A DNA stretch of 64,000 bases from Syntrophales bacterium. Lineage in GTDB: Bacteria > Desulfobacterota > Syntrophia > Syntrophales > UBA8958. Where the stretch lies: contig JAOACW010000004.1 in assembly GCA_026417625.1 (NCBI GenBank), positions 62,001 through 126,000 of the forward strand. The letters run 5' to 3'. A model generated the notes under the pieces. The model did not search any database. It saw only the letters and a list, made by a program, of their open reading frames with translations, and had not been told where the DNA came from. Below are positions 1 through 64,000 of this stretch, in pieces (position 1 is the first letter of the stretch; every line of letters begins with the position of its first letter). Position numbers and translations under genes: made by a program.

Positions 1-240
1 GTCTATCATTTCTGGGGGTACATGGGTGATCTCTATGCCACCAAGAATCGGCATGCCGTAAACCTTTGTCAACTTACTACAAATATGAACCACACGGGGG
101 ATTATGAAGTCTATATTAGACTCATCACCATGGTCAGTAATGGCAATAGCCCGATACCCTTTCGTTCTTGCTCTTTGTACGAGCTCAGAGGGGATAAGCT
201 CTCCGTCACTGAAGATAGAATGGGTATGGAGATCGATCAC
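1..240 (-). CDS. PHP-domain phosphoesterase, C-terminus cut by window edge
   Basis: The reverse strand from 240 to 1 is open and reads 80 codons from a GTG start, beginning IDLHTHSIFSDG. The HTH metal-binding signature, followed by an ITDHGDES block near residue 37 and GGIEITHVPP near residue 73, is the N-terminal pattern of PHP-family metal-dependent phosphoesterases (histidinol phosphatase-like). The GTG is favoured because GAGGAG lies about ten bases upstream; a TTG further upstream would add six residues. The gene continues beyond base 1, so length and subfamily are unknown. It is divergent from the radical SAM gene to its right. The family assignment is good; the substrate cannot be told. 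Confidence 0.8.
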   Translation of the reverse strand, partial: MIDLHTHSIFSDGELIPSELVQRARTKGYRAIAITDHGDESNIDFIIPRVVHICSKLTKVYGMPILGGIEITHVPPEMID

Positions 241-327
241 CCTAGCTGTTCTCCTCAAATTCCTTGACTTTTGTCGTTGTACGTATCAGAGTTAAAATCA
301 AATATCAACCCGCTTCTTAAGAAAACA

Positions 328-1524
328 ATGATTTCTCGGCGAACATTTATCAGAAATCTGGGGAAAGGAATACTGATCATTGCGGGTTCAACCGTTCTAC
401 CCCTCAATCTCTTAGCGAGGGAAAGAAAACTCAACCTCGACACCGATGCTCCCCGGGCAAGATACTGGGTTTCCGTAGAAACAGCTTCAAGCTGCGCCGT
501 GTGCCACGGCCCCGTACCGATGAGTGGCGGGGGATCATACCGCCATGAAAAGAACTTGATCCGCTGTTTACTCTGTGCCCAGGGATGCTTCATTAGGGCG
601 GGAAAAAGAGGACGGTGTCGAGCAAGGATGAACGTAGACGGCGAATTAAGAAGCCTAGTTTACGGAAGACCTGTCGCCATTCATACTGACCCTATCGAAA
701 AGAAACCTTTTTACCACTATTTACCAGGAGCAGCAGCTTTTTCTCTGGCCACTACCGGGTGTCCACTGAGTTGTCGCTTTTGTCAGAACTGGGAAATCTC
801 GCAGGCCGCTCCGGAAGACCATCCCGTTCCATATACTCCGCCCGATGTTATCGTACACATGGCGCAAAAAAACAAAGCTCCTGTGATAGCGTTCACATAC
901 AACGAACCCACAGTGTTTACAGAGTACATGGTAGACATCGCCAAGGAAGCTAAAAAAAGAGGAATAAGATCCGTGCTTGTCACATGCGGATTTATGAATG
1001 AGGATCCACTTTCAGAACTCTGCTCCTGTCTTGACGCAATTAAGGTAGATCTCAAAGGATTCAGCGAGGATTTCTACCGAGAGGTATGCGGAGCGGAGCT
1101 CTATCCGGTTTTGAAAACGATAAAGTTCATTGCCAAAAAAAAAGTTCACTTGGAAATCGTAAATTTAGTTGTACCTACACTTAATGACTCAGAGAGCATG
1201 ATAAGTGCATTGGCCGATTGGCTCTACAAGGAAGTTGGGCCAGATGTGCCTCTCCACTTCACTCGCTTTCATCCTGACTACCGCCTTTTAAATCTGCCTC
1301 CCACTCCCGTTGAAGTTCTGGAAAGAGCCCGCAAAATCGCCATGAAGAGAGGTCTACATTATGTATACGTGGGGAATGTCCCTGACCATCCTGCAAACTC
1401 AACCTATTGTCCGAACTGTGGCAAGATGGTAATATCCCGTACAGGCTTTTTTGTGAAGCAGATACACATTAAAAACGGAAAATGTGCCTTCTGCAATAGA
1501 AAAATTTCAGGTGTATGGGCTTAA
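328..1524 (+). CDS. amrS: AmmeMemoRadiSam system radical SAM protein with Tat-like signal
   Basis: A 398-residue radical SAM protein of the PFL-activase-like family that travels with Memo and AMMECR1 proteins. The cluster-binding CxxxCxxC motif (CPLSCRFC) lies at residues 145-152. Cys-rich segments flank it: CAVC and CLLCAQGC before it and a zinc-ribbon-like CPNCGK...CAFCNRK at the end. I chose the ATG at 328 rather than the in-frame TTG at 271 because it places SRRTFIRN at residues 3-10, followed by a hydrophobic stretch, as in a twin-arginine signal. The RBS is weak. The gene overlaps the next by ten bases, so the two are probably co-translated. The substrate is not known to me. Export of a radical SAM enzyme would be unusual. 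Confidence 0.88.
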   Translation: MISRRTFIRNLGKGILIIAGSTVLPLNLLARERKLNLDTDAPRARYWVSVETASSCAVCHGPVPMSGGGSYRHEKNLIRCLLCAQGCFIRAGKRGRCRARMNVDGELRSLVYGRPVAIHTDPIEKKPFYHYLPGAAAFSLATTGCPLSCRFCQNWEISQAAPEDHPVPYTPPDVIVHMAQKNKAPVIAFTYNEPTVFTEYMVDIAKEAKKRGIRSVLVTCGFMNEDPLSELCSCLDAIKVDLKGFSEDFYREVCGAELYPVLKTIKFIAKKKVHLEIVNLVVPTLNDSESMISALADWLYKEVGPDVPLHFTRFHPDYRLLNLPPTPVEVLERARKIAMKRGLHYVYVGNVPDHPANSTYCPNCGKMVISRTGFFVKQIHIKNGKCAFCNRKISGVWA

Positions 1525-3071
1525 AATGGTTTAAAAGCCCGATTATTCAAATCATCGTAATGCTAACCATCCTTCTTGGAGGTGTTATGGTAATAAATGC
1601 AGACAAAAAATCCAGCAAAGTTATTAGACCCTCCGCCGTTGACGGGAGGTTCTATCCTGGAAATAAAGTAACATTGAAAAAAACGGTGGAAATCCTGCTA
1701 GAAAGCGCGGTCAAATCCCCCGTAAAGGACCCGATTGCCATCGTTGCCCCCCATGCAGGCTACATTTATTCCGGGCAGATAGCTGCGGATGCCTTCAAAC
1801 AGGTGGCAGGAAAAGATTATGATACCGTTATTATTCTGGGTACAAATCACACATCCGCTACATTAAAGGGTATTGCCCTTTATCCTGGTGATGGTTTTGA
1901 AACCCCACTAGGTACAGTTTGGATTGACCAGGAATTGGTGCACACGTTGCTAGAAAACTCACCTGACTGCGTCATGGATAGCAGCGCCCATGCTAAAGAA
2001 CATTCCATCGAGGTGCAACTTCCTTTCATACAGGTACTTTTCCCAAACGCAAAGATCGTGCCGCTTGTAATTGGAAGACCATCTGTGGAATTATGCTCTC
2101 GTTTTGGTACATTCCTAGGGGAATTGCTAAAAGGGAAAAAAGTTCTGATTGTTGCAAGCTCCGATCTATCCCATTATCCTACTTACGATGTAGCCCGAAA
2201 GGTCGATAGCGATGTGTTGAACGCTATAATTACCTTGGATCCCGCAGTTCTGGATAAAACCATTCGCGAAATTCAAAGTCGCTCTATACCTGGTCTTCAA
2301 ACCACCGCCTGTGGAGCAGCACCTATAATGGTAGCTCAGGCGGCCGCCCGCACACTTGGAGCACGGGGTGGATACGTTGTAAGCTATGCAAATTCCGGTG
2401 ACAGTCCAGTTGGAGAAAGACACCGGGTAGTGGGTTATGGTGCTGTTGTTTTTACGCGAGAGGAAAAGAAAGAGACCTGGAAGGATAAGAAGGAAATTCC
2501 TTCGAATGGAGAATTACCTCTAACGATGGAAGATAAAAAGGCCCTTCTCTCACTAGCAAGAAACACAGTTACACAATTCCTCAACTTCCAGATTACGCCA
2601 CTGGTGAGGGGTTTTTCCCGTGCAGCCAATCAGCGTCGGGGAGTTTTTGTAACCTTCAAGAAACACGGAGAACTCCGAGGTTGCATAGGTCATATGGAAC
2701 CAGATGCACCCCTTGCATGGCAGGTTGGAGCTATGTCAATGCAAGCGGCCTTCAACGATCCCCGTTTTCCACCCATCTCGGCAAACGAATTGAAAGACAC
2801 AGAAATAGAGATCTCCGTTCTTACCCCAGTTAAGCCCGTTTCGGGTCCTCAGGACATAGTTGTAGGTAGGGATGGTGTTCTCATTCGTAAGAAAGGAAGG
2901 AGTGCCGTATTCCTGCCACAGGTCGCTGTAGAACAGGGGTGGTCCAGAGAAGAGATGCTCAACCATCTCGCAATGAAAGCAGGTCTCTCACCGCATGACT
3001 GGCGGGAAGGATGTCAAATCTTCACCTTCCAAGCTATAGTGTTCTCAGAATCAGAGGTCCGAGAACACTGA
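1515..3071 (+). CDS. Memo-AMMECR1 fusion protein (AmmeMemoRadiSam system)
   Basis: A 518-residue fusion. Residues 8-27 are a hydrophobic signal or anchor. Residues about 36-310 are a Memo-like domain, related to the extradiol dioxygenase LigB fold, with the conserved segments APHAGYIYSG, HSIEVQLPF and SSDLSHYP. Residues about 340-515 are an AMMECR1 domain, recognisable by GCIGHMEPD and FNDPRFPP. The two domains are often separate genes, so the fusion supports joint action. The hydrophobic N-terminus, together with the Tat-like signal on the preceding radical SAM protein, suggests work outside the cytoplasm or at the membrane. The start overlaps the upstream gene. The biochemical activity of the system is unknown to me. 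Confidence 0.9.
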   Translation: MGLKWFKSPIIQIIVMLTILLGGVMVINADKKSSKVIRPSAVDGRFYPGNKVTLKKTVEILLESAVKSPVKDPIAIVAPHAGYIYSGQIAADAFKQVAGKDYDTVIILGTNHTSATLKGIALYPGDGFETPLGTVWIDQELVHTLLENSPDCVMDSSAHAKEHSIEVQLPFIQVLFPNAKIVPLVIGRPSVELCSRFGTFLGELLKGKKVLIVASSDLSHYPTYDVARKVDSDVLNAIITLDPAVLDKTIREIQSRSIPGLQTTACGAAPIMVAQAAARTLGARGGYVVSYANSGDSPVGERHRVVGYGAVVFTREEKKETWKDKKEIPSNGELPLTMEDKKALLSLARNTVTQFLNFQITPLVRGFSRAANQRRGVFVTFKKHGELRGCIGHMEPDAPLAWQVGAMSMQAAFNDPRFPPISANELKDTEIEISVLTPVKPVSGPQDIVVGRDGVLIRKKGRSAVFLPQVAVEQGWSREEMLNHLAMKAGLSPHDWREGCQIFTFQAIVFSESEVREH

Positions 3072-3075
3072 TTAA

Positions 3076-5262
3076 ATGATTCTCGTCCTCTATGTTACAG
3101 GATTAGTAACCTTACTTTCCCAGGTTGTACTACTCCGGGAGTTAACAGTTACATTCTACGGAGTGGAGTTTATATATCTTGTTTCCATTGCCTTTTGGCT
3201 TCTCTGGGGCGGTATAGGGGCAACCCTCTCACGTCGGGTGCTTCTCCCCACCCCTGGAACTCTCCCCGCACTCCTTCTGGCATTTACCATTGTTCTGCCT
3301 GTGGTAATAGTATTTATTAGGGGTACTAGACCACTTCTAGGTATCGTGCCAGGTTCCTATATGCAACTCCACACACAGGTCATCGTAGCTGCGCTTTCCC
3401 TCTTACCAGTAGCGATCATTTCAGGACCCCTCTTCACAATCGCCACTCGAAACTACCTTGATGCAAGGAAGGAAAAGGTATCCATCGCCCGAGCGTACGC
3501 CATAGAATGCGCAGGTGGACTCACTGCGGGAATCCTAGCCACCATAACACTCTCACTAGGAATCCAGAATCTGCAATTGGGCATTATTTGCACACTTACC
3601 ACCGCAGTTACAGGCACTTACGTGTCCTCGAAATCCCCTTTGAACCAAAAGTACCTTCCTATTTTCGTTCTTTTAACTGCTTCTACTCTAGGTTTGGCAA
3701 CTTACACAACATCACTGGATTTCAAAATGACAAAATGGAATCATCCCAGGTTGCTCACCTCTCAGGACACTCCTTACGGACGGATCTCTGTTACGCAATA
3801 CTTCTCTCAGCTCACCATCTTCGAAAATGATGCCCTAACCACTGACACAGAAACACCAGAAGGAGAAATCCCCATACATCTCAGTGCCCTTCAGCATCCC
3901 AATCCTAAACATGTTCTCCTACTCGGAGGCGGAACAAAGGGGTACCTGAAAGAGATCCTGAAACACAAACCGATACGCATAGATTATGTGGAACTGGACA
4001 AAAAGATGATGGATATCCTCATCCCTCTGTTGCCCGAGGACATCGCAAAATCCTTCGTAGATCCACGGGTCAAAATAACCTTCACTGATCCCCGCCGTTT
4101 CCTTAAATCAGCACAGCAATACGATCTTATCATAATAGGAATGCCCGAACCATCCTCAGGAAGCACCAACAGGTTTTACACTGAGGAATTCTTTCGTCTT
4201 TGTGCAGCATCGTTAAAAGAAAATGGCGTTCTGTCGCTGAGCCTACGGGGAGGAGAAAACTTCTGGACACCTCTTATGATGATGAAAATGCAAAGCATCA
4301 TCGGTGCGCTCAGGAGCGTCTTTTCAGAGGTAGAAATTCTCCCAGGAACGGTCAATGTAATATTGGCATCTCCAACTCGGTTTCCCGCCACGTACGAAAC
4401 TTTAATAACAAGGCTGCACGAGAGAAACATTAGGGGAAAGTTCCTAAACCCAGATTACATTAGGTACATTTATACCAACGATCGTTATGAAGCGGCAAAA
4501 AACATGTCCTATAGTTCAGCGATACCCATAAACAGAGATATTCAGCCAATATGTTACCGTTTTGCCCTCCTCGTTTGGCTTTCCAAATTCCTGCCGGAAT
4601 TGAACAAAGAGTCTTTCATACCAGCTCTGGAGAAACATATAATCCTCTGGTTCACGTTAATTCTTATCCTGACCTCTGTACTTCCTTTATTCCTCGCCTT
4701 GAGGAGACTAGGATCGGTTCCCCTACTTATAGCGTTCTATTCAGGAATGATGAGTATGGTGATGGAAACGATCCTTCTACTGTACTATCAGGTAAAGGCA
4801 GGCGTACTATTCCGAGATGTGGGATTGCTGCTCACTTCCTTCATGGGAGGACTAACTTTTGGTGCTTGGGCAGGAGAAAATTTAAGAGAAAAACACCACA
4901 TTATAGTTCTCCTCCTCTTGAATCCCGTATTCTTAATCGGGACCCATATATTTATCTACACAGGAGTAGAACCTGAAATTATAACCACACTGGTTCTCCT
5001 GGGAACGGGAGGATTTTTCTCGGGTATACTCTTTGCTTTAGCAAGCACAATGACAAAAAAGAATGGAAGAGAAGCCGTATTTGGTCTGTACGGCACCGAT
5101 CTCCTAGGTGGATGTGTGGGATCCATCCTGTGCTGCGCTTTTCTAATTCCCTTCCTTGGCCTGGACACAACCATGCTTTACCTGATACTACTCTCCCTCT
5201 TTCCCCTGACAGCAGTAACGCTGAGGAAAGAGGTTGAACGCAGTAGAGGTAGCCCTATGTGA
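3076..5262 (+). CDS. Membrane-embedded spermidine synthase-like protein
   Basis: A 728-residue protein with about six hydrophobic helices (residues 1-220), a soluble Rossmann methyltransferase/spermidine-synthase-like domain (about 230-430, with HVLLLGGGTKG and DYVELDKK), then seven or eight more helices. It follows the Memo-AMMECR1 fusion by four bases and is probably in the same operon. The segment that in true polyamine synthases reads like IIxDSxDP reads IIIGMPEPSSG here, so the usual catalytic Asp pair is absent. Polyamine synthesis is therefore doubtful. I call it a fused membrane/spermidine-synthase-like protein of unknown reaction. Its 3' end overlaps the convergent dinB by 85 bases. 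Confidence 0.8.
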   Translation: MILVLYVTGLVTLLSQVVLLRELTVTFYGVEFIYLVSIAFWLLWGGIGATLSRRVLLPTPGTLPALLLAFTIVLPVVIVFIRGTRPLLGIVPGSYMQLHTQVIVAALSLLPVAIISGPLFTIATRNYLDARKEKVSIARAYAIECAGGLTAGILATITLSLGIQNLQLGIICTLTTAVTGTYVSSKSPLNQKYLPIFVLLTASTLGLATYTTSLDFKMTKWNHPRLLTSQDTPYGRISVTQYFSQLTIFENDALTTDTETPEGEIPIHLSALQHPNPKHVLLLGGGTKGYLKEILKHKPIRIDYVELDKKMMDILIPLLPEDIAKSFVDPRVKITFTDPRRFLKSAQQYDLIIIGMPEPSSGSTNRFYTEEFFRLCAASLKENGVLSLSLRGGENFWTPLMMMKMQSIIGALRSVFSEVEILPGTVNVILASPTRFPATYETLITRLHERNIRGKFLNPDYIRYIYTNDRYEAAKNMSYSSAIPINRDIQPICYRFALLVWLSKFLPELNKESFIPALEKHIILWFTLILILTSVLPLFLALRRLGSVPLLIAFYSGMMSMVMETILLLYYQVKAGVLFRDVGLLLTSFMGGLTFGAWAGENLREKHHIIVLLLLNPVFLIGTHIFIYTGVEPEIITTLVLLGTGGFFSGILFALASTMTKKNGREAVFGLYGTDLLGGCVGSILCCAFLIPFLGLDTTMLYLILLSLFPLTAVTLRKEVERSRGSPM

Positions 5263-6539
5263 CGTCTTCTTGTTTCTCCCAGAAACCTTACAGCCTCCCT
5301 AATCGTTGGGGGTCCCCGACGACCATCACCTTGAACCTCGATGAGGTGAGAACCCCCAAGGTGAAGAGTATGTTTACCAAACCGATCATTCACACAATCC
5401 ACAACCTCGTAAATTTTTCTGATCCGCTCTGCCCGCAGAGGATCCTCGAACAAATCGTACTGTATCGGCGTGTCCGGTAAAAGTTCCGAAAGGATAACAC
5501 CCGTAGCCCTATAAAGGGTGTTTATCTGGTAAACTTCTTCAAAATTCTGACGTAGGAGATCCACGAGCTCTAGAGGTAAATTAGAGGGGCGAGGCAGACG
5601 GATCTCTCGGACAGAGTACGTAGTATCCTGTTTCTTCAGGTAAAAAACAAGCTTCCGGGGAACTAAATCAAAACGGCGGGCCTTCATACATGCCGACTCT
5701 AAATTACGGAGCAAATGAGCAAATATGTACTCCCGGTCTGTAGTAGGAGGGGCAAAGGTCTTCGTTTTGCTGATGGAAACACGAGTATCCCTCACCCCGT
5801 AAGAAACAGGATAGACAGACTCTCCTCGGATCTCCCTCCAAATTTCGACACCAGGTTTGGCAAGACACCTCTTTACTACCGCTTCTGGAAGTTGGGCAAA
5901 ATCCAGAGCTGTAAGCACACCTATTTTGTTCAGATAATCCGCCGTTGCTGGACCTATACCCCAGAGATCCCCTACGGGGATGTCCTTCAAATAAAACGCT
6001 ATTTCCCTTCCCTCTATTACCGTGAAACCATCGGGCTTATGATACCTGGAAGCCAACTTGGCTAGTACCTTAGTGATACTAAGTCCCACGGAAACAGTAA
6101 TCCCCAGCTCCCGGAATATATCTTCCTTCATTTTCTTAGCAATCTCCTCATAAGAGGACCTGAAAAGACTTCTTAACCCGGTGATATCGGCAAAGGCCTC
6201 GTCGATGGAATACTCCTCAACCTGTGGTGTAAAACGCCTAAGTATAGCAAACATCCTCCGGGAAAAGAGACTGTAAGTCTCATAGTCAGAGGGGAGAACA
6301 ACCAGTTGGGGACATATCCTTCTGGCATCCCTTAAGGACAACCCCCTTTTTATACCCATTCTCTTGGCCACATAATTCGCACAGGCTACAATGCCCCTCT
6401 CTCCTCCTGTTACCAGAGGTCTTCCCCTCAACATCGGATGAAGGGCCTCCTCACAAGAAGTGAAAAAGGCATCTCCATCTACGTGAACAATCGCCAGAGG
6501 CCAGGCACTAAGGGAAAATACCCTATCCACCCCATACAT
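5178..6539 (-). CDS. dinB: DNA polymerase IV (Y-family translesion polymerase)
   Basis: A 453-residue Y-family polymerase that copies across damaged templates. Palm motifs are intact: HVDGDAFFTSCEEA near residue 20 and YSIDEAFADITG near residue 107. The helix-hairpin region follows (DLWGIGPATADYLNKIG), then the little-finger domain. The tail beyond about residue 400 is longer than in most DinB proteins and lacks an obvious beta-clamp motif at the end; it lies partly in the overlap with the convergent gene. The ATG is preceded by GGTGAG. A 16-bp palindrome identical to the one at lexA sits between -35 and -10 elements upstream, so damage induction is very likely. Confidence 0.95.
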   Translation of the reverse strand: MYGVDRVFSLSAWPLAIVHVDGDAFFTSCEEALHPMLRGRPLVTGGERGIVACANYVAKRMGIKRGLSLRDARRICPQLVVLPSDYETYSLFSRRMFAILRRFTPQVEEYSIDEAFADITGLRSLFRSSYEEIAKKMKEDIFRELGITVSVGLSITKVLAKLASRYHKPDGFTVIEGREIAFYLKDIPVGDLWGIGPATADYLNKIGVLTALDFAQLPEAVVKRCLAKPGVEIWREIRGESVYPVSYGVRDTRVSISKTKTFAPPTTDREYIFAHLLRNLESACMKARRFDLVPRKLVFYLKKQDTTYSVREIRLPRPSNLPLELVDLLRQNFEEVYQINTLYRATGVILSELLPDTPIQYDLFEDPLRAERIRKIYEVVDCVNDRFGKHTLHLGGSHLIEVQGDGRRGPPTIREAVRFLGETRRRHIGLPLLRSTSFLSVTAVRGKRESSIR

Positions 6540-6566
6540 AACATCTCACCACCTTCCACCCATCCC

Positions 6567-6596
6567 ATTTTAATAGAACGAAAGTTCTAATGTCAA
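6567..6596 (-). promoter_or_regulatory. dinB promoter (sigma-70 type) overlapping SOS box
   Basis: Reading the minus strand, TTGACA (6596-6591) is followed by an 18-base spacer and TAAAAT (6572-6567), about 28 bases before the dinB ATG. The LexA-type palindrome fills most of the spacer, so a bound repressor would block RNA polymerase. Confidence 0.75.
6574..6589. promoter_or_regulatory. LexA operator (SOS box) at dinB
   Basis: A perfect 16-bp palindrome, TAGAAC-GAAA-GTTCTA. The same 16 bases occur at 26590-26605 in front of lexA. Two identical palindromes in front of the two classical SOS genes of the window define the LexA operator of this organism as GAAC-N4-GTTC. Confidence 0.88.
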
Positions 6597-6740
6597 GTAA
6601 TAAAATTAATTAAAATTATTTTCAGCGGATTTAAACTTTCTTTTAAAAAATTTTTTTATTCCCTCCGGAATCCTCGGCCTTCTTCCATTTTTTTCTAGTG
6701 TTTTCAATTACTTACAAACTTTTCAAATCTTATGACGGGC

Positions 6741-6756
6741 TGGCACGTCTTTTTCA
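6741..6756 (+). promoter_or_regulatory. Possible sigma-54-like promoter
   Basis: TGGCACG, a full match to the -24 half of the sigma-54 consensus, is followed after four bases by TTTCA instead of TTGCA, so the -12 GC is not intact. It lies about 55 bases before the small membrane-protein gene at 6812. The region between dinB and this gene (6597-6811) is otherwise AT-rich with no evident gene. Confidence 0.3.
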
Positions 6757-6811
6757 TTGTAGTTAGGTCAAAGGCAGAAAAAAGAGAAAAAAATAAAGGA
6801 GGATAAAGATC

Positions 6812-7087
6812 ATGAAAAAGGCGATAGGAACATTGGTTGTGGCAGTGGCGGTGGTTTTGATGACGGCCACTTTTGGGTTTGCGGAGTATATGGTGGCTGG
6901 TGTTGGTGATTTCCCCTATTTTCAACTTGGTTGTCTCATTGTGGGTGGTTTGATCATTACGTCACTCAAGCACAAGTATGAGAAGATGTACACCAGTGAG
7001 GCTGTTGGTGCTTTCGCCCTTTACACACTTCTCATCTCTCTATTCACCAACCCCGTCATCGAAGGTATCAAAAACCTAGTGGGTTGA
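6812..7087 (+). CDS. Small membrane protein of unknown function
   Basis: A 91-residue protein with a cleavable-looking N-terminal signal (residues 1-24, ending FGFAEY), a hydrophobic helix at about 38-54 (LGCLIVGGLIITSL) and another at about 66-82. A strong RBS (AAAGGAGG) lies nine bases before the ATG. It is followed after 22 bases by an AtpZ/AtpI-like gene, and the pair ends at a clear terminator, so it is a two-gene unit. I do not recognise the family. A small accessory subunit of a membrane ion-translocating complex is possible, but this rests only on the neighbour. Confidence 0.75.
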   Translation: MKKAIGTLVVAVAVVLMTATFGFAEYMVAGVGDFPYFQLGCLIVGGLIITSLKHKYEKMYTSEAVGAFALYTLLISLFTNPVIEGIKNLVG

Positions 7088-7109
7088 GCATTTAGAAAGG
7101 AGCAGTGAC

Positions 7110-7346
7110 ATGACTGCCCAATATACTAAAGTACAGGATGTCCGAAGAAATTCGTCAGTGCTGATGCTGAGTGCGTGGGGTTTTGTGATTGTCCTCGCAT
7201 CCCTCTCCTTCATGTACGTGGGTTATCTTATCGATGAATGGATGGGAACGGCACCTAATTTCATGTTTGGTTTATTCTTTCTGGCGGTTGTAACCTCAAT
7301 AGGTCGTCTTTATCAGGAGGCGTGGAAAAAGAAAAATAACGTTTGA
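7110..7346 (+). CDS. AtpZ/AtpI-like small membrane protein
   Basis: A 78-residue protein with two transmembrane helices (about residues 18-40 and 47-65) separated by the short GYLIDEWMGTAPNF segment, ending GRLYQEAWKKKNN. This layout, a short loop with LD or ID then a second helix and a basic tail, is that of the AtpZ/AtpI ('gene 1') family linked with F-type ATP synthase assembly or Mg2+ supply. No ATP synthase genes are in the window, so the role is uncertain. It has a good RBS (AAAGGAGCAG) and shares a transcript with the upstream small membrane gene. Confidence 0.6.
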   Translation: MTAQYTKVQDVRRNSSVLMLSAWGFVIVLASLSFMYVGYLIDEWMGTAPNFMFGLFFLAVVTSIGRLYQEAWKKKNNV

Positions 7347-7370
7347 TTTAAGGTGCCTGCTGAACGGTAG

Positions 7371-7402
7371 AACCCTGGATGTGCAGTATCCAGGGTTTTT
7401 TT
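7371..7402 (+). terminator. Intrinsic terminator after the two small membrane genes
   Basis: AACCCTGGAT, a seven-base loop, then ATCCAGGGTT running into a T tract gives a perfect 10-bp stem plus U-run. It closes the 6812-7346 unit. Confidence 0.9.
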
Positions 7403-7426
7403 ACTTAATCATTCGTAATTTCCGTA

Positions 7427-7455
7427 TTGACAGCTAATCATGATTTTTATTAATA
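7427..7455 (+). promoter_or_regulatory. Candidate promoter for the KAS III-PhaC operon leader
   Basis: TTGACA (7427-7432) with TTAATA (7450-7455) at 17-base spacing in a very AT-rich stretch. The -35 is perfect and the -10 is moderate. It would start a leader of roughly 215 bases before the gene at 7679. Confidence 0.45.
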
Positions 7456-7520
7456 ATTTATACAATATGGTGAGCGTAATTTCAAAGGTGTATAAGTGTA
7501 AGTTGGTTTTTTTGTATTTT

Positions 7521-7619
7521 AGAGGAGTTGATACGTACCCATGAGCTTTCGTGGGACCTGAAGGTTGAAATGTGGGTTTGCTGGGCCGTGGGTAACAAGT
7601 TGGTGCTCACGGTTTTTTT
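7521..7619 (+). ncRNA. Structured leader or small RNA ending in a terminator-like hairpin
   Basis: The 332-base gap between 7347 and 7678 holds no ORF I can support. Within it, CCCATGA-GCTT-TCGTGGG (7538-7555) is a 7-bp hairpin with a four-base loop, followed by ACCT-GA-AGGT (7556-7565), and then CCGTG (7586-7590) pairs with CACGG (7608-7612) directly before a seven-T run. The last element resembles an intrinsic terminator 60 bases upstream of the KAS III start. This could be an attenuator, a riboswitch of a class I do not recognise, or an independent small RNA. Confidence 0.35.
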
Positions 7620-7678
7620 ATTCTGTGATTGACGGTCTGAGGGGGTGTTATTAAATTAACACTGAAAGGAGGGGGAAC

Positions 7679-8656
7679 TTGATAAGTACTTTTCTTAGAG
7701 CCACAGGGAGTTACCTGCCAGAAAAGGTTGTGAGAAACGCAGATTTGGGTTCTCTGTCACTTGAAGCTCAGGAGTTGATTTACAAGAAAACTGGTATTGT
7801 TGAGCGTCGGCACGCGCATGACAACGAGTATACTTCTGACTTGGCTATTAAGGCGGCAAGCAGGTGTCTTGAAAGAGCAAGAATCGATCCCACCGATATA
7901 GATGGAATTGTTCTTGCGACATCATCTCCCGATCGCATGCAGCCCGCCACGGCAACGAGGGTTCAGGCTGAGCTCGGAGCTTGGAGGGCGTTTGCTTTTG
8001 ATATAAATTCTGTCTGCTCCGGTAGTACGTATGGTATTGCTTTATGCGATGCGTTCATTCGTTCCGGTATGTATAGGAGGATTCTGTTAGTTGGTGCAGA
8101 GGTCTACTCTCGTATTTTAAACAAGCAGGATATGAGTACTTATCCCTTTTTCGGGGACGGTGCTGGAGCTCTTCTATTCGAGGCTGGGGATATGGGTGCA
8201 GGTGTTATCCATTCATGTCTAGCTACAGATGGTAAGGGGTCAGAGGTGATTACGGTTCCTAGTGGTGGTACGATGTTGCCCTATGATAAAATGACCTCCC
8301 CAAAACAAGCTTATTTCCGCATGCGGGGTGCAGAAGTGCTTACGTTTTCTCTTGATAAAGGACCTAAGATAATAAGGCGTCTTCTTGAAGAGACAGGAGT
8401 TAGTATGCGGCATGTACGGTGGTTTATCTGCCATCAGGCGAATATAAATATAATAAGAGGTATAGCTCGGGAGTTGTCGTTGCCGGAGGATCGTTTCTAC
8501 GTGAATCTTGACCGTTATGGAAACACAGCAGGTGCTTCAGTGTTGATAGCTCTTGACGAAGTAGTAAGTAATGGTCTCGTTGAGAAGGGGGATCTTGTAG
8601 TAACCGTTGCATTTGGAGGAGGACTGTCATGGGGTGCTAATCTTATTCGCATCTAA
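7679..8656 (+). CDS. 3-oxoacyl-ACP synthase III-type condensing enzyme
   Basis: A 325-residue KAS III (FabH-like) thiolase-fold enzyme. The Cys-His-Asn triad is complete: C113 in INSVCSGSTYG, H252 in ICHQANIN and N282 in YGNTAGAS. FabH-type enzymes condense an acyl-CoA starter with malonyl-ACP. The start is TTG, with AAAGGAGGGGG just upstream; no ATG lies nearby. It opens a tight operon with an ACP (15 bases on), a PHA synthase and a malonyl transferase, so it is more likely pathway-specific than the housekeeping FabH. The starter specificity cannot be read from sequence. Confidence 0.9.
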   Translation: MISTFLRATGSYLPEKVVRNADLGSLSLEAQELIYKKTGIVERRHAHDNEYTSDLAIKAASRCLERARIDPTDIDGIVLATSSPDRMQPATATRVQAELGAWRAFAFDINSVCSGSTYGIALCDAFIRSGMYRRILLVGAEVYSRILNKQDMSTYPFFGDGAGALLFEAGDMGAGVIHSCLATDGKGSEVITVPSGGTMLPYDKMTSPKQAYFRMRGAEVLTFSLDKGPKIIRRLLEETGVSMRHVRWFICHQANINIIRGIARELSLPEDRFYVNLDRYGNTAGASVLIALDEVVSNGLVEKGDLVVTVAFGGGLSWGANLIRI

Positions 8657-8671
8657 AAAGGAGGTACAACC

Positions 8672-8935
8672 ATGGATGCTGTTATAAAAAAAATTATAGA
8701 AGGTATTAGGGAGATATTCTTGGAGCTGGGGGACCAACCACTAACAGCGGAGACAAGATTGGGGGATATTCCTGGATTCGATTCCATGGCGGCGGTTAAC
8801 CTACAGACCTTCCTTGAAGAGACTTTTAAAGTAAGTGTATTTCTCGAGATTCTAAATGAAGAGACAACAATTGAAGAAGTTGCCCTTTATATAACCGATC
8901 CTCAGAAAATGGTCCAAGCTGTAAGGAGAGGTTAA
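8672..8935 (+). CDS. Acyl carrier protein (locus 1)
   Basis: An 87-residue carrier protein. The phosphopantetheine site is S38 in GFDSMAAVNL, and the acidic helix II typical of ACPs follows. A strong RBS (AAAAGGAGG) precedes the ATG. It sits between a KAS III and a PHA synthase, so it probably carries the acyl chains built or moved by this operon. It differs clearly from the ACP of locus 2 (42992), whose serine motif is NSA. Confidence 0.9.
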   Translation: MDAVIKKIIEGIREIFLELGDQPLTAETRLGDIPGFDSMAAVNLQTFLEETFKVSVFLEILNEETTIEEVALYITDPQKMVQAVRRG

Positions 8936-8939
8936 AAAA

Positions 8940-10586
8940 ATGGATCCTTTGGGGGTAGTGTCAACCTTTCAGAAGGTACAAGAGTCCTGGGTTGAGCGTT
9001 CGGAAGAATTTCAGGAATTGTGGATTTCTTTGCTTGATGCTCTTCAGAGTGCCGTGCTCGAAGAGATGAATAGAATTTTACAGACAAAAGAAGGTGTTGA
9101 ATCCATAGATACCCGAGATTCTGTGATAAATACGGTCAAGAATTATGCATCTTTTGCTAGGCGTTTGCATACGATTTTGGGGAACTGGCTGAGAGATCTC
9201 ATAGAAAAGGCTAAAGATTTAAACGAGCATGATCGGATGCGGGCTTATTTCTGGGCCAGGCAGATAATGAGCGCCCTCAATCCATCCAACTATTTCTGGA
9301 CAAATCCTTTTGCTGTACAGAAGTTTATTGACAGCGGTGGAAAGAGTTTCTTGATTGGTATGGGAAACTGGTTTGAAGACTTGTTCGAGGGAGAGTTTCT
9401 CAGCCGATTGGTGGATAATAAAGCTTTCGAGGTGGGGCGGAATATAGCTACTACGCCTGGAAAGGTTATATACAGGAACCGTCTTATGGAGCTAATTCAG
9501 TACGCATGCTCTACTGAAAAGGTTTATGAGTATCCCATAGTCTTTATTCCTCCTTGGATCAACAAGTATTACATATTGGACCTCACCCCGGAAACCAGCA
9601 TGGTTCGGTACTTGCGTGATCAGGGATTCACAGTTTTCACCATCAGCTGGCGCAACCCCAATGAAACCATGAAGGATGTTACATTCGATGATTACATGAT
9701 TGAAGGTGCTTTAAGGGCTATCCAGATCAGCCATGAGGTATGTAGAACGAAAAGAGTTCATGCTGTGGGATACTGCATTGGAGGCACCGCACTTGCTGCA
9801 CTTATGGCTTGGTTGAACAGAGAGAGGCGAAAGTCTGGAACCGGTGCAGTGGCAACGTGGACCCTTTTCTCTACTTTGGTTGATTTTTCAGAGCCTGGTG
9901 AGATCGGGGTGTTTATCAATAAAAATTCTGTGGAATTTCTGGAGAGTATACTGAGGAGTACAGGATATCTGGACAAAAGATACATTGACCTTACATTTCG
10001 TCTTCTTGGAGCAGATAATCTTATATGGAGAAACGTTATTCACAACTATCTATACGGTGGCACACCGCCACGTTCGGAGATGCTATACTGGAACACAGAT
10101 GGTACCAATCTTCCTGCAGCGATGTGTTCCTTTTACTTAAAGGAGTTTTACATGAACAATAGGTTGGTGGAAAAGAATGGTGTTACTTTAGCCGGTTATC
10201 CCATTGATCTTGGGCTTATATCCCAGCCCCTTTACTGTGTAGGTACCCACTTGGATCATATCTGTCCCTGGAAGGGGACGTTTAAGACGGTGAATCATGT
10301 TTCGTGCGATGTGCGATACGTCCTCTCCAGTGAAGGTCATATTTCAGGCATTATAAATCCGCCTTCGGCGTTTTCCCGGCGGAGATACTGGGCGGGGAAA
10401 GCCAGTCGAGGGGAAACACCTGATGAGTGGTTAGCTCGGCAAGAGGTTTGTCAGGGATCTTGGTGGCCCGATTGGGTTTCCTGGTTGACAAAGGGAGATC
10501 GAAGAAGTACGAAAGCGCGCCTGGTGGGGAACGAAAAATACCCCCCATTAGAAGAGGCACCGGGGCTTTACGTCCGGGAGAGGTAA
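8940..10586 (+). CDS. phaC: Polyhydroxyalkanoate synthase-like alpha/beta hydrolase
   Basis: A 548-residue PHA synthase family protein. The N-terminal 200 residues are helical as in class I PhaC. The catalytic domain has the lipase-box-like GYCIGG with C279, D439 in THLDHICPW and H467 in SEGHISG, the expected Cys-Asp-His triad for polyester chain growth from 3-hydroxyacyl thioesters. No phaE/phaR partner or phasin is seen nearby. The gene starts four bases after the ACP stop, with AGGAGAGG upstream. The context (KAS III, ACP, malonyl transferase) is unlike usual pha operons (phaA/phaB, 3-hydroxyacyl-CoA) and suggests ACP-bound substrates. An acyltransferase role other than polymer formation cannot be excluded. 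Confidence 0.88.
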   Translation: MDPLGVVSTFQKVQESWVERSEEFQELWISLLDALQSAVLEEMNRILQTKEGVESIDTRDSVINTVKNYASFARRLHTILGNWLRDLIEKAKDLNEHDRMRAYFWARQIMSALNPSNYFWTNPFAVQKFIDSGGKSFLIGMGNWFEDLFEGEFLSRLVDNKAFEVGRNIATTPGKVIYRNRLMELIQYACSTEKVYEYPIVFIPPWINKYYILDLTPETSMVRYLRDQGFTVFTISWRNPNETMKDVTFDDYMIEGALRAIQISHEVCRTKRVHAVGYCIGGTALAALMAWLNRERRKSGTGAVATWTLFSTLVDFSEPGEIGVFINKNSVEFLESILRSTGYLDKRYIDLTFRLLGADNLIWRNVIHNYLYGGTPPRSEMLYWNTDGTNLPAAMCSFYLKEFYMNNRLVEKNGVTLAGYPIDLGLISQPLYCVGTHLDHICPWKGTFKTVNHVSCDVRYVLSSEGHISGIINPPSAFSRRRYWAGKASRGETPDEWLARQEVCQGSWWPDWVSWLTKGDRRSTKARLVGNEKYPPLEEAPGLYVRER

Positions 10587-10589
10587 TTT

Positions 10590-11537
10590 ATGGGAAAGGT
10601 TGCCTTCGTTTTTCCAGGGCAGGGCTCCCAGTTTGTGGGAATGGGGGCTGATATTTATCAAACTTACAGCGAAACCCGGGAAGTTTTCAAAAAGGCAAGT
10701 GAAGTACTCGGTTTTGATATGGAGTCTCTATGTTTTAAGGGGCCTGAGGATGTACTGGCGAGTACCTTTTACACCCAGGTGGCTGTTTTGACTTTAGAAT
10801 TGGGAGCTTTGGAGGCTTTGAGATCAGAGACATCGTTTGTGCCTCATTACCTGGCGGGTCACAGTTTGGGGGAATACGCAGCTATTTATGCTTCGGGGGC
10901 TCTAAGTCTCCCGGATGTTCTATATATAGTTAAGCTGAGAGCACTCCGACACCAGGAGGCAGTTCCCGAGGGGGTCGGGGCTATGGCCGCGGTTATCGGC
11001 CTAGAGGAAAATGTGGTGAAGGAGGTTTGTGAAAGAGCGTGCGCTACTGGTTATGAGGTGGTGGACGTAGCCAACATAAATGCACCCAATCAGGTGGTGG
11101 TATCCGGACACAGAGGTTTAGTAGATCGGGTGGTAAATGAGTTAAGTGAAAGAGGGGCGAAAAAATGGGTGTTACTCCCCATAAGTGTCCCCTGTCATTC
11201 CCGTTTGCTGGTACGAGCTGCCTTAGATTTTTATAAAGATCTCTCCGGGATACAATTTGGCGAATTCAAGATACCCGTTCTTCCCAATTATGATCCTTGG
11301 AAGTTCCATACACGGGAAACTGCTGTAGAACTTCTTTGGCGTCAGATGGTTTCTCCTGTGAGGTGGAAAGAAACGGTTGAACGTTTAGTTGAGCTTGGAG
11401 TCGATACGGTGGTTGAAATTGGACCTAGGAGAGTCCTCGGTGGGTTGATAAAGGCCATCGATCGACGTGTAAATGTGCTCTTTGCAGGTGACGTTTCTTC
11501 CTTAAGGGGCACCGCCCGGTATTTGAATTCCCTTTGA
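10590..11537 (+). CDS. Malonyl-CoA:ACP transacylase-like acyltransferase (locus 1)
   Basis: A 315-residue FabD-family acyltransferase, with FPGQGSQFVGMG at the start, the nucleophile S92 in GHSLGEY and H203 in PCHSRLL. FabD moves malonyl from CoA to ACP. It is the last gene of the KAS III-ACP-PhaC operon (three bases after phaC). A second FabD-like gene lies at 36724 in another acyl-chain operon, so at least one of the two is probably pathway-specific. The residues that fix malonyl versus other extender units cannot be judged safely here. Confidence 0.9.
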   Translation: MGKVAFVFPGQGSQFVGMGADIYQTYSETREVFKKASEVLGFDMESLCFKGPEDVLASTFYTQVAVLTLELGALEALRSETSFVPHYLAGHSLGEYAAIYASGALSLPDVLYIVKLRALRHQEAVPEGVGAMAAVIGLEENVVKEVCERACATGYEVVDVANINAPNQVVVSGHRGLVDRVVNELSERGAKKWVLLPISVPCHSRLLVRAALDFYKDLSGIQFGEFKIPVLPNYDPWKFHTRETAVELLWRQMVSPVRWKETVERLVELGVDTVVEIGPRRVLGGLIKAIDRRVNVLFAGDVSSLRGTARYLNSL

Positions 11538-11603
11538 TAAAAAAAGTGGATATTTTTTTTGTCCCGGTGTTATCAATGGTCATAATTTTAGGAGGAAAAA
11601 TGC

Positions 11604-12980
11604 ATGAGGAGACGTAATTCTTTACTATTTCTGTTTATAATTCTTTGGGGCATTCTCATATTTATAGGACCATACAGTGATAGCGGTGTTTCTGCTGCTA
11701 TCGAAAGGGGGATATATAAAGAACTGAAAACATTCACCGAGGTGCTCGATATTGTGCAGAAGAACTATATAGAACCTGTTAAGGTCCAGGATCTCATTCG
11801 CGGAGCCATAACTGGAATGATAAAGTCCTTGGATCCACACAGCAGTTATATGACGGCGGATATGTACAAGGAATTGAAATTGGAAACGGAAGGAACCTTT
11901 GGGGGTGTAGGTATCGAGATCACTATTCACAGGGGAGTTCTGACGGTAGTTTCTCCAATTGAGGACACACCGGCGTATATGGCGGGTATAAAGGCGGGTG
12001 ATCAGATCATAATGATTAACGATGAACCCACAAAAGATATGAGCATAGTGGATGCTGTAAAGAGGATCCGTGGCCCGAAGGGGACAAAGGTTAAGCTCTC
12101 CATTCTGAGGGAAGGTGAAACGAGATTGAAAGAATTTGTCATAACGAGGGCAATAATAAAAGTTGCGAGTGTTAAGCATAAGCTTGTTGATGAAGGTATT
12201 GGTTATATTCGCGTTTCTTCTTTTCAGGAAAGGACTACAGAAGATCTTTTGAAAGCCCTTGGGGAATTAAATGGAAAGACTCATTTATTGAAAGGTATTG
12301 TTTTGGATCTTCGTAATAACCCGGGAGGGTTGTTCGAACAGGCAGTTTCTGTGTCTGATGCATTCCTTAAATCTGGAGTTATTGTTTATACACGGGGAAG
12401 GACAAAGGGTATGGAAAAGAGAGAGGTCGCGAGAGATGATGGTTCAGAGCCATCTTGTCCCATGGTGGTTCTCGTTAATGAAGGAACGGCAAGTGCAGCG
12501 GAGATAGTGGCTGGTGCCCTTCAGGATCATGGTAGGGCTCTGCTTCTTGGTACACAAACGTTCGGTAAAGGATCTGTCCAGACAGTGATACCTCTAGAAA
12601 ACGGTGATGCTCTGAAACTCACCACCGCCCGGTATTTCACACCCAAGGGTCGCTCCATTCAGGCTGAGGGTATTACACCCGACATAATTGTGAAGTACCA
12701 ACGCTCACCCGATGAAGAGGATGGGGATGAGTATATCGTTAGAGAAAAGGATCTCCGTGGTCACATTCCTTCCACACAAGAAAAAGAAAATGGGACTGTT
12801 GTTGATAAAGGTAAAGCTCCCAAGGTTCCCATCAGGATCCCTGGGGAGAACGACAAAAGAAAGGATGTGTTTAAGAAGAGGGAATTTGGTGATGTCAACA
12901 GAGATAACCAATTACGGGCTGCAGTGGACATATTGAAGAGTTGGGAGATATTTAAAAAACAGACGAAGCGTGAAGGTTAG
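11604..12980 (+). CDS. ctpA: Carboxyl-terminal processing protease (S41)
   Basis: A 458-residue S41 protease with an N-terminal signal/anchor (residues 6-28), a PDZ domain (about 95-180, GGVGIEITIHRG...AGIKAGDQI) and a protease domain with catalytic Ser in GTASAAEIV and Lys in FGKGSVQ. These proteases trim periplasmic proteins at their C-termini and often control murein hydrolases. The C-terminal 80 residues are charged and low-complexity. An in-frame ATG at 11600 hits a stop after five codons, so ATG 11604 is the start, with AGGAGG eight bases before it. The polysaccharide-deacetylase-like gene downstream is a common partner. Confidence 0.95.
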   Translation: MRRRNSLLFLFIILWGILIFIGPYSDSGVSAAIERGIYKELKTFTEVLDIVQKNYIEPVKVQDLIRGAITGMIKSLDPHSSYMTADMYKELKLETEGTFGGVGIEITIHRGVLTVVSPIEDTPAYMAGIKAGDQIIMINDEPTKDMSIVDAVKRIRGPKGTKVKLSILREGETRLKEFVITRAIIKVASVKHKLVDEGIGYIRVSSFQERTTEDLLKALGELNGKTHLLKGIVLDLRNNPGGLFEQAVSVSDAFLKSGVIVYTRGRTKGMEKREVARDDGSEPSCPMVVLVNEGTASAAEIVAGALQDHGRALLLGTQTFGKGSVQTVIPLENGDALKLTTARYFTPKGRSIQAEGITPDIIVKYQRSPDEEDGDEYIVREKDLRGHIPSTQEKENGTVVDKGKAPKVPIRIPGENDKRKDVFKKREFGDVNRDNQLRAAVDILKSWEIFKKQTKREG

Positions 12981-12989
12981 ACGTCTTAA

Positions 12990-13850
12990 GTGAGCAGCAG
13001 AAAGAGGCGGGAGAGGCGTTGGTGGTTCCTTTCCTTTCTGGTGTTTTTGGTATGTGTTTCACTTGTGGTAAAAAAGTGGTACGGATGGTACGAGAGATCC
13101 ATATACCGTCGCGAGAGATCCCCTATTTCACCACAGTCTTCACAACCCAGTAAAAAGCATTTACTGGAAAGATCTTCACCAGAGAGAGAAGTGGCAATTG
13201 TAATTGATGATGTCGGTGGCGATTTGTTTATAGTCAAAGAGCTACTTGCCGTTGACGCACCACTTACGTTCGCTGTTCTTCCTGATTCTTCTCGCGCTAG
13301 AGAAGTTGCCTCAATCATCCATCAAGCAGGTCGTGAGGTTATACTCCATTTGCCCATGGAACCGGAGGACCCGGGGAAGCGATCAAAAGGAATGCTTTTG
13401 TCATCGATGGTCGAAGATGAGTTACGTCAGTTACTGGATGAGGCACTGAAGGCAGTTCCCTTTGTTTCTGGAGTAAATAACCATATGGGCTCTTCATTCA
13501 TGCAGAATGAGGATAAAGTGGAGATTGTTCTCAAAGAGTTGAAAAAAAGGGGGCTTTTCTTTGTGGACAGTTTAACTACACCGAACAGTACAGGTATGAC
13601 AGTTGCACGTGAGTTGGACTTGCCATTCGCATCCCGCACGATGTTTATTGATAATTTAATGGAAACACCGGAGCTTTTAGTTGACGGTCTATCACGGAAA
13701 AAGGGACCTCATATCCTGTTTGGTCATCCTTACAGATGTACTGTGGAGGGAATGGATAAACTAGTTGCTTTGCTAAGAGAGAGGGGTTTTGTTATAGTTT
13801 CTGTGTCAAATATTGTGAAATGGAGAAGCAATGAGCATCGGGAGAAGTAA
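12990..13850 (+). CDS. Divergent polysaccharide deacetylase family protein (YibQ-like)
   Basis: A 286-residue protein with an N-terminal membrane anchor (residues 10-28), a basic/proline linker, then a divergent polysaccharide deacetylase (DUF610, YibQ) domain from about residue 65: VAIVIDDVGG, ILHLPMEPE, NNHMGSSFM, and FGHPY near the end. The start is GTG. It follows ctpA by nine bases and overlaps the next gene by 20 bases, so the three are co-expressed. A periplasmic role in cell-wall glycan turnover is likely from family and neighbour, but the exact substrate is unknown. Confidence 0.88.
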   Translation: MSSRKRRERRWWFLSFLVFLVCVSLVVKKWYGWYERSIYRRERSPISPQSSQPSKKHLLERSSPEREVAIVIDDVGGDLFIVKELLAVDAPLTFAVLPDSSRAREVASIIHQAGREVILHLPMEPEDPGKRSKGMLLSSMVEDELRQLLDEALKAVPFVSGVNNHMGSSFMQNEDKVEIVLKELKKRGLFFVDSLTTPNSTGMTVARELDLPFASRTMFIDNLMETPELLVDGLSRKKGPHILFGHPYRCTVEGMDKLVALLRERGFVIVSVSNIVKWRSNEHREK

Positions 13851-15525
13851 GATAATAGTTGTTTCACTGGTTTGCTTTTTTATGGTGAGCGCTTGTCGAT
13901 TTTTGGTATCAGAGGATTCTAAGAGAAGTGAACTTTATTTGCCGTCTGCTGAGGCGATGTATCATTATTCCCTGGGAATTCTCCATGGGCTTAATGGTGA
14001 GCATGAAGAAGCTATAAGGGAACTAGAAGAAGCTTTGAAACTTGATCCTGAATCGTCGCAGATTGTTGTGGATATGGCTATGGCGTATGTGGAGAAAGGT
14101 AAGGTGGATAAAGCGAAGGAGATATGTGAGCAATTTATTCAGAAAAACGATGGCTCTTCTGATCTGCATATGATGCTTGGGGGGATTTACCTGAACTCCC
14201 GGGAGTTTACGAAAGCTGAAGGTCATTATAAAAGAGTAGTTGACCTCGATCCACAAAACAGAAATGCCTTCTTTTACCTCGGTTTAGTCTATATGGAATT
14301 ACAGAAAAATGAGGATGCCCTTGGTGCATTTGATAGACTTCTCGCGTTTGATGCGGAAGATCTCATGGGTAACTATTATAAAGCGCGGGTTCTCATGAAT
14401 GCAAAAAGATGGAAAGAAGCCGAGGATGGTTTCAAAAAAGTCCTTTCCATAAAACCCGATTTTGATGCTGCACTTATCGATCTTGCCCTGCTTTACGAAA
14501 AGTTGGGAAGACTTGATGAAGCTGTAGGTGTGTTAAAAGAATTTCTACGATTGCATCCTTTGAATGTCCAGGCACGATTGAAACTGTCTGAATTTTACAT
14601 GAAAGCTAAAAAATACGATGAGGCTGAGAAGGAGCTCCAGAGGATAACAAAGTTAAGGGGGTTCAATCGGGAAGCTATGTTGAACCTTGGGTTTTTATAT
14701 TTGGAGACAAAGCGCTATGAGAAAGCAGAGGAAATAATTTCTGAACTTGCCCGTCTGTATTCTGGGGATCATCGGATAACATATTTTCTAGCTCTTATCT
14801 ACGAAGAGCGAGGGAATTTCAAAGCTGCCAAAGAACAGTTGAAGAAGATTCCATCTGATTCCGAAGTCTACATAAGTGCACTTATCAGGATGGCTGTTGT
14901 ACTGAAGAAGGAAGGGGTTATGGATGAGGCTATTTCATTGATAGAGAGGAGTCTTGGCGAAAGGAAAGATGAGAATCTCTATCTTTTTCTCTCTTCTCTA
15001 TATGAGGAGAAGAATGATTACTCAGGGGCCTGTAGAGTGCTTGCAGAAGGGATAAAGCTTTTTCCAAGAAGTGTGGATCTTTACTATGCTTTGGGATCTC
15101 TTTATGAGAAGGTGGGTCGGTGGGAAGACGGGGTAGCGCAGATGAAGAAAATTCTGGAAATCGATCCGGATCACGCCGATGCATTGAATTTCATAGGTTA
15201 CAGCTACGCCGACCGCGGTCTACATCTTGAGGAGGCGGAAAAGCTGATTTCCCGTGCCCTTAAACTTAAACCTGGCAACGGTTACATCATGGATAGTATG
15301 GGCTGGGTGTACTTTCGTCAGAACCGTCTTGAGGAGGCCCTTGTTTACCTTAAACAAGCTGCGTCTCTGCTGCCTGAGGATGGAACAATAGCTGAACATC
15401 TTGGAGACGTGTTGGTACGGATGGGTCGTTTTAAGGAGGCAGAGGAAGTATATCGACGAGCCCTTATGCTAAACCCCCATAATGAGGGTTTAAAGAAGAA
15501 AATTGATGCGCTTAAAGAAAAATGA
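13831..15525 (+). CDS. TPR-repeat lipoprotein
   Basis: A 564-residue protein with a lipoprotein signal (VSAC lipobox at about residues 19-22), then some fifteen tetratricopeptide repeats from about residue 45 to the end (typical units: AIRELEEALKLDPES, AEGHYKRVVDLDPQN, AEEVYRRALMLNPHN). TPR lipoproteins act as protein-binding scaffolds on the inner face of the outer membrane, for example in pilus, secretion or cell-wall machines. It overlaps the deacetylase-like gene (20 bases) and the next lipoprotein gene (4 bases), suggesting a common envelope function. The partner is not identifiable from sequence. Confidence 0.88.
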   Translation: MSIGRSKIIVVSLVCFFMVSACRFLVSEDSKRSELYLPSAEAMYHYSLGILHGLNGEHEEAIRELEEALKLDPESSQIVVDMAMAYVEKGKVDKAKEICEQFIQKNDGSSDLHMMLGGIYLNSREFTKAEGHYKRVVDLDPQNRNAFFYLGLVYMELQKNEDALGAFDRLLAFDAEDLMGNYYKARVLMNAKRWKEAEDGFKKVLSIKPDFDAALIDLALLYEKLGRLDEAVGVLKEFLRLHPLNVQARLKLSEFYMKAKKYDEAEKELQRITKLRGFNREAMLNLGFLYLETKRYEKAEEIISELARLYSGDHRITYFLALIYEERGNFKAAKEQLKKIPSDSEVYISALIRMAVVLKKEGVMDEAISLIERSLGERKDENLYLFLSSLYEEKNDYSGACRVLAEGIKLFPRSVDLYYALGSLYEKVGRWEDGVAQMKKILEIDPDHADALNFIGYSYADRGLHLEEAEKLISRALKLKPGNGYIMDSMGWVYFRQNRLEEALVYLKQAASLLPEDGTIAEHLGDVLVRMGRFKEAEEVYRRALMLNPHNEGLKKKIDALKEK

Positions 15526-16349
15526 GTTTTATCACAAGGGCTTTGCACTTTTCGTTATTATTGGTAATCTTCTGTTTAGTTTCGATGGGTTGTGTTCATC
15601 GTGAGGCTTATCCGATTAAACCTCAGTGTTCACCTGTTCCTGCGGAATTAACTACTCCCATTCCAAGTCCACTGAAGGGTATTGCTATTTGTGAGGTCTC
15701 TCTGAAGGGCATAAGGATTCCCTTTCATTTGGCTGTCCTTTTGAAACAGCCGGCTAGTATGCGGATAGAGATGTTACCCTTGATTGGTCCTCCTGATCTC
15801 ATTCTTGCTGTGAAGGACGAGGAAGAACAGCTATACCTACCCCTAAAGGGGGTGTTTTATGTGTCAAAGGGAACGATCGTGTCGCGACTCATTGGTTTTC
15901 CCATTTCAAAGGATGAGCTTGTGGCGTATCTCACTGGTAGGGTGCCTGGTTACCTTAGCAGTTACTGTGTCAAAGAAGAAATCTCTGATGAGGGCATACT
16001 TTACGATGTTCTAACTGAGAGGGACGATCTTCATTTCTCTTTCTGGAGAGATAAGAAAAGCAAATTTCTTACAGGGTTGGTGCGGTACGACGGAGAAAAA
16101 CGTCCTCTTTATGTTGTGACCTTCTCTGATTTTAGATCTCTTGGGTCTTATGTAATACCTTTTACTGTTTCTGTGAGCGACCGAAGGGGTCGACTGTTTA
16201 AACTAAGCTACGAGGAGTTAGAATGGGTGCACAATGACGTCGATGATGCCTTTATCATGAAGATACCTTCGGGAGTAAATCCGATTGAAGTTGAAGATGG
16301 GAACTTGCCTATACCCACTGATTTTGGAGAGCTAATGCATCTCGAGTAA
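15522..16349 (+). CDS. Outer-membrane lipoprotein, LolB/DUF4292-like
   Basis: A 275-residue lipoprotein with signal peptide and lipobox ending VSMGC at residue 24. The body is rich in beta strands (EVSLKGIRIPFHLAVLLKQPASMRIEMLPLIGPP, split here as EVSLKGIRIPFH and PASMRIEMLPLIGPP), which recalls the LolB/DUF4292 fold that binds lipoproteins or lipids. This assignment is by pattern only. Its start overlaps the TPR lipoprotein stop (ATGA), so the two are translationally coupled. Its 3' end overlaps convergent cpoB by 18 bases. Confidence 0.65.
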   Translation: MSFITRALHFSLLLVIFCLVSMGCVHREAYPIKPQCSPVPAELTTPIPSPLKGIAICEVSLKGIRIPFHLAVLLKQPASMRIEMLPLIGPPDLILAVKDEEEQLYLPLKGVFYVSKGTIVSRLIGFPISKDELVAYLTGRVPGYLSSYCVKEEISDEGILYDVLTERDDLHFSFWRDKKSKFLTGLVRYDGEKRPLYVVTFSDFRSLGSYVIPFTVSVSDRRGRLFKLSYEELEWVHNDVDDAFIMKIPSGVNPIEVEDGNLPIPTDFGELMHLE

Positions 16350-17153
16350 TTTACTCCGGGCTATCTTTGCTGGGTTGGTGTTGGGGAAATCCTTTATGAT
16401 TGTTTGTAGAACTGCTCTTGCGCTTGTGTTGTCTCCAAGACGTATAAAGCATAGGCCCTGTTTCAAAAGGGCATGTGGAACTTTATTGCTTTTTGGAAAA
16501 TCCCTGACGACCTTGTCGTACTCCAAAATGGCCTTTTCGAACTGCTGAGTGTAGTAGTAACACTCACCGAGCCAGAACTGGGCATTCGCGGAGTAATCAG
16601 ATTTTGGGTATTTTTCCAGAAAGCGTTGAAACTCCGAAAGGGCCTCTTCATAACGGCCGGCCTTGAATTTTTCGAGAGCAGCTAAATATAGCGATTCTTT
16701 GGTTGTGGAGACTGTTCCGTTTTGTTTGCTTTTGTTCTCTAAGTGAGCTGTTTCTTTTTTTCCAATGTCTAGGTATTTTTCTATGAAGTTGATTTTAAAG
16801 TTGATATTCTCAATTCGTTCCCGCAATTCTTTAAGTTCACCTGTTTTTCCCTGAATGTTCGCCACGTTTTTCTGTAAAGACTCTATTTGGCCTCTTATCT
16901 GTTGTATCTGTTCCCGTATCTCGGTAAGATCGGCCCGGAGGTCAGCGGAACTCTTTCTTAACCCTGCCATTGTTTCATTTAGTTTTCCCGTTTCACTTTG
17001 AAGTTTTGCCATTTCTGACCCCATAGAGTGCAGCTTTCCTTCCAGGCCGTCTATCCGTACATTTGCCTCGGTCTTCAGTCTGTCTATATCCCCAGAAGTA
17101 GCACAGCCTGAAATGAACAAGAGAATAACACCCCAAAGAGCCGCCTTTTTCAT
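16332..17153 (-). CDS. cpoB: Tol-Pal system protein CpoB/YbgF
   Basis: A 273-residue periplasmic protein. It has a lipoprotein-type signal (FISGC near residue 16), a long coiled coil (about residues 20-125, with repeated leucine heptads) and three C-terminal TPRs (KFKAGRYEEALSEFQRF onward). CpoB links Tol-Pal constriction to cell-wall synthesis. I start at ATG 17153 rather than the longer frame from 17210 because the signal begins MKKAALWGV there and a GAGAAG RBS precedes it; the longer form would run into pal. It lies 17 bases after pal. Confidence 0.9.
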   Translation of the reverse strand: MKKAALWGVILLFISGCATSGDIDRLKTEANVRIDGLEGKLHSMGSEMAKLQSETGKLNETMAGLRKSSADLRADLTEIREQIQQIRGQIESLQKNVANIQGKTGELKELRERIENINFKINFIEKYLDIGKKETAHLENKSKQNGTVSTTKESLYLAALEKFKAGRYEEALSEFQRFLEKYPKSDYSANAQFWLGECYYYTQQFEKAILEYDKVVRDFPKSNKVPHALLKQGLCFIRLGDNTSARAVLQTIIKDFPNTNPAKIARSKLLEMH

Positions 17154-17170
17154 TTTCTTCTCAACTATCG

Positions 17171-17812
17171 TTATTTGATTACGAAGTGTGCACGGCGATT
17201 TTTGGCCCATGCTTCTTCACAATGGCGAGGGTCAAGAGGTCTTTCCTCTCCATAGCTTATTGTCTCGATGCGGTCAGCGCTAATTCCAAGCTCAATTAAG
17301 TATTTTTTAGTTTCGTTTGCTCTCTTCTCACCCAGTGCAAGGTTGTACTCGTTAGTTCCCCTCTCGTCGCAGTGACCTTCGATGAGGATACGAACCTCGG
17401 GGTTTTTCATTAGCCATTCAGCATGTTCCTTGAGGATCTCCCTTGCATCGGGGCGGATGTTGTACTTGTCGAAGTCAAAATTGATATCCCTGAGTTCCAC
17501 CTTTGCCACAGGTTTGGCCTCAGTAGAAACGGCTTTTTTCTCCTCTGTGATGGGGGACTCTTTGACTGCGGGAGCTTCTTTTGCCACTTCTTTCTTCTCC
17601 ATTAGGGGTTCTAAAGCAGGCGTTTTTGCTTTTTCCTCAACCACAGCTTTTGGCTTTGGTGTCTCAGATACGGATTCTTTTTTGGGTTCAACTGCTTTTT
17701 GTTCCGGCACCTCTGTAACAGCGCTTTTCTTTGCGCAACTGGACAACATCAGAAAGAGAACCATAATGAAAACCATACCTAGGTTCCATCTGCCCTTTTT
17801 TCTGTTCAACAT
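17171..17812 (-). CDS. pal: Peptidoglycan-associated lipoprotein Pal
   Basis: A 213-residue lipoprotein (LSSC lipobox near residue 25) with a long Lys/Glu/Pro/Ala-rich linker (about 30-105) and an OmpA-like peptidoglycan-binding domain from about 107: INFDFDKYNIRPDA, EGHCDERGTNEYN, GEKRANETKKYL, SYGEERP. Pal ties the outer membrane to murein and is moved by TolQRAB. The linker is longer than in E. coli Pal. AAAGGAGG lies upstream of the ATG. It has its own promoter in the 111-base gap after tolB. Confidence 0.95.
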   Translation of the reverse strand: MLNRKKGRWNLGMVFIMVLFLMLSSCAKKSAVTEVPEQKAVEPKKESVSETPKPKAVVEEKAKTPALEPLMEKKEVAKEAPAVKESPITEEKKAVSTEAKPVAKVELRDINFDFDKYNIRPDAREILKEHAEWLMKNPEVRILIEGHCDERGTNEYNLALGEKRANETKKYLIELGISADRIETISYGEERPLDPRHCEEAWAKNRRAHFVIK

Positions 17813-17869
17813 GCTGATTTCCTCCTTTTATTTGGTTTTTTATAAACCGATTCAATCAACGTTTATATG

Positions 17870-17898
17870 ATTAAACACACAATTATCTTTTACGTCAA
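17870..17898 (-). promoter_or_regulatory. Promoter for pal-cpoB
   Basis: On the minus strand TTGACG (17898-17893), a 17-base spacer and TTTAAT (17875-17870) stand about 58 bases before the pal ATG, in an AT-rich gap. Confidence 0.55.
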
Positions 17899-17923
17899 CC
17901 ACAAATAGAAGACATCCCTGCTG

Positions 17924-19207
17924 TTAATGAGTAATGAACGGTGACCATGACGGACTTTCACCTGCTGTAATCCGACGGTAGAAGCTACCATTTCTGCTTA
18001 TGATGGCAATGACGGGACCATTGGGTGTTTTTTCCACGCAAACCAGGTATCGACCGTCGGGAGACCAGGACGGATGTTCATGGGGGTTTCCATCTGTCAA
18101 CTGGACGTTGGTTTCACCATCAGTACTGATTAGGAAGATTTGAAAGTTACCTCCACTCCTCCCCACATAAGCGATCGTGTTTCCACTGGGAGACCATGCA
18201 GGTGACGTATTGTAGTCCCCTTCGTATGTGAGACGGCGGACATTTTGGCCATGGTGGTCCATGGTGTATATCTGAGGCGATCCGGATCTGTTTGAAACGA
18301 ATGCTATCCATTTCCCATCGGGCGACCAAACAGGAGATACATCTATAGCTGGATCATATGTAAGGCGGGTTAGTGTCCCTGAGGTTAAGTCGAAATTACA
18401 GATTTCTTGGTTGCCTTCGAAACTCACAGATAGAAGGAGACTTTTTCCGTTGGGGGCCCAGGAACCGGGTAGCTTAAGTCCAGGAGGAAGCGGAATTTTG
18501 CGCAGAGAATTGTTTTTCAATTCCTTAACGTACACTTCGGGGTTTCCACCATGATAGGACGTAAAGGCAAGATAACGACCGTCTGTGGACCAGCGAGGGG
18601 AAAGGGTCAGAGATTTGAGGTCTGTAATCCTCTTAATACCCTGACCGTGGAAAGGTATGGTGTAAATCTCCGTTTCTCCATCTCTTCTGAGGATAAATGC
18701 GATTGTAGTGAAAAATATCCTGCCGTCTCCTGTGAGTGTCTGTAGGATTTCGGAGGCTAAATTCTGAGCTATTGGTACCGCATCCATCGTACCAATTGTT
18801 ATCGTCTTTTGTAGAATTTTTTCTCCTTTCACCACATCGTGAAGCTCCATCTCCACTTTAAACACTTTTCCATGGATGTCCAGACGACCAGCGGTGATGT
18901 AATCGGCACCAATGGTTCTCCAGTCTTCATAAATTATTCCTGCGTTTTTTGTGGGGTCACTTAGAAAGGCTTTACGGGGTATAATGTGAAAGTATCCTGT
19001 GAGTTCGAGGAAAGAAGACAGGGTTTCTGAAAGCGAGCGTGAGAAACTTTCCGAGTCTGGTGTTTTAGTGTTACTTGAAAAAGATGTTATGGCTATGGGG
19101 ATCTTTGAGAATTCCGGGGAATCAATGTCGATCATAACCCTGGCGAGAGTAATTTTGAAGCATAGAAGTACGAGCACGATAGCAGTAATGATTCTTTTAA
19201 GCATCAT
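17924..19207 (-). CDS. tolB: Tol-Pal translocation protein TolB
   Basis: A 427-residue periplasmic protein with a signal peptide (residues 1-22, cut near TLA), the TolB N-terminal domain (about 24-160), and a six-bladed PD40 propeller with repeated WSPDGKWIAF / WSPSGNTIAY motifs. It interacts with Pal and TolA during outer-membrane constriction. The ATG overlaps the stop of tolA, showing coupling. Length and domain order are normal. Confidence 0.95.
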   Translation of the reverse strand: MMLKRIITAIVLVLLCFKITLARVMIDIDSPEFSKIPIAITSFSSNTKTPDSESFSRSLSETLSSFLELTGYFHIIPRKAFLSDPTKNAGIIYEDWRTIGADYITAGRLDIHGKVFKVEMELHDVVKGEKILQKTITIGTMDAVPIAQNLASEILQTLTGDGRIFFTTIAFILRRDGETEIYTIPFHGQGIKRITDLKSLTLSPRWSTDGRYLAFTSYHGGNPEVYVKELKNNSLRKIPLPPGLKLPGSWAPNGKSLLLSVSFEGNQEICNFDLTSGTLTRLTYDPAIDVSPVWSPDGKWIAFVSNRSGSPQIYTMDHHGQNVRRLTYEGDYNTSPAWSPSGNTIAYVGRSGGNFQIFLISTDGETNVQLTDGNPHEHPSWSPDGRYLVCVEKTPNGPVIAIISRNGSFYRRITAGESPSWSPFITH

Positions 19208-19905
19208 TTGTAGTTCCTTGCCATGCTGTCGTGGAAACGTATACCCACATCAAGGTAGTCTCCTTCGTACCACTCAGGAAGTGGAGGGAAAGGACTAGCC
19301 TTGTGTACAGCTCTAATTGTGGTTCTGTCATAAACCTCGTCACCGGAACTTTTTTCTATTTTTACCTGTGTTACGGTGCCATCTTTTAGGATTCTCGCAT
19401 GAACAATGGTTTCCCTTGGAATTGTCCTTGTGCTGAGTTCAGGTAGTGTCCAAGCATTTTTTATACGTTTCCATATGATTTCAAGGTATGGGTTGAAACG
19501 CTCATCTGCCCATTCTTTTCCCGTTATTGCTGGGGTCACACTTTGGGGTGGTGTCAGGTATGTCCTCCGGCGAAGGTCTTCTAAGGTTTTTTTAAGAACA
19601 TTTTCATGTTCTCTTGAGTCAAATTTGAAATTTTTTGTCAACTTTTCTTCTTTTCGTAAAACGAGTTCTCTTCCCGTTCGGGAAGAAAGTGATCCATGTG
19701 ACAAAAAGGATGCCTGTTCGTCTCTTATAGAGGCAGGTTCACTTACGAGATCGACGGTGTATATGGGACCAAAGGTCATGCGGGGCTTCGCTGTTAAGGG
19801 GACTAAACTGAGAAAAACAAAGCATAGCACATGGATGCACAGTGATACAATGAGAGTTCCAAAGAATCCCTTCTGGCCTTCGCCTCTGTCTGGAATGAAC
19901 GTCAT
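19204..19905 (-). CDS. tolA: TolA/TonB-family energy transducer
   Basis: A 233-residue protein with a short cytoplasmic tail, one transmembrane helix (about residues 16-36), a linker, and a C-terminal TonB/TolA-type domain (about 140-230: LEIIWKRIKNAWTLP, ARILKDGTVTQVKI, AVHKASPFPPLPEW). It passes force from TolQR to Pal/TolB. The linker is much shorter than the long helical one of E. coli TolA. It lies in the order tolQ-tolR-tolA-tolB, four bases after tolR, so the Tol role is preferred over TonB. Confidence 0.88.
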   Translation of the reverse strand: MTFIPDRGEGQKGFFGTLIVSLCIHVLCFVFLSLVPLTAKPRMTFGPIYTVDLVSEPASIRDEQASFLSHGSLSSRTGRELVLRKEEKLTKNFKFDSREHENVLKKTLEDLRRRTYLTPPQSVTPAITGKEWADERFNPYLEIIWKRIKNAWTLPELSTRTIPRETIVHARILKDGTVTQVKIEKSSGDEVYDRTTIRAVHKASPFPPLPEWYEGDYLDVGIRFHDSMARNYK

Positions 19906-19909
19906 TACC

Positions 19910-20332
19910 TTAGGGTCTCGTTTCCGGTGGTTCGGTGATCATACCTAGCCGGTCCACCCCTGCTTTCTTCAGTTCCCCCATGACCTCTACTACATAACCA
20001 TAAGGGACCGTTTTATCCGCCCTTAGATATACTTCTCTGTCCAATCTGTGGCTTAGTATGGTTTCCATTTTTGCTCGGAGCTCGTTATACGGGATGTAGT
20101 TTTTGTTGATGAAAATCTCGCGGTTGCTGTTTATAGTGAGGACAAGTTTTTCCTCTGTAACGTCTATACTTCTGGATTGCACGCGTGGGAGGTTGACGTC
20201 TATTCCCATCTGTAACATTGGCGCCGTAACCATGAAAATTATAAGCAGAACGAGGACAACGTCCACAAGGGGTGTAACGTTAATCTCCGACATTAGTCTA
20301 TGAGATGTGGAGTTATTTCTGAGTCTCTTCAT
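19910..20332 (-). CDS. tolR: TolR/ExbD-type proton channel subunit
   Basis: A 140-residue protein with one transmembrane helix near residues 20-40 containing the proton-path Asp in PLVDVVLVLLIIFMVTAPM, then the periplasmic ExbD/TolR domain ending GVDRLGMITEP. It overlaps the stop of tolQ by four bases (ATGA). Gene order assigns it to the Tol system. Confidence 0.93.
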   Translation of the reverse strand: MKRLRNNSTSHRLMSEINVTPLVDVVLVLLIIFMVTAPMLQMGIDVNLPRVQSRSIDVTEEKLVLTINSNREIFINKNYIPYNELRAKMETILSHRLDREVYLRADKTVPYGYVVEVMGELKKAGVDRLGMITEPPETRP

Positions 20333-21081
20333 ATTTTCAGGAGATTACGCTGGATAACGTTTACTAGTTCCGCTCCAAAAGATTCCATTTCCTGGTTGAA
20401 CACCCTTATTTTACTGAGGTAGTAGTTATAGAATATAACCGCCGGTATTGCCGCTGCCAGTCCTGCTGCTGTGGCTATTAAAGCTTCAGAAATACCAGGT
20501 GCCACTACTGCAAGGGTAGCGGATCCACGGATGCCAATGCCCTTGAAAGTGTCCATTATCCCCCAAACAGTTCCGAAGAGCCCGATGAAAGGACAGGCGT
20601 TTCCCGTTGTCGCCAGGAATCCGAGGAGACTTTCCAGTTTTGATGTTTCCATTCCTATGGCCTGACTTATTGCTCTTTCCACATTATCTATCCCTTTAAA
20701 AACCGGTATTGCGTCAATGTTTTGGGGGTTTCCTTTTACACTTTGTGGATCCCTTGGTTGTTGGCTAATCTTTACAAGTTCCGAGTAACCTGACCTGAAA
20801 ACTCCAGCCAAAGTGGAATTTTTCAGATTTTTTGTGTTTGAGAAGATCTCTGCGAGCCTTTGACCTTTGAGATATACATCTGAAAAAGCGTTATTCTCCG
20901 CTTTGATACGTCGGAAAGTAACGAATTTCATCATTATTATAGCCCAGGAAACCACGGAAAAACCTAGTAGTATTATGAGGACAAGTTGCACTACTATCCC
21001 CGCCTCGAGGATCATGTTCAGCAATGTGCCTTGGAAATGTCCACCGAATCCAGCAAGAGAAATTTCTGTCCACTCAGTCAC
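20329..21081 (-). CDS. tolQ: TolQ/ExbB-type proton channel subunit
   Basis: A 250-residue MotA/TolQ/ExbB protein with helices at about 22-45, 150-172 and 190-215. The conserved GLFGTVWGIMDTFKGIG and ISEALIATAAGLAAAIPAV segments are present. With TolR it converts proton flow to motion of TolA. The start is GTG, preceded by AAGGAG. It lies 69 bases after epmA on the same strand and may be read through from it. Confidence 0.95.
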   Translation of the reverse strand: MTEWTEISLAGFGGHFQGTLLNMILEAGIVVQLVLIILLGFSVVSWAIIMMKFVTFRRIKAENNAFSDVYLKGQRLAEIFSNTKNLKNSTLAGVFRSGYSELVKISQQPRDPQSVKGNPQNIDAIPVFKGIDNVERAISQAIGMETSKLESLLGFLATTGNACPFIGLFGTVWGIMDTFKGIGIRGSATLAVVAPGISEALIATAAGLAAAIPAVIFYNYYLSKIRVFNQEMESFGAELVNVIQRNLLKI

Positions 21082-21150
21082 TGTTAAACTCCTTTTTAAA
21101 AGTAGTTTTCTAAATTAAAAAGAGGAAGCTGTCAACGCCTCCATATCTCT

Positions 21151-22074
21151 CTATAGCAATTCTGGAGGAAAGGCTACAACTTCCTCTATTGTTCTTGCCC
21201 CTGTAAACAGCATGACCAAACGATCCACCCCGAGAGCAGCACCTGCTGATGCTGGCATGGCTGACAAATCCCGTAAGAAGGTTTCAGGCATAGGTAGAGG
21301 ATGTTTCCCTAAGTGGCGACGTTTGTTTTCACAGATAATAAAACGTTTTTTTTGTTCTAAAGGATCGGTAAGTTCTGTCATTCCGTTCACAAGTTCTAAA
21401 CCGGCGATGTACAGTTCGAATCGTTCACAGCAGAGGGGATCGTTTTCTTTTGCTTTGGCGAGTGGTGCGGTAAAGAGGGGATAGTCATAGAGAAAGACCG
21501 GTTTACTTTTCGTGATGTTTGGTTCTATAAATTCCAGCAGAACTTCATCAAATGTTTCAGAATTTATGGCCTCCTCAAGTGTTAAAGGAGCAAACATCTG
21601 GAAGGCTTCTCTTAAAGATAAGCGGTCCCAGGGTGGTATGAGGTTTATTCTTTCCCCTCCAAAAGAGAGTTCCTCGCCAAGACACAGGCGATCTGCTATA
21701 TGAATGATCAATCTCTCACATTCTTCCATGAGGTGTTTGTAGTTACCTTGTTCCTGGTACCACTCGAGCATTGTGAATTCTGGAAGATGAAATTGCCCCC
21801 TTTCTCCGTCCCGAAAGCAGTGACAGATTTGGTATATGCGATGTAATCCACCGGCGAGAAGGCGTTTCATGTTTAGCTCAGGTGATGTCTGGAGGTACCA
21901 CGAACGGGAAGGCACAGGATCGATGTGAATTTCGGGTGCTGGCGCTGGTATGAGAATGGGGGTTTCCACCTCCAGGTAGCCAGCTTGATCGAAAAAATCC
22001 CTTATGGCCCGCAGAATCTTTGCCCTTATCAGGAGGAAATCAACCTTTCGGTTCAGGTGCCACAATACATCCAC
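21151..22074 (-). CDS. epmA: EF-P--(R)-beta-lysine ligase EpmA (GenX/PoxA)
   Basis: A 307-residue class II lysyl-tRNA synthetase-like catalytic domain without the anticodon-binding domain. Class II motifs are present: VETPILIPAPAPEIHI (motif 1), CFRDGERGQFHLPEFTMLEW (motif 2) and GAALGVDRLVMLF (motif 3). EpmA attaches beta-lysine to a lysine of elongation factor P. Its immediate neighbours are efp and an epmB-type aminomutase, which makes the assignment firm. Confidence 0.95.
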   Translation of the reverse strand: MDVLWHLNRKVDFLLIRAKILRAIRDFFDQAGYLEVETPILIPAPAPEIHIDPVPSRSWYLQTSPELNMKRLLAGGLHRIYQICHCFRDGERGQFHLPEFTMLEWYQEQGNYKHLMEECERLIIHIADRLCLGEELSFGGERINLIPPWDRLSLREAFQMFAPLTLEEAINSETFDEVLLEFIEPNITKSKPVFLYDYPLFTAPLAKAKENDPLCCERFELYIAGLELVNGMTELTDPLEQKKRFIICENKRRHLGKHPLPMPETFLRDLSAMPASAGAALGVDRLVMLFTGARTIEEVVAFPPELL

Positions 22075-22109
22075 ATTTGATTTATAGTTCCTGCGAAAAT
22101 AAGGATGCT

Positions 22110-22685
22110 TCAGTCTTTAACTCTGGTTATGTACTCACCGGTTCTAGTGTCCACCCGGATTTTGTCGCCCGCTTCTACGAATGGAGGAACCTGAATAACG
22201 TAGCCCGTCTGAAGAGTTACAGGCTTTGTTTTTCCAGCAACAGTGTCACCTTTTACCCAGGGTTCGGCAACGGTTACTGTGAGATCCACAAAGTTGGGTA
22301 AATTGATTCCAAGGGGTCTGTTTTCAAACAGTAGCACCTCAACTTCGAGATTTTCCACAAGGAAATTCTTAGCGTCACCTATCTGATCTTCTGTTAAACA
22401 GATCTGTTCAAAAGTTTCCGTATCCATGAACCAATAGTTTCCCTCTTCCTCATATAGGTACTGCATTTTCTTTTCCTGAAGATCCGCTGGTTCGAAAACG
22501 TCTATGGAACGGAAGTTTCGTTCATATTGGGCTCCTGTAATCAAATTTTTAAGTTTGCATCTGTAGAGGGCTTGACCTTTCCCCGGTTTTACAAAATTAA
22601 AATCTACGATCACATGAGGATCACCATCAATTTTGATTCTCAATCCTTTGCGGAGATCGCTTGCTGTGTACATAGTTGTTACCAT
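22110..22685 (-). CDS. efp: Translation elongation factor P
   Basis: A 191-residue EF-P with three beta-barrel domains. The modification loop reads VKPGKGQALYR; the lysine (K36 from this start) in PGKGQ matches the beta-lysylated lysine of E. coli EF-P. EF-P relieves stalling at polyproline stretches. The ATG at 22673 (giving MYTASDLRKG) is an equally possible start. It is flanked by epmA and epmB, so the substrate and both modifying enzymes are encoded together. Confidence 0.96.
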   Translation of the reverse strand: MVTTMYTASDLRKGLRIKIDGDPHVIVDFNFVKPGKGQALYRCKLKNLITGAQYERNFRSIDVFEPADLQEKKMQYLYEEEGNYWFMDTETFEQICLTEDQIGDAKNFLVENLEVEVLLFENRPLGINLPNFVDLTVTVAEPWVKGDTVAGKTKPVTLQTGYVIQVPPFVEAGDKIRVDTRTGEYITRVKD

Positions 22686-22750
22686 CCGTGAAGAACTTCT
22701 CTTCTCTTATTTTATTTTGTCAGTCGTTGTCAATTAGGATTTACCTCTTC

Positions 22751-23785
22751 TTAGGGATACAGACCTCTCAGTAGATGGGGACTGAGTGGTATTTTCCCTT
22801 TGTATGTGTCCAGGACATAAAGTGGCAAAGAGAGCCCGGAGATTTCGCGCCGAAGTTTGTCCATTATTTCTATTCCTTTCCTTAAAGGTACTTGGAAATG
22901 TCTCGTCCCCTTCACTGGCTCTGGATGGAAAAGGTAATAGGGTCTCACAGATAAGCGTTGGAGATTGTAGAAAAGCTCTTTCAAGGTGTCTGGGTTGTCA
23001 TTGATGCCTCTGAGGAGAACCGTTTGACAGGATAGGGGTATGCCTGCCATTACTAAGCGTTCACACGCTTCTGCTGCCTCGGGTGTAATTTCCCGGGGGT
23101 TGTTGAATTGAGTGTTGAACCATAGTGGTCGGTATTTTTTGAGTAACGATGTAAGTTCCTCGGTAATCCTCATGGGTAATGTTACGGGGATCCTAGATCC
23201 AATTCTTATGACTTCTACAGTGGAGATTTTTTTAATGGAGAAAAGTACCCTGTCCAGTTTTTCATCATTCATTATTAGTGGATCACCCCCTGAGAGGATT
23301 ACCTCTCTTATACCTGGTTTTTCTCTTATATATTGCACTATTTCTTTCAGTTGCGCTGCTGTGATCGTTTTTTTTTCGTTTTTCCATAGACGTTTGCGAT
23401 TACAGTAGCGGCAGTACACTGCACAGATATTTGTAGTTATGATTAAACAACGATCGGGATATCTGTGGAGAAGTCCTGGTACGGGCATATGGTACCTTTC
23501 TTCCAGAGGATCATCCGTGAATCGATCTTCTTGGTCCAGTTCTTCCTTCTGGGGTACACACTGGAGAAAAATGGGATCTCTGTGTATGGGTTCCCGGATC
23601 AGGGAAAAGTAGTGGGGTGTAATTGAAATGGGGTAGTGTTTGATCACATTTTCGATTTCTAAAAGATCTTTACCATTTATTGGGAGAAGTTTGCAAAGAT
23701 GATCAAAGGAAGATACCCTGTTCTTGAACTGCCACTTCCAGTTGGACCATCTTTCGGGAGGGATGTCATCTTTTGAAATCGTCAT
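22751..23785 (-). CDS. epmB: Lysine 2,3-aminomutase family protein, EpmB type
   Basis: A 344-residue radical SAM, PLP-dependent enzyme that interconverts alpha- and beta-lysine. The N-terminus has WSNWKWQFKNRV, the cluster motif is CAVYCRYCNRKR, and the putative PLP lysine is in GKIPLSPH near the C-terminus. The length matches EpmB rather than the longer fermentative KamA, and the epmA and efp neighbours support EpmB. A TTG at 23848 would extend it by 21 residues and overlap the upstream gene by 49 bases; I prefer the ATG at 23785. Confidence 0.9.
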   Translation of the reverse strand: MTISKDDIPPERWSNWKWQFKNRVSSFDHLCKLLPINGKDLLEIENVIKHYPISITPHYFSLIREPIHRDPIFLQCVPQKEELDQEDRFTDDPLEERYHMPVPGLLHRYPDRCLIITTNICAVYCRYCNRKRLWKNEKKTITAAQLKEIVQYIREKPGIREVILSGGDPLIMNDEKLDRVLFSIKKISTVEVIRIGSRIPVTLPMRITEELTSLLKKYRPLWFNTQFNNPREITPEAAEACERLVMAGIPLSCQTVLLRGINDNPDTLKELFYNLQRLSVRPYYLFHPEPVKGTRHFQVPLRKGIEIMDKLRREISGLSLPLYVLDTYKGKIPLSPHLLRGLYP

Positions 23786-23799
23786 CGCCCTCTGAAGAC

Positions 23800-24750
23800 T
23801 CACTTTCTGTATATGTACCTCTCCAGAAGGCGGTGATAGGGGGTCCAATCAGAATCCTCATCTTTAACGTCGTTGATCGATTCCTGAAATGCTTTGACTT
23901 TGGAGTCCATATCGTCCATATAGTGGACAATGAGGGCTTCTACAGTTTTGGGTCTCTTGGGGGAACCGAATTCGAGAAGTCCGTGGTGACTTATTATGAT
24001 GTGTTTTAGTTCAAGGGCGAGGTCTTCAGGAAAATCTTCAATTTCCTTTATTTTACCCTCAATGATCTCCAATCCCATAATTATATGTCCTATCAGCCGT
24101 CCTTCGCTCGAGTAGTCTATTATTCTTTCGTAGGTAAACTCCTGTATTTTCCCGATGTCATGGAAAAGGGCACCTGCTATAAGGAGATCTCTGCTGATAT
24201 TTTTGTAGTGACGAGATACTATATCCACGAGGCGAACAACTGACAAAGTGTGTTCGAGCAAACCCCCGATGTAGCTGTGGTGAAAACTTTTCGCAGCGGG
24301 AGCGTTCATAAATTTGTTTCTCGTTTGTTCATCCGTAAAGATGAGTTCCGCTAAACGACGGAGGTGTGGTGAGGAGATCTGGGCGACGTAATTCATGATT
24401 TCGTTCATCATAATGTTTCTATCATCCTGAACAGTTTTTAGATAATCGGCGGGATCAACCTCTTCGGATTCTGCTCGGCGGACGTGTGTTACGTTTATCT
24501 GGATTGAATCACGGTATCTGACCGCACGTCCTTGGACAAAAACAACGTCCCCTTTTCGGAAAAGTTTCTCCAGCTGCTCCGCGTCATTCCAGACCTTTCC
24601 CTCTAATTCTCCTGTTTTATCTCTAAGGCGGAGGCTCAGATAGAGATTTCCTTTCTGATTATAACTTGTATTCTTCTCAGTGCAGATGAAAAAGTCGGCG
24701 ATCCGATCATCCGCCTTAATGTCCTTTATGAAGGTGTTTTTCTTTACCAA
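23800..24750 (-). CDS. YhaM-like 3'-5' exoribonuclease (OB-fold plus HD domain)
   Basis: A 316-residue protein with an N-terminal OB-fold nucleic-acid-binding domain (about residues 15-100) and an HD hydrolase domain (about 155-290) with HHSYIGGLLEHT, LFHDIGKIQEF and HIIISHHG. This order is that of YhaM-type exoribonucleases. The start is TTG, with GGAGAG seven bases upstream. It probably heads the minus-strand operon leading into epmB-efp-epmA-tol. Confidence 0.88.
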   Translation of the reverse strand: MVKKNTFIKDIKADDRIADFFICTEKNTSYNQKGNLYLSLRLRDKTGELEGKVWNDAEQLEKLFRKGDVVFVQGRAVRYRDSIQINVTHVRRAESEEVDPADYLKTVQDDRNIMMNEIMNYVAQISSPHLRRLAELIFTDEQTRNKFMNAPAAKSFHHSYIGGLLEHTLSVVRLVDIVSRHYKNISRDLLIAGALFHDIGKIQEFTYERIIDYSSEGRLIGHIIMGLEIIEGKIKEIEDFPEDLALELKHIIISHHGLLEFGSPKRPKTVEALIVHYMDDMDSKVKAFQESINDVKDEDSDWTPYHRLLERYIYRK

Positions 24751-24893
24751 TTTATACTCTCCTATAAATTAAGAGGTTCGGAGGGAATGTTTGCAGATCA
24801 AATAAGATCGTTACAAAGTATATGTGCAAGATTCACCTCTGTCAAGAAAATACCGTGTTTCCTGGATTTTTAACTTTGTTTTGGTTTGGTTTC

Positions 24894-24923
24894 TTGACAT
24901 ACCTATTTGTGTTTTTGTATATT
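24894..24923 (+). promoter_or_regulatory. Promoter for the rubrerythrin gene
   Basis: TTGACA (24894-24899), an 18-base spacer and TATATT (24918-24923) lie about 37 bases before the rubrerythrin ATG. The 191-base divergent gap holds no other recognisable site. Confidence 0.65.
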
Positions 24924-24959
24924 CGGCCAAACTAATCTAAATTGGGAGGCAAGAGGATT

Positions 24960-25538
24960 ATGGGTCGGTCTATAAAGGGGACGGAGACGGAACGGAATCT
25001 TCTCAAGGCTTTTGCAGGGGAATCACAGGCCCGAAACAGGTATACCTATTTTGCCAGTGAGGCGAGGAAAGCAGGTTATGAGCAGATAGCAGCCATATTT
25101 TTGGAGACGGCAGATAACGAAAAAGAGCATGCAAAAGTTTTTTTCAAATATCTCGAAGGGGGAGAGGTAAACATTGAAGCTTCTTTCCCAGCGGGAGTGA
25201 TCGCTGATACAAAGGCAAATCTTCTTGCTGCTGCAGAGGGTGAGCGTTTAGAATGGTCCATTTTGTATAAAGGGTTCGCTGAGGTGGCGAGGAAAGAAGG
25301 TTTTGATGAAATTGCCCGCTCGTTTGAAGAGATCGCCAAAGTGGAGATGTTCCACGAGGAAAGATATCGAAAGCTAATAGAGAATATGGAAAAAAATCGG
25401 GTTTTTTCTCGTTCGGAGGAGGTCAAATGGCATTGCCGCAATTGCGGATACATCTTTGTTGGTAAAGAGGCTCCTGTTCAATGTCCGTCATGTTTCCATC
25501 CACAGGCTTTTTTTGAGATTCTTGCGGAGAACTACTGA
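24960..25538 (+). CDS. rbr: Rubrerythrin
   Basis: A 192-residue non-haem di-iron peroxidase. The ferritin-like four-helix domain carries the Glu/His ligands (AFAGESQARNRY, DNEKEHAK, EIAKVEMFHEERY), and a C-terminal rubredoxin domain has two CxxC knuckles (HCRNCGYIF, CPSCFHP). It removes hydrogen peroxide in anaerobes. I start at ATG 24960 with GGGAGG/AGAGG upstream; the TTG at 24942 overlaps that RBS and would add six residues not seen in the family. Confidence 0.96.
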   Translation: MGRSIKGTETERNLLKAFAGESQARNRYTYFASEARKAGYEQIAAIFLETADNEKEHAKVFFKYLEGGEVNIEASFPAGVIADTKANLLAAAEGERLEWSILYKGFAEVARKEGFDEIARSFEEIAKVEMFHEERYRKLIENMEKNRVFSRSEEVKWHCRNCGYIFVGKEAPVQCPSCFHPQAFFEILAENY

Positions 25539-25541
25539 GCA

Positions 25542-25961
25542 GTGAAAACTTATAGAAAGGAACTGTGGTTTCACATACCCACCCGTAGGGGGTTTGTCAA
25601 TATAACTCCTCAGGTTAGACAGTGTGTGAAAGAGAGTGGTATACGGGAAGGGCTTGTGCTGGTTAATGCTATGCATATAACAGCTTCTGTGTTTATAAAT
25701 GATGATGAACCTGGGTTACATCAGGACTATGAACGCTGGCTAGAAGAGCTAGCTCCCCATGAACCAACTTCACGTTATCTCCATAACAGAACAGGTGAGG
25801 ATAATGGGGATGCCCACCTAAAGAGGCAGATTATGGGACGGGAAGTTGTAGTGGCAATAACGGATGGTGAACTGGATTTTGGTCCCTGGGAGCAGATATT
25901 CTACGGAGAATTCGACGGGAGGCGGCGTAAAAGGGTGCTTGTGAAGATTATTGGAGAGTGA
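25542..25961 (+). CDS. yjbQ: YjbQ family protein (UPF0047)
   Basis: A 139-residue single-domain protein with the family's [28 protein letters not shown] and FYGEFDG blocks. Members can replace thiamine phosphate synthase weakly in vivo, but the true role is unsettled. The start is GTG, three bases after the rubrerythrin stop, so the two share a message. Confidence 0.93.
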
Positions 25962-25994
25962 TCTGAGTTATATACTGAAGGGATCGGTGAATTG

Positions 25995-26579
25995 TCATAT
26001 GTGGTATTTCCTTACAAGTGCTGTAACAACACCGGCGAGGCGGAGTTCGTTTTTGGGTTTGATGGGGGGGTAATGTGGGTTGGCCGCTTCGAGGTAAACA
26101 TTTTGCCCTTTTTTGCGAAAATACTTCACTGTCCACTCTCCGTCGACTTCTGCAACGACTATGTCCCCGCTTTTAGGTATGCGTCCTCTTTCTACGATCA
26201 CCAGATCTCCCTCCATGATTCCTGCATCTATCATAGAATCACCTGTTACCTGGAGCAAGAATGAGGTTTCCGGTTGGTTTATGAGATATTCGTCTAAGGA
26301 GATAATGTCGCGGAGCGCCTCATCCTCGGGGGAGGGGAAACCCGCATGGATGGCTCCGAAAACGGGTATGGCAAAGAGACTTCCGGAAGGGATCAGGTGT
26401 CCTCTTTCGTCTCTTTTGAGTTTACCTTGGGCTATAAGTTTGGAAACCCAGTGATGAACGACACTTTTCGATCGAACTCCAAGAATTTCCATCATTTCTT
26501 GATATGTGGGCATCCGTCTGTTCCTCATAAAAAAGGACCTGATCTCCGCGGAAACACTCTCGAGCGTATTTCTCTTCAT
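25995..26579 (-). CDS. lexA: SOS repressor LexA
   Basis: A 194-residue LexA. Residues 1-65 form the winged helix (RMPTYQEMMEILGVRSKSVVHHW). The self-cleavage site is the Ala-Gly pair in IHAGFP near residue 80. The latent protease has Ser in VTGDSMIDAG and Lys in EWTVKYF. The ATG at 26579 fits the family N-terminus; no RBS precedes it, and the promoter's -10 ends seven bases upstream, so the message is probably leaderless. The operator lies in the promoter, giving autoregulation. exoA is divergent. Confidence 0.96.
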   Translation of the reverse strand: MKRNTLESVSAEIRSFFMRNRRMPTYQEMMEILGVRSKSVVHHWVSKLIAQGKLKRDERGHLIPSGSLFAIPVFGAIHAGFPSPEDEALRDIISLDEYLINQPETSFLLQVTGDSMIDAGIMEGDLVIVERGRIPKSGDIVVAEVDGEWTVKYFRKKGQNVYLEAANPHYPPIKPKNELRLAGVVTALVRKYHI

Positions 26580-26585
26580 ACTATT

Positions 26586-26613
26586 ATTATAGAACGAAAG
26601 TTCTATTTGTCAA
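26586..26613 (-). promoter_or_regulatory. lexA promoter with embedded operator
   Basis: On the minus strand TTGACA (26613-26608), a 16-base spacer and a perfect TATAAT (26591-26586). Transcription should start at about 26579, i.e. at the A of the lexA ATG. The SOS palindrome covers the spacer and the edge of the -10. Confidence 0.85.
26590..26605. promoter_or_regulatory. LexA operator (SOS box) at lexA
   Basis: TAGAAC-GAAA-GTTCTA, identical over 16 bases to the box at dinB (6574-6589). It lies 72 bases before exoA on the other strand, so LexA might also affect that gene. Confidence 0.9.
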
Positions 26614-26677
26614 GGACAAAATGTGTGGTAGATTCTAAATTTTAAAAGTAGATTCAAAACGTGGACGGTGCTCGAGA

Positions 26678-27457
26678 ATGCTCATAGCTACTTACAACGT
26701 TAACTCCATTCGCTCACGACTGCCGGTGGTTATTGACTGGCTAGAGAAGCACTCACCGGCGGTATTCTGTTTGCAGGAGACTAAGGTGGAGGATGGGAAG
26801 TTTCCCCACGAGGTGTTCGAGTCGCTTGGCTATTCTGTTGTATTTCGTGGAGAGAAACGCTACAGTGGTGTAGCTACTGTTTCGTTAAAGAAACCGGATT
26901 TTGTGTCTACAGGTTTTGACGATGATGGTCCACCGGATGAGGATCGATTGATCAGGACTGATTTTGGTGATCTCACTGTGATAAATGTTTATGTTCCCCA
27001 AGGACAGGATGTGGAAAGCCACCATTTTCAGTACAAACTAAAGTGGTTCAAGAGGCTGAGAAGTTATCTCGAGAGACATTTTTCTCCTACGGGTTTGGTT
27101 GCTATCTGTGGTGATCTTAACGTAGCGCGGGAACCCATCGATGTTCATGACCCGAAACGTCTTCTTGGCCATGTGGATTTCAACCCTGAGGTCTGGGCGG
27201 TATATGACCTTCTATTGGAATGGGGTTTGGTTGATCTCTTCCGTAAGTTTCATCCAGGTGAAAAGGGACAGTTCACTTTTTTTGATTACCGTGTTCCCCA
27301 TGCAGTTGAAAGGGGATTGGGCTGGCGTGTTGATCATATATTGACAACTAAGTTACTCGCAGAACGCGCAACTGGATGTTGGATTGATCTAGAACCTCGA
27401 CTGGCAAAAAAACCTTCGGACCATACGGTGTTAGCCGCACACTTCTCTCTGGGATAG
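26678..27457 (+). CDS. xthA: Exodeoxyribonuclease III / AP endonuclease
   Basis: A 259-residue member of the ExoIII/APE1 family of Mg2+-dependent DNA-repair nucleases. Signature blocks: ATYNVNSIRSR at the start, FCLQETKVEDGKFP (metal Glu), VYVPQGQ, ICGDLNVAREPID (Asp-Asn catalytic pair), GWRVDHILTT and PSDHTVLAAHF at the end (Asp-His). It acts at abasic sites. It is divergent from lexA and followed after 11 bases by the DUF484-like gene. Confidence 0.95.
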   Translation: MLIATYNVNSIRSRLPVVIDWLEKHSPAVFCLQETKVEDGKFPHEVFESLGYSVVFRGEKRYSGVATVSLKKPDFVSTGFDDDGPPDEDRLIRTDFGDLTVINVYVPQGQDVESHHFQYKLKWFKRLRSYLERHFSPTGLVAICGDLNVAREPIDVHDPKRLLGHVDFNPEVWAVYDLLLEWGLVDLFRKFHPGEKGQFTFFDYRVPHAVERGLGWRVDHILTTKLLAERATGCWIDLEPRLAKKPSDHTVLAAHFSLG

Positions 27458-27468
27458 GAGGAGGTTAT

Positions 27469-27993
27469 ATGGATGTTATCCGTTATCTTTTAAAGAGGAA
27501 TGAAGAAATAGCTTTAGGTTTTCAGCGGATAGAGGAGCGATTCGCTCGGGCTCCCGATATTGTTCGGCTGTTTTCGTCCTGGATTTCAGGCATGATGGAG
27601 GTTTTTGCAATTCCATTTGTCTGGGTCTCTATTTTAAACGAGGACCGGACCTTCTCCATTTTTAACACACTGGAACAATCACCTTTTCTCAGAGAAAGGC
27701 TAAACAGAGTGGATGCAGATTATTTTTTGGAGCTTCTTGGGGGTGACGTGAAACCCGTATTGGCAAATGGTAATCTTAAGAGCTTTTATAGACTTCTACC
27801 ACCCCGGAACAAATACTTCATTCGTTCGATAGCTGTTGTACCGATTGAGAGTTCTGGATCGGTGGTGGGAAGCATAAATCATGGGGATTTTCTCCCGGAT
27901 CGCTATGATCCCGCTATGGATGTAAGTCTGTTACAGAATCTTGCTTATAGGTTTTCAATGCGTCTGACCGATCTTTGTCGAGGGATTTCCTGA
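27469..27993 (+). CDS. DUF484/GAF-like protein
   Basis: A 174-residue protein. The N-terminal helix (LLKRNEEIALGFQRIEERF) and following alpha/beta part (FVWVSILNED, SIAVVPIESSGSVVGSINHGD, LLQNLAYRFSMRL) resemble DUF484 proteins, which have a GAF-like fold. The ligand is unknown. An AGGAGG RBS precedes the ATG, and it is co-transcribed with xthA. Its stop is three bases from that of the convergent MFS gene. Confidence 0.7.
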   Translation: MDVIRYLLKRNEEIALGFQRIEERFARAPDIVRLFSSWISGMMEVFAIPFVWVSILNEDRTFSIFNTLEQSPFLRERLNRVDADYFLELLGGDVKPVLANGNLKSFYRLLPPRNKYFIRSIAVVPIESSGSVVGSINHGDFLPDRYDPAMDVSLLQNLAYRFSMRLTDLCRGIS

Positions 27994-27996
27994 GTT

Positions 27997-29259
27997 TTAC
28001 GGGGACGTTTTAGGATTTTTTTCCATACCAGTTTGTCGTTTTAGGTTAAGGATGAGGAAGGAAACGAGTGCAAATATGATAGCATTCAACCACCAGACGT
28101 ATGTGTAAGAACGTGTGAGATCGTAGATTAACCCGGCGATGAAGGGACCGGTAGCCCCCCCTATGCCGATGAAGAGCGTAACGTAACCGTAGATGGTGCC
28201 CATTGCACCATGGCCGAACCGATCGGCAAGCAGGATGGGCATCATAGGGGCGAGGGAACCGTAACCGAAGCCAAAGATAAGGGCAAAACAGAGAAGATGA
28301 AAGGCACTCTTTACTTGTATTAGAATGAGTGTCCCTAACGCCATCGTTATGAAACCAACTGCTGCTGCATATTTAGGATCTCTTATGCGGTCACTTATTA
28401 GACCAAAAATTAATTGACCCACAAGTCCTGCAAAAGCGGTAACACTCAGAGAGGAAGCAGCGATCATGTTTTCAATCCCCTTTTCCACAGCAAAAGCTAT
28501 TTGGTGCACAAATGTCGCCATGAGGGACATAATCGCGAGGCAGAAACATAGAGCAAGAATAACAAATCGGTTGTCCTTTAGCAGTTGAGAAAAGGTAGGT
28601 TTGTTTCTGAAAGAAGATTTATTATCGGTTGCATCGACCGAAGGTGGGTTCTTGCTCATGAGAAGCTGTGAAACAACTACACCTACAGTTATCGTTATCA
28701 TTCCGAGGATGATAAAACCCTCTCGCCAGCTTAGGTGGTTAGTGATGAGGCTAGCCAGGGGTGTAAGGATAATGGTTCCAGCACTTATACCCATTGTAGC
28801 AATCCCAATAGCTGTTCCTCGATTTTCGGAAAACCACTTGCCTACGTATGAATTGACCACAACAACACCCATGCTGGCCGAGCTCATCCCGAGTAGAAAT
28901 CCATAGAGGAGATAGAAGGTTATAGGTTTCTCCACAAAAGCGGTGAGACAGAAGCTCATAGCCGCTATAGAAGACCCCACTGTTATGATCCAACGGGGAG
29001 GCATTAGGTCAATAAGATGTCCTGTTAGAATGCTGAAAATGGAGTAGACCAACATGTTGAGTGATGCACCAAACGAAATACACGATCGCGACCAGCCTAA
29101 CTCTTCAGTCATGGGTTTCAGGAATACACCGAAGCTGTAACGGGTACCATAATTGATGGCAAGTGTAAGGAAAGCGCCACAGATAATCCAGAATCCCCGA
29201 GAATTGAAGTGAGATGAGAGCTTCTTATTAATTTTTTGCCCTCCAGGGTTAATTAGCAT
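27997..29259 (-). CDS. MFS transporter, OFA/monocarboxylate-like
   Basis: A 420-residue, 12-helix major facilitator carrier. The N-terminal half has YGTRYSFGVFLKPMTEELGW, a pattern of the oxalate/formate and monocarboxylate-like carriers, and later GFGYGSLAPMMPILLADRFG and TLFIGIGGATGPFIAGLIYD. I use ATG 29259; the longer frame from 29316 would add 19 residues of unlikely sequence. An organic-anion substrate is plausible but not provable. The RBS is weak. Confidence 0.85.
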   Translation of the reverse strand: MLINPGGQKINKKLSSHFNSRGFWIICGAFLTLAINYGTRYSFGVFLKPMTEELGWSRSCISFGASLNMLVYSIFSILTGHLIDLMPPRWIITVGSSIAAMSFCLTAFVEKPITFYLLYGFLLGMSSASMGVVVVNSYVGKWFSENRGTAIGIATMGISAGTIILTPLASLITNHLSWREGFIILGMITITVGVVVSQLLMSKNPPSVDATDNKSSFRNKPTFSQLLKDNRFVILALCFCLAIMSLMATFVHQIAFAVEKGIENMIAASSLSVTAFAGLVGQLIFGLISDRIRDPKYAAAVGFITMALGTLILIQVKSAFHLLCFALIFGFGYGSLAPMMPILLADRFGHGAMGTIYGYVTLFIGIGGATGPFIAGLIYDLTRSYTYVWWLNAIIFALVSFLILNLKRQTGMEKNPKTSP

Positions 29260-29336
29260 CCGTCGATAAATGAAGGTTGTTTTTCTGTCAACCTGTTTGC
29301 AAAAAATGTGCAACATATGTTAGGGTAATTTTGAGT

Positions 29337-31403
29337 ATGGCTAGAGTTAGACCGGTCAAAAAAAATTTCCACAAGTTTGGAAAACCTGTTTCTCTTAAGA
29401 AAAGAAAGGTTGTTCGGCTACCACAAAAGATGAAGCCAGAGGCGGATCCCTCTTTGAAGGGGGTGTTTTCCCGCATTGGTCGTCCAAGGGAGGGGGGCTT
29501 TGTGCCCGATCCCTTCCAAATAGAGGCACTTGAGGCCATTCAGGAGGGTGATTGTATAGTCACAGCACCTACAGGTGCGGGAAAGACGTGGATAGCTGAA
29601 CAAGCAATTAAACGGGTGCTTTCCACCGGTGGTAGGTGTTGGTTTGCCTCCCCCCTTAAGGCTCTGAGCAATGCCAAATGGATCGAATTCAGTGCGGTGT
29701 TTGGGTCGGAAAATGTAGGCATTGTAACGGGGGATACAAGGGAGAACACTGACGCACCAGTGCTAGTGGGAACCACGGAAATACTCCGCAATAAGCTTTA
29801 CGATGCCATGCACATGGGTGAGGATTTACCCTGCGATTTAGTGGTTCTTGATGAAGCTCACTACCTAGGTGACCCTGAGCGAGGTGTGGTATGGGAGGAG
29901 ATCATTATTTATCTCCCTCAACGTATAAACCTCCTCCTCCTTTCAGCTACTATTGGGAATGCTGAAGAGATAGCTTCCTGGATGAGTGAGATTAGAGGAA
30001 AACCCTGCAGGGTAGTTCGAGAGCTAAAAAGACCGGTCCCTCTTTATCCACTCTTTTTGAGCCCTTCGGGCCGTCTCATGCCCCTTGTCAGTAAGAAAGA
30101 TCTATTCCCAGGGGTAAAAGAGTTTCTTGGGTTTCGGCGTAGGTCTTCGATCAACTACCCCTATGGTGAAATTATTGATGTGCTCAGGGTACATCGGTTA
30201 CTACCTGCTATTTTTTTTCTCAAATCGAGAGCTGAGTGTGACGAAGCAATAAAGTATGCTCCGTTGAGAAGAGAATTAACGGATGACGTAGGTTTTCATG
30301 AGGATTTGAATGAGCTCCTCCGGCGTTTTCCCTACTTGGAGCATCACCGGCATTTGCCGTGGCTTATTAAAGCCAGGGTGGCTGCCCATCATGGCGGACA
30401 GTTGCCTGCTTGGAAATTTCTGGTGGAAATGCTCATGAAAAAAGGACATTTGGATGCTATTTTCGCCACCACAACTGTTGCCGCTGGTGTGAACTTCCCG
30501 GCAAGGACTATCGTTCTATTCAATTCTGATATGTACAACGGTAGGGATTTCCAACCCATGAACGGCACGGAGTTTCACCAAATGATTGGCCGGGCGGGAC
30601 GGAGAGGTATTGATAGAATAGGTTTTCTTGTGGTGTATCCTGGCAGATTTATGGATGTAGAACATATCCAAGAACTTCTTTCATCTGGTCCAGAGGATAT
30701 TCAAAGTCAAATAAAAACAGATTTTTCCATGGTTCTTAATCTTCTGCTTTCGCAGTCACCTGATGATATCCGTCATATACTGGAGATGTCTCTTGCGGTG
30801 AGGCAGTCGAAAAGGTTTAAAACAGCTGGTGGCCTTTGGAGGGAATTTTTGAGACATCTAAAATTTCTCAAGGCCGAAGGTTTTGTTGATGAAGATGGAA
30901 GATTGACAGAGAACGGTATCTGGGCTGCTAAGTTGCGCCTTGATCAGCCACTCTTAATTGCAGAGTGTATAAAGCAAGGGGTTTTTCCTGATGATCCCGC
31001 TCTCCTTGCAGCTGTGGTAGCCCCCTTTGTGTACGACGGTGACGTGGATATGGAGTCTTTTGACAGAAGACAGATGCCCAAGAAACTTGTCCGTGCATTC
31101 GAAAGGGTTGTTGATGCAGTTAGCCCGCTGACGAAGCGGTTGAAAAGAGCAGGTTTCCCTGCCAACCCTCTTTTCGAATGGACTGCTATGGCAGTGTATG
31201 ATTGGGCTCGTGGTAAGAGGTGGGACTATATTACAGAGAGGTTATCCGTCGCAGAAGGTGATTTGGTGATGCTTATTGTACGCACAGCTGACAATCTCCG
31301 TCAGATTGTCTCCCTGAAAGAAACACATCCTGATCTTGCTGAACTTGCGGAGGAAAGCAGGGAGTTGATTTTGAGAGAACCTGTGCTTTTCGGTGTGTTG
31401 TAG
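29337..31403 (+). CDS. Ski2-like DEAD/DEAH-box helicase
   Basis: A 688-residue superfamily 2 helicase. Motifs in order: Walker A APTGAGKTW (about residue 78), TGDTREN, DEAHYLGD (motif II), LLSATIGNAEE (motif III), and QMIGRAGRRGID (motif VI). The QMxGRAGRxG signature and the winged-helix/ratchet-like C-terminal half place it with Ski2/Mtr4/Hel308-like helicases rather than classic DEAD-box RNA helicases. It acts on RNA or DNA; the substrate is unclear. I start at ATG 29337; the upstream TTG frame adds 20 residues that look non-coding. Confidence 0.88.
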   Translation: MARVRPVKKNFHKFGKPVSLKKRKVVRLPQKMKPEADPSLKGVFSRIGRPREGGFVPDPFQIEALEAIQEGDCIVTAPTGAGKTWIAEQAIKRVLSTGGRCWFASPLKALSNAKWIEFSAVFGSENVGIVTGDTRENTDAPVLVGTTEILRNKLYDAMHMGEDLPCDLVVLDEAHYLGDPERGVVWEEIIIYLPQRINLLLLSATIGNAEEIASWMSEIRGKPCRVVRELKRPVPLYPLFLSPSGRLMPLVSKKDLFPGVKEFLGFRRRSSINYPYGEIIDVLRVHRLLPAIFFLKSRAECDEAIKYAPLRRELTDDVGFHEDLNELLRRFPYLEHHRHLPWLIKARVAAHHGGQLPAWKFLVEMLMKKGHLDAIFATTTVAAGVNFPARTIVLFNSDMYNGRDFQPMNGTEFHQMIGRAGRRGIDRIGFLVVYPGRFMDVEHIQELLSSGPEDIQSQIKTDFSMVLNLLLSQSPDDIRHILEMSLAVRQSKRFKTAGGLWREFLRHLKFLKAEGFVDEDGRLTENGIWAAKLRLDQPLLIAECIKQGVFPDDPALLAAVVAPFVYDGDVDMESFDRRQMPKKLVRAFERVVDAVSPLTKRLKRAGFPANPLFEWTAMAVYDWARGKRWDYITERLSVAEGDLVMLIVRTADNLRQIVSLKETHPDLAELAEESRELILREPVLFGVL

Positions 31404-31416
31404 TGCCTTTTTAGTC

Positions 31417-31446
31417 TTGACAGCTGAAGTAAAATAAATTTATAAA
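31417..31446 (+). promoter_or_regulatory. Promoter for tRNA-Glu
   Basis: TTGACA (31417-31422), an 18-base spacer and TATAAA (31441-31446), 15 bases before the tRNA-Glu 5' end. Confidence 0.75.
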
Positions 31447-31461
31447 GAACTTCTATTTTGC

Positions 31462-31537
31462 GTCCCCATCGTCTAGTGGCCTAGGACACCGGCCTTTCAC
31501 GCCAGTAACCGGGGTTCGACTCCCCGTGGGGACGCCA
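31462..31537 (+). tRNA. tRNA-Glu (anticodon TTC)
   Basis: A 76-base cloverleaf. The acceptor arm GTCCCCA pairs with TGGGGAC, the anticodon loop CTTTCAC holds TTC, the T loop is GGTTCGACTCC, and CCA is encoded. Confidence 0.97.
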
Positions 31538-31591
31538 TGAATATAATTAAGGTTATGTTGCAATAAGGTAGCTAACATCAAGCGACTTGGT

Positions 31592-31632
31592 AAGATAAGA
31601 GGGTCTATGAAGGGAGTGGGCCCTCTTATCTT
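31592..31632. terminator. Long perfect hairpin, possible terminator
   Basis: AAGATAAGAGGG (31592-31603) pairs perfectly with CCCTCTTATCTT (31621-31632) around a 17-base loop. Only a short T run follows, so termination by itself is uncertain. It is the only clear element in the 55-194 bases after tRNA-Glu. Confidence 0.45.
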
Positions 31633-31730
31633 TGGTATAGAAGTATACTTCGAATTTTTTACGCAGTTTGATTATTTGCCAGTAAGCATAGAGTGGTAAA
31701 CAGATCATCACCGTGAGATTGCAACTTAAA

Positions 31731-31760
31731 TGAAAAGGGTTAACGTTAGCGTTAACCCTT
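31731..31760 (-). terminator. Intrinsic terminator after tRNA-Leu
   Basis: An 11-bp perfect stem (AAGGGTTAACG / CGTTAACCCTT, 31735-31760) with a TTAG/CTAA loop. On the minus strand it continues CTTTTCATTT, the T-rich tail. It ends the gap-tpiA-secG-tRNA-Leu transcript. Confidence 0.85.
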
Positions 31761-31770
31761 CTGTTCGACT

Positions 31771-31856
31771 TGGTGCCGAAGCCGGGACTTGAACCCGGAC
31801 GGGTTTCCCCACTACCCCCTCAAGATAGCGTGTCTACCAGATTCCACCACTTCGGC
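31771..31856 (-). tRNA. tRNA-Leu (anticodon GAG)
   Basis: An 86-base class II tRNA read on the minus strand. The acceptor GCCGAAG pairs with CTTCGGC, the anticodon loop TTGAGGG carries GAG, a long variable arm follows (GTGGGGAAACCCG), the T loop is GGTTCAAGTCC and CCA is encoded. It follows secG on the same strand; E. coli also has a tRNA-Leu(GAG) gene, leuU, beside secG. Confidence 0.95.
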
Positions 31857-31932
31857 TTGATTTATTTTTAGCAGTTTACCCACCTCTTTGTCAACCCTGA
31901 ATTGTACTTCGTGAACAAAGATTCTTTGTGTA

Positions 31933-32268
31933 TTACTTTGTTGTTTTAGGGGGAATCCCGGGAGCAGTTTCAGGTGGGGCGCTCGGTGCCACAGGAACGG
32001 GAGCAGTTGTTTTTGTTGTCCCTTTGAGGGTAGCGGTGCCTTTTAGCCCGGAGTAATAGGAGAGCCCAAGTGAAGTTAGCATGAAGATCAATGCTATGAT
32101 CGTGGTTAATTTACCCAAAAATGTGCCGGGTCCGCTGCTTCCGAAGATGGTTTGGCTGGATCCACCAAAGGCGGCTCCCATACTTGCACCCCGTCCTACC
32201 TGGAGTAGAACCACTATTATAAGGACAAAGCATACAATAATGTGTAACACTGTAATAAGTATGTTCAT
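31933..32268 (-). CDS. secG: Preprotein translocase subunit SecG
   Basis: A 111-residue protein with two transmembrane helices (about residues 3-20 and 52-72) around the conserved QVGRGASMGAAFGGSSQTIFG loop, of which GASMGAAFGGSS is the hallmark. It aids SecYE-mediated export. The C-terminal tail is Pro/Thr/Ala-rich. It lies four bases after tpiA. Confidence 0.94.
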   Translation of the reverse strand: MNILITVLHIIVCFVLIIVVLLQVGRGASMGAAFGGSSQTIFGSSGPGTFLGKLTTIIALIFMLTSLGLSYYSGLKGTATLKGTTKTTAPVPVAPSAPPETAPGIPPKTTK

Positions 32269-32272
32269 GGTC

Positions 32273-33031
32273 TTACAACTCCCAATTTATTATTTTAAGG
32301 AAAGTGTCTGGCTGCAAACTTGCACTCCCTACGAGAACCCCATCTACGTCTCGACTTGTCATTATACCCTTTATGTTATCGGGAGTCACGCTTCCACCAT
32401 AAATGATACGGATGTTTTCCAATGCTTTAGGACCAAACCGACCTCCGAGAAGTGACCGTATGAAGCTGTGCATTTCTTCAATCTGATCGGGGGTTGCTGT
32501 TTTCCCTGTGCCTATAGCCCATACAGGTTCGTATGCAATTACTATGTTTTCCAAATCGCTTGGATGGATGTTCTTGAGTGTTGCTGAAAGCTGGGATTCT
32601 ACCACAGAAAAAGTGGCTCCTCTTTCCCTTTCTGTGAGGAGTTCACCTATGCAGAGAATTGGGCGCATTCCAGATTTCATAACTGCCTTTAACTTCCGTT
32701 CTATGAAATCATCCATTTCATTGAAGTGTATACGCCGTTCCGAATGACCCACTATGACGTAAGTGCATCCAATCTCAGCCAGCATAGGAGCCGCTATCTC
32801 CCCTGTATAGGGTCCTTCCGGTTGGTCGTGCACGTTCTGTGCAGCAAGGCGAATGGTAGTACCTCTGAGGATTTGAGCCACAGCGGAAAGCGCTGTGAAC
32901 GGAGGTGCGATAACCACTTCCTTTTTGTTTGGATCTGAAGCCATTTTGGCTTTGAGATAGTCACAGAATGCAACAGCCTCACTCAAAGTTTTGTGCATCT
33001 TCCAGTTGGCAGCGAAGAGTTGTTCACGCAT
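32273..33031 (-). CDS. tpiA: Triosephosphate isomerase
   Basis: A 252-residue TIM barrel interconverting dihydroxyacetone phosphate and glyceraldehyde 3-phosphate. Catalytic residues are in place: AANWKMHKT (Lys), VGHSERR (His) and AYEPVWAIGTGK (Glu). It starts one base after the gap stop. Confidence 0.98.
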   Translation of the reverse strand: MREQLFAANWKMHKTLSEAVAFCDYLKAKMASDPNKKEVVIAPPFTALSAVAQILRGTTIRLAAQNVHDQPEGPYTGEIAAPMLAEIGCTYVIVGHSERRIHFNEMDDFIERKLKAVMKSGMRPILCIGELLTERERGATFSVVESQLSATLKNIHPSDLENIVIAYEPVWAIGTGKTATPDQIEEMHSFIRSLLGGRFGPKALENIRIIYGGSVTPDNIKGIMTSRDVDGVLVGSASLQPDTFLKIINWEL

Positions 33032-33032
33032 G

Positions 33033-34040
33033 TTACAGTTTCTTGCCTATGTAAATGGCCAGATCTCTCATCCTGCAAGCATACCCACTTTCATTGTCAT
33101 ACCACGCAAAGACTTTGACAAGATTACCGTCCACCACGTTTGTAAGAGGTGCATCTACGATGGCTGAGTACGGACTGCCGGTAAAATCCACTGATACGAG
33201 TTCTTCCTCGCAGTATAAGATTATGTCTTTCATAGGGCCTTCTGCCGCCGCCTTTAGTGCCCCATTGACCTCCGTGGCAGTAACATTTTTACCCACCTCA
33301 ACAGCAAGATCTACGATGGAGACGTTTGGTGTGGGAACGCGGAGCGCTATACCATCAAGCTTACCTTTTAGTTCTGGTATAACTTCTGTCACTGCCCTAG
33401 CTGCTCCTGTGGTCGTCGGGACTATGGATAGAGCTGCAGCTCTCGCCCTCCTGAGGTCGCTGTGAGAACCGTCGAGAAGCCGCTGATCCATAGTGTATGC
33501 ATGTGCTGTAGTCATAACCCCTTTTAACACACCGAAATTTTCATGGATGACCTTTACAATGGGGGCTAAACAGTTTGTTGTACACGACGCATTAGAAATA
33601 ACGTGGTGTTTTTCAGGATCATAGGTGTGCTCATTTACACCCATCACAAAGGTTCCATCCACACCTTTACCGGGTGCAGCTATGATAATCTTCTTTGCCC
33701 CAGCTTTGATGTGGCCTATGACCTGTTCCTTCCGGCGGAATTCGCCTGTGGATTCCAAAACTATGTCAATTCCCAGATCACCCCATGGGAGTTTCTCTAG
33801 ATTGGAAGTTTCGTTCGTTATTTTTATTCTTTTACCGTTTACCGTTAAGCAGTCTTCCTCAGCTTGCACTTCCCCTGGAAATTTACCATGAACGGAGTCG
33901 TAACGTAGAAGATGAGCTAAAACTTTCACATCAGCTCTCGAATTTATGGCAACGATCTCGATATCATTGAAACCCTGACACGCCCGAACTATGTATCTTC
34001 CTACCCTTCCAAAACCGTTAATAGCCACTCTAACTGGCAT
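33033..34040 (-). CDS. gap: Glyceraldehyde-3-phosphate dehydrogenase
   Basis: A 335-residue type I GAPDH with the NAD-binding GINGFGRVGR-like start, catalytic Cys in SNASCTTNCLAP, THAYTMDQ, and the C-terminal WYDNESGYACR. It produces 1,3-bisphosphoglycerate. In many genomes pgk lies between gap and tpiA; here tpiA follows directly. Confidence 0.98.
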   Translation of the reverse strand: MPVRVAINGFGRVGRYIVRACQGFNDIEIVAINSRADVKVLAHLLRYDSVHGKFPGEVQAEEDCLTVNGKRIKITNETSNLEKLPWGDLGIDIVLESTGEFRRKEQVIGHIKAGAKKIIIAAPGKGVDGTFVMGVNEHTYDPEKHHVISNASCTTNCLAPIVKVIHENFGVLKGVMTTAHAYTMDQRLLDGSHSDLRRARAAALSIVPTTTGAARAVTEVIPELKGKLDGIALRVPTPNVSIVDLAVEVGKNVTATEVNGALKAAAEGPMKDIILYCEEELVSVDFTGSPYSAIVDAPLTNVVDGNLVKVFAWYDNESGYACRMRDLAIYIGKKL

Positions 34041-34148
34041 AGAGCACCTCCCCGCTTTTTTCGCTTGAAGGAATCTTTATAGTGGTGGCCGTTTTATAAA
34101 CTTCCCCCTAAAAATAGTCAACTCTTTTGGCTTCACTTTTTGAACAAA

Positions 34149-34811
34149 TCACCGACTCCTTGTTACATTTACTCTGTCGCAAAATTCCTGTAGGTAACAG
34201 CGACTGCAAAAGGGTGAGACGGGAAGACATATCTGTCGTCCAAAGGCGACGAGAAGAGTGTTTATGCTTTTCCAGTATTGTAGGGGAAGGATTTTTCTGA
34301 GAATCTTTTCTGTCTCTTCGGGGGTTTTCGTCTTAACATAACCAAGTCGGTTGGTTATTCGGTGAACGTGTGTGTCCACACATATACCGTCCTTGTTAAA
34401 TCCCAAAGAAAGGACAAGATTTGCCGTTTTTCGACCCACTCCTGGAAGGGTGAGCAGGTCATCGAGACTATCAGGGACGTTTCCATTAAAGCGCTCCATT
34501 AATTCTAGACAGATTTTTCTTATGACTCGTGCTTTATTCCTGAAGAAACCAACTGGGTATATGAGGGAGGAAATTTCCTCCTCTGGGATCTGAAGTATAG
34601 CATAAGGTGTTTTCGCCCTTTCAAAAAGTCTGCGGGTTGCCTCAGCTGTTACCTCTTCTTTGGTGCGGGAGCTGAGGATTGTCGAGATTAGAACGAGGAA
34701 TGGATCTCTCTTTTCTTTAGCAAGTATGGATATAACAGGTAACTCATCTTCCCTCAAGTGACTCTTGAGGGTACCGATGATCCTCTCTAACCATTTTTCA
34801 TTCTTTGCTAT
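34149..34811 (-). CDS. nth: Endonuclease III, start codon unclear
   Basis: A base-excision-repair glycosylase/AP lyase. The helix-hairpin-helix LPGVGRKTANLVLSLG contains the catalytic Lys, CVDTHVHRITNRLG the catalytic Asp, and the end has the 4Fe-4S pattern C-x6-C-x2-C-x5-C. No ATG/GTG/TTG stands where the family begins. Choices are an ATG at 34928, which adds 39 Arg/His-rich residues inside fdhE; a TTG at 34757, which cuts into the conserved N-terminus; or an ATA at 34811 that overlaps the fdhE stop (ATAG) with AGGAAGG seven bases upstream. I draw the gene from the ATA, but this is a judgement. Confidence 0.85.
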   Translation of the reverse strand: MAKNEKWLERIIGTLKSHLREDELPVISILAKEKRDPFLVLISTILSSRTKEEVTAEATRRLFERAKTPYAILQIPEEEISSLIYPVGFFRNKARVIRKICLELMERFNGNVPDSLDDLLTLPGVGRKTANLVLSLGFNKDGICVDTHVHRITNRLGYVKTKTPEETEKILRKILPLQYWKSINTLLVAFGRQICLPVSPFCSRCYLQEFCDRVNVTRSR

Positions 34812-35629
34812 TCGTAACCTTCCTCGTTCGCGAGAAGATCGAGGTGCAGTGTGGTGATGTCCTCTACTTCGAGATTGACCTCTGCTTTTGACTCCCGAAA
34901 GTCTATTATCTTTATGTACCTCTTGCATTTGTTACAGACATCCACTCTGTATCTGTCGTCGTCCTCGACGGTGAAGTACGCCAGCGTTTGCTGTTCCTCG
35001 TTGCCACAGAAGGGACACTTAATACGCGGGTATTGCCAGGTAAGGCCACATTGATTACAGAAGAGATAGCGGTTATCGTCCTCGTCTTTTATTTCTCCAA
35101 TCTTGGGTTCCTTTCCACAGATAGGACAGTATCCCTCTGACCATCCGTATTTGATTATGTCTTCACCATAGCGAACAGCCACCATTTCTAGGAATGGGCG
35201 TAAACATTCCTCAAGTAACATATCTATCAGATCAAACGCCGCGTCCCCTTCATCATTCTCTTCTTCCTCGAAGGGCCCATAGAAGGCATCGAGCAACATT
35301 TCATGGAAGTCGATTTCTCCGCTTCGAATCTTTTCCGCGAACTCTGCTGTCTCCTGGGGGGCTCTTTTTTCAGCGATGGATAGTAGTTGCAGAAAGTACT
35401 CCCTTGGTTTTGCCACGTCAAAGTCGGTAGTTGCTAAATCAACTAACGGAAAACCTCCTGATATTTTAGCAGGGACCAGACGTTCATCTATGGGAAAGAT
35501 TATCTTTTTCAAGTTATGTTTGCAGTTTTCTCTTAGGATGAAAATATCTTCCAGTATGTCGAGTAATTCCTCATAATGGGGGCTCTTTAGCTTATAAGCT
35601 TGAATAATTTTTAGGATATCTGTTAGCAT
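34808..35629 (-). CDS. fdhE: Formate dehydrogenase accessory protein FdhE
   Basis: A 273-residue protein with a helical N-terminal half and a C-terminal set of zinc/iron knuckles: YCPICGKEP, LFCNQCGLTW, KCPFCGNEE and VCNKCKRYI. FdhE helps mature formate dehydrogenases. No formate dehydrogenase subunit gene is in the window, so it is an orphan here. Its stop overlaps the probable start of nth. Confidence 0.88.
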   Translation of the reverse strand: MLTDILKIIQAYKLKSPHYEELLDILEDIFILRENCKHNLKKIIFPIDERLVPAKISGGFPLVDLATTDFDVAKPREYFLQLLSIAEKRAPQETAEFAEKIRSGEIDFHEMLLDAFYGPFEEEENDEGDAAFDLIDMLLEECLRPFLEMVAVRYGEDIIKYGWSEGYCPICGKEPKIGEIKDEDDNRYLFCNQCGLTWQYPRIKCPFCGNEEQQTLAYFTVEDDDRYRVDVCNKCKRYIKIIDFRESKAEVNLEVEDITTLHLDLLANEEGYE

Positions 35630-35751
35630 TTATCGTTAAACCTGTTAGCTTCTATCTTTTCGGGCTCTATACCCCCTTTTATCTGTTAGTTCAAGGGAAT
35701 TTTGTTTTTTTTATTGACATGATGTTTATCGTCGTGGGATGAGAGGTCATT

Positions 35752-36522
35752 ATGGGTATTTGTGATGCAATTGTATTGGGAATTGTGGAAGGGATTTCTG
35801 AATTTCTCCCCATTTCGTCCACGGGTCACCTAATTCTGACGTCGTTCATACTGGGTTTAGGGCACACATCTTTTCTCAAAAGTTTTGAGATCGCCATTCA
35901 GGTGGGGGCCATTTTCTCCGTAGTTATTCTTTACGGTAAAAACCTATTGAGAAACTGGGAGGTTATAAAGAGGGTTTTTGTTTCTCTCATCCCTACTGTT
36001 GTGGTAGGTGCAACTCTTTACAGAACTGTGAAGGAATACTGGCTTGGTTCTGATACGATAGTGATCTGGTCTCTATTTATAGGTGGGATTTTCCTTATAG
36101 TATTTGAGTGGTGGTACAGCGAAAAACCCCATTTAACTGAAAATATTGAGGAAATTTCATACAGAAAAGCCTTTATAATAGGAGTTTTCCAATCCATTGC
36201 CCTTATACCGGGGGTTTCAAGGGCAGCAGCGACAATCGTCGGTGGTTTGATCGTAGGATTAAAAAGAAAAACTATTGTGGAATTTTCCTTTCTACTTGCA
36301 GTTCCCACCATGATGGCTGCCACGGGTTACGACATCCTGAAGAGCGGTGGCGTTTTTTCGTGGACAGAGATAAATCTGTTGGTCGCAGGTTTCATCTCCT
36401 CTTTTATAGTGGCAATTCTGAGCATAAAGTTTCTTCTCCGCTTCATCCAAACACACACGTTCATTCCCTTTGGTATATACCGTATTGCTGTAGCCATTCT
36501 CTGGGTTCTTCTGTTTAAGTAA
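35752..36522 (+). CDS. uppP: Undecaprenyl-diphosphatase
   Basis: A 256-residue integral membrane protein with the BacA/UppP signatures GIVEGISEFLPISSTGHLIL near residue 10 and PGVSRAAATIVGGL near 155. It recycles the lipid carrier of cell-wall synthesis and gives bacitracin tolerance. It is preceded by GAGAGG and divergent from fdhE. The 201 bases to the next gene hold no clear terminator. Confidence 0.96.
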   Translation: MGICDAIVLGIVEGISEFLPISSTGHLILTSFILGLGHTSFLKSFEIAIQVGAIFSVVILYGKNLLRNWEVIKRVFVSLIPTVVVGATLYRTVKEYWLGSDTIVIWSLFIGGIFLIVFEWWYSEKPHLTENIEEISYRKAFIIGVFQSIALIPGVSRAAATIVGGLIVGLKRKTIVEFSFLLAVPTMMAATGYDILKSGGVFSWTEINLLVAGFISSFIVAILSIKFLLRFIQTHTFIPFGIYRIAVAILWVLLFK

Positions 36523-36723
36523 GGACGGCCGCATTGCGTAGTAAATTTCGCAGTGTGAACATGTCTACCACTTTTCCAATTGCCATTTGCGGTATGTTTT
36601 TTCTTTCCTTTCGATAATCATTGAGTGATATCAAACATTTAGGTAGGTTTCCGTACGCTTAAGCTTTCTGGCATACATTCTGCTTTTGATCCCCGAACAG
36701 GATTTCCTCGAGGGAGGTTTCTT

Positions 36724-37677
36724 ATGTCTTCAGACGAGAAGATTGTGGCTGTTGTTTTCCCGGGGCAGGGTGCGCAGAGGCCTGGTATGGGTAAAGATTT
36801 TGTGGAGAACCTTTCCGTATGTAGGGAGACTTTTGAGGAGGCTTCCGATGCTCTGGGTTGGGATGTGGCGAAGGTATGTTTTAGCGATGATGAGCGTCTG
36901 AGTTTAACTGAGTATACGCAGCCATGTCTTTTGACTACTGAGATTGCCATGTTCAGGGGACTTGTTTACCTATACGGTTTAAAGTCCCAATTTTTTGGAG
37001 GGCATAGTCTCGGAGAGATCACCTCTCTTGTAGCAGCGGGGGTGCTTACTCTTGCTGATGGAGTGCGAATAGTTGAGCAGCGAGGGCGTCTGATGCAGCA
37101 GGCGGCTCCCAAAGGGACGGGAGGTATGATGGCTGTGATCGGGGAGAGAGTATATGTTAATGAGATTGCCAGTACTATAGAAGATCTGCCCGTGGATGTG
37201 GCCAATGTGAATTCGCCCAAACAGATAGTCATAAGTGGTCTTGCAGAGGCTTTACCTGTTGCAGCTGAGAGGATAGCGGCGGTCTCTCGGGAGCAAGGAG
37301 TTCTCCGTTTTGTTCCTCTAAACGTGAGCGCGCCTTTCCACAGCCGGTTCATGAGGCCTGTGGAGAGTGTTTTCCAAGAAATACTCCGTTCTATTGCTCG
37401 TTCGATGAATACCGTTCCTGCGCGGAACGTGACTTCTAACTTTAGAGGAGATTTTCACAGAGATGAGGATGAAGCGATCATTTACGCATTGACGCGTCAA
37501 ATCGGTAGTCCTGTACGTTGGGTGGAGAATATGGAAGTTCTCGCTTCAAAGGCTGATGTTATTTACGAAATCGGTCCTTCCCGTCCACTAAGGGAGTTTT
37601 TTAAAGCATTAGGGGTGGATTGCATTTCAATTACCACCCTTTCTTCGGCTGCTAGAGTATTCGAGAGAGAACATTGA
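36724..37677 (+). CDS. Malonyl-CoA:ACP transacylase-like acyltransferase (locus 2)
   Basis: A 317-residue FabD-type acyltransferase that opens a ten-gene operon. FPGQGAQRPGMG, the nucleophile GHSLGE and APFHSRFM (active His) are intact. It should load malonyl, or another extender, onto the ACP encoded at 42992. It is clearly distinct from the paralogue at 10590. A GGGAGG RBS lies seven bases before the ATG. Confidence 0.9.
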   Translation: MSSDEKIVAVVFPGQGAQRPGMGKDFVENLSVCRETFEEASDALGWDVAKVCFSDDERLSLTEYTQPCLLTTEIAMFRGLVYLYGLKSQFFGGHSLGEITSLVAAGVLTLADGVRIVEQRGRLMQQAAPKGTGGMMAVIGERVYVNEIASTIEDLPVDVANVNSPKQIVISGLAEALPVAAERIAAVSREQGVLRFVPLNVSAPFHSRFMRPVESVFQEILRSIARSMNTVPARNVTSNFRGDFHRDEDEAIIYALTRQIGSPVRWVENMEVLASKADVIYEIGPSRPLREFFKALGVDCISITTLSSAARVFEREH

Positions 37678-37691
37678 GAGAGGGATCACCT

Positions 37692-38891
37692 ATGGATTTT
37701 CAGCTAACAGATGTGCAGCGTGAGTATCTGGAGACAGTGAGGCGTTTTGTGCGAACGGAGATTCTACCCAATGTAATGGTACGGGAGAAAGAACACCAGT
37801 TTCCCCATGACATTATAAGAAAGCTTTGGGAAATGGGTGTTATGAATTTGAGTATCCCTGAATCCGTGAAGGGTTATTCAATTGATGCAGTATCTACTGC
37901 GTTGATCATAAGGGAACTTGCCTACGGTGATTCAGGAATTGCCACTTCGGCTATGTGCAATGATCTCGCCAATGTGGTTATTGCGAAGCACGGTACACCT
38001 TTTCAGCAGGAAATTTATCTTAGAAAATTTTTGGAAAGTCCACTCCTTGCTTCATTTTGCCTCACGGAACCTGGTGCAGGTTCTGACAACATGGCAATGC
38101 GATCGTATATTAAGCGCCGGGAGGATGGGTCGTATGTTCTTAACGGTTCTAAGTGTTTCATTACAAACGCCTCCTATGCTTCTCAGTTTACGGTGTTCTG
38201 TAAAGTAGGCTCGCCTGAAGGGGCCTTCATGTCCTGCGTGGTGATTCCTGTGGATAACGCGGCGGGGGAAGAATGGAAGGGAAGTGCCGAAAAAGGTCGT
38301 GTAGTCAATCTGAACGGTGGTGGGTGCATTGTAACTGGGAAGGCGGAGGATAAGCTCGGTCAACGGCTATCCAATACCGCTACTGTAAGTTTCGAGGATG
38401 TTCCCGTCCTTACCCACCAAATCATCGGCGATCGCCGTAGAGGGTTTCAGTATCTCGTGGACGTTTTGGATTATGCGAGACCAATGGTTGCAGCTATTGG
38501 TGTGGGACTGGCTATGAGGGCACTTGACGTTACCCTCCAGTACACGAGAGAGAGGAGACAGTTTGGTTCGCGGATCTGTGATATTCCCGTGGCACGAGAT
38601 ACCCTGGTGAAGATGTGGAAGAAGGTGGAGTTAGCCGATCTAGCCCTTATGAGGGCAGCTTGGATGGTTGAGGAGAACGCGCCTGAGAAGGGACGTTACG
38701 CTTCGCTTGCGAAGAATGTTGCTGCAGAAGCGGCGTTGTTTTGTACTATGGAGGGTCTTCATCTCCACGGGGGATATGGTTTCATGAATGAGTACGAAAT
38801 TTCCAAGTTGGCCAGGGATGCCCACATCATTGACATTTACGAGGGGGTTCGCGAAGTTCAGGATATGATAATCGGCAGGGAGATTGTGTGA
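37692..38891 (+). CDS. Acyl-CoA dehydrogenase family flavoprotein
   Basis: A 399-residue acyl-CoA dehydrogenase-fold protein. It has the FAD/substrate segments LTEPGAGSDNMAM and FITNASYASQF and the usual catalytic Glu in IYEGVREVQ (E384). In a biosynthetic operon without FabI/FabK/FabL it might reduce enoyl-ACP or introduce a double bond into an ACP-bound chain; direction cannot be read from sequence. A 20-residue insertion-like stretch (PVDNAAGEEWKG...) follows the beta domain. I start at ATG 37692; the TTG at 37674 overlaps fabD. Confidence 0.85.
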   Translation: MDFQLTDVQREYLETVRRFVRTEILPNVMVREKEHQFPHDIIRKLWEMGVMNLSIPESVKGYSIDAVSTALIIRELAYGDSGIATSAMCNDLANVVIAKHGTPFQQEIYLRKFLESPLLASFCLTEPGAGSDNMAMRSYIKRREDGSYVLNGSKCFITNASYASQFTVFCKVGSPEGAFMSCVVIPVDNAAGEEWKGSAEKGRVVNLNGGGCIVTGKAEDKLGQRLSNTATVSFEDVPVLTHQIIGDRRRGFQYLVDVLDYARPMVAAIGVGLAMRALDVTLQYTRERRQFGSRICDIPVARDTLVKMWKKVELADLALMRAAWMVEENAPEKGRYASLAKNVAAEAALFCTMEGLHLHGGYGFMNEYEISKLARDAHIIDIYEGVREVQDMIIGREIV

Positions 38892-39880
38892 TAAATATGC
38901 TGTACATACACGGACTGGGTCATTACCACCCGGAGAATGTGATTACAAATGAGTTTCTTGAGTCTCTGGACATAGGGACTACAGACGAATGGATTATGGA
39001 AAGGGTAGGAATCCGTTTTCGACGGACGATCCTGCCACTGGAATATATCAGGGCGACCAAAAACAGTGATCCTAGAGAGGCTTATGAAATAACGCGGGGG
39101 GCTAATGCTAAGACGGGAGCAGCGGCTGCCCGGATGGCTATGGAGAGGGCTGGTATTGGACCGGAGGATGTCGGTCTTGTTATTTCCGGTAGCTCGGCAC
39201 CGGAAGTACTTTCACCAGCGGAAGCTACCCTCATTGCGGAGGCTCTTGGTATAGAGGCCCCGTGTTTTGATCTAAATTCTGCGTGCACCTCCTTTGGTAT
39301 GCAGCTTCGCTTTCTTGATATGATGCGGCCGGAGGCCCTACCTCCCTTTATTCTTCTTGTGAATCCGGAGAATCTTACGCGCACTGTTGATTTTTCTGAT
39401 AGATCATCAGCGGTTCTCTTTGGTGATGGGAGCTCAGCCGCTGTGGTATCAGCGACGGTTCCGTCAAGAATCACTGTCAGAAACTGCGAGAGTAGTACAA
39501 AACCTTCACTCTGGGAAAAAGTAACCATTCCGCGGTGGAGTTATTTTCGCCAGGATGGAAATGCAGTTCAGGGTTACGCCATAAGACGTATGACGGAATC
39601 TCTGCGATATTTGCGGAGTTGTGTAAACGGTGGACGTTTTATCTTCGTTGGCCATCAGGCTAATTTGGGTATGCTCAGGACAGTCTGTGAAAGGGCGAAC
39701 CTACCGCCGGACTATCATTGGCATAACGTGGAAGAATACGGAAACACGGGATGTTCGGGTGCACCTGCAGTTTTGAGTCAGCACTGGGATGATATAAAGG
39801 AGGGTGACAACATCGCAATTACGCTGGTAGGCGCCGGTTTAACATGGGTGCATTTCAGCCTGCATATAGAAAGGAGTTGA
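38888..39880 (+). CDS. 3-oxoacyl-ACP synthase III-like condensing enzyme (locus 2)
   Basis: A 330-residue KAS III-type enzyme with active Cys in NSACTSFG, His in GHQANLGM and Asn in YGNTGCSG. It probably starts chain building with a pathway-specific acyl starter. It has an insertion-like stretch near residues 195-220 (ESSTKPSLWEKVTIPRWS). The GTG start overlaps the stop of the dehydrogenase gene (GTGTGA); an ATG nine bases on is also possible. Confidence 0.87.
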   Translation: MINMLYIHGLGHYHPENVITNEFLESLDIGTTDEWIMERVGIRFRRTILPLEYIRATKNSDPREAYEITRGANAKTGAAAARMAMERAGIGPEDVGLVISGSSAPEVLSPAEATLIAEALGIEAPCFDLNSACTSFGMQLRFLDMMRPEALPPFILLVNPENLTRTVDFSDRSSAVLFGDGSSAAVVSATVPSRITVRNCESSTKPSLWEKVTIPRWSYFRQDGNAVQGYAIRRMTESLRYLRSCVNGGRFIFVGHQANLGMLRTVCERANLPPDYHWHNVEEYGNTGCSGAPAVLSQHWDDIKEGDNIAITLVGAGLTWVHFSLHIERS

Positions 39881-39885
39881 CTTCT

Positions 39886-40482
39886 GTGACTTATCAGGAA
39901 TTTATGAACAGATCTTTTTTTAGTCAGATAGAGCTCATCGCCTTTGCATACGGAAAATTGGTGGATGATCCACCTGTCAATTTTGATGGAAGGCTTCCCG
40001 CTCCTCCCTTTCTGATGGTGGACAGAGTACTTGAGCTGGAGAAGAACGGGCGTCGGGGACGTATAGTCGCAGAGCAGGATGTGAGAATTGATGCCTGGTT
40101 CTTTCAGTGTCATATGCCTGGTGATCCCGTTCAACCAGGGTGTCTTTGCATAGATGCCGTGTGGCAGCTCCTAGGCTTTTACGGGATTTGGCGGGGCGCT
40201 CTCGGTGTGGGGAGAGCCTTAGGTTGCGGTGAGATTTCATTCGAAGGCCAGGTGCGTCCTCATGATCGCTATGTACGATATGAAATATCGGTAAAACGGT
40301 TTGTGGAACTCAAGGATTCGGGTTCTTTTCTCGTCATCGGTGATGGGGAGATGTTTGTCAATGGGGAGTGCATAGGTTATGTGAGGGACGCCAAAACGGG
40401 GATATTCCAGGGCATTATGTATAGGAATTACCCGTGGAAAACGATCAATGGCACAGGGGGTTCAGTGAGGAGGCAATTGTGA
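39886..40482 (+). CDS. fabA: FabA-type 3-hydroxyacyl-ACP dehydratase
   Basis: A 198-residue single hot-dog protein much closer to FabA than FabZ: LPAPPFLMVDRV, WFFQCHMPGDPVQPGCLCIDAVWQL (cut here at 20: CHMPGDPVQPGCLCIDAVWQ) with the His and Asp of the active site, and GRALGCGEISFEGQV. FabA dehydrates and can isomerise trans-2 to cis-3 enoyl-ACP, the anaerobic branch point to unsaturated chains. The GTG at 39886 has AAAGGAG nine bases before it; an upstream ATG lies inside the preceding gene. Confidence 0.88.
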   Translation: MTYQEFMNRSFFSQIELIAFAYGKLVDDPPVNFDGRLPAPPFLMVDRVLELEKNGRRGRIVAEQDVRIDAWFFQCHMPGDPVQPGCLCIDAVWQLLGFYGIWRGALGVGRALGCGEISFEGQVRPHDRYVRYEISVKRFVELKDSGSFLVIGDGEMFVNGECIGYVRDAKTGIFQGIMYRNYPWKTINGTGGSVRRQL

Positions 40483-41207
40483 AGGGGGCAAAAGTAGCAG
40501 TTGTCACTGGTGGTGCTACAGGTATAGGAGCCGCGTGTTGCAGGGCGCTGGCGAGAAAGGGTTTTCTGGTGGGCATACATTACAACAGAAGCGCAAGTGC
40601 GGCTGAAGGTTTGCTTTCAGAGCTCGGTGAGGGTTTCCTTTTGAAGGCGGATCTCGCCCATGTGGAAGAGATAGACCATATGTTGGAAGATTTGCGGGCG
40701 AAAGTGAATAGAGTTGACGTTCTTGTCAACAACGCAGGTGTGTCGATCAATGCAGATATACACTCAATGAATGTGGAACAGTTTGACAGACAGCGGTGGA
40801 TGTCTCGGGGAACCTGGTATCTCACAAAGAGGATTTTACGTCAATTCATGATCCGGCAAAATGAGGGTCGGATTATAAATATTTCGAGTGTTGTGGCATC
40901 CATCGGAAACGCTGGTCAGATACCCTACACCATGGAAAAGGCAGCCCTAGAGGCTTTCACAAAATCTCTCGCTAAGGAGCTCTCAGGCAGGAACATCCTT
41001 GTAAACGCTGTGGCTCCCGGTTTTATAGACACAGAGATGACAAAATCTCTACCGGAGGAGATACGTGTGGAAATACTTTCACGAATACCCCTTGGCCGAA
41101 TGGGAAGACCTGAAGAAGTAGCTGAGGTGGTGGCATTTTTGGCAACGGAAGGTACGTACATCCACGGGACAGTCGTTCATGTAAATGGAGGGCTCTATGG
41201 GGGTTGA
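40479..41207 (+). CDS. FabG-like 3-oxoacyl-ACP reductase (SDR)
   Basis: A 242-residue short-chain dehydrogenase/reductase. TGGATGIGAA binds NADP(H), LVNNAGVS follows, and the catalytic Ser (NISSVVAS) and Tyr-x3-Lys (YTMEK) are present. It reduces 3-oxoacyl-ACP. The start is GTG with GAGGAGG six bases upstream and overlaps the fabA stop; the ATG at 40434 lies inside fabA. YTMEK replaces the common YSASK but keeps Tyr and Lys. Confidence 0.88.
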   Translation: MKGAKVAVVTGGATGIGAACCRALARKGFLVGIHYNRSASAAEGLLSELGEGFLLKADLAHVEEIDHMLEDLRAKVNRVDVLVNNAGVSINADIHSMNVEQFDRQRWMSRGTWYLTKRILRQFMIRQNEGRIINISSVVASIGNAGQIPYTMEKAALEAFTKSLAKELSGRNILVNAVAPGFIDTEMTKSLPEEIRVEILSRIPLGRMGRPEEVAEVVAFLATEGTYIHGTVVHVNGGLYGG

Positions 41208-41685
41208 CCGTAAAACGGTGGAGACAGTTCTCAGTCTTGTCCCTCAGGCTCCGCCTTTTCGTTTTGTGGACGATATTCTTGAGTTAGACGAAGATCGCAT
41301 TTTGGGGAGGTGTTGTTTTCCTCACGATGCGTGGTTTTACAGAGGTCACTTCCCAGGAAATCCCGTTACTCCTGGGGTTATTATCATTGAGGCCATGGCC
41401 CAAACCGCTGTGGTTGCCTTTGGTATATATCTCCTTTTGTTGCAGGGTAAGGGAGAGGAGGAAATAAGAAAACAAATGACCCTTTTTTCGTTTCTAGAAA
41501 ACGTAGATTTTATGGACATTGTGCGACCTGGGGAATCGCTTATTGTGAGGGGTGAAAAGGTATACTTCCGCCGTGGGAATTTAAAGGTAAAAGCGTTAAT
41601 GGAAAGAGAAGGAGGTAACGTGGTGTGCAGTGGAGTTCTGGCTGGTACCTCCCGCAGTATACCTATTTTGGATTCTGCGGGGTGA
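41197..41685 (+). CDS. FabZ-like 3-hydroxyacyl-ACP dehydratase
   Basis: A 162-residue hot-dog dehydratase with PPFRFVDDI, FYRGHFPGNPVTPGVIIIEA (catalytic His and Glu) and AQTAV. It is a second dehydratase beside the FabA-type enzyme two genes upstream. ATG 41197 is chosen because GGAGGG lies just upstream; ATG 41185 would add four residues. It overlaps the reductase gene by 11 bases. Confidence 0.88.
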   Translation: MGVDRKTVETVLSLVPQAPPFRFVDDILELDEDRILGRCCFPHDAWFYRGHFPGNPVTPGVIIIEAMAQTAVVAFGIYLLLLQGKGEEEIRKQMTLFSFLENVDFMDIVRPGESLIVRGEKVYFRRGNLKVKALMEREGGNVVCSGVLAGTSRSIPILDSAG

Positions 41686-41707
41686 TTACTGAAAGAGGTG
41701 TGGTCCT

Positions 41708-42988
41708 ATGATGAGGAGGGTGGTTGTAACAGGAATGGGGGTAGTTGCCCCTAATGCCCATGGTTTAGAGGCTTTTGAGAAGGCACTCCGGGAAGGGCGA
41801 TCTGGTATCAGATTTATCCCTGAGCTAAAAGAGCTTGGGTTTTCCTGCCAGGTGGGAGGAAAACCTGTAGACTTTGATCGTATTGTGGAGTCTTATTTTG
41901 ATGCTGAGACGTTGCTTTCCATGAATGAAAATATAGGTTACGCATCTGTTGCGGCTGTGGATGCTTGGAGGGATGCAGGCTTTGAGGTACCCCCTCCGGA
42001 TAGTGAGTATGTAAATTGGGACACTGGTGCAGTCATTGGATGTGGAATTGGCGGGATGGATACAATTGCTCATTACGTTGTGCCTTACGTTAACGAGCGA
42101 AAGGTACGTCGTATGGGTAGTACTATTGTGGAGCAGGTGATGAATAGCGGTCCCAGTGCTCGCGTCGCCAGTCTCCTCGCTCTAGGCAATCAGGTTACAT
42201 CCAATTCAGCTGCATGTTCTACAGGCACTGAAGCTATCCACGATGCTATGTGGAGGATCCGTCTTGGTCTGGCTAAGAGGATGCTAGCCGGAGGCTCTGA
42301 GGGGGGGTCGCCTTATGTGTGGTCTGGATTTGATGCCATGCGGGTTATATGCAGAAAGTTTAACGATAATCCTGAGGCGGCTTCAAGACCTATGAGTGCA
42401 TCTGCTGCAGGGTTTGTTCCAGGTGCTGGCAGTGCTATACTTGTTCTGGAGGATCTTGAAACGGCCATTGCGAGAGGGGCGCGTATTTATGCGGAAGTTA
42501 AGGGAGCGGCTGTCAACTGCGGTGGTCAAAGGCAGGGGGGGACGATGACCGCACCTAACCCAGAAGGAGTAAAACGGTGCATTAGAATGGCCATTCAGGA
42601 TGCGGGTATATCTCCCGAGGAAATTGATGCCATTAACGGTCATCTTACTGCTACTTATGCAGATCCTGTGGAGGTGAGAAATTGGGCAGAAGCCCTAGAA
42701 AGAATCCCTGAGAACTTTCCTTACATCAATTCTACTAAATCAATGATAGGACACTGTCTGGGTGCGGCAGGGGCACTCGAAAGCGTTGCTGTTGTTCTTC
42801 AGCTTTATAGAGGTTTTATCCATCCTTCTATCAACTGTGAGGATATCCATCCTGATATCGCTCCTTTTGATAGTAAGGTACCCAGGGTGTGTTTGGAGAT
42901 GCCTAGCTTACGTATAATTGCCAAAGCGGGTTTCGGCTTTGGTGATGTTAACAGTTGCATTATATTCAAGAAATGGGAGGATGAGTGA
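41708..42988 (+). CDS. 3-oxoacyl-ACP synthase, KAS I/II type, atypical His motif
   Basis: A 426-residue elongating ketosynthase. The Cys-His-His triad is C170 (NSAACSTGTEAI), H312 (NGHLTATYADPVE) and H349 (KSMIGHCLGAAGALE). In usual FabF/FabB the first His stands in HGTST; the GHLTAT form here suggests a separate subfamily. It lies between the FabZ-like gene and the ACP gene and should elongate the chain made by this operon. No chain-length-factor partner is present. Confidence 0.87.
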   Translation: MMRRVVVTGMGVVAPNAHGLEAFEKALREGRSGIRFIPELKELGFSCQVGGKPVDFDRIVESYFDAETLLSMNENIGYASVAAVDAWRDAGFEVPPPDSEYVNWDTGAVIGCGIGGMDTIAHYVVPYVNERKVRRMGSTIVEQVMNSGPSARVASLLALGNQVTSNSAACSTGTEAIHDAMWRIRLGLAKRMLAGGSEGGSPYVWSGFDAMRVICRKFNDNPEAASRPMSASAAGFVPGAGSAILVLEDLETAIARGARIYAEVKGAAVNCGGQRQGGTMTAPNPEGVKRCIRMAIQDAGISPEEIDAINGHLTATYADPVEVRNWAEALERIPENFPYINSTKSMIGHCLGAAGALESVAVVLQLYRGFIHPSINCEDIHPDIAPFDSKVPRVCLEMPSLRIIAKAGFGFGDVNSCIIFKKWEDE

Positions 42989-42991
42989 GTC

Positions 42992-43243
42992 ATGGATGAG
43001 CGAGCTATTTTTGAAAAGATGATTGAAATTCTCAAGGTTTACACGAAGGATGTGGCTTTAGTGGAAAAAGCCACCATGGATACGCACATATTGGATGACC
43101 TTAAGGTAAATTCTGCTCGGCTTGTGGACATTATAATAAAGTGTGAGGACGTCTTCGGAATTACGATTGAGGATGACGAGGCTGATAAAATCAGAACTAT
43201 CGGTGATGCCGTAAATCTAATCAAGCAAAAGGTCTCTGTCTGA
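42992..43243 (+). CDS. Acyl carrier protein (locus 2), NSA-type serine motif
   Basis: An 83-residue carrier protein. The expected phosphopantetheine serine is S41 in LKVNSARLVD, where most ACPs have DSL. The helix II to helix III pattern (IIIKCEDVFGITIEDDEA) is normal. It starts three bases after the ketosynthase and is followed by an acyltransferase and a phosphopantetheinyl transferase that could activate it. Confidence 0.85.
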   Translation: MDERAIFEKMIEILKVYTKDVALVEKATMDTHILDDLKVNSARLVDIIIKCEDVFGITIEDDEADKIRTIGDAVNLIKQKVSV

Positions 43244-43249
43244 TCAAAA

Positions 43250-43981
43250 ATGCTATCTCTGAAAATCCAGTATTGGGCTGGAAGGATAGCGGTTTTCTTT
43301 CTAGCGCCCCTATATATCATTGTGCTCAGGTTTTTCTTTAAATACAGGCTCCGCAACCTAAGCGAGGTGAGGCGTAAGTGGCGGATGCTTTTGGAGGAAC
43401 ATAGGGGACCGTGGATTGTCTGTGCCAATCATCTAACCCTTATCGATTCTCTCATTCTGACGTATGGTCTATATTCCCTCTGGGATCATATAGTGTATTA
43501 CGATACCATTCCCTGGAACCTACCTGAAAAGAGGAACTTTCAGAAGAATTTGGCTTTGGTTATTTTCTGTTATCTCGCGAAGTGTATACCTGTTGAGCGA
43601 GGAGGGGATCGAGAAGGAATGAAGAAAACTGTAGAGAAGTGTAATACTCTCCTAACTATGGGGCAGAGTCTGCTCATATTCCCTGAGGGAAGGAGGTCCC
43701 GGAAAGGTAGGGTAGATGTAGAGAATTATGCTTATGGTGTGGGGCGTTTTGTGGCTGAGCATAGTAACTGTCGTGTGCTTCTGGCTTATCTTCGGGGAGA
43801 TGGGCAGGAGACGTTCAGCGATTACCCAAAGCGGGGCGAAACGTTTATCATTATGCTTAAGCCTTTTGAAGTTCCCTCCATGGGTCTTCAGGGCTTAAGG
43901 GGTCACCGAGAAAGGGCAAAGAGCATTGTTGAGGAACTGGCGAAGATGGAAGATGAGTATTTTCGGGACTATAGGCAATGA
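43250..43981 (+). CDS. PlsC-like 1-acylglycerol-phosphate acyltransferase family protein
   Basis: A 243-residue membrane-associated acyltransferase with an N-terminal hydrophobic helix (about residues 10-30), the NHLTLID catalytic motif (H-x4-D) near residue 63 and FPEGRRSRKG near 148. PlsC enzymes esterify lysophosphatidate; relatives in natural-product operons move unusual acyl chains to other acceptors. Its place at the end of a fatty-acid-type operon suggests it transfers the operon's product from ACP to a lipid. Confidence 0.85.
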   Translation: MLSLKIQYWAGRIAVFFLAPLYIIVLRFFFKYRLRNLSEVRRKWRMLLEEHRGPWIVCANHLTLIDSLILTYGLYSLWDHIVYYDTIPWNLPEKRNFQKNLALVIFCYLAKCIPVERGGDREGMKKTVEKCNTLLTMGQSLLIFPEGRRSRKGRVDVENYAYGVGRFVAEHSNCRVLLAYLRGDGQETFSDYPKRGETFIIMLKPFEVPSMGLQGLRGHRERAKSIVEELAKMEDEYFRDYRQ

Positions 43982-44576
43982 TATTGTGGATCTCACAGAA
44001 GTTGCCAATTTCGGAAAGAGCCGAAGCAAGCGATTTCTAGAACGAGTTTTCACCAAAGAAGAACAGAGACTTATAGAGGGAAGCGAGTGGCCGGACAGGA
44101 TTCTCTGGCTCTTATGGGCAGCGAAGGAGGCCACCTATAAAGTGCTTGTAAAAATGGTTCCTGAAGTTACTTTTGTACCTCGAAACTACCCGATTGAACG
44201 TCTGCAGTTTGAAGGGTATGATGCAGGTTACTCGGATGTGCTAGGCTCTGTACATCATAATGGTATCCGCGTTCCCTTTCTAGGTGAGATGTCGGAATCT
44301 TTCGTTCACGTGTGTGCTATTTACCCGCATTTGTCCTTTCCTGTTTACCGGGAAATCTTCCCCTGTTCGGAACGTCACTCAGAGGAGATTAGAAAACGCC
44401 TCGCCCGTCGAATTGGAGAATTGTTTTCCATTGGGGAAGAAGAAGTACATGTGATCAGGGATAAAACAACACGCGGGTTGGGTCATCCCTATGTGGTCGT
44501 TGCCGGACATGTAGGGAAGGTTGATGTAAGTTTAAGCCATGATTATACATTTGCTGCTTATGCGATCTGTTATTGA
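43953..44576 (+). CDS. 4'-phosphopantetheinyl transferase
   Basis: A 207-residue PPTase with GNDIVDL near residue 7 and WAAKEATYK near 60, the Mg2+ and CoA-binding motifs. It converts apo-ACP to holo-ACP, probably for the atypical ACP encoded two genes upstream. A longer frame starts at 43926; ATG 43953 best places GNDIVDL. It overlaps the acyltransferase gene by 29 bases. It ends the operon. Confidence 0.85.
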   Translation: MSIFGTIGNDIVDLTEVANFGKSRSKRFLERVFTKEEQRLIEGSEWPDRILWLLWAAKEATYKVLVKMVPEVTFVPRNYPIERLQFEGYDAGYSDVLGSVHHNGIRVPFLGEMSESFVHVCAIYPHLSFPVYREIFPCSERHSEEIRKRLARRIGELFSIGEEEVHVIRDKTTRGLGHPYVVVAGHVGKVDVSLSHDYTFAAYAICY

Positions 44577-44633
44577 ACGAGTTTAAGTTTTAAGTGGATG
44601 ATTTTCCCCTTCATTTGGGGTATATAAATCTCC

Positions 44634-46142
44634 GTGAAATTATTGATACTCAGAAAAGAAAAGCTAATTCTTTTCACCTTTTTTACAATCCATTCCTTTT
44701 TTGTTTTCCTTTTTGCAGGTTCTGTATGGGGTATTACTATAGACTTTCTGGGTGGTACAGGAGGGGTTAAAGGTTCATCTATCCTTCTAGACACGGGAAA
44801 GGAAAAGATCCTAATCGATTGCGGATCGGCTGTCGAAGGTAAGACGGTGAGAGGAAATTTTGATTTTGATCCTTCCTCTATAGATTATCTCTTCATCACG
44901 CATGCGCATAATGACCACATAGGGAGGATTCCAGAACTCATCGAAAGGGGTTTTAAAGGTAGGATCATAGGTACGAAGGCTACACGTGATCTTTTGACGA
45001 TTGTTCTGAGACAGGATCATTCCCATTCCCCTGGACGTGTATACCACAGTAAACTGATCGAGACGATCCTCGCCAAATATGAACCTTATCCCTACAGGGA
45101 GACTGTTAGATTGAGGCCTGGTTTGATTTTTCGTCTTCACAATGCAGGACACATTCTGGGTTCCTCTGTGGTGGAGTTAGTTGTTGGTGAGGGTAAGGAT
45201 CAACTCTCTTTTGTATTTTCGGGTGATCTAGGGAGTCGTGATCATCTCTTTCTCGGAGGGCCCGATTACATTGAGAGGGCTGATTACGTGATTGTGGAGG
45301 GAACGTATGGTCCTGTTAAAAAGATGAAGATCCCCCTGGAGAACCTGGGAAAGCGTATAGGGGAAACGCTCAAATCGGGAGGGAGCGTGCTCATTCCAGC
45401 CTTTGCGTTGGATCGAACGCAGCAGGTGCTTTTTGCTCTAAGGGAGTTCAAATGTAAGGGGTTTATCCCTAAGGATACACCGGTTTATGCTGATAGCAAA
45501 ACGGCAAAGGAAATTACGGAGATCTATAGGAAATTTATAAATTACTTCGACCCCGAATACAGGAGATCTCTCTCCTGTGAGAGGGATCCTTTTTATTTCC
45601 GTGGGCTGAAATGGGTTTCCAAGGAGCGGGTTTTGAGTTACCATTCTGAGAAAAAACCAGCTATCTTCCTTACTTCGGGTGGGATACTGGAATATGGTAA
45701 CGTTCTAGATCACCTCTCGGTTATGGCGGAAGATCCTAAGAATCTCCTAGTTATTGTGAATCATCAGCCGGCTGGCAGTTTAGGGGACAAACTGCTTAAA
45801 GGACAGCGTTCGGTCTGTATTCCCCGGTGGGATGCCACAGGAACATCTAAGGGTGATTGTCTTATGATGGATGTTCGCATGAGTGTTATGCCTTTCCAGG
45901 GGTTTGCGGGGCATGCGGACGGTTATGAGATTCTCGAATGGTTGTCACGGGTAAGGGGGATAAGAAAAGTCTTCGTGGTACACGGTGATTATCAGAATGT
46001 TCATGCGATGGCACGCACCATTAAGACAAAACTGGGGTTGGATGCAGTAGCTCCTCGAAAGGGAGAGATTTTTATTATAGACAAGAACATTCGATCGATA
46101 CAAACCCGTTCAGGAAGGAACTTATGCGCCAGTTTTGGATAG
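44634..46142 (+). CDS. Beta-CASP metallo-beta-lactamase-fold hydrolase with hydrophobic N-terminus
   Basis: A 502-residue protein. Residues about 10-34 form a hydrophobic segment like a signal peptide or anchor (ending AGSVWG). Then comes the MBL core with THAHNDHIGR and NAGHILGSS, and a beta-CASP domain with VIVEGTYG, GFAGHADGYEIL and VVHGDYQN. Beta-CASP MBL proteins are normally cytoplasmic RNA nucleases (CPSF73/RNase J-like), so an export signal is odd. The start is GTG with no clear RBS; a TTG three codons on would keep the hydrophobic segment. It lies 57 bases after the PPTase gene and eight before a phosphoesterase gene. Confidence 0.82.
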   Translation: MKLLILRKEKLILFTFFTIHSFFVFLFAGSVWGITIDFLGGTGGVKGSSILLDTGKEKILIDCGSAVEGKTVRGNFDFDPSSIDYLFITHAHNDHIGRIPELIERGFKGRIIGTKATRDLLTIVLRQDHSHSPGRVYHSKLIETILAKYEPYPYRETVRLRPGLIFRLHNAGHILGSSVVELVVGEGKDQLSFVFSGDLGSRDHLFLGGPDYIERADYVIVEGTYGPVKKMKIPLENLGKRIGETLKSGGSVLIPAFALDRTQQVLFALREFKCKGFIPKDTPVYADSKTAKEITEIYRKFINYFDPEYRRSLSCERDPFYFRGLKWVSKERVLSYHSEKKPAIFLTSGGILEYGNVLDHLSVMAEDPKNLLVIVNHQPAGSLGDKLLKGQRSVCIPRWDATGTSKGDCLMMDVRMSVMPFQGFAGHADGYEILEWLSRVRGIRKVFVVHGDYQNVHAMARTIKTKLGLDAVAPRKGEIFIIDKNIRSIQTRSGRNLCASFG

Positions 46143-46149
46143 GTAGCAG

Positions 46150-47424
46150 ATGAATATCGTTGTGATTAGCGATCTTCATTTGAGTGAGGGATGGAAATCA
46201 AGTACAGGGCGGATCAGTCGGCTGGAGGATTTCTTCTTTGATGACGCATTTGAGCGTTTTCTCTGCTGGCTGAATTCTGAGGGTCGTCGTTTAGGCGTGC
46301 CGTGGCGGCTTGTCATAGCAGGGGATATGGTTGATTTTTTGCAGATTGTGGAAATTCCTACAGATATGGATTTGAAACTCCGTCCATCAGAACTGGAGTT
46401 TGGACTCGGTACTTCCTCTGACCGAACTGTGTGGAAACTCAATGTACTGATGAATGGGCATGATCGTTTTTTCCGGGCTCTTATCTCATTTCTCGCTGCA
46501 GGGAATCATTTAAGTGTTGTTGCTGGTAATCACGATATCGAATGGACAATGCCGGAGGTTAAGAGGGCGTTTTTGGAGTTTCTTGAAAACAAAGCCCGAA
46601 AAATGGGGTGTGATTTTCTGAGGTCAAACGTGACATTTCATACGTGGTTTTATTTTGAGAAAGGTACAGTCTGGATCGAACACGGACATCAGTACGATGC
46701 TCTGAATTCTTTTGACTTTCCATATTACCCATACATTCCTCAAACCAGGGAAATTCTCCTTCCGGCAGGTTCTTTCTTCGTTCGTTATCTCTTCAATACC
46801 GTGGAACAGATCAACCCCTTTGCGGATAATATTAAACCTATAGGGGAGTATCTTAGGCGCTATCTGTTTAGGTTGTTTCTGTCCCGAAATGTTTGGAAAG
46901 CCCTGAGGGCTTTTGTCAGGATTGTGGAGAAGATTCGTCCCCTCTCTGGCGAGGATAGAAAGAGACTCTCTGCTTTGAACTTCGAGGGAATGGTGGCTGA
47001 TGCGTTGCAGTTTGATATTTCTCGATTGCAATTGGAAAGGTTGCGTAGTATGTGGGTACCTTCCAGCATATACAATGAAGGGGTTGTGGGAAACCTTGTT
47101 CGTTTCTTTAGGAGCGGAGGAGACGAAGAATATGCAGAAATTGCCGCAGTTATTGCGGATATTTTGGATGTGAAAGTTGTATGTTTCGGACATACACATA
47201 ATGCCGATGTGAGAGTTCTGGATCGGAGGAGTTGCTATGTTAATACCGGTACCTGGTCTCGTGTCTTTTGTCACGATGAAACAGAGAAATTGATCCGTAG
47301 CGAACAGTGTTTTCCTTTTTTGAGTATTGTTCGCAATGACAGTGATCGTTGGGATGTAAGACTCATGAATTGGAGAGACGAGCTCGGTAGAGGGGAAGAG
47401 CTGAAACTTTTTGCTTTTTCTTAA
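46150..47424 (+). CDS. Calcineurin-like metallophosphoesterase
   Basis: A 424-residue protein with the full di-metal set: SDLHLSE at the start, GDMVDF near residue 58, GNHDIEW near 126, HGHQYDA near 178 and GHTHNADV near 347. The middle (about 200-330) is an inserted helical region rich in Arg and Phe, possibly membrane-associating. A role like LpxH (a UDP-diacylglucosamine hydrolase) is possible, but the protein is much longer. It follows the beta-CASP gene by seven bases. Confidence 0.82.
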   Translation: MNIVVISDLHLSEGWKSSTGRISRLEDFFFDDAFERFLCWLNSEGRRLGVPWRLVIAGDMVDFLQIVEIPTDMDLKLRPSELEFGLGTSSDRTVWKLNVLMNGHDRFFRALISFLAAGNHLSVVAGNHDIEWTMPEVKRAFLEFLENKARKMGCDFLRSNVTFHTWFYFEKGTVWIEHGHQYDALNSFDFPYYPYIPQTREILLPAGSFFVRYLFNTVEQINPFADNIKPIGEYLRRYLFRLFLSRNVWKALRAFVRIVEKIRPLSGEDRKRLSALNFEGMVADALQFDISRLQLERLRSMWVPSSIYNEGVVGNLVRFFRSGGDEEYAEIAAVIADILDVKVVCFGHTHNADVRVLDRRSCYVNTGTWSRVFCHDETEKLIRSEQCFPFLSIVRNDSDRWDVRLMNWRDELGRGEELKLFAFS

Positions 47425-47438
47425 AGGGGGGAACAAAA

Positions 47439-49895
47439 GTGCAGGACTATTCCGATGAATATAGACAACTTTACTACATTTTAGCGGAACGTTCCTTCGC
47501 GGGGATATACGTAGTCCAGGAAGGAAAATTTGTGTACCTAAACCCCAACGCCGCCCTTTATGTAGGTTATGTCCCTGAAGAGCTCATAGGTAGAGATTCT
47601 ATATCGCTGGTACATCCGGATGATCGTGAAATGGCGAAGAACAATGCCCGGCGTATGCTCCGGGGAGAAAGCAGTGTTCCATACGAATTCAGAGTTATAA
47701 CAAAGCAGGGACAGATTAGATGGATACAGGAGACCGTTACGCCAATCGCGTGGAACGGTAAGAGGGCTGTTCTTGGTAATGCCCTAGATGTGACGTTCAA
47801 GAAAGAGATGGATTTAGTCTTAAGGAAGAGTGAGTTGTACTTTCGCAGTCTCTTTGAAAATCTGAACGATGCGGCTTTTGTGATGGAAGAGGATCGTTTC
47901 ATCCGCTGTAATCGTAAGGCTTTGGAACTGTTCCGCTGCAAACTGGAGGATATAATTGGAGAGACACCTTATGAACATTTCTCTCCATCTCATCAGCCTG
48001 ATGGACGCCCTTCGCGTGAAGCAGCTCTGGAGTATATAAGGAGGGCTAAAGAGGGGGAGCCTCAGGTTTTCACCTGGGTGCATAGAAGACTGGACGGCGA
48101 GGATTTTGAGACAATTGTTAGCTTGAGTAGAATATTTGAGCCCGGTGGCGAAGTTCATTTGATCGCTATTGTTCATGATATCACGGAGCTCAAAAGAATA
48201 GAAGACGCCCTACGCGAAAGTGAGCTTCAGTTCAGGACTCTGGTAGAACAGACACCCGATTTTATATTCCGTGTGGATCGTCGTGGAATGTTTACTTACG
48301 CTAATCCCCGTTTTGAGGATCTTTTGGGTTACACGAGGGATGAGCTCTACGGAAAACCTTTCACGATCGTCGTTGCCCCGTATTGTATTGATACTGTGAG
48401 AGCTAACTTTAAAAGGGGTATTAGAGGAGAATTCATTCAACCGTACGAGGCTGATCTTCTGGCAAAGGATGGTACCGTTTATCCAGTTGAATTTATGACG
48501 ACCACCTTGTGGGACGAAGAAAAAAGACCCATTGGTCGTTTTGGTATAGGTCGTCGTATTGAGGAGCGCCGTAAGGCAGAAAAACATACAAAAGATGCCT
48601 ACGCTTTTTTGCGAAATGTCCTTGATTTCTCTCCGGATGCGACAGTTGTCCTGGACCGTGAGAAAAAGGTTGTTATTTGGAACCGAGCTATGGAAGAGCT
48701 TACGGGTGTTCCAGCTTCTCAAGTAGTTGGGACGGATGATTATTCATTGCCATTTTATGGCTACAAAAGACACATCGTTGCAGATTTGATCTTAGGGACT
48801 GGAGAGTCTGCCGATACAGATATTTTTCAATCACTTCGGCGGGAAGGGGAGACGGTAATTGCGGAGGTTGAGGTTGTTTTTCCTCAAACGCGGAAAAAAA
48901 GGGCCATCTGGATACAAGCTGCACCTTTGAGGGATGAGCAGGGAGCTTTAATGGGGGCTATAGAGACCATTAGGGACATAACGGAGATGCGTCAACGAGA
49001 GGAGGCCTTGCGGCTGAGCGAGGAACGTTACAGGAGTATTATTGAGAATATGGGGGATGGTTACTATGAGGTGGATCTGCGTGGTAATATCTTATACATG
49101 AACAGTGCCGCTATTCAAATCACAGGACGCAGGAGGGATGAGCTTATCGGTGCGAGTTTTCGTATACTTGCGTCTGAAGCTGATGCCCAGAGAATATACG
49201 AGGTTTTCAATGAGGTCTTCCGCACGGGAAGTACGTTAAAGAGAGTGGACTGGAAGATGATGCGTCCCGACGGTAAAGAACAGTACGTCCAGGTAACGGT
49301 AAGTTTGGTGAGGGATGTGGAAGGTCGGGTTACAGGTTTTCGGGGAATTATTCATGATGTGACAGAGCAACGTCTCTATGCCGAGAAGATCCAATGGATG
49401 GCTTATCATGATGTTCTGACAGGTTTACCGAATAGGGCTCTTTTCATGGATCGTTTGCGTCAAATGCTTGCCCATGTGAAGCGTGTTGAAGAGCGATTTG
49501 TTGTGATGTTAGTAGATCTAGATAATTTCAAGGAAGTGAATGATAGTTATGGTCACGATATAGGAGATGAACTGCTCAAGGAAATCTCGTTACAAATGAG
49601 GAGCAAACTCCGTGAAAGGGATACAGTTGCTCGCTTGGGTGGTGATGAGTTTATTTTGCTCTTTCCAGGGGTAAAGGACAAGAGAAGTGCCTGTAAAGTG
49701 GGGGATAAAGTCCTAAAAATTGTTAATAATAAATACAGGATAAGGGACGTTGAATTTAATGTTGCCGCCAGTGTGGGCATTGTTATGTCTCCTGATGATG
49801 GAAAAGATGCGGATGAGCTTGTGCGGAAAGCGGATCTAGCCATGTACAGAGCAAAGGCAAAGGGAGGCCGGCGCTATGAGTTTGCCTCTATGTGA
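47439..49895 (+). CDS. Diguanylate cyclase with five PAS domains
   Basis: An 818-residue cytoplasmic sensor. Five PAS/PAC units run from about residue 8 to 645, each closing with a DITE/DVTE-type linker, and are followed by a GGDEF domain (650-815). The active motif RLGGDEFILLFPG is intact, and RERD five residues before it is a complete RxxD inhibitory site, so feedback by c-di-GMP is expected. No transmembrane segment or EAL domain is visible. The GTG start is preceded by AAAGGGGGG. Confidence 0.93.
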   Translation: MQDYSDEYRQLYYILAERSFAGIYVVQEGKFVYLNPNAALYVGYVPEELIGRDSISLVHPDDREMAKNNARRMLRGESSVPYEFRVITKQGQIRWIQETVTPIAWNGKRAVLGNALDVTFKKEMDLVLRKSELYFRSLFENLNDAAFVMEEDRFIRCNRKALELFRCKLEDIIGETPYEHFSPSHQPDGRPSREAALEYIRRAKEGEPQVFTWVHRRLDGEDFETIVSLSRIFEPGGEVHLIAIVHDITELKRIEDALRESELQFRTLVEQTPDFIFRVDRRGMFTYANPRFEDLLGYTRDELYGKPFTIVVAPYCIDTVRANFKRGIRGEFIQPYEADLLAKDGTVYPVEFMTTTLWDEEKRPIGRFGIGRRIEERRKAEKHTKDAYAFLRNVLDFSPDATVVLDREKKVVIWNRAMEELTGVPASQVVGTDDYSLPFYGYKRHIVADLILGTGESADTDIFQSLRREGETVIAEVEVVFPQTRKKRAIWIQAAPLRDEQGALMGAIETIRDITEMRQREEALRLSEERYRSIIENMGDGYYEVDLRGNILYMNSAAIQITGRRRDELIGASFRILASEADAQRIYEVFNEVFRTGSTLKRVDWKMMRPDGKEQYVQVTVSLVRDVEGRVTGFRGIIHDVTEQRLYAEKIQWMAYHDVLTGLPNRALFMDRLRQMLAHVKRVEERFVVMLVDLDNFKEVNDSYGHDIGDELLKEISLQMRSKLRERDTVARLGGDEFILLFPGVKDKRSACKVGDKVLKIVNNKYRIRDVEFNVAASVGIVMSPDDGKDADELVRKADLAMYRAKAKGGRRYEFASM

Positions 49896-49905
49896 GCTGA
49901 TGTGT

Positions 49906-50376
49906 TTAGAACTCGATGTTGAGATGGACTTCCGTATCAAATAGATTGGTGAATGATTTTAACATTTCTGATGAGTTGTAATTTTTAATAATGTCCTCCA
50001 GAGACTTATCTCTTTTGTCGTTGCTCGTTTTTTCGATCATTTTGAACTGTGGTTGTCTCGTGGTATCCGTGCGGCCGAACTGAAGATTCACCTTTGGGCC
50101 CGCTTCTGATACTTGCCCCGATTCTTTTTTATTTACACCATATTCGGGAATTCCTACGAGGTGACTGCCGAACGATTCTCTATTACTCAAGTCCTTTTTA
50201 GTTTGGGGAGATATGGGAGAGACCATGGGTGTGCCCATTTTCAATTCCCATCGAACGGTGAAAGGAGGAGGAGAGAAGAGTTCCTGCTGATTCTCGTTGG
50301 CGAGGACCAGTGATATGCTGGTGGTCAAAAGTATTGTAAGAAGAATATTAAATTTTTTCTTTAGGGTGAGTGTCAT
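49906..50376 (-). CDS. Small secreted protein of unknown function
   Basis: A 156-residue protein with a clear N-terminal signal (basic start, hydrophobic residues 9-26, then ANENQQ). The mature part is polar, with FSPPPFTVRWELKMG near residue 35, a basic/Ser-rich middle and a C-terminus ending LNIEF. I recognise no family. It is convergent with the diguanylate cyclase gene (10 bases apart) and has AT-rich codons. It lies upstream of no other gene on its strand within the window. Confidence 0.6.
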   Translation of the reverse strand: MTLTLKKKFNILLTILLTTSISLVLANENQQELFSPPPFTVRWELKMGTPMVSPISPQTKKDLSNRESFGSHLVGIPEYGVNKKESGQVSEAGPKVNLQFGRTDTTRQPQFKMIEKTSNDKRDKSLEDIIKNYNSSEMLKSFTNLFDTEVHLNIEF

Positions 50377-50414
50377 TGTTGTGAATCGAGCAGGCAGAAC
50401 AAATGTTACTTCGT

Positions 50415-50455
50415 TAAATGAAAAGAGGCGATCGGTATTCTAACCGATCGCCTCT
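50415..50455 (-). terminator. groEL terminator
   Basis: A 13-bp perfect stem, AGAGGCGATCGGT with ACCGATCGCCTCT around a six-base loop. On the minus strand it is followed by CTTTTCATTT, directly after groEL. Confidence 0.9.
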
Positions 50456-50469
50456 GCTTTTCAAATTTT

Positions 50470-52113
50470 TTAGTACTCTAGGTCCTCCATTCCTCCTCCG
50501 GGCGGCATCCCTCCTGGCATACCTGGCTGAGTTTTGGGTTTGGGTTTTTCCGCTACCATGGCTTCAGTAGTCATGAGCAGGGATGCGACTGAGCAAGCGT
50601 TCTGCAGAGCTAGACGTGTGACCTTTGTAGGATCTATTATACCCGCCTCAAACATGCTTCTGAACTCCCCTCTTTCAGCATCGAAACCAAAATCATCTTT
50701 CCCCTCTTTGACTTTCTCCACAATGATAGATCCTTCGTATCCAGCGTTGGCGGCAATCTGACGCAGTGGTTCTTCAAGGGCTCTTCTTACGATGTTCAAC
50801 CCGTGTTGTTCTTCATCGGGTAGTTGTACATCTTTAAGGGCTTCCAACGCCCGTATATAAGCAACTCCACCTCCGGGAACAACACCCTCTTCCACCGCTG
50901 CCTTGGTGGCGTTCAGGGCGTCTTCAACCCGTGCCTTCTTTTCTTTCATCTCTATTTCTGTAGCAGCTCCAACTTTTATGACAGCCACCCCACCCACTAG
51001 TTTGGCGAGCCGCTCCTGCAGTTTCTCGCGGTCGTAATCTGATTTGGTTTCCTCGATCTGGGCACGGATCTGCTTGACGCGAGCTGCAATGTCCTCGCTT
51101 TTGCCACCACCTTCTATGAGTGTTGTATTGTCCTTATCAATGATAATTTGTTTGCACGTACCTAGGTCGTTTATTGTGACATTTTCCAGTTTGATACCCA
51201 TGTCCTCAGAGATAAACTTACCACCTGTGAGTATGGCAATATCCTCCAACATCCCCTTTCTTCTCTCGCCGAAGGCTGGTGCTTTAACTGCGGCACACTT
51301 AAGCGTGCCTCTTAATTTGTTTACAACGAGTGTCGCCAAAGCCTCACCCTCGACATCCTCAGCAACTATTAACAAGGGTTTGCCACTCCTCGCCACCTGT
51401 TCTAGTACAGGAAGGAGGTCCTTCATGGAGCTTATCTTTTTCTCATGGACAAGGACGTAGGCATCTTCTAGACGAACTTCCATCTTGTCAGGGTTTGTAA
51501 TGAAGTATGGGGAAATGTAACCACGATCGAACTGCATTCCCTCTACAATTTCCAACGTCGTTTCCATTCCTTTTGCCTCTTCCACCGTGATTACCCCTTC
51601 TTTACCAACCTTATCCATCGCTTCGGCGATGATCTCACCTATACTGGTGTCATTATTGGCGGAGATGGCACCCACCTGAGTAATCTCCTTCTTGTCTTTC
51701 ACAGGTTTAGAGATTTTTTTGAGCTCTTCCACCACAAGAGCTACTGCTTTATCAACACCCCGTTTCAATGCCATGGGATTCATACCAGCCGCTACCAGTT
51801 TGACCCCTTCTTTGAAAATTGCCTGTGCGAGGATTGTGGCTGTTGTTGTGCCATCACCGGCAAGATCAGAGGTGCGGGATGCTACTTCTTTGACCATCTG
51901 TGCGCCCATGTTTTCGAATTTGTCTTCCAGTTCTATTTCCTTGGCAACGGTAACGCCATCTTTGGTGATTGTCGGAGATCCCCATTTTTTCTCAATGACA
52001 ACGTTCCGACCTTTTGGGCCTAAGGTCACTTTAACGGCGTTGGCTAGAGTATCAACGCCTTTCATTATCTTTTCTCTTCCAAGCACATTGTATTTTATTT
52101 CTTTTGCAGCCAT
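50470..52113 (-). CDS. groEL: Chaperonin GroEL
   Basis: A 547-residue Hsp60 with the ATP site [16 protein letters not shown] and [11 protein letters not shown] near residues 30-90, and the Gly/Met-rich tail [11 protein letters not shown]. The last residues are EDLEY, ending in Tyr rather than the common GGM repeat. It folds proteins together with GroES, encoded just upstream. Confidence 0.98.
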
Positions 52114-52128
52114 TTTCCCATCCCCCTT

Positions 52129-52419
52129 TCATTTTTCGAGCACGCAGAGAATATCGTCTTCGCGCATCATGAGATGTTCCTCACCGTTAATCTTGACCTC
52201 TGTCCCGGCATATCGGCTGAAAAGTACCCGATCGCCAACCTTCACCTCCATGGGTATCCTTTTCCCTTCACGGTCCGTTTTTCCAGGACCAACCGCAACT
52301 ATCTCACCTTCCTGCGGTTTTTCTTTGGCCGTGTCAGGAATGATGATCCCCCCTGGGGTTTTCTCTTCACTGCTTACGCGTTTGACAAGGACCTGGTCAT
52401 GTAGTGGTTTAATTTTCAT
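52129..52419 (-). CDS. groES: Co-chaperonin GroES
   Basis: A 96-residue Hsp10 with [12 protein letters not shown] at the start, the mobile loop [14 protein letters not shown] and [18 protein letters not shown] near the end. A strong GAGGAGG RBS precedes the ATG. It lies 15 bases before groEL. Confidence 0.98.
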
Positions 52420-52490
52420 AGAGACTACCTCCTCAATAACAGGTAATTATTGACAATTTCCAAGCTTTGGGGATTTGCGAAAAGAAATCT

Positions 52491-52516
52491 AATCATGAAA
52501 GTCTGATTGTCAAGGG
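52491..52516 (-). promoter_or_regulatory. Possible heat-shock (sigma-32-like) promoter of groES-groEL
   Basis: The minus strand reads TCTCACCCTCACCCTTGAC, close to the sigma-32 -35 (CNCCCTTGAA), then TTTCATGATTA about 13 bases on, a poor match to CCCCATTTA. No CIRCE palindrome is seen between this site and groES. Confidence 0.35.
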
Positions 52517-52533
52517 TGAGGGTGAGATTATTT

Positions 52534-53145
52534 TTATGTGCACACTGCCCGGGTTTTTGAATCGCTGTACTCTGAGGCAGTGCAGACTCTCTCCTCGTTC
52601 CACATCAAAAATTTAATTACCATTTCCCAGCAAGGATGGGCTTTTATAATTCTTTTCTTAAATTGTTTCCATCTCCACTCTGGTATGGGTCTCAAGGAAA
52701 GGTCAGGGCAGAAGCTGGCATCGTAGAAGACGACACCTTTTTCATTTTCTATTAGCATGTCCCGGACAGATACATGTTCAACGTATCCCGGACACTCCAT
52801 ATCTCCACCTTGAAACGAGAAAGGATAAAGCCAACAGACCCGGGGACGGAGTGGGTGTTCGTAAATGGCACAGAGGTTGTCGTGTCTCTGAAAGGGGCAG
52901 GGTTGGGGATGGGTGGTCAATTTGGAAAGGTATCGTTCTCGGTATGTTTTGAGGAGCTCATCTTCGTTTCTATGAAGATCCCTTGCTATGATGATAAGAT
53001 GATTGTCAGGAATGTAGGGAGTATAGGTTTTACACCTCCTACCAGACTTACGACAAACAAAAGGTACGATCAGATCAAGATCGGGAAACTCGATCTTGGT
53101 AAAAAGCCCTCTTTTGGGGTCAATTTTAAATATGTCTCTTTCCAT
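52534..53145 (-). CDS. YkgJ family cysteine-cluster protein
   Basis: A 203-residue protein with the family's spaced cysteines, here VCRKSGRRCKTY, PCPFQRHDNLCAIY, RPRVCWLYPF and MECPGY, expected to bind zinc or an Fe-S cluster. The function is unknown for most members; some are linked to metal-cluster or flagellin modification. The 284 bases upstream, to the biotinyl protein gene, hold only a possible promoter. Confidence 0.82.
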   Translation of the reverse strand: MERDIFKIDPKRGLFTKIEFPDLDLIVPFVCRKSGRRCKTYTPYIPDNHLIIIARDLHRNEDELLKTYRERYLSKLTTHPQPCPFQRHDNLCAIYEHPLRPRVCWLYPFSFQGGDMECPGYVEHVSVRDMLIENEKGVVFYDASFCPDLSLRPIPEWRWKQFKKRIIKAHPCWEMVIKFLMWNEERVCTASEYSDSKTRAVCT

Positions 53146-53429
53146 TGGTTGACCTTTATCCGGCTGGAGTTTCTAGGTAGCGGAGTGTTAGATTCTACTG
53201 GAGGAAAAAATTCCTACGGGGAAAATATGATTCGTATGACTAGCTTGTAGCACTTACGTAAAATATCGTTGTGTATTATATGCATTTATTTCGGTAAAGG
53301 CAACAGAAAATTGCTTATTATTCGTTGACAGGATAACTTTTTTTGGTGTAGTTTTTTTCCGATTTTATTCATTGTCCTAAGCATCTTAACTTTATGCTGT
53401 CACATTGAAACACTTGGGAGGTTAGGAAA

Positions 53430-53645
53430 ATGGGTTATGAGTTGCTCTCTCCGATTCCCGGTAAAGTCATGAAGATAATGGTCAAAGAGGGTGAAATGAC
53501 ACGTGAAGACGAAGAAGTAATGAGCATAGAATCCATGAAAATGGAGAATCTAATATACTCACCCACTACGGGCCGTATAACCAAAATAGCCGTAAAAGTA
53601 GGTGATGAAGTTGAGGTTAACGATCTTCTCATGGTGATTGAGTGA
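53430..53645 (+). CDS. Stand-alone biotinyl/lipoyl carrier domain protein
   Basis: A 71-residue single-domain protein with the biotinylation motif ESMKMEN (modified Lys between two Met) and the flanking PIPGKVMKIMVKEG and VGDEVEVNDLLMVIE strands. It probably carries CO2 or an acyl unit for a biotin-dependent (de)carboxylase whose other subunits are not here. TTGACA at about 53330 may be its -35, and GGGAGG is its RBS. Confidence 0.9.
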   Translation: MGYELLSPIPGKVMKIMVKEGEMTREDEEVMSIESMKMENLIYSPTTGRITKIAVKVGDEVEVNDLLMVIE

Positions 53646-53675
53646 ATTGCTTATGGTTGAAAGGCGGGCAGCAAT

Positions 53676-54407
53676 TTGATTGATCTTGGATTTCTGGGTA
53701 GTATCGAGTTAACGGGTGAGTTTCTTGTTGCTCTTCTAAGTATCACACTTATTGATTTAATTTTAGCAGGGGATAATGCTGTAGTTATTGCTATGGCAGT
53801 GCAGTGTCTGCCACCCGCCCAGCGAAAAAAGGGGATAGTTCTAGGTGCGGGTGCAGCAGTAGCACTGAGGGTAATTTTTGCTTTTGTAGCATCTCAGATG
53901 CTTCTTATCGAAGGTTTGAAACTTGCGGGTGGAATTGTAATCCTTTGGATTGGTTGGAAACTCCTTGTGGACAGTGCTAAGGAAAAAAATATCGAAGTCA
54001 AAACGGGTAAGACAGTTTTGCAGGCAGTATGGATTATTGTAATTGCTGATGTATCCATGTCACTGGACAACATTCTGGCTATTGCGGGTGCATCGCGGGG
54101 AAATTTCTTTTTGTTACTATTTGGGGTTGCCCTGAGTATACCGCTTGTCGTGGCGGGGAGTAGTATTCTGTCCCTTCTAATTGACCGTTATCCATTTATA
54201 CTCTACCTTGGGGCTGCTGTTCTTGGTCGAGTAGGGGGGGAAATGATCATCACGGATCCATTTGTAGTATCATTCATGGGTCCATCAAAGTTTATAAAAT
54301 ACACTGTGGAAGTTATCTGTGCAATTGGGGTAATAGTTCTTGCTGTGCTCTGGATGAGGAGAGTTGATAAAGAGCCTCCACCACTTAGAATAAGAGGGAG
54401 TAACTGA
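53676..54407 (+). CDS. TerC/YjbE family membrane protein
   Basis: A 243-residue protein with about seven helices and the family's acidic motifs LAGDNAVVIAMA and DVSMSLDNILA within the membrane. TerC-type proteins are linked to tellurite resistance and manganese export or metalation of exported proteins. The start is TTG; an eight-codon ATG frame (53653) ends in TGA overlapping it, which could couple translation. The RBS is weak. Confidence 0.88.
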   Translation: MIDLGFLGSIELTGEFLVALLSITLIDLILAGDNAVVIAMAVQCLPPAQRKKGIVLGAGAAVALRVIFAFVASQMLLIEGLKLAGGIVILWIGWKLLVDSAKEKNIEVKTGKTVLQAVWIIVIADVSMSLDNILAIAGASRGNFFLLLFGVALSIPLVVAGSSILSLLIDRYPFILYLGAAVLGRVGGEMIITDPFVVSFMGPSKFIKYTVEVICAIGVIVLAVLWMRRVDKEPPPLRIRGSN

Positions 54408-54411
54408 GTTA

Positions 54412-54786
54412 TTAACTGTAGCCAAGTTTATCTAGTTCATCATCAGTGAAACCAAGATGGTGGGCTATTTCATGAATGACAGTTTTTTTGATCTCTTCTT
54501 CAAGCGACGAGAGAGAGTCGCACATTCTTTCTAGGGGTTCCTGAAATATATATATCCGGTCGGGGAGACCGGGCAGTGAGAAGAAACTCTTTTCTTTAAG
54601 GGGTTGACCTACGTAGAGACCTAGAGGTACATTGTCTTTTCCTATGCCCAATTCTCTAAGTAGGTTTTTTGAAGGTCTTTTTTTAACCGTTACAATTACG
54701 TTGGTAAGCTTAGCTCTGATTTCTTCAGGGAGCTTTTCGATTGCCCTTTTCACTGCCCGGTCAAATTCGGAAACCCGAAATTTCAT
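54412..54786 (-). CDS. Zincin-like metallopeptidase family protein
   Basis: A 124-residue small protein with the zinc motif VIHEIAHHLGF (HExxH) and a C-terminal DDELDKLGY. This is the pattern of the small 'metallopeptidase family' (zincin_1) proteins common in bacteria, whose substrates are unknown. It lies 14 bases after the CoA ligase gene on the same strand and is convergent with terC. Confidence 0.88.
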   Translation of the reverse strand: MKFRVSEFDRAVKRAIEKLPEEIRAKLTNVIVTVKKRPSKNLLRELGIGKDNVPLGLYVGQPLKEKSFFSLPGLPDRIYIFQEPLERMCDSLSSLEEEIKKTVIHEIAHHLGFTDDELDKLGYS

Positions 54787-54800
54787 GTCGTTCCTCTGGT

Positions 54801-56816
54801 CTATCCTGTGTATATACGGTAATCCACAACGAGAGCGCCTTTTTCGTACAGAAGCACTGGGTTCAGGTCTATTTGATCGATTTCAGGGTGATGTCTTACG
54901 AGTTGGGATAGATTTTTCATTAGCGCTATTAGTGCTTTTATGTCCCTTGGTTTTTGACCTCGGAAACCTGAGAGGATGGGGTGTCCTTTGATGTTTTCGA
55001 TCATGTGGCGAAACTCACTCTCTTTTGCAGGGAGCAAACAGAATTTAACATCTCGGTATATTTCCGTGAAGATACCCCCTAGACCAAACATTAGGGCATG
55101 GCCATACTGGGGATCCTTCACGACACCAACGATAACTTCCACTCCCCCTGGTTCGGCCATAGGAGAGATTGTGACGCCCGAAATGCGAGCGTGAGGGGCT
55201 TTACCTTTGACCTCTGATATCATCTCCTCGTAAGCCTTTTTAATCTCAGATGATTTTCCTAAGTTGAGTTTCACCCCTCCCACGTCTGTTTTGTGAGAAA
55301 TATCAGGAGAGTCGATCTTCATTGCCACAGGACCTCCTATACCCCGAGCGATGTTTATCGCTTCAGTTGCTGTTTTTGCTTCATAAGCAGGAACAATGGG
55401 GATCTCATATTTTTTGAGTAAACCTGCAGTCTCCGTGTATGGTAGTAGCCTCAAACTTGAAGGACGTGTAACATGTTCTTCTCTTTTCTTTTTCTTTTCG
55501 TCGAAGCGGAAGAACTGATATAGGGCTTTGATAGCTCTCTCCGGTGTGGGAAAAACGGGAATACCCTTTTCATGCATTTTTTTTGATTCTTCTCGTTCCA
55601 CATCGGCACCCCCACAGAAAACAATAAGTTCGTCCTTCCCTGTTACAATTTCAGAGGCACCATGAATGGGGTCTCCGAAGATAACCACGCTCGTATCATA
55701 ATGACCTTTCGCTGCCTCGATGACTTTAGAATAGAGGGTTGGATCGGTTATTGCGTCGCCAGTCAGGTCAATTGGATTGGTAACACCACAGTGGGGTGGT
55801 AGGAAAGAGCGGAGCTGTTTTTTAAGGGCTGGGCTGGGTGGTGGGCTTTCAAACCCTAGTCTCTCACCCTCATCTATGGCCAGGATGGCAGCACCTCCAG
55901 AGCTGGAAATGCAGAGTAGCTTTCTACCTTTAGGTTTTTCCATGTAGGCCAGTGCTTTAGCGAAGTCGTACAGCTCTTCCAGAGTGTCTGCCCTATGTAT
56001 TCTGTACTTCTCAAAGAGGGCAGTGTAGATTTCATCGTCACCGGCTAAGGATTTCGTATGGCTTTCCGCAGCTATCTTGCCCCTTGCTGTTCTTCCCGCT
56101 TTAAGAATGACGATGGGTTTTGTTGTTCTGGCGAGTGATTCTCTGAACTTCTCTGGTCTTTTCACACCCTCGATATAAAGGGCAATGACTTTTGTATTTG
56201 GATCCTCGTTGAAGTACTGGATGCAGTCCGTTTCGTCAATATCCGCCCTGTTTCCTAGACTTACAAAACAACTAACTCCCAGATGTTCTTCACTGGCCCA
56301 ATCTATGAGTGCAGCGCCAACAGTTCCACTTTGAGATACGAAGGTCATTCTCCCCTTTGTGGTTATTAAAGGCCAAGATGCACAGAGGTTGTGGTGGGGA
56401 TGGTTAACCCCCTGGCAGTTTGGACCGATAACACTTATCCCATACTTGTGGGCCAAATTCGCCAGATCTTCCTGGAGTTTTTCTCCTTCCGGTCCTGCTT
56501 CGGCGAACCCGCCTGTAATTACAATCGCAGCTTTTACTCCTGCCTTTCCGCAGTCCTCAATGGCCTGTGGCACCATTTTGGCGGGAATAACGATCACAGC
56601 CAATTCTGGTGGTTCGGGGGGCGAGGCAATATCTCTGTATACTTTCAGATCCAGTATTGTTTCCGCTTTAGGATTGATTGGATATATTGGTCCTTGAAAG
56701 CCTCCATGGATAATGTTGTAGAGGATGTCGTAGCCCAGTTTTCCTGGAGTTGCGGATGCTCCTATCAATGCCACACTCTTTGGTCTGAAGACCGCATCAA
56801 GATTCTTTCTCTCCAT
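54801..56816 (-). CDS. ADP-forming acetyl/acyl-CoA synthetase, fused alpha-beta
   Basis: A 671-residue NDP-forming CoA ligase. Order: CoA-binding domain (residues 5-130, VALIGASATPGKLG), succinyl-CoA ligase-like domain with the phosphohistidine region (ESHTKSLAGDDE near 253), and an ATP-grasp domain (from about 450: AMKIDSPDISHKTDVGGV). Such enzymes make ATP from acyl-CoA in anaerobes and also serve acid activation. No acetyltransferase domain is attached, so protein acetylation is unlikely. Confidence 0.9.
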   Translation of the reverse strand: MERKNLDAVFRPKSVALIGASATPGKLGYDILYNIIHGGFQGPIYPINPKAETILDLKVYRDIASPPEPPELAVIVIPAKMVPQAIEDCGKAGVKAAIVITGGFAEAGPEGEKLQEDLANLAHKYGISVIGPNCQGVNHPHHNLCASWPLITTKGRMTFVSQSGTVGAALIDWASEEHLGVSCFVSLGNRADIDETDCIQYFNEDPNTKVIALYIEGVKRPEKFRESLARTTKPIVILKAGRTARGKIAAESHTKSLAGDDEIYTALFEKYRIHRADTLEELYDFAKALAYMEKPKGRKLLCISSSGGAAILAIDEGERLGFESPPPSPALKKQLRSFLPPHCGVTNPIDLTGDAITDPTLYSKVIEAAKGHYDTSVVIFGDPIHGASEIVTGKDELIVFCGGADVEREESKKMHEKGIPVFPTPERAIKALYQFFRFDEKKKKREEHVTRPSSLRLLPYTETAGLLKKYEIPIVPAYEAKTATEAINIARGIGGPVAMKIDSPDISHKTDVGGVKLNLGKSSEIKKAYEEMISEVKGKAPHARISGVTISPMAEPGGVEVIVGVVKDPQYGHALMFGLGGIFTEIYRDVKFCLLPAKESEFRHMIENIKGHPILSGFRGQKPRDIKALIALMKNLSQLVRHHPEIDQIDLNPVLLYEKGALVVDYRIYTG

Positions 56817-56902
56817 AACTTCCCCCTTGAATTAATATTTTTGGAAATGTAGGGATTATTAAACATATTTTTGGTTAAAATAATACAGGAAAGTTTTGGA
56901 TT

Positions 56903-57739
56903 TTGGGGCTGAAGAATTATCTTCAAAGTAAACGAACGTATTTTAGATTTCTCCGCTCTTTTATACGTTGCTTTTACACCCCCGTTTCTATTCGAAGGGA
57001 AATCTCCTTTGAGCAGAATGAAGAGTGTATCAGTAAAGCTGTAGGAAATGTTCTTTTCTATAGGTACGGGAGCATCAAGGTGAACTCTACGGCTGCTTCT
57101 TACCATTTTGAAGTGCGCCGTGGGTTTGTTACAAGAGCAGGAAAGATTGTACTCCATTTGGGAGTTGTTTTTATCACAGTTGGAGTTCTCATAGGGACAA
57201 TTGCTCGCTTGGATGGTCAGTTGTTTGTCGGGGAGGGTGAGAGGAGTAATGTGATATTTGTAGGAGAAAACACGTTTATCCTTCCCTTTAGTGTGAAGCT
57301 GGATCGTTTTCATGTTGCATATTACGAAAACGGTACCCCTAACGAGATCCTTTCAGAGATTTCGATTTCGAGGGAAGGTATAGTCGAAGAGGGTACTCTG
57401 AGTGTGAATCGACCCTATAAATTTGATGGGTTTTATCTCTTTCTGGTTTCCCATGGATCTCTAAGGGAAGGGAAAGGCACGCGATCTTACAATCAGATAA
57501 GGGTTGTTTATGATCCCGGTTTGCCGTTTCTCTTCGCAGGTGCTATTCTTCTTGTGCTGGGTATTTCTTTTACTTTTCTATTTTCTGGAATCCAAGTAAA
57601 TGTAGATGTGGACCCCCTGAGCGGGGTCACTTTGGTTGTGTTTTCCGGTGTTACCCATGGTTTCAAAATCCCGCTGGAGAGGGAAATTGGGTATCTAATA
57701 GGTAAAGTTTCTCAAGAAGGTAGGAAAATTAAGGGATGA
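56903..57739 (+). CDS. ResB-like cytochrome c biogenesis protein, short form
   Basis: A 278-residue ResB/Ccs1-type protein. From residue 60 it follows the family (HFEVRRGFVTRAGKIVLHLG, GVLIGTIARLDGQLFVGEGE) with helices near 83-103 and 208-228. The two N-terminal transmembrane helices of full-length ResB are missing, and the frame is closed by a stop eight codons upstream of the TTG start, so they are not encoded here. System II cytochrome c maturation needs ResB with CcsA, encoded immediately downstream (4-base overlap). Confidence 0.8.
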   Translation: MGLKNYLQSKRTYFRFLRSFIRCFYTPVSIRREISFEQNEECISKAVGNVLFYRYGSIKVNSTAASYHFEVRRGFVTRAGKIVLHLGVVFITVGVLIGTIARLDGQLFVGEGERSNVIFVGENTFILPFSVKLDRFHVAYYENGTPNEILSEISISREGIVEEGTLSVNRPYKFDGFYLFLVSHGSLREGKGTRSYNQIRVVYDPGLPFLFAGAILLVLGISFTFLFSGIQVNVDVDPLSGVTLVVFSGVTHGFKIPLEREIGYLIGKVSQEGRKIKG

Positions 57740-58563
57740 TTGATGTTTTTTTTCTAAGGATCGCTGCAAGCTTGTATCTCATTTCTTTGCTACTTAGTGT
57801 TCTCTCTATTTTCTTCAGAGAAAAATATTCACTTGTAACTTCGTTTCGCATAGTTACATTTATTGGGCTCACTTTACACGTTCTTAGTTTTTCTGCCCGC
57901 GTATGGCAATCCTATGAACTTCATAAGGGTTATTTCCCCGTCGTAAGCATGTATGAGTCACTCACTTTTTTCTCAATGACAGTTATGTTTTACTATTTGT
58001 TTCAGAGGGATTTGGAGAGTGAAGAAACGGTAGGATTTTTTGTGACGTTGTTTGTTTTCTTGTTGGCCGGTTGTCTTGCATTCGCCTCCCTGTTTGACAA
58101 GGAAATGCGGCCTGTTTTACCCTCTTTAAAGGGCTTGTGGTTGCCTATACATGCGCTTACCTGTCTTATTGGATATGCGGGTTTTACTGTTGCCTTCATA
58201 CTGGGAATTGTGTATTTAATGCGTAATATTTTTCGATTCAGGTCGTCCGTTGGTCTTGAGGACGTTGTTTTCTGTGCTTTAGATAGGTCAATTAACGTGG
58301 GTGTATTTTTCTTCACCGTGGGTTTTGTAGCGGGGGTAATCTGGGCCCATTATGCATGGGGTGCGTACTGGAGATGGGACCCTAAGGAAGTGGGATCACT
58401 TATCACCTTATTGGTGTACGTGGGGTATATCCATGTGGATGGTTTGGTAGGGTTGAGTATCCATACCAAAATTTTTGTTGTTGTTCTTGGTTTTTTGTGT
58501 GTAGTTTTTACGTACTTCGGTGTTAATTACCTATCGAGCGTTCACGTTTACCATGGGATGTGA
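57736..58563 (+). CDS. ccsA: Cytochrome c assembly protein CcsA/CcsB
   Basis: A 275-residue membrane protein with about eight helices and the haem-handling WWD motif AWGAYWRWDPKEVGSL near residue 211. Periplasmic His residues (LHKGYFPVVSMYES, PIHALTC) fit the family. It brings haem to apocytochromes together with the ResB-like protein. Confidence 0.93.
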   Translation: MIDVFFLRIAASLYLISLLLSVLSIFFREKYSLVTSFRIVTFIGLTLHVLSFSARVWQSYELHKGYFPVVSMYESLTFFSMTVMFYYLFQRDLESEETVGFFVTLFVFLLAGCLAFASLFDKEMRPVLPSLKGLWLPIHALTCLIGYAGFTVAFILGIVYLMRNIFRFRSSVGLEDVVFCALDRSINVGVFFFTVGFVAGVIWAHYAWGAYWRWDPKEVGSLITLLVYVGYIHVDGLVGLSIHTKIFVVVLGFLCVVFTYFGVNYLSSVHVYHGM

Positions 58564-59448
58564 GTGGTGTCGCAGCTAAAAATTGGACATTCAAAGCCAT
58601 CACCGGAAGTTCCCGGACCTATTCATCCTCGCGGTCTTACCGTTCGTCTTTATCCTTTTTTAGTCATTGTTATCATTGGGCTTGTTTTATATGGAGCCCT
58701 GAAGTATGTCAAAAGCTCTCGTCCCTTTGTGATGGCGGAGGAGTTAATACGTGGCAGTAGTGAAGTGCGGTCACTCATAGGTGAAGTAAAGGATTGTACG
58801 CCGTGGTTGCCAGTGAGTGTCAGTGAGACGAAGAAGGGCATTGAAGTAGTTATGACAGTGCGGGTTGAGGGAAAAATGGGAAGTACTATTGTGAAATGCC
58901 GTTTTTTATATGCCGGCAAGAAATGGCGACTCCTAAGTGCTGAAATGCAAGAACCCCGAGGAACATTTCGACCTTTGAAGGTGGTGCGGGAAATACAAAG
59001 CGGCGGCAAGGAAGAACTGCTCAACGAAGCACATCGATTTTTCAGGGATGGTGATTTAGATGGTGCAATACATAGGTACAGTGAAATAATTGCCCTGGAT
59101 CCGCAGTTTGAAGTAGCCTATTTCTGGCGGGCTGTGGCGTATGTGAAGAAGAACAGGTATGACGAGGCGGAAGGTGACTTCAGAGCTGTTGTGCAGTTGA
59201 ATCCCAGGAATGTGAATGCTTATAACTGGCTTGGCTGGTTGTATGCGCAACGGCGTAACTATTCCCGTTGCGTGGAGGTTCTAAGTAAAGCAGTGGATCT
59301 TAAAAAGGATAACGGCTGGGCTTATTTTACCCGAAGTCGGTGTCACTATCTTAGTGGTGAGAGGGAAAAGGCGTTAAGAGATTCGGAGGAAGCCTGTACT
59401 CTGGGATATAAAAGGGCATGTGCAATGAGGGATAGGTTGGGAAGATGA
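58564..59448 (+). CDS. Membrane-anchored TPR protein with Coa1-like domain
   Basis: A 294-residue protein with one N-terminal helix (about 30-48), a small alpha/beta domain (60-140: SEVRSLIGEVKDCTPWLP, MGSTIVKCRFLYAGKKWRL) that resembles Coa1/Tim21-like domains, and four TPRs (about 150-285). It follows ccsA at once (GTG start just after the ccsA stop) and may help cytochrome maturation or bind its substrates. The Coa1 likeness is by pattern and needs a profile search. Confidence 0.7.
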   Translation: MVSQLKIGHSKPSPEVPGPIHPRGLTVRLYPFLVIVIIGLVLYGALKYVKSSRPFVMAEELIRGSSEVRSLIGEVKDCTPWLPVSVSETKKGIEVVMTVRVEGKMGSTIVKCRFLYAGKKWRLLSAEMQEPRGTFRPLKVVREIQSGGKEELLNEAHRFFRDGDLDGAIHRYSEIIALDPQFEVAYFWRAVAYVKKNRYDEAEGDFRAVVQLNPRNVNAYNWLGWLYAQRRNYSRCVEVLSKAVDLKKDNGWAYFTRSRCHYLSGEREKALRDSEEACTLGYKRACAMRDRLGR

Positions 59449-60491
59449 TTGTTAAAGAAGGAGGGTTTTTTTTCGTACCCACTTCACTTGACGAGAGAGA
59501 AGGACGGGAGGCTATTCGTAGGTTGCTTGAGAAGTTTGATATTCCCTTTAAAAAGGGGGACGCGGTTGGTATTAAAGTACACTGGGGAGAACGGGGAAAC
59601 CAGAGCTACCTGCCTCCTTTTTTTGCGGCGGAAATTGTGGATTGGCTTAAATCGAGGGGTTTTTCATCTTTCATTTTCGATACGACCGTCCTCTATTCCG
59701 GAGGGAGGAGGGATGGGAGAGAGGCCTTAAAGACAGCCGCACAGCATGGTTACACAGAGGACTACCTGGGATGTCCCGTGATTATAGCCGATGGTTTCGA
59801 TGGTAGAGACACTGTAGACATAACAGCTGGTTTCAAGCACTTCACCACGGTACAAATTGGGAATGTGCTGAATAGGGCGCAGGGGTTTGTCATATTTTCC
59901 CATTTCAAAGGACACATGGCAGCGGGTTTCGGAGGTGCGGTGAAGAACATCTCGATGGGTTTTGCCTCTAGAGCCCAGAAACAGAGGATGCATGCTGATG
60001 TTCATCCTGAACTAAACCGTTCTCAGTGTTCCCGTTGTGGCCTTTGCAGTCAGATATGTCCCGTGCAAGCCGTTCAAGGTGAGAAAGGTCAGTATCCCAC
60101 ATTCGATCGCGAAAGATGCATCGGTTGTGCCCAGTGTATCGGTTTGTGTCCGGAGGTGGCCCTTAAGATCTTTTGGGATACGGATAACCGGGTATTCCAA
60201 GAGAGACTTGTGGAAACAGCGGCAGCCGTCTGGAATGTTATAGGAGGAAGGACAATAGTCGTAAATGCCCTTTTGAAGATAACCACTGACTGTGATTGCC
60301 TACCGGGTAGGAATCCTGTAATTGCCCCTGATGCAGGTCTCGTAGGTGGCTATCATCCTGTGCGGGTAGATCGTGAATCCCTCAAGATTGTGGGTGAAAG
60401 TGTCATAGACAGAACTCACCCGGGTGTGAACTGGAGACGTCAGTTTGATTATGCAAAAGAAATAGGTTTCTGGGATCTTCAGGTGATATGA
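59445..60491 (+). CDS. DUF362 protein with two 4Fe-4S clusters
   Basis: A 348-residue protein. The DUF362 domain (residues 1-190; GIKVHWGERGNQSY, FKGHMAAGFGGAVKNISMG) is followed by two ferredoxin motifs, CSRCGLCSQICP and CIGCAQCIGLCP, at about 193-234, then more DUF362 sequence. Members are thought to be redox proteins; the reaction is not known. It overlaps both neighbours by four bases, so it is coupled to the B12-radical SAM enzyme downstream. Confidence 0.88.
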   Translation: MIVKEGGFFFVPTSLDEREGREAIRRLLEKFDIPFKKGDAVGIKVHWGERGNQSYLPPFFAAEIVDWLKSRGFSSFIFDTTVLYSGGRRDGREALKTAAQHGYTEDYLGCPVIIADGFDGRDTVDITAGFKHFTTVQIGNVLNRAQGFVIFSHFKGHMAAGFGGAVKNISMGFASRAQKQRMHADVHPELNRSQCSRCGLCSQICPVQAVQGEKGQYPTFDRERCIGCAQCIGLCPEVALKIFWDTDNRVFQERLVETAAAVWNVIGGRTIVVNALLKITTDCDCLPGRNPVIAPDAGLVGGYHPVRVDRESLKIVGESVIDRTHPGVNWRRQFDYAKEIGFWDLQVI

Positions 60492-62002
60492 GAGAATTCA
60501 AAGTGGGAGAGAAGTGGATGGATAGGGTAAAGGTTCTTCTTGTCTACCCTGAGTACCCAAATACCTTCTGGAGTTTCCGGTATGCCCTGAATTTTATCTC
60601 CAAGAAGGCGAGTCATCCCCCCCTGGGGCTGTTAACGGTTGCCGCGCTTCTTCCTGAAGAGTGGGAAAAAAGGCTTATCGACATGAATGTGAGTCCTTTG
60701 AAGGAGGAAGATCTCCAGTGGGCGGATTATGTCTTTGTTGGTGCCATGTCGATTCAGGAACATTCCGGGCGCGACGTTTTACGTCGGGCGAAGGAGCTTG
60801 GTAAGATAACAGTGGCGGGAGGTCCTCTCTTCACTGTGCGTTATGATGAGTTTGAAGACGTGGATCACTTTGTGTTGAATGAAGCAGAGATCAACCTGCC
60901 TTTTTTTATTGAGGATCTTAGAGCGGGGAGAGCGAAGAAGATTTACAAGACCGATGATCTTGCCGATATAACGAGGACACCCGTTCCCAGATACGATATA
61001 GCTGAGATGCGCAAATATGCCTCCATGTGTATCCAATACTCCCGTGGCTGCCCATTTGATTGTGAGTTCTGTGAAATTACCTTTCTCTTTGGAAGGAGAC
61101 CCCGCACGAAGGAAGGTCGCCAGATCATAAATGAATTGGAATTCCTCTACAAGCTGGGATGGAGGGGAAGTGTATTTTTTGTGGATGATAATTTTGTGGG
61201 AAACAGGAGAAAACTGAAAGAGGATCTTATGCCCCTTCTTATTGCCTGGCAGAAGAAAAAAAATTATCCATATACCTTTTACACGGAGGCTTCCATAAAT
61301 GTTTCCGATGATGAGGAGCTCATGGATCTCATGGTTCAGGCAGGATTTAACGCGCTCTTCGTCGGTATTGAATCTCCTCATGTGGAAAGTCTTGAGGAAT
61401 GTGGGAAGAATCCAAATGTGAGGAGGAACCTACTGGAGAGTGTGAAGAAGATTCAGACGGCAGGATTTGATGTTCAGGGGGGGTTCATTGTGGGTTTCGA
61501 TAATGACCCCCCCAACATATTTGATAAAATTGTCGATTTTGTTATGCAGTCCAATATAGTAACAGCAATGGTGGGACTACTGAATGCACCTGAAGGGACG
61601 AGACTCTACAGGAGACTCAAGAATGAGGGAAGGATACTGAAGTTTATGACGGGAGATAATACAGATTTTTGCACGAATGTCATCCCTAAGATGGGATTGG
61701 AGACCCTGATTAAAGGGTACGAGAGAATTGTGAAAACCCTCTATATGCCGAAGATGTATTACAAGCGGGTGAAAGGTTTTTTGAAGGTTTTTGAACCACG
61801 GCAGAAGAGGATATTCCACATCAAATGGATGCACATTGAAGCCCTTGTGAAGTCTATGTTTGTACTCGGCTTAAAGGAAAAGGGAAGGTGGGAATACTGG
61901 AAGCTTTTCTTCTGGTCCTTGATTTTTAAGCCGAGGATTTTCCCGTTGTCCATAACTTTTGCTATCTATGGATACCACTTTCGCAAAGTCTTCGAGAGAT
62001 GA
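60488..62002 (+). CDS. B12-binding radical SAM protein (DUF4070-type C-terminus)
   Basis: A 504-residue protein. An N-terminal cobalamin-binding-like domain (residues 10-150; LLVYPEYPNTFW, HPPLGLLTVAALLP), a radical SAM core with CPFDCEFC near residue 189 and VFFVDDNFVGNRR, and a helical C-terminal part like DUF4070. Such enzymes often methylate unactivated carbons or rearrange lipids. The substrate is unknown. It lacks the DxHxxG cobalamin His motif in an obvious place. The ATG overlaps the DUF362 stop; ATG 60518 is an alternative. Confidence 0.87.
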   Translation: MREFKVGEKWMDRVKVLLVYPEYPNTFWSFRYALNFISKKASHPPLGLLTVAALLPEEWEKRLIDMNVSPLKEEDLQWADYVFVGAMSIQEHSGRDVLRRAKELGKITVAGGPLFTVRYDEFEDVDHFVLNEAEINLPFFIEDLRAGRAKKIYKTDDLADITRTPVPRYDIAEMRKYASMCIQYSRGCPFDCEFCEITFLFGRRPRTKEGRQIINELEFLYKLGWRGSVFFVDDNFVGNRRKLKEDLMPLLIAWQKKKNYPYTFYTEASINVSDDEELMDLMVQAGFNALFVGIESPHVESLEECGKNPNVRRNLLESVKKIQTAGFDVQGGFIVGFDNDPPNIFDKIVDFVMQSNIVTAMVGLLNAPEGTRLYRRLKNEGRILKFMTGDNTDFCTNVIPKMGLETLIKGYERIVKTLYMPKMYYKRVKGFLKVFEPRQKRIFHIKWMHIEALVKSMFVLGLKEKGRWEYWKLFFWSLIFKPRIFPLSITFAIYGYHFRKVFER

Positions 62003-62042
62003 TGATGCGTGAGGGGGAATTTCCTGTATATGAGGGGAGGAA

Positions 62043-62576
62043 GTGTGGATTATGCCTGTTTATGAGCTTGAAGGGAAGAGACCAGTGATAGCGTCGGATG
62101 CTTATGTGCATCCCGCTGCGATACTGATAGGAGATGTGAAAATTGGCAGTGGTTGCTTCATTGCCCCTGGGGCTGTTCTTCGGGCGGATTTTGGCCCAAT
62201 TATAGTTGGAGAGGGAACGAGTGTTCAGGATAACGCCACGTTGCACGTAAATCCCAACGAAAGATTAATCATAGGTATGAACTGCATTGTGGGTCATAAC
62301 GCTGTTTTGCATGATGTTTTTGTGGAGGACGGTTGTGTTATCGGTATGGGGGCTGTGCTTATGGCTCATGTTAAGTGTGAGCGAGGTGCCTTTGTTGCCG
62401 CAGGGGCGGTGGTTCCGCAAAACATGGTTGTTCCCGCGGGGAAACTCGCTGCTGGAAATCCCGCGAAGGTGATAAAGGATGTGACTGAGGAAATGGTGGC
62501 TTACGCTACCCTCGGTGTGTTGGAGTACAGAAAGCTATGTAGCAGATATATAAAAGGAATAACCACTGTTGGTTAG
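62043..62576 (+). CDS. Gamma-class carbonic anhydrase-like protein
   Basis: A 177-residue left-handed beta-helix protein with hexapeptide repeats. The three zinc His are in place (TLHVN, VGHNAVLHD), as in the Cam/YrdA family. It would hydrate CO2, though many YrdA-like members show no measured activity. The start is GTG with GGGGAGG four bases upstream; ATG 62052 is possible. Confidence 0.9.
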   Translation: MWIMPVYELEGKRPVIASDAYVHPAAILIGDVKIGSGCFIAPGAVLRADFGPIIVGEGTSVQDNATLHVNPNERLIIGMNCIVGHNAVLHDVFVEDGCVIGMGAVLMAHVKCERGAFVAAGAVVPQNMVVPAGKLAAGNPAKVIKDVTEEMVAYATLGVLEYRKLCSRYIKGITTVG

Positions 62577-62605
62577 GTGAATGGCCACCTGCTAGCCTTG
62601 AGATG

Positions 62606-62863
62606 CTAGAGTTTGGTTATTAAAAAAGGATAATGAAGGTCACATGGTATGCCCATCCTCAACCAGGCGTTGCGTTCGTCCATCACGTTATTGATAACAT
62701 CCCTGATCAAGACTTTTTCCCCCTCCCTTAAGATTTCTGTATACACACTTATGCTTTCAACCTGCGTGGGGGCTGTTTCTCCCGTTTCTTCCGTATAAAA
62801 AAGACGAGCTTCTTCGAGTGTGTCGGCGGCAATTATGAAATTGCCTATCCTGAAGGCTTCCAT
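62606..62863 (-). CDS. Hypothetical small protein
   Basis: An 85-residue cytoplasmic protein (MEAFRIGNFIIAADTLEEAR...), acidic, with a predicted beta-alpha-beta pattern and no Cys or transmembrane segment. I recognise no family. A GGAGAGAAAG RBS lies just before the ATG, which supports translation. It sits between the carbonic-anhydrase-like gene and a metal carrier gene. Confidence 0.6.
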   Translation of the reverse strand: MEAFRIGNFIIAADTLEEARLFYTEETGETAPTQVESISVYTEILREGEKVLIRDVINNVMDERNAWLRMGIPCDLHYPFLITKL

Positions 62864-62914
62864 CTTTCTCTCCTTCCCGAATGATGGGTAATTTTAGACT
62901 ATCGTTGACAGTTG

Positions 62915-63913
62915 TCAACTACGTGTTATGAGCTTTCTTTTTTCTTCCCGTTTCTCTTCTGAAAGTAAGCACCCCTGGAGGCACTTCTGGGTGCAATCTC
63001 CGTCACAGGGTTCGATATGGCTTGTTACTGTGGTTGCTGGTAGATGGGCTTTTATCCTTCTTTTCAGTTCGCGGGTTATTGAGTGGGCTTCTTCTACTGT
63101 CATATTTGGATCCACTTTTATGTGAAACTCCACAAAGCGAAAATTGCCGGCTTTGCGGGTTTTTAAATCGTGGAATCCCGCTATACCTGGGCCGTACCCT
63201 GAAATGGTTTTGTGGATCCATTCCAGTTCATCTGAGGGTAGACGGGTATCCAAAAGATCACGTCCAGCCTTCGTTGTGAGGTCGTATGCAGCTTTCATGA
63301 TCATTATTGCCACTAGTATGGCAATGACCGGATCGAGCCACGCAAGGTTCACTCCCGGAACGTATTTATTTCCCAGCATGATGATGATGAGGGCGAGCAT
63401 CACCCCTGCAGATGTTAGCACGTCCGCCTTGAGATGCCATGCATCTGCGGTAAGAGCAATGGAGTCCGTTTCTTTCCCAACACGGAAGAGTTTTCTGGAA
63501 ACAACGGCATTCATGATAATAGAAAAGAGCATAACTAATGCGCCCCATTCTAAATCTCTCACAGGTGCGTGACTCCGGAGTTTTTCCACAGCCTCAATTA
63601 TGATCCATAAGGAGGCGATGAAAAGTAAGATGGCTTCCACAGCACCTGATGCGTTCTCGATTTTACCATGTCCAAAAGGATGATCGCTATCGGCGGGGCG
63701 GTGGGATATTTTCACTGATATTAGGGCGATGATTGCGGCGATGAGGTCTATGGCGGAGTGTATTGCCTCTGAGATAACAGCGAGTGAACCTATGCTTAAT
63801 CCCACAACAATCTTAACCAGAACCAAGATGCTGTTGGAGACCACCGATAGGAGGGCGGTTTTTTCTTTACGCACCTGCTGGGCAGGCTGTGTTTCGTTTT
63901 GGCTTGATGTCAT
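62915..63913 (-). CDS. Cation diffusion facilitator transporter with Cys-rich tail
   Basis: A 332-residue CDF family exporter with six helices. The metal-site motifs are SEAIHSAIDLIAA (helix 2) and TADAWHLKADVLTS (helix 5), and the C-terminal cytoplasmic domain has FVEFHIKVD. After it comes an extra tail with CDGDCTQKCLQGC, then a basic stretch, that could bind metal or act as a sensor. The ion (Zn, Fe or Mn) cannot be fixed. An AAAGGTGG RBS precedes the ATG. The last 87 bases of the window show no further gene. Confidence 0.9.
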   Translation of the reverse strand: MTSSQNETQPAQQVRKEKTALLSVVSNSILVLVKIVVGLSIGSLAVISEAIHSAIDLIAAIIALISVKISHRPADSDHPFGHGKIENASGAVEAILLFIASLWIIIEAVEKLRSHAPVRDLEWGALVMLFSIIMNAVVSRKLFRVGKETDSIALTADAWHLKADVLTSAGVMLALIIIMLGNKYVPGVNLAWLDPVIAILVAIMIMKAAYDLTTKAGRDLLDTRLPSDELEWIHKTISGYGPGIAGFHDLKTRKAGNFRFVEFHIKVDPNMTVEEAHSITRELKRRIKAHLPATTVTSHIEPCDGDCTQKCLQGCLLSEEKREEKRKLITRS

Positions 63914-64000
63914 TTATGGCCACCTTTGATTCATAATTTCCCAATATATTTTTTTCACCGGCTAACGTAAAGGGTTTTTATCCGGCATTTACACACACTT

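Follow-up and report, generated by a model that had tools for sequence, protein, structure and literature searches.

The conserved core of the gene cluster at positions 7679-11537 of the window, by which we mean the whole 64,000-nucleotide stretch of Syntrophales DNA analysed here, consists of a KAS III, an ACP and a PhaC-type PHA synthase. This core is invariant and the neighbourhood is not a product of chance; the FabD-type gene that closes the cluster lies outside the core, which corrects the first-pass annotation, where all four genes had been treated as one set. We think it probable, if by no great measure, that the operon acts as a supply line, dedicated to the PHA synthase and fed by malonyl, with PhaC drawing its units from the ACP itself.

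Layout and components of the operon

Four co-directional open reading frames, in the order KAS III, ACP, PhaC, FabD, lie 15, 4 and 3 nt apart, and each is preceded by a purine-rich ribosome-binding sequence. A hairpin sets them apart from the ATP-synthase-type genes upstream.

7369..7406, plus strand: intrinsic-terminator-like hairpin, 14-pair stem and T run, by consensus scan only
7679..8656, plus strand: KAS III (FabH-type), 325 aa, TTG start; family profiles and triad alignment
8672..8935, plus strand: dedicated ACP, 87 aa; PF00550, kept across the clade
8940..10586, plus strand: PhaC-type PHA synthase, class I-like, 548 aa; PF07167, TIGR01838 and PDB matches
10590..11537, plus strand: FabD-type malonyl-CoA:ACP transacylase, 315 aa; TIGR00128 and PDB FabD

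Promoter-like sites numbered 6 against 6.6 expected by chance, none of them standing out, and a search for known RNA elements upstream found none. No gene for a PhaG-type transacylase is present between the ATP-synthase-type genes and ctpA, and phaC is the sole alpha/beta-hydrolase-type gene within the operon.

The KAS III belongs to the ACP_syn_III/ACP_syn_III_C families and passes as a FabH (TIGR00747, 307 bits; cut-off, 292.1), with a complete Cys113-His252-Asn282 triad. It is the only FabH-grade KAS III in the window's genome. The gate of its acyl pocket is Gln88, invariant in all PhaC-linked copies, whereas canonical FabH has Phe at this position, as do 4dfe, 2ebd and an unlinked FabH in L090. 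The ACP is divergent and scores 25.9 bits against PF00550 (PP-binding; cut-off, 20.8); its phosphopantetheine Ser lies in GFDSMAAV, the Asp-Ser motif of which is kept across the clade, and a search for it on plasmids gave no match. That it might simply be the housekeeping ACP is contradicted by the finding of the latter elsewhere in the genome (C2:154232), at 60.5 bits versus 25.6. The FabD carries an Acyl_transf_1 domain and passes TIGR00128 (291.2 bits; cut-off, 260.9); its AGHSLGEY motif (GHSxGE, with the catalytic Ser) aligned with that of solved FabD, the best PDB FabD matching at 5.7e-64.

PhaC contains a PhaC_N domain (PF07167, 177.9 bits, E 1.9e-52; cut-off, 23.7) and matched solved PHA synthases in the PDB down to 1.7e-104. 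Because its TIGR01838 score, 543.8 bits, falls under the curated NCBIfam cut-off of 622.65 for class I, the enzyme was filed as class I-like rather than class I; it is ~35-42% identical to plasmid-borne class I enzymes. The triad Cys279-Asp439-His467, with the Cys in GYCIGG (a GxCxG elbow), was invariant across 47 aligned PhaCs, and the same alignment revealed clade-specific residues E465, T469, S476 and S479 beside the catalytic His. An AlphaFold model of the fold, built from 11 rows, had a mean pLDDT of 59 and was too poor to use. The operon PhaC thus shares with class I synthases (TIGR01838, PF07167) the PhaC_N domain, the Cys-Asp-His triad and the length, but differs from them in its altered residues near the His, its sub-cut-off score and its context, which is always an adjoining ACP instead of phaA/phaB. 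Open reading frames, profiles and residue alignments together bear out the earlier description of four tightly packed genes with an intact PhaC triad.

Conservation among relatives

The same gene order was found in five families of the order (f1, f4, f6, f12 and f17), with differing outer flanks, and in named Syntrophaceae, Syntrophobacteraceae, Desulfarculales and Desulfobacterales records. In the PhaC tree, the operon PhaC fell within one Desulfobacterota clade (SH-aLRT 100). An ACP lies directly upstream of PhaC in all 22 clade members with readable upstream DNA, versus none of 39 class I-like relatives outside the clade, a linkage that needs a single change of state on the tree; KAS III is also upstream in 20 of the 22 loci. 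The first-pass annotation had proposed looking for the same order in related genomes and for a constant ACP neighbour in the PhaC clade, and had held that lack of conservation would count against it; on each of these points the relatives side with it, the core being kept in several families while the flanks change.

The last gene, on the other hand, varies. FabD lies beside phaC in 12 of the 22 loci and is missing from 10; it closes the cluster in most Syntrophales, while Syntrophobacteraceae and Desulfarculales carry a short-chain reductase there, of KR type and directly downstream of phaC in 7/7 loci. Upstream of the operon in two of these seven (Desulfarculales) is a gene for the PHA regulator PhaR (PF07879). 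This PhaR would tie the cluster of the sister lineages to PHA, and the downstream reductase would complete a condense-reduce-polymerise series, both of which favour the supply-line reading. PhaC has diverged in step with KAS III, ACP and FabD (Mantel p = 0.001 for each), in part through shared ancestry. No gene for the biosynthesis of an acceptor molecule is conserved next to the operon. Five relatives that are 95-100% complete (G001, G002, G015, G022 and G028) are without the operon and its KAS III; since these relatives retain a different KAS III and FabD for their fatty acids, the operon genes look dedicated.

A proposed route from malonyl units to polyester and its alternatives

In the route that we favour, FabD, or another FabD where no copy is linked, would load malonyl onto the dedicated ACP, and KAS III would join malonyl-ACP to an acyl-CoA starter, yielding 3-oxoacyl-ACP. 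This product would be converted to (R)-3-hydroxyacyl-ACP by a short-chain ketoreductase, whose gene directly follows phaC in sister lineages and which presumably acts in trans here; the 3-hydroxyacyl units would then be linked into polyester by the catalytic Cys of PhaC, off the phosphopantetheine arm of the ACP. The computed basis of this route is the set of genes present, the intactness of their catalytic residues, their joint inheritance and their distinctness from the housekeeping genes for fatty acids; from these we infer the chemistry of each step, which reductase takes part, the direct transfer from ACP to PhaC and the polymer. Two activities may be supplied by a second FAS-type cluster in the window (36724-44576); a further fatty-acid cluster lies on C2.

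40434..41207, plus strand: FabG-type reductase of the second FAS-type cluster; PF13561/PF00106
43926..44576, plus strand: 4'-phosphopantetheinyl transferase of the same cluster; PF01648, 2e-12

The transferase is a candidate activator of the operon ACP, and the reductase, 30-32% identical to the co-operonic enzyme of the sister lineages, one candidate for the ketoreductase in trans. The window operon itself has no reductase gene and the sister-lineage enzyme has no close homologue in the genome (best, 36%), which speaks against the route. A universal co-operonic reductase was considered and rejected, as the enzyme is missing from the window's genome, and G022 has it despite lacking this PhaC.

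The same genome harbors a conventional PhaE-PhaC-MaoC-PhaR locus (C1:154-159 kb) and a third PhaC. The conventional locus would make a PHA-type polyester, like the proposed product of the operon, but through a class III synthase and a CoA route, and its PhaC is no more than 26% identical to that of the operon in the C-terminal part. Control of the operon by a linked PhaR was rejected for the window's genome, the only PhaR of which sits at this class III locus. Given the conventional locus and no clear PF06850 depolymerase in the genome, the need for a second storage route is not obvious, and this weighs against the supply line, as does our finding no cultured clade member with a known phenotype.

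The supply line might also end differently: the 3-hydroxyacyl group could pass from ACP to CoA ahead of polymerisation, with FabD or KAS III doing this as a side activity or an unlinked PhaG-like transacylase being responsible, and PhaC would be an ordinary CoA enzyme. PHA synthases are described as users of CoA thioesters, and a transacylase as needed to link class II synthases to fatty-acid synthesis (PMC8357295), which counts against direct use of the ACP; PhaG works in this manner in pseudomonads, FabD and FabH have been suggested as substitutes (PMC8357295), the operon PhaC lacks none of the residues that a class I-like synthase should have, and over half of the loci have a linked FabD. 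Yet no transacylase runs through the clade, in which the ACP is always there and FabD often is not, and the changes near the catalytic His are particular to these PhaCs. We regard this ending as unlikely, while granting it real weight.

Still less probable is a role for the PhaC-type enzyme outside storage-polymer synthesis, as an acyltransferase releasing what KAS III and ACP have made in the form of a small ester, an oligomer or a lipid. The separate conventional PHA locus, the want of a clear PF06850 depolymerase, and the Gln88 gate and altered His loop, suggestive of an unusual substrate, would fit such a role; the full PhaC_N domain and length, the closeness to a solved PHA synthase, the PHA-type context of PhaR and KR-type reductase in sister lineages and the lack of a conserved acceptor-molecule gene argue otherwise. 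That ordinary fatty-acid genes came by chance to lie near an ordinary PhaC is very improbable and largely rejected: KAS III and FabD do score as canonical FabH and FabD, and no other FabH-grade KAS III exists in the genome, but near-complete relatives dispense with this KAS III, fatty-acid clusters exist separately in the window and on C2, the divergent ACP is always PhaC-linked, Gln88 sets the KAS III apart, and the core stays constant amid changing flanks.

Returning to the supply line with direct transfer, the gate Gln and the changed His loop hint that starter and monomer may be other than acetyl and 3-hydroxybutyrate. Tentatively, and with the odds somewhat against it, the clade could represent a naturally evolved lineage of PHA synthases whose direct substrate is a dedicated 3-hydroxyacyl-ACP, with a KAS III of altered starter preference and an unusual monomer, such as one built on a longer, branched or ring-bearing starter that syntrophic metabolism provides.

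Precedents and significance

Textbooks present PHA synthesis as a CoA pathway, fed by PhaA/PhaB, by beta-oxidation or by PhaG hand-over. NphT7-type acetoacetyl-CoA synthase, used in making PHB from malonyl-CoA, has a KAS III fold and makes the C4 unit by condensing malonyl irreversibly, as proposed for the operon, but acts on CoA thioesters, with no ACP. PhaG, the 3-hydroxyacyl-ACP:CoA transacylase of Pseudomonas mcl-PHA synthesis, joins ACP-bound 3-hydroxyacyl chains to a PHA synthase, as proposed here; it draws on the general fatty-acid ACP and moves the chains to CoA, whereas the operon has its own ACP and condensing enzyme and no linked PhaG. In E. coli, overexpression of FabH or FabD has been reported to supply PHB monomers (Taguchi 1999, as cited in PMC8357295), and FabH mutants together with PhaC gave copolymers (PMC3896788). 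Such strains (fabH/fabD overexpression with phaC, Taguchi 1999; FabH mutants, Nomura 2004) bring together the same combination of KAS III, malonyl transacylase and PHA synthase, but are artificial and rely on the housekeeping ACP, the operon being natural, vertically conserved and equipped with its own. The first-pass annotation had suggested feeding from ACP-bound chains, in a system for which it knew no described example of exactly this form. Its genomic expectations held and ACP-bound feeding is, we infer, the best explanation; as to novelty, no description of this operon was found in the open-access literature, but the PhaG and FabH/FabD precedents mean that the claim of nothing similar needs qualifying.

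The natural partners assembled in the operon make direct use of acyl-ACP by a PHA synthase, an old question, testable. If our reading is correct, the operon would constitute a natural, malonyl-driven and effectively irreversible route to polyester and would provide biotechnologists with a module that leads from ACP to polymer ready-made; it would further suggest that uncultured syntrophic anaerobes make a polymer yet to be described.

Operon genes and catalytic sites

Four co-directional genes, separated by intergenic gaps of 15, 4 and 3 nt, occupy positions 7679-11537 of the window, and Pfam and NCBIfam were concordant on the family of each product:

7679-8656, KAS III, 325 aa, above the curated FabH cut-off
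8672-8935, small ACP, 87 aa
8940-10586, PhaC-type PHA synthase, 548 aa, with a full PhaC_N domain
10590-11537, FabD-type transacylase, 315 aa, above the curated FabD cut-off
7369-7399, terminator-like hairpin between the operon and upstream ATP-synthase-type genes

The triads of KAS III (Cys113-His252-Asn282) and PhaC (Cys279-Asp439-His467) are complete, and both the active-site Ser of FabD (in GHSLGE) and the Asp-Ser attachment site of the ACP are present. Because it carries a full PhaC_N domain but scored 543.8 bits, below the NCBIfam class I cut-off of 622.65, the operon PhaC is termed class I-like. Elsewhere in the window, positions 271-3071 encode a radical-SAM protein followed by a protein resembling a Memo-AMMECR1 fusion (an AmmeMemoRadiSam set, by eye).

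Conservation of gene order and the PhaC tree

The first-pass annotation had singled out the packaging of a PHA synthase with an ACP and a condensing enzyme, an arrangement that recurred across families with differing flanks. PhaC of the operon lineage was found in 12 of 60 relatives searched; KAS III adjoined it in all 12, with the ACP in between in all except G006. Downstream ctpA and TPR genes are common only to the window's own family, the flanking genes changing in other families while the operon core is retained. A wider contig scan revealed further loci in Smithella, Syntrophobacteraceae, Desulfarculales and Desulfobacterales. The core of the clade is KAS III-ACP-PhaC, although two loci (L089 and L090) have the ACP without an adjoining KAS III; the gene after PhaC encodes FabD (12/22 loci), a short-chain reductase (7/22) or neither (3/22). 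Since operon-type KAS III was detected at E <= 1e-95 only in the window's own genome (G000) and in G003 among 395 sampled genomes of the phylum, the system is rare.

In a quick-type tree of 62 PhaCs, the ACP-linked enzymes formed a single group (SH-aLRT 100) for which one change of state suffices. The suggestion that this clade always has an ACP neighbor was borne out in 22 of 22 readable members versus 0 of 39 PhaCs outside, as scored with a profile built from the clade itself and with just ~1 kb of upstream DNA available at some outside loci; L109, within the clade, is not counted, its contig stopping just upstream of phaC.

Several loci depart from this organization. At L043/L113 (G006:C192, DYRD01000011.1), an N-terminal KAS III is fused in frame to a C-terminal PhaC at a Ser-Arg-Gly stretch common to both proteins, the ACP being gone; this is either a real deletion-fusion or an assembly error. 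At the GC-rich L039/L082 (G047:C51), overlapping ORFs of 913 and 1074 aa spanning phaC and fabD in other frames are probably GC-driven artefacts. In FabD-less Syntrophales, a ketopantoate-reductase-type gene (ApbA/PanE) adjoins phaC (L092, 7663-8577, and L042; genomes G032 and G013), and is convergent with it in L092.

Apparently dedicated genes and other PHA loci

The operon genes appear to be dedicated ones and not those of housekeeping fatty-acid synthesis. Five near-complete operon-less relatives (G001, G002, G015, G022 and G028) are without operon-type KAS III and retain another KAS III and a FabD. G000 (1.79 Mb, 97.8% complete) harbors a fabG-acpP-fabF set on contig C2 and, at window 36724-44576, a second fatty-acid-type cluster encoding FabD, an acyl-CoA dehydrogenase homologue, a divergent KAS III, two FabA-like dehydratases, FabG, a FabZ-like protein, KAS II, ACP, an acyltransferase and a phosphopantetheinyl transferase. 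No FabI-type gene was found in this cluster, where an acyl-CoA-dehydrogenase-type enzyme possibly performs enoyl reduction in fatty-acid synthesis; its KAS III is retained in relatives without the PhaC operon.

G000 also carries a conventional class III locus (PhaE-PhaC-MaoC at C1:154-159 kb, PhaR at C1:159191) and an orphan class I-like PhaC (C11:41686-43053) adjoining a Na/phosphate-symporter-like gene, making the operon a second PHA-type system. It may be the sole one in G037, where neither PhaR nor a strong second PhaC was found.

A KR-type short-chain dehydrogenase directly follows phaC in 7/7 Syntrophobacteraceae/Desulfarculales loci, thereby placing genes for condensation, carrier, reduction and polymerisation side by side. 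Three Syntrophales genomes (G003, G005 and G021) encode a reductase 71-75% identical to that of the sister lineages elsewhere in the genome. The best match in G000 is just 36% identical, and its FabG-type enzymes would thus need to serve.

Proposed route and its alternatives

Most likely, the route runs from condensation through reduction to polymerisation: KAS III would condense malonyl-ACP with an acyl-CoA starter, the product would be reduced to (R)-3-hydroxyacyl-ACP, and PhaC would polymerise the (R)-3-hydroxyacyl group. The feasibility of combining KAS III/FabD with PhaC is supported by work in E. coli, where overexpression of fabH or fabD is reported to supply PHB monomers (Taguchi 1999, ref. 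64 in PMC8357295).

A supply line leading directly from the ACP to PhaC is somewhat favored, and prior transfer of the acyl group to CoA is rather unlikely. That PhaC makes something other than a polymer is improbable; its closest solved structures are PHA synthases, and the Desulfarculales operon has PhaR (PF07879) upstream. Phasin-like ORFs, called by eye and having no Pfam match, lie near the operon in sister lineages. An accidental neighborhood is very improbable. PhaC distances correlate with those of KAS III, ACP and FabD (Spearman 0.59, 0.69 and 0.79; Mantel p = 0.001), as expected of co-inherited genes, part of which shared species history alone would yield.

The monomer supplied to PhaC may itself be unusual. 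All PhaC-linked KAS IIIs with the stretch readable share SSPDR-x-QPATAT, with Gln88 in place of the Phe of solved FabHs (4dfe, 2ebd) and of the unlinked FabH of L090; the acyl pocket is limited by this Phe, F87 of E. coli FabH. Around the catalytic His, clade PhaCs have E465, T/S469, S476 and S479 versus S, L, V and P in sister PhaCs, position 469 being equivalent to Ala510 in C. necator PhaC, a residue with a known influence on composition. The residues of both enzymes hint at an altered monomer. Longer PHA monomers were obtained with FabH mutants in studies cited in PMC3896788.

The operon type is real and conserved, and apparently undescribed so far. It represents a variant of PHA synthesis, and would amount to a new kind of chemistry only if ACP-direct polymerisation or an unusual monomer proved true.
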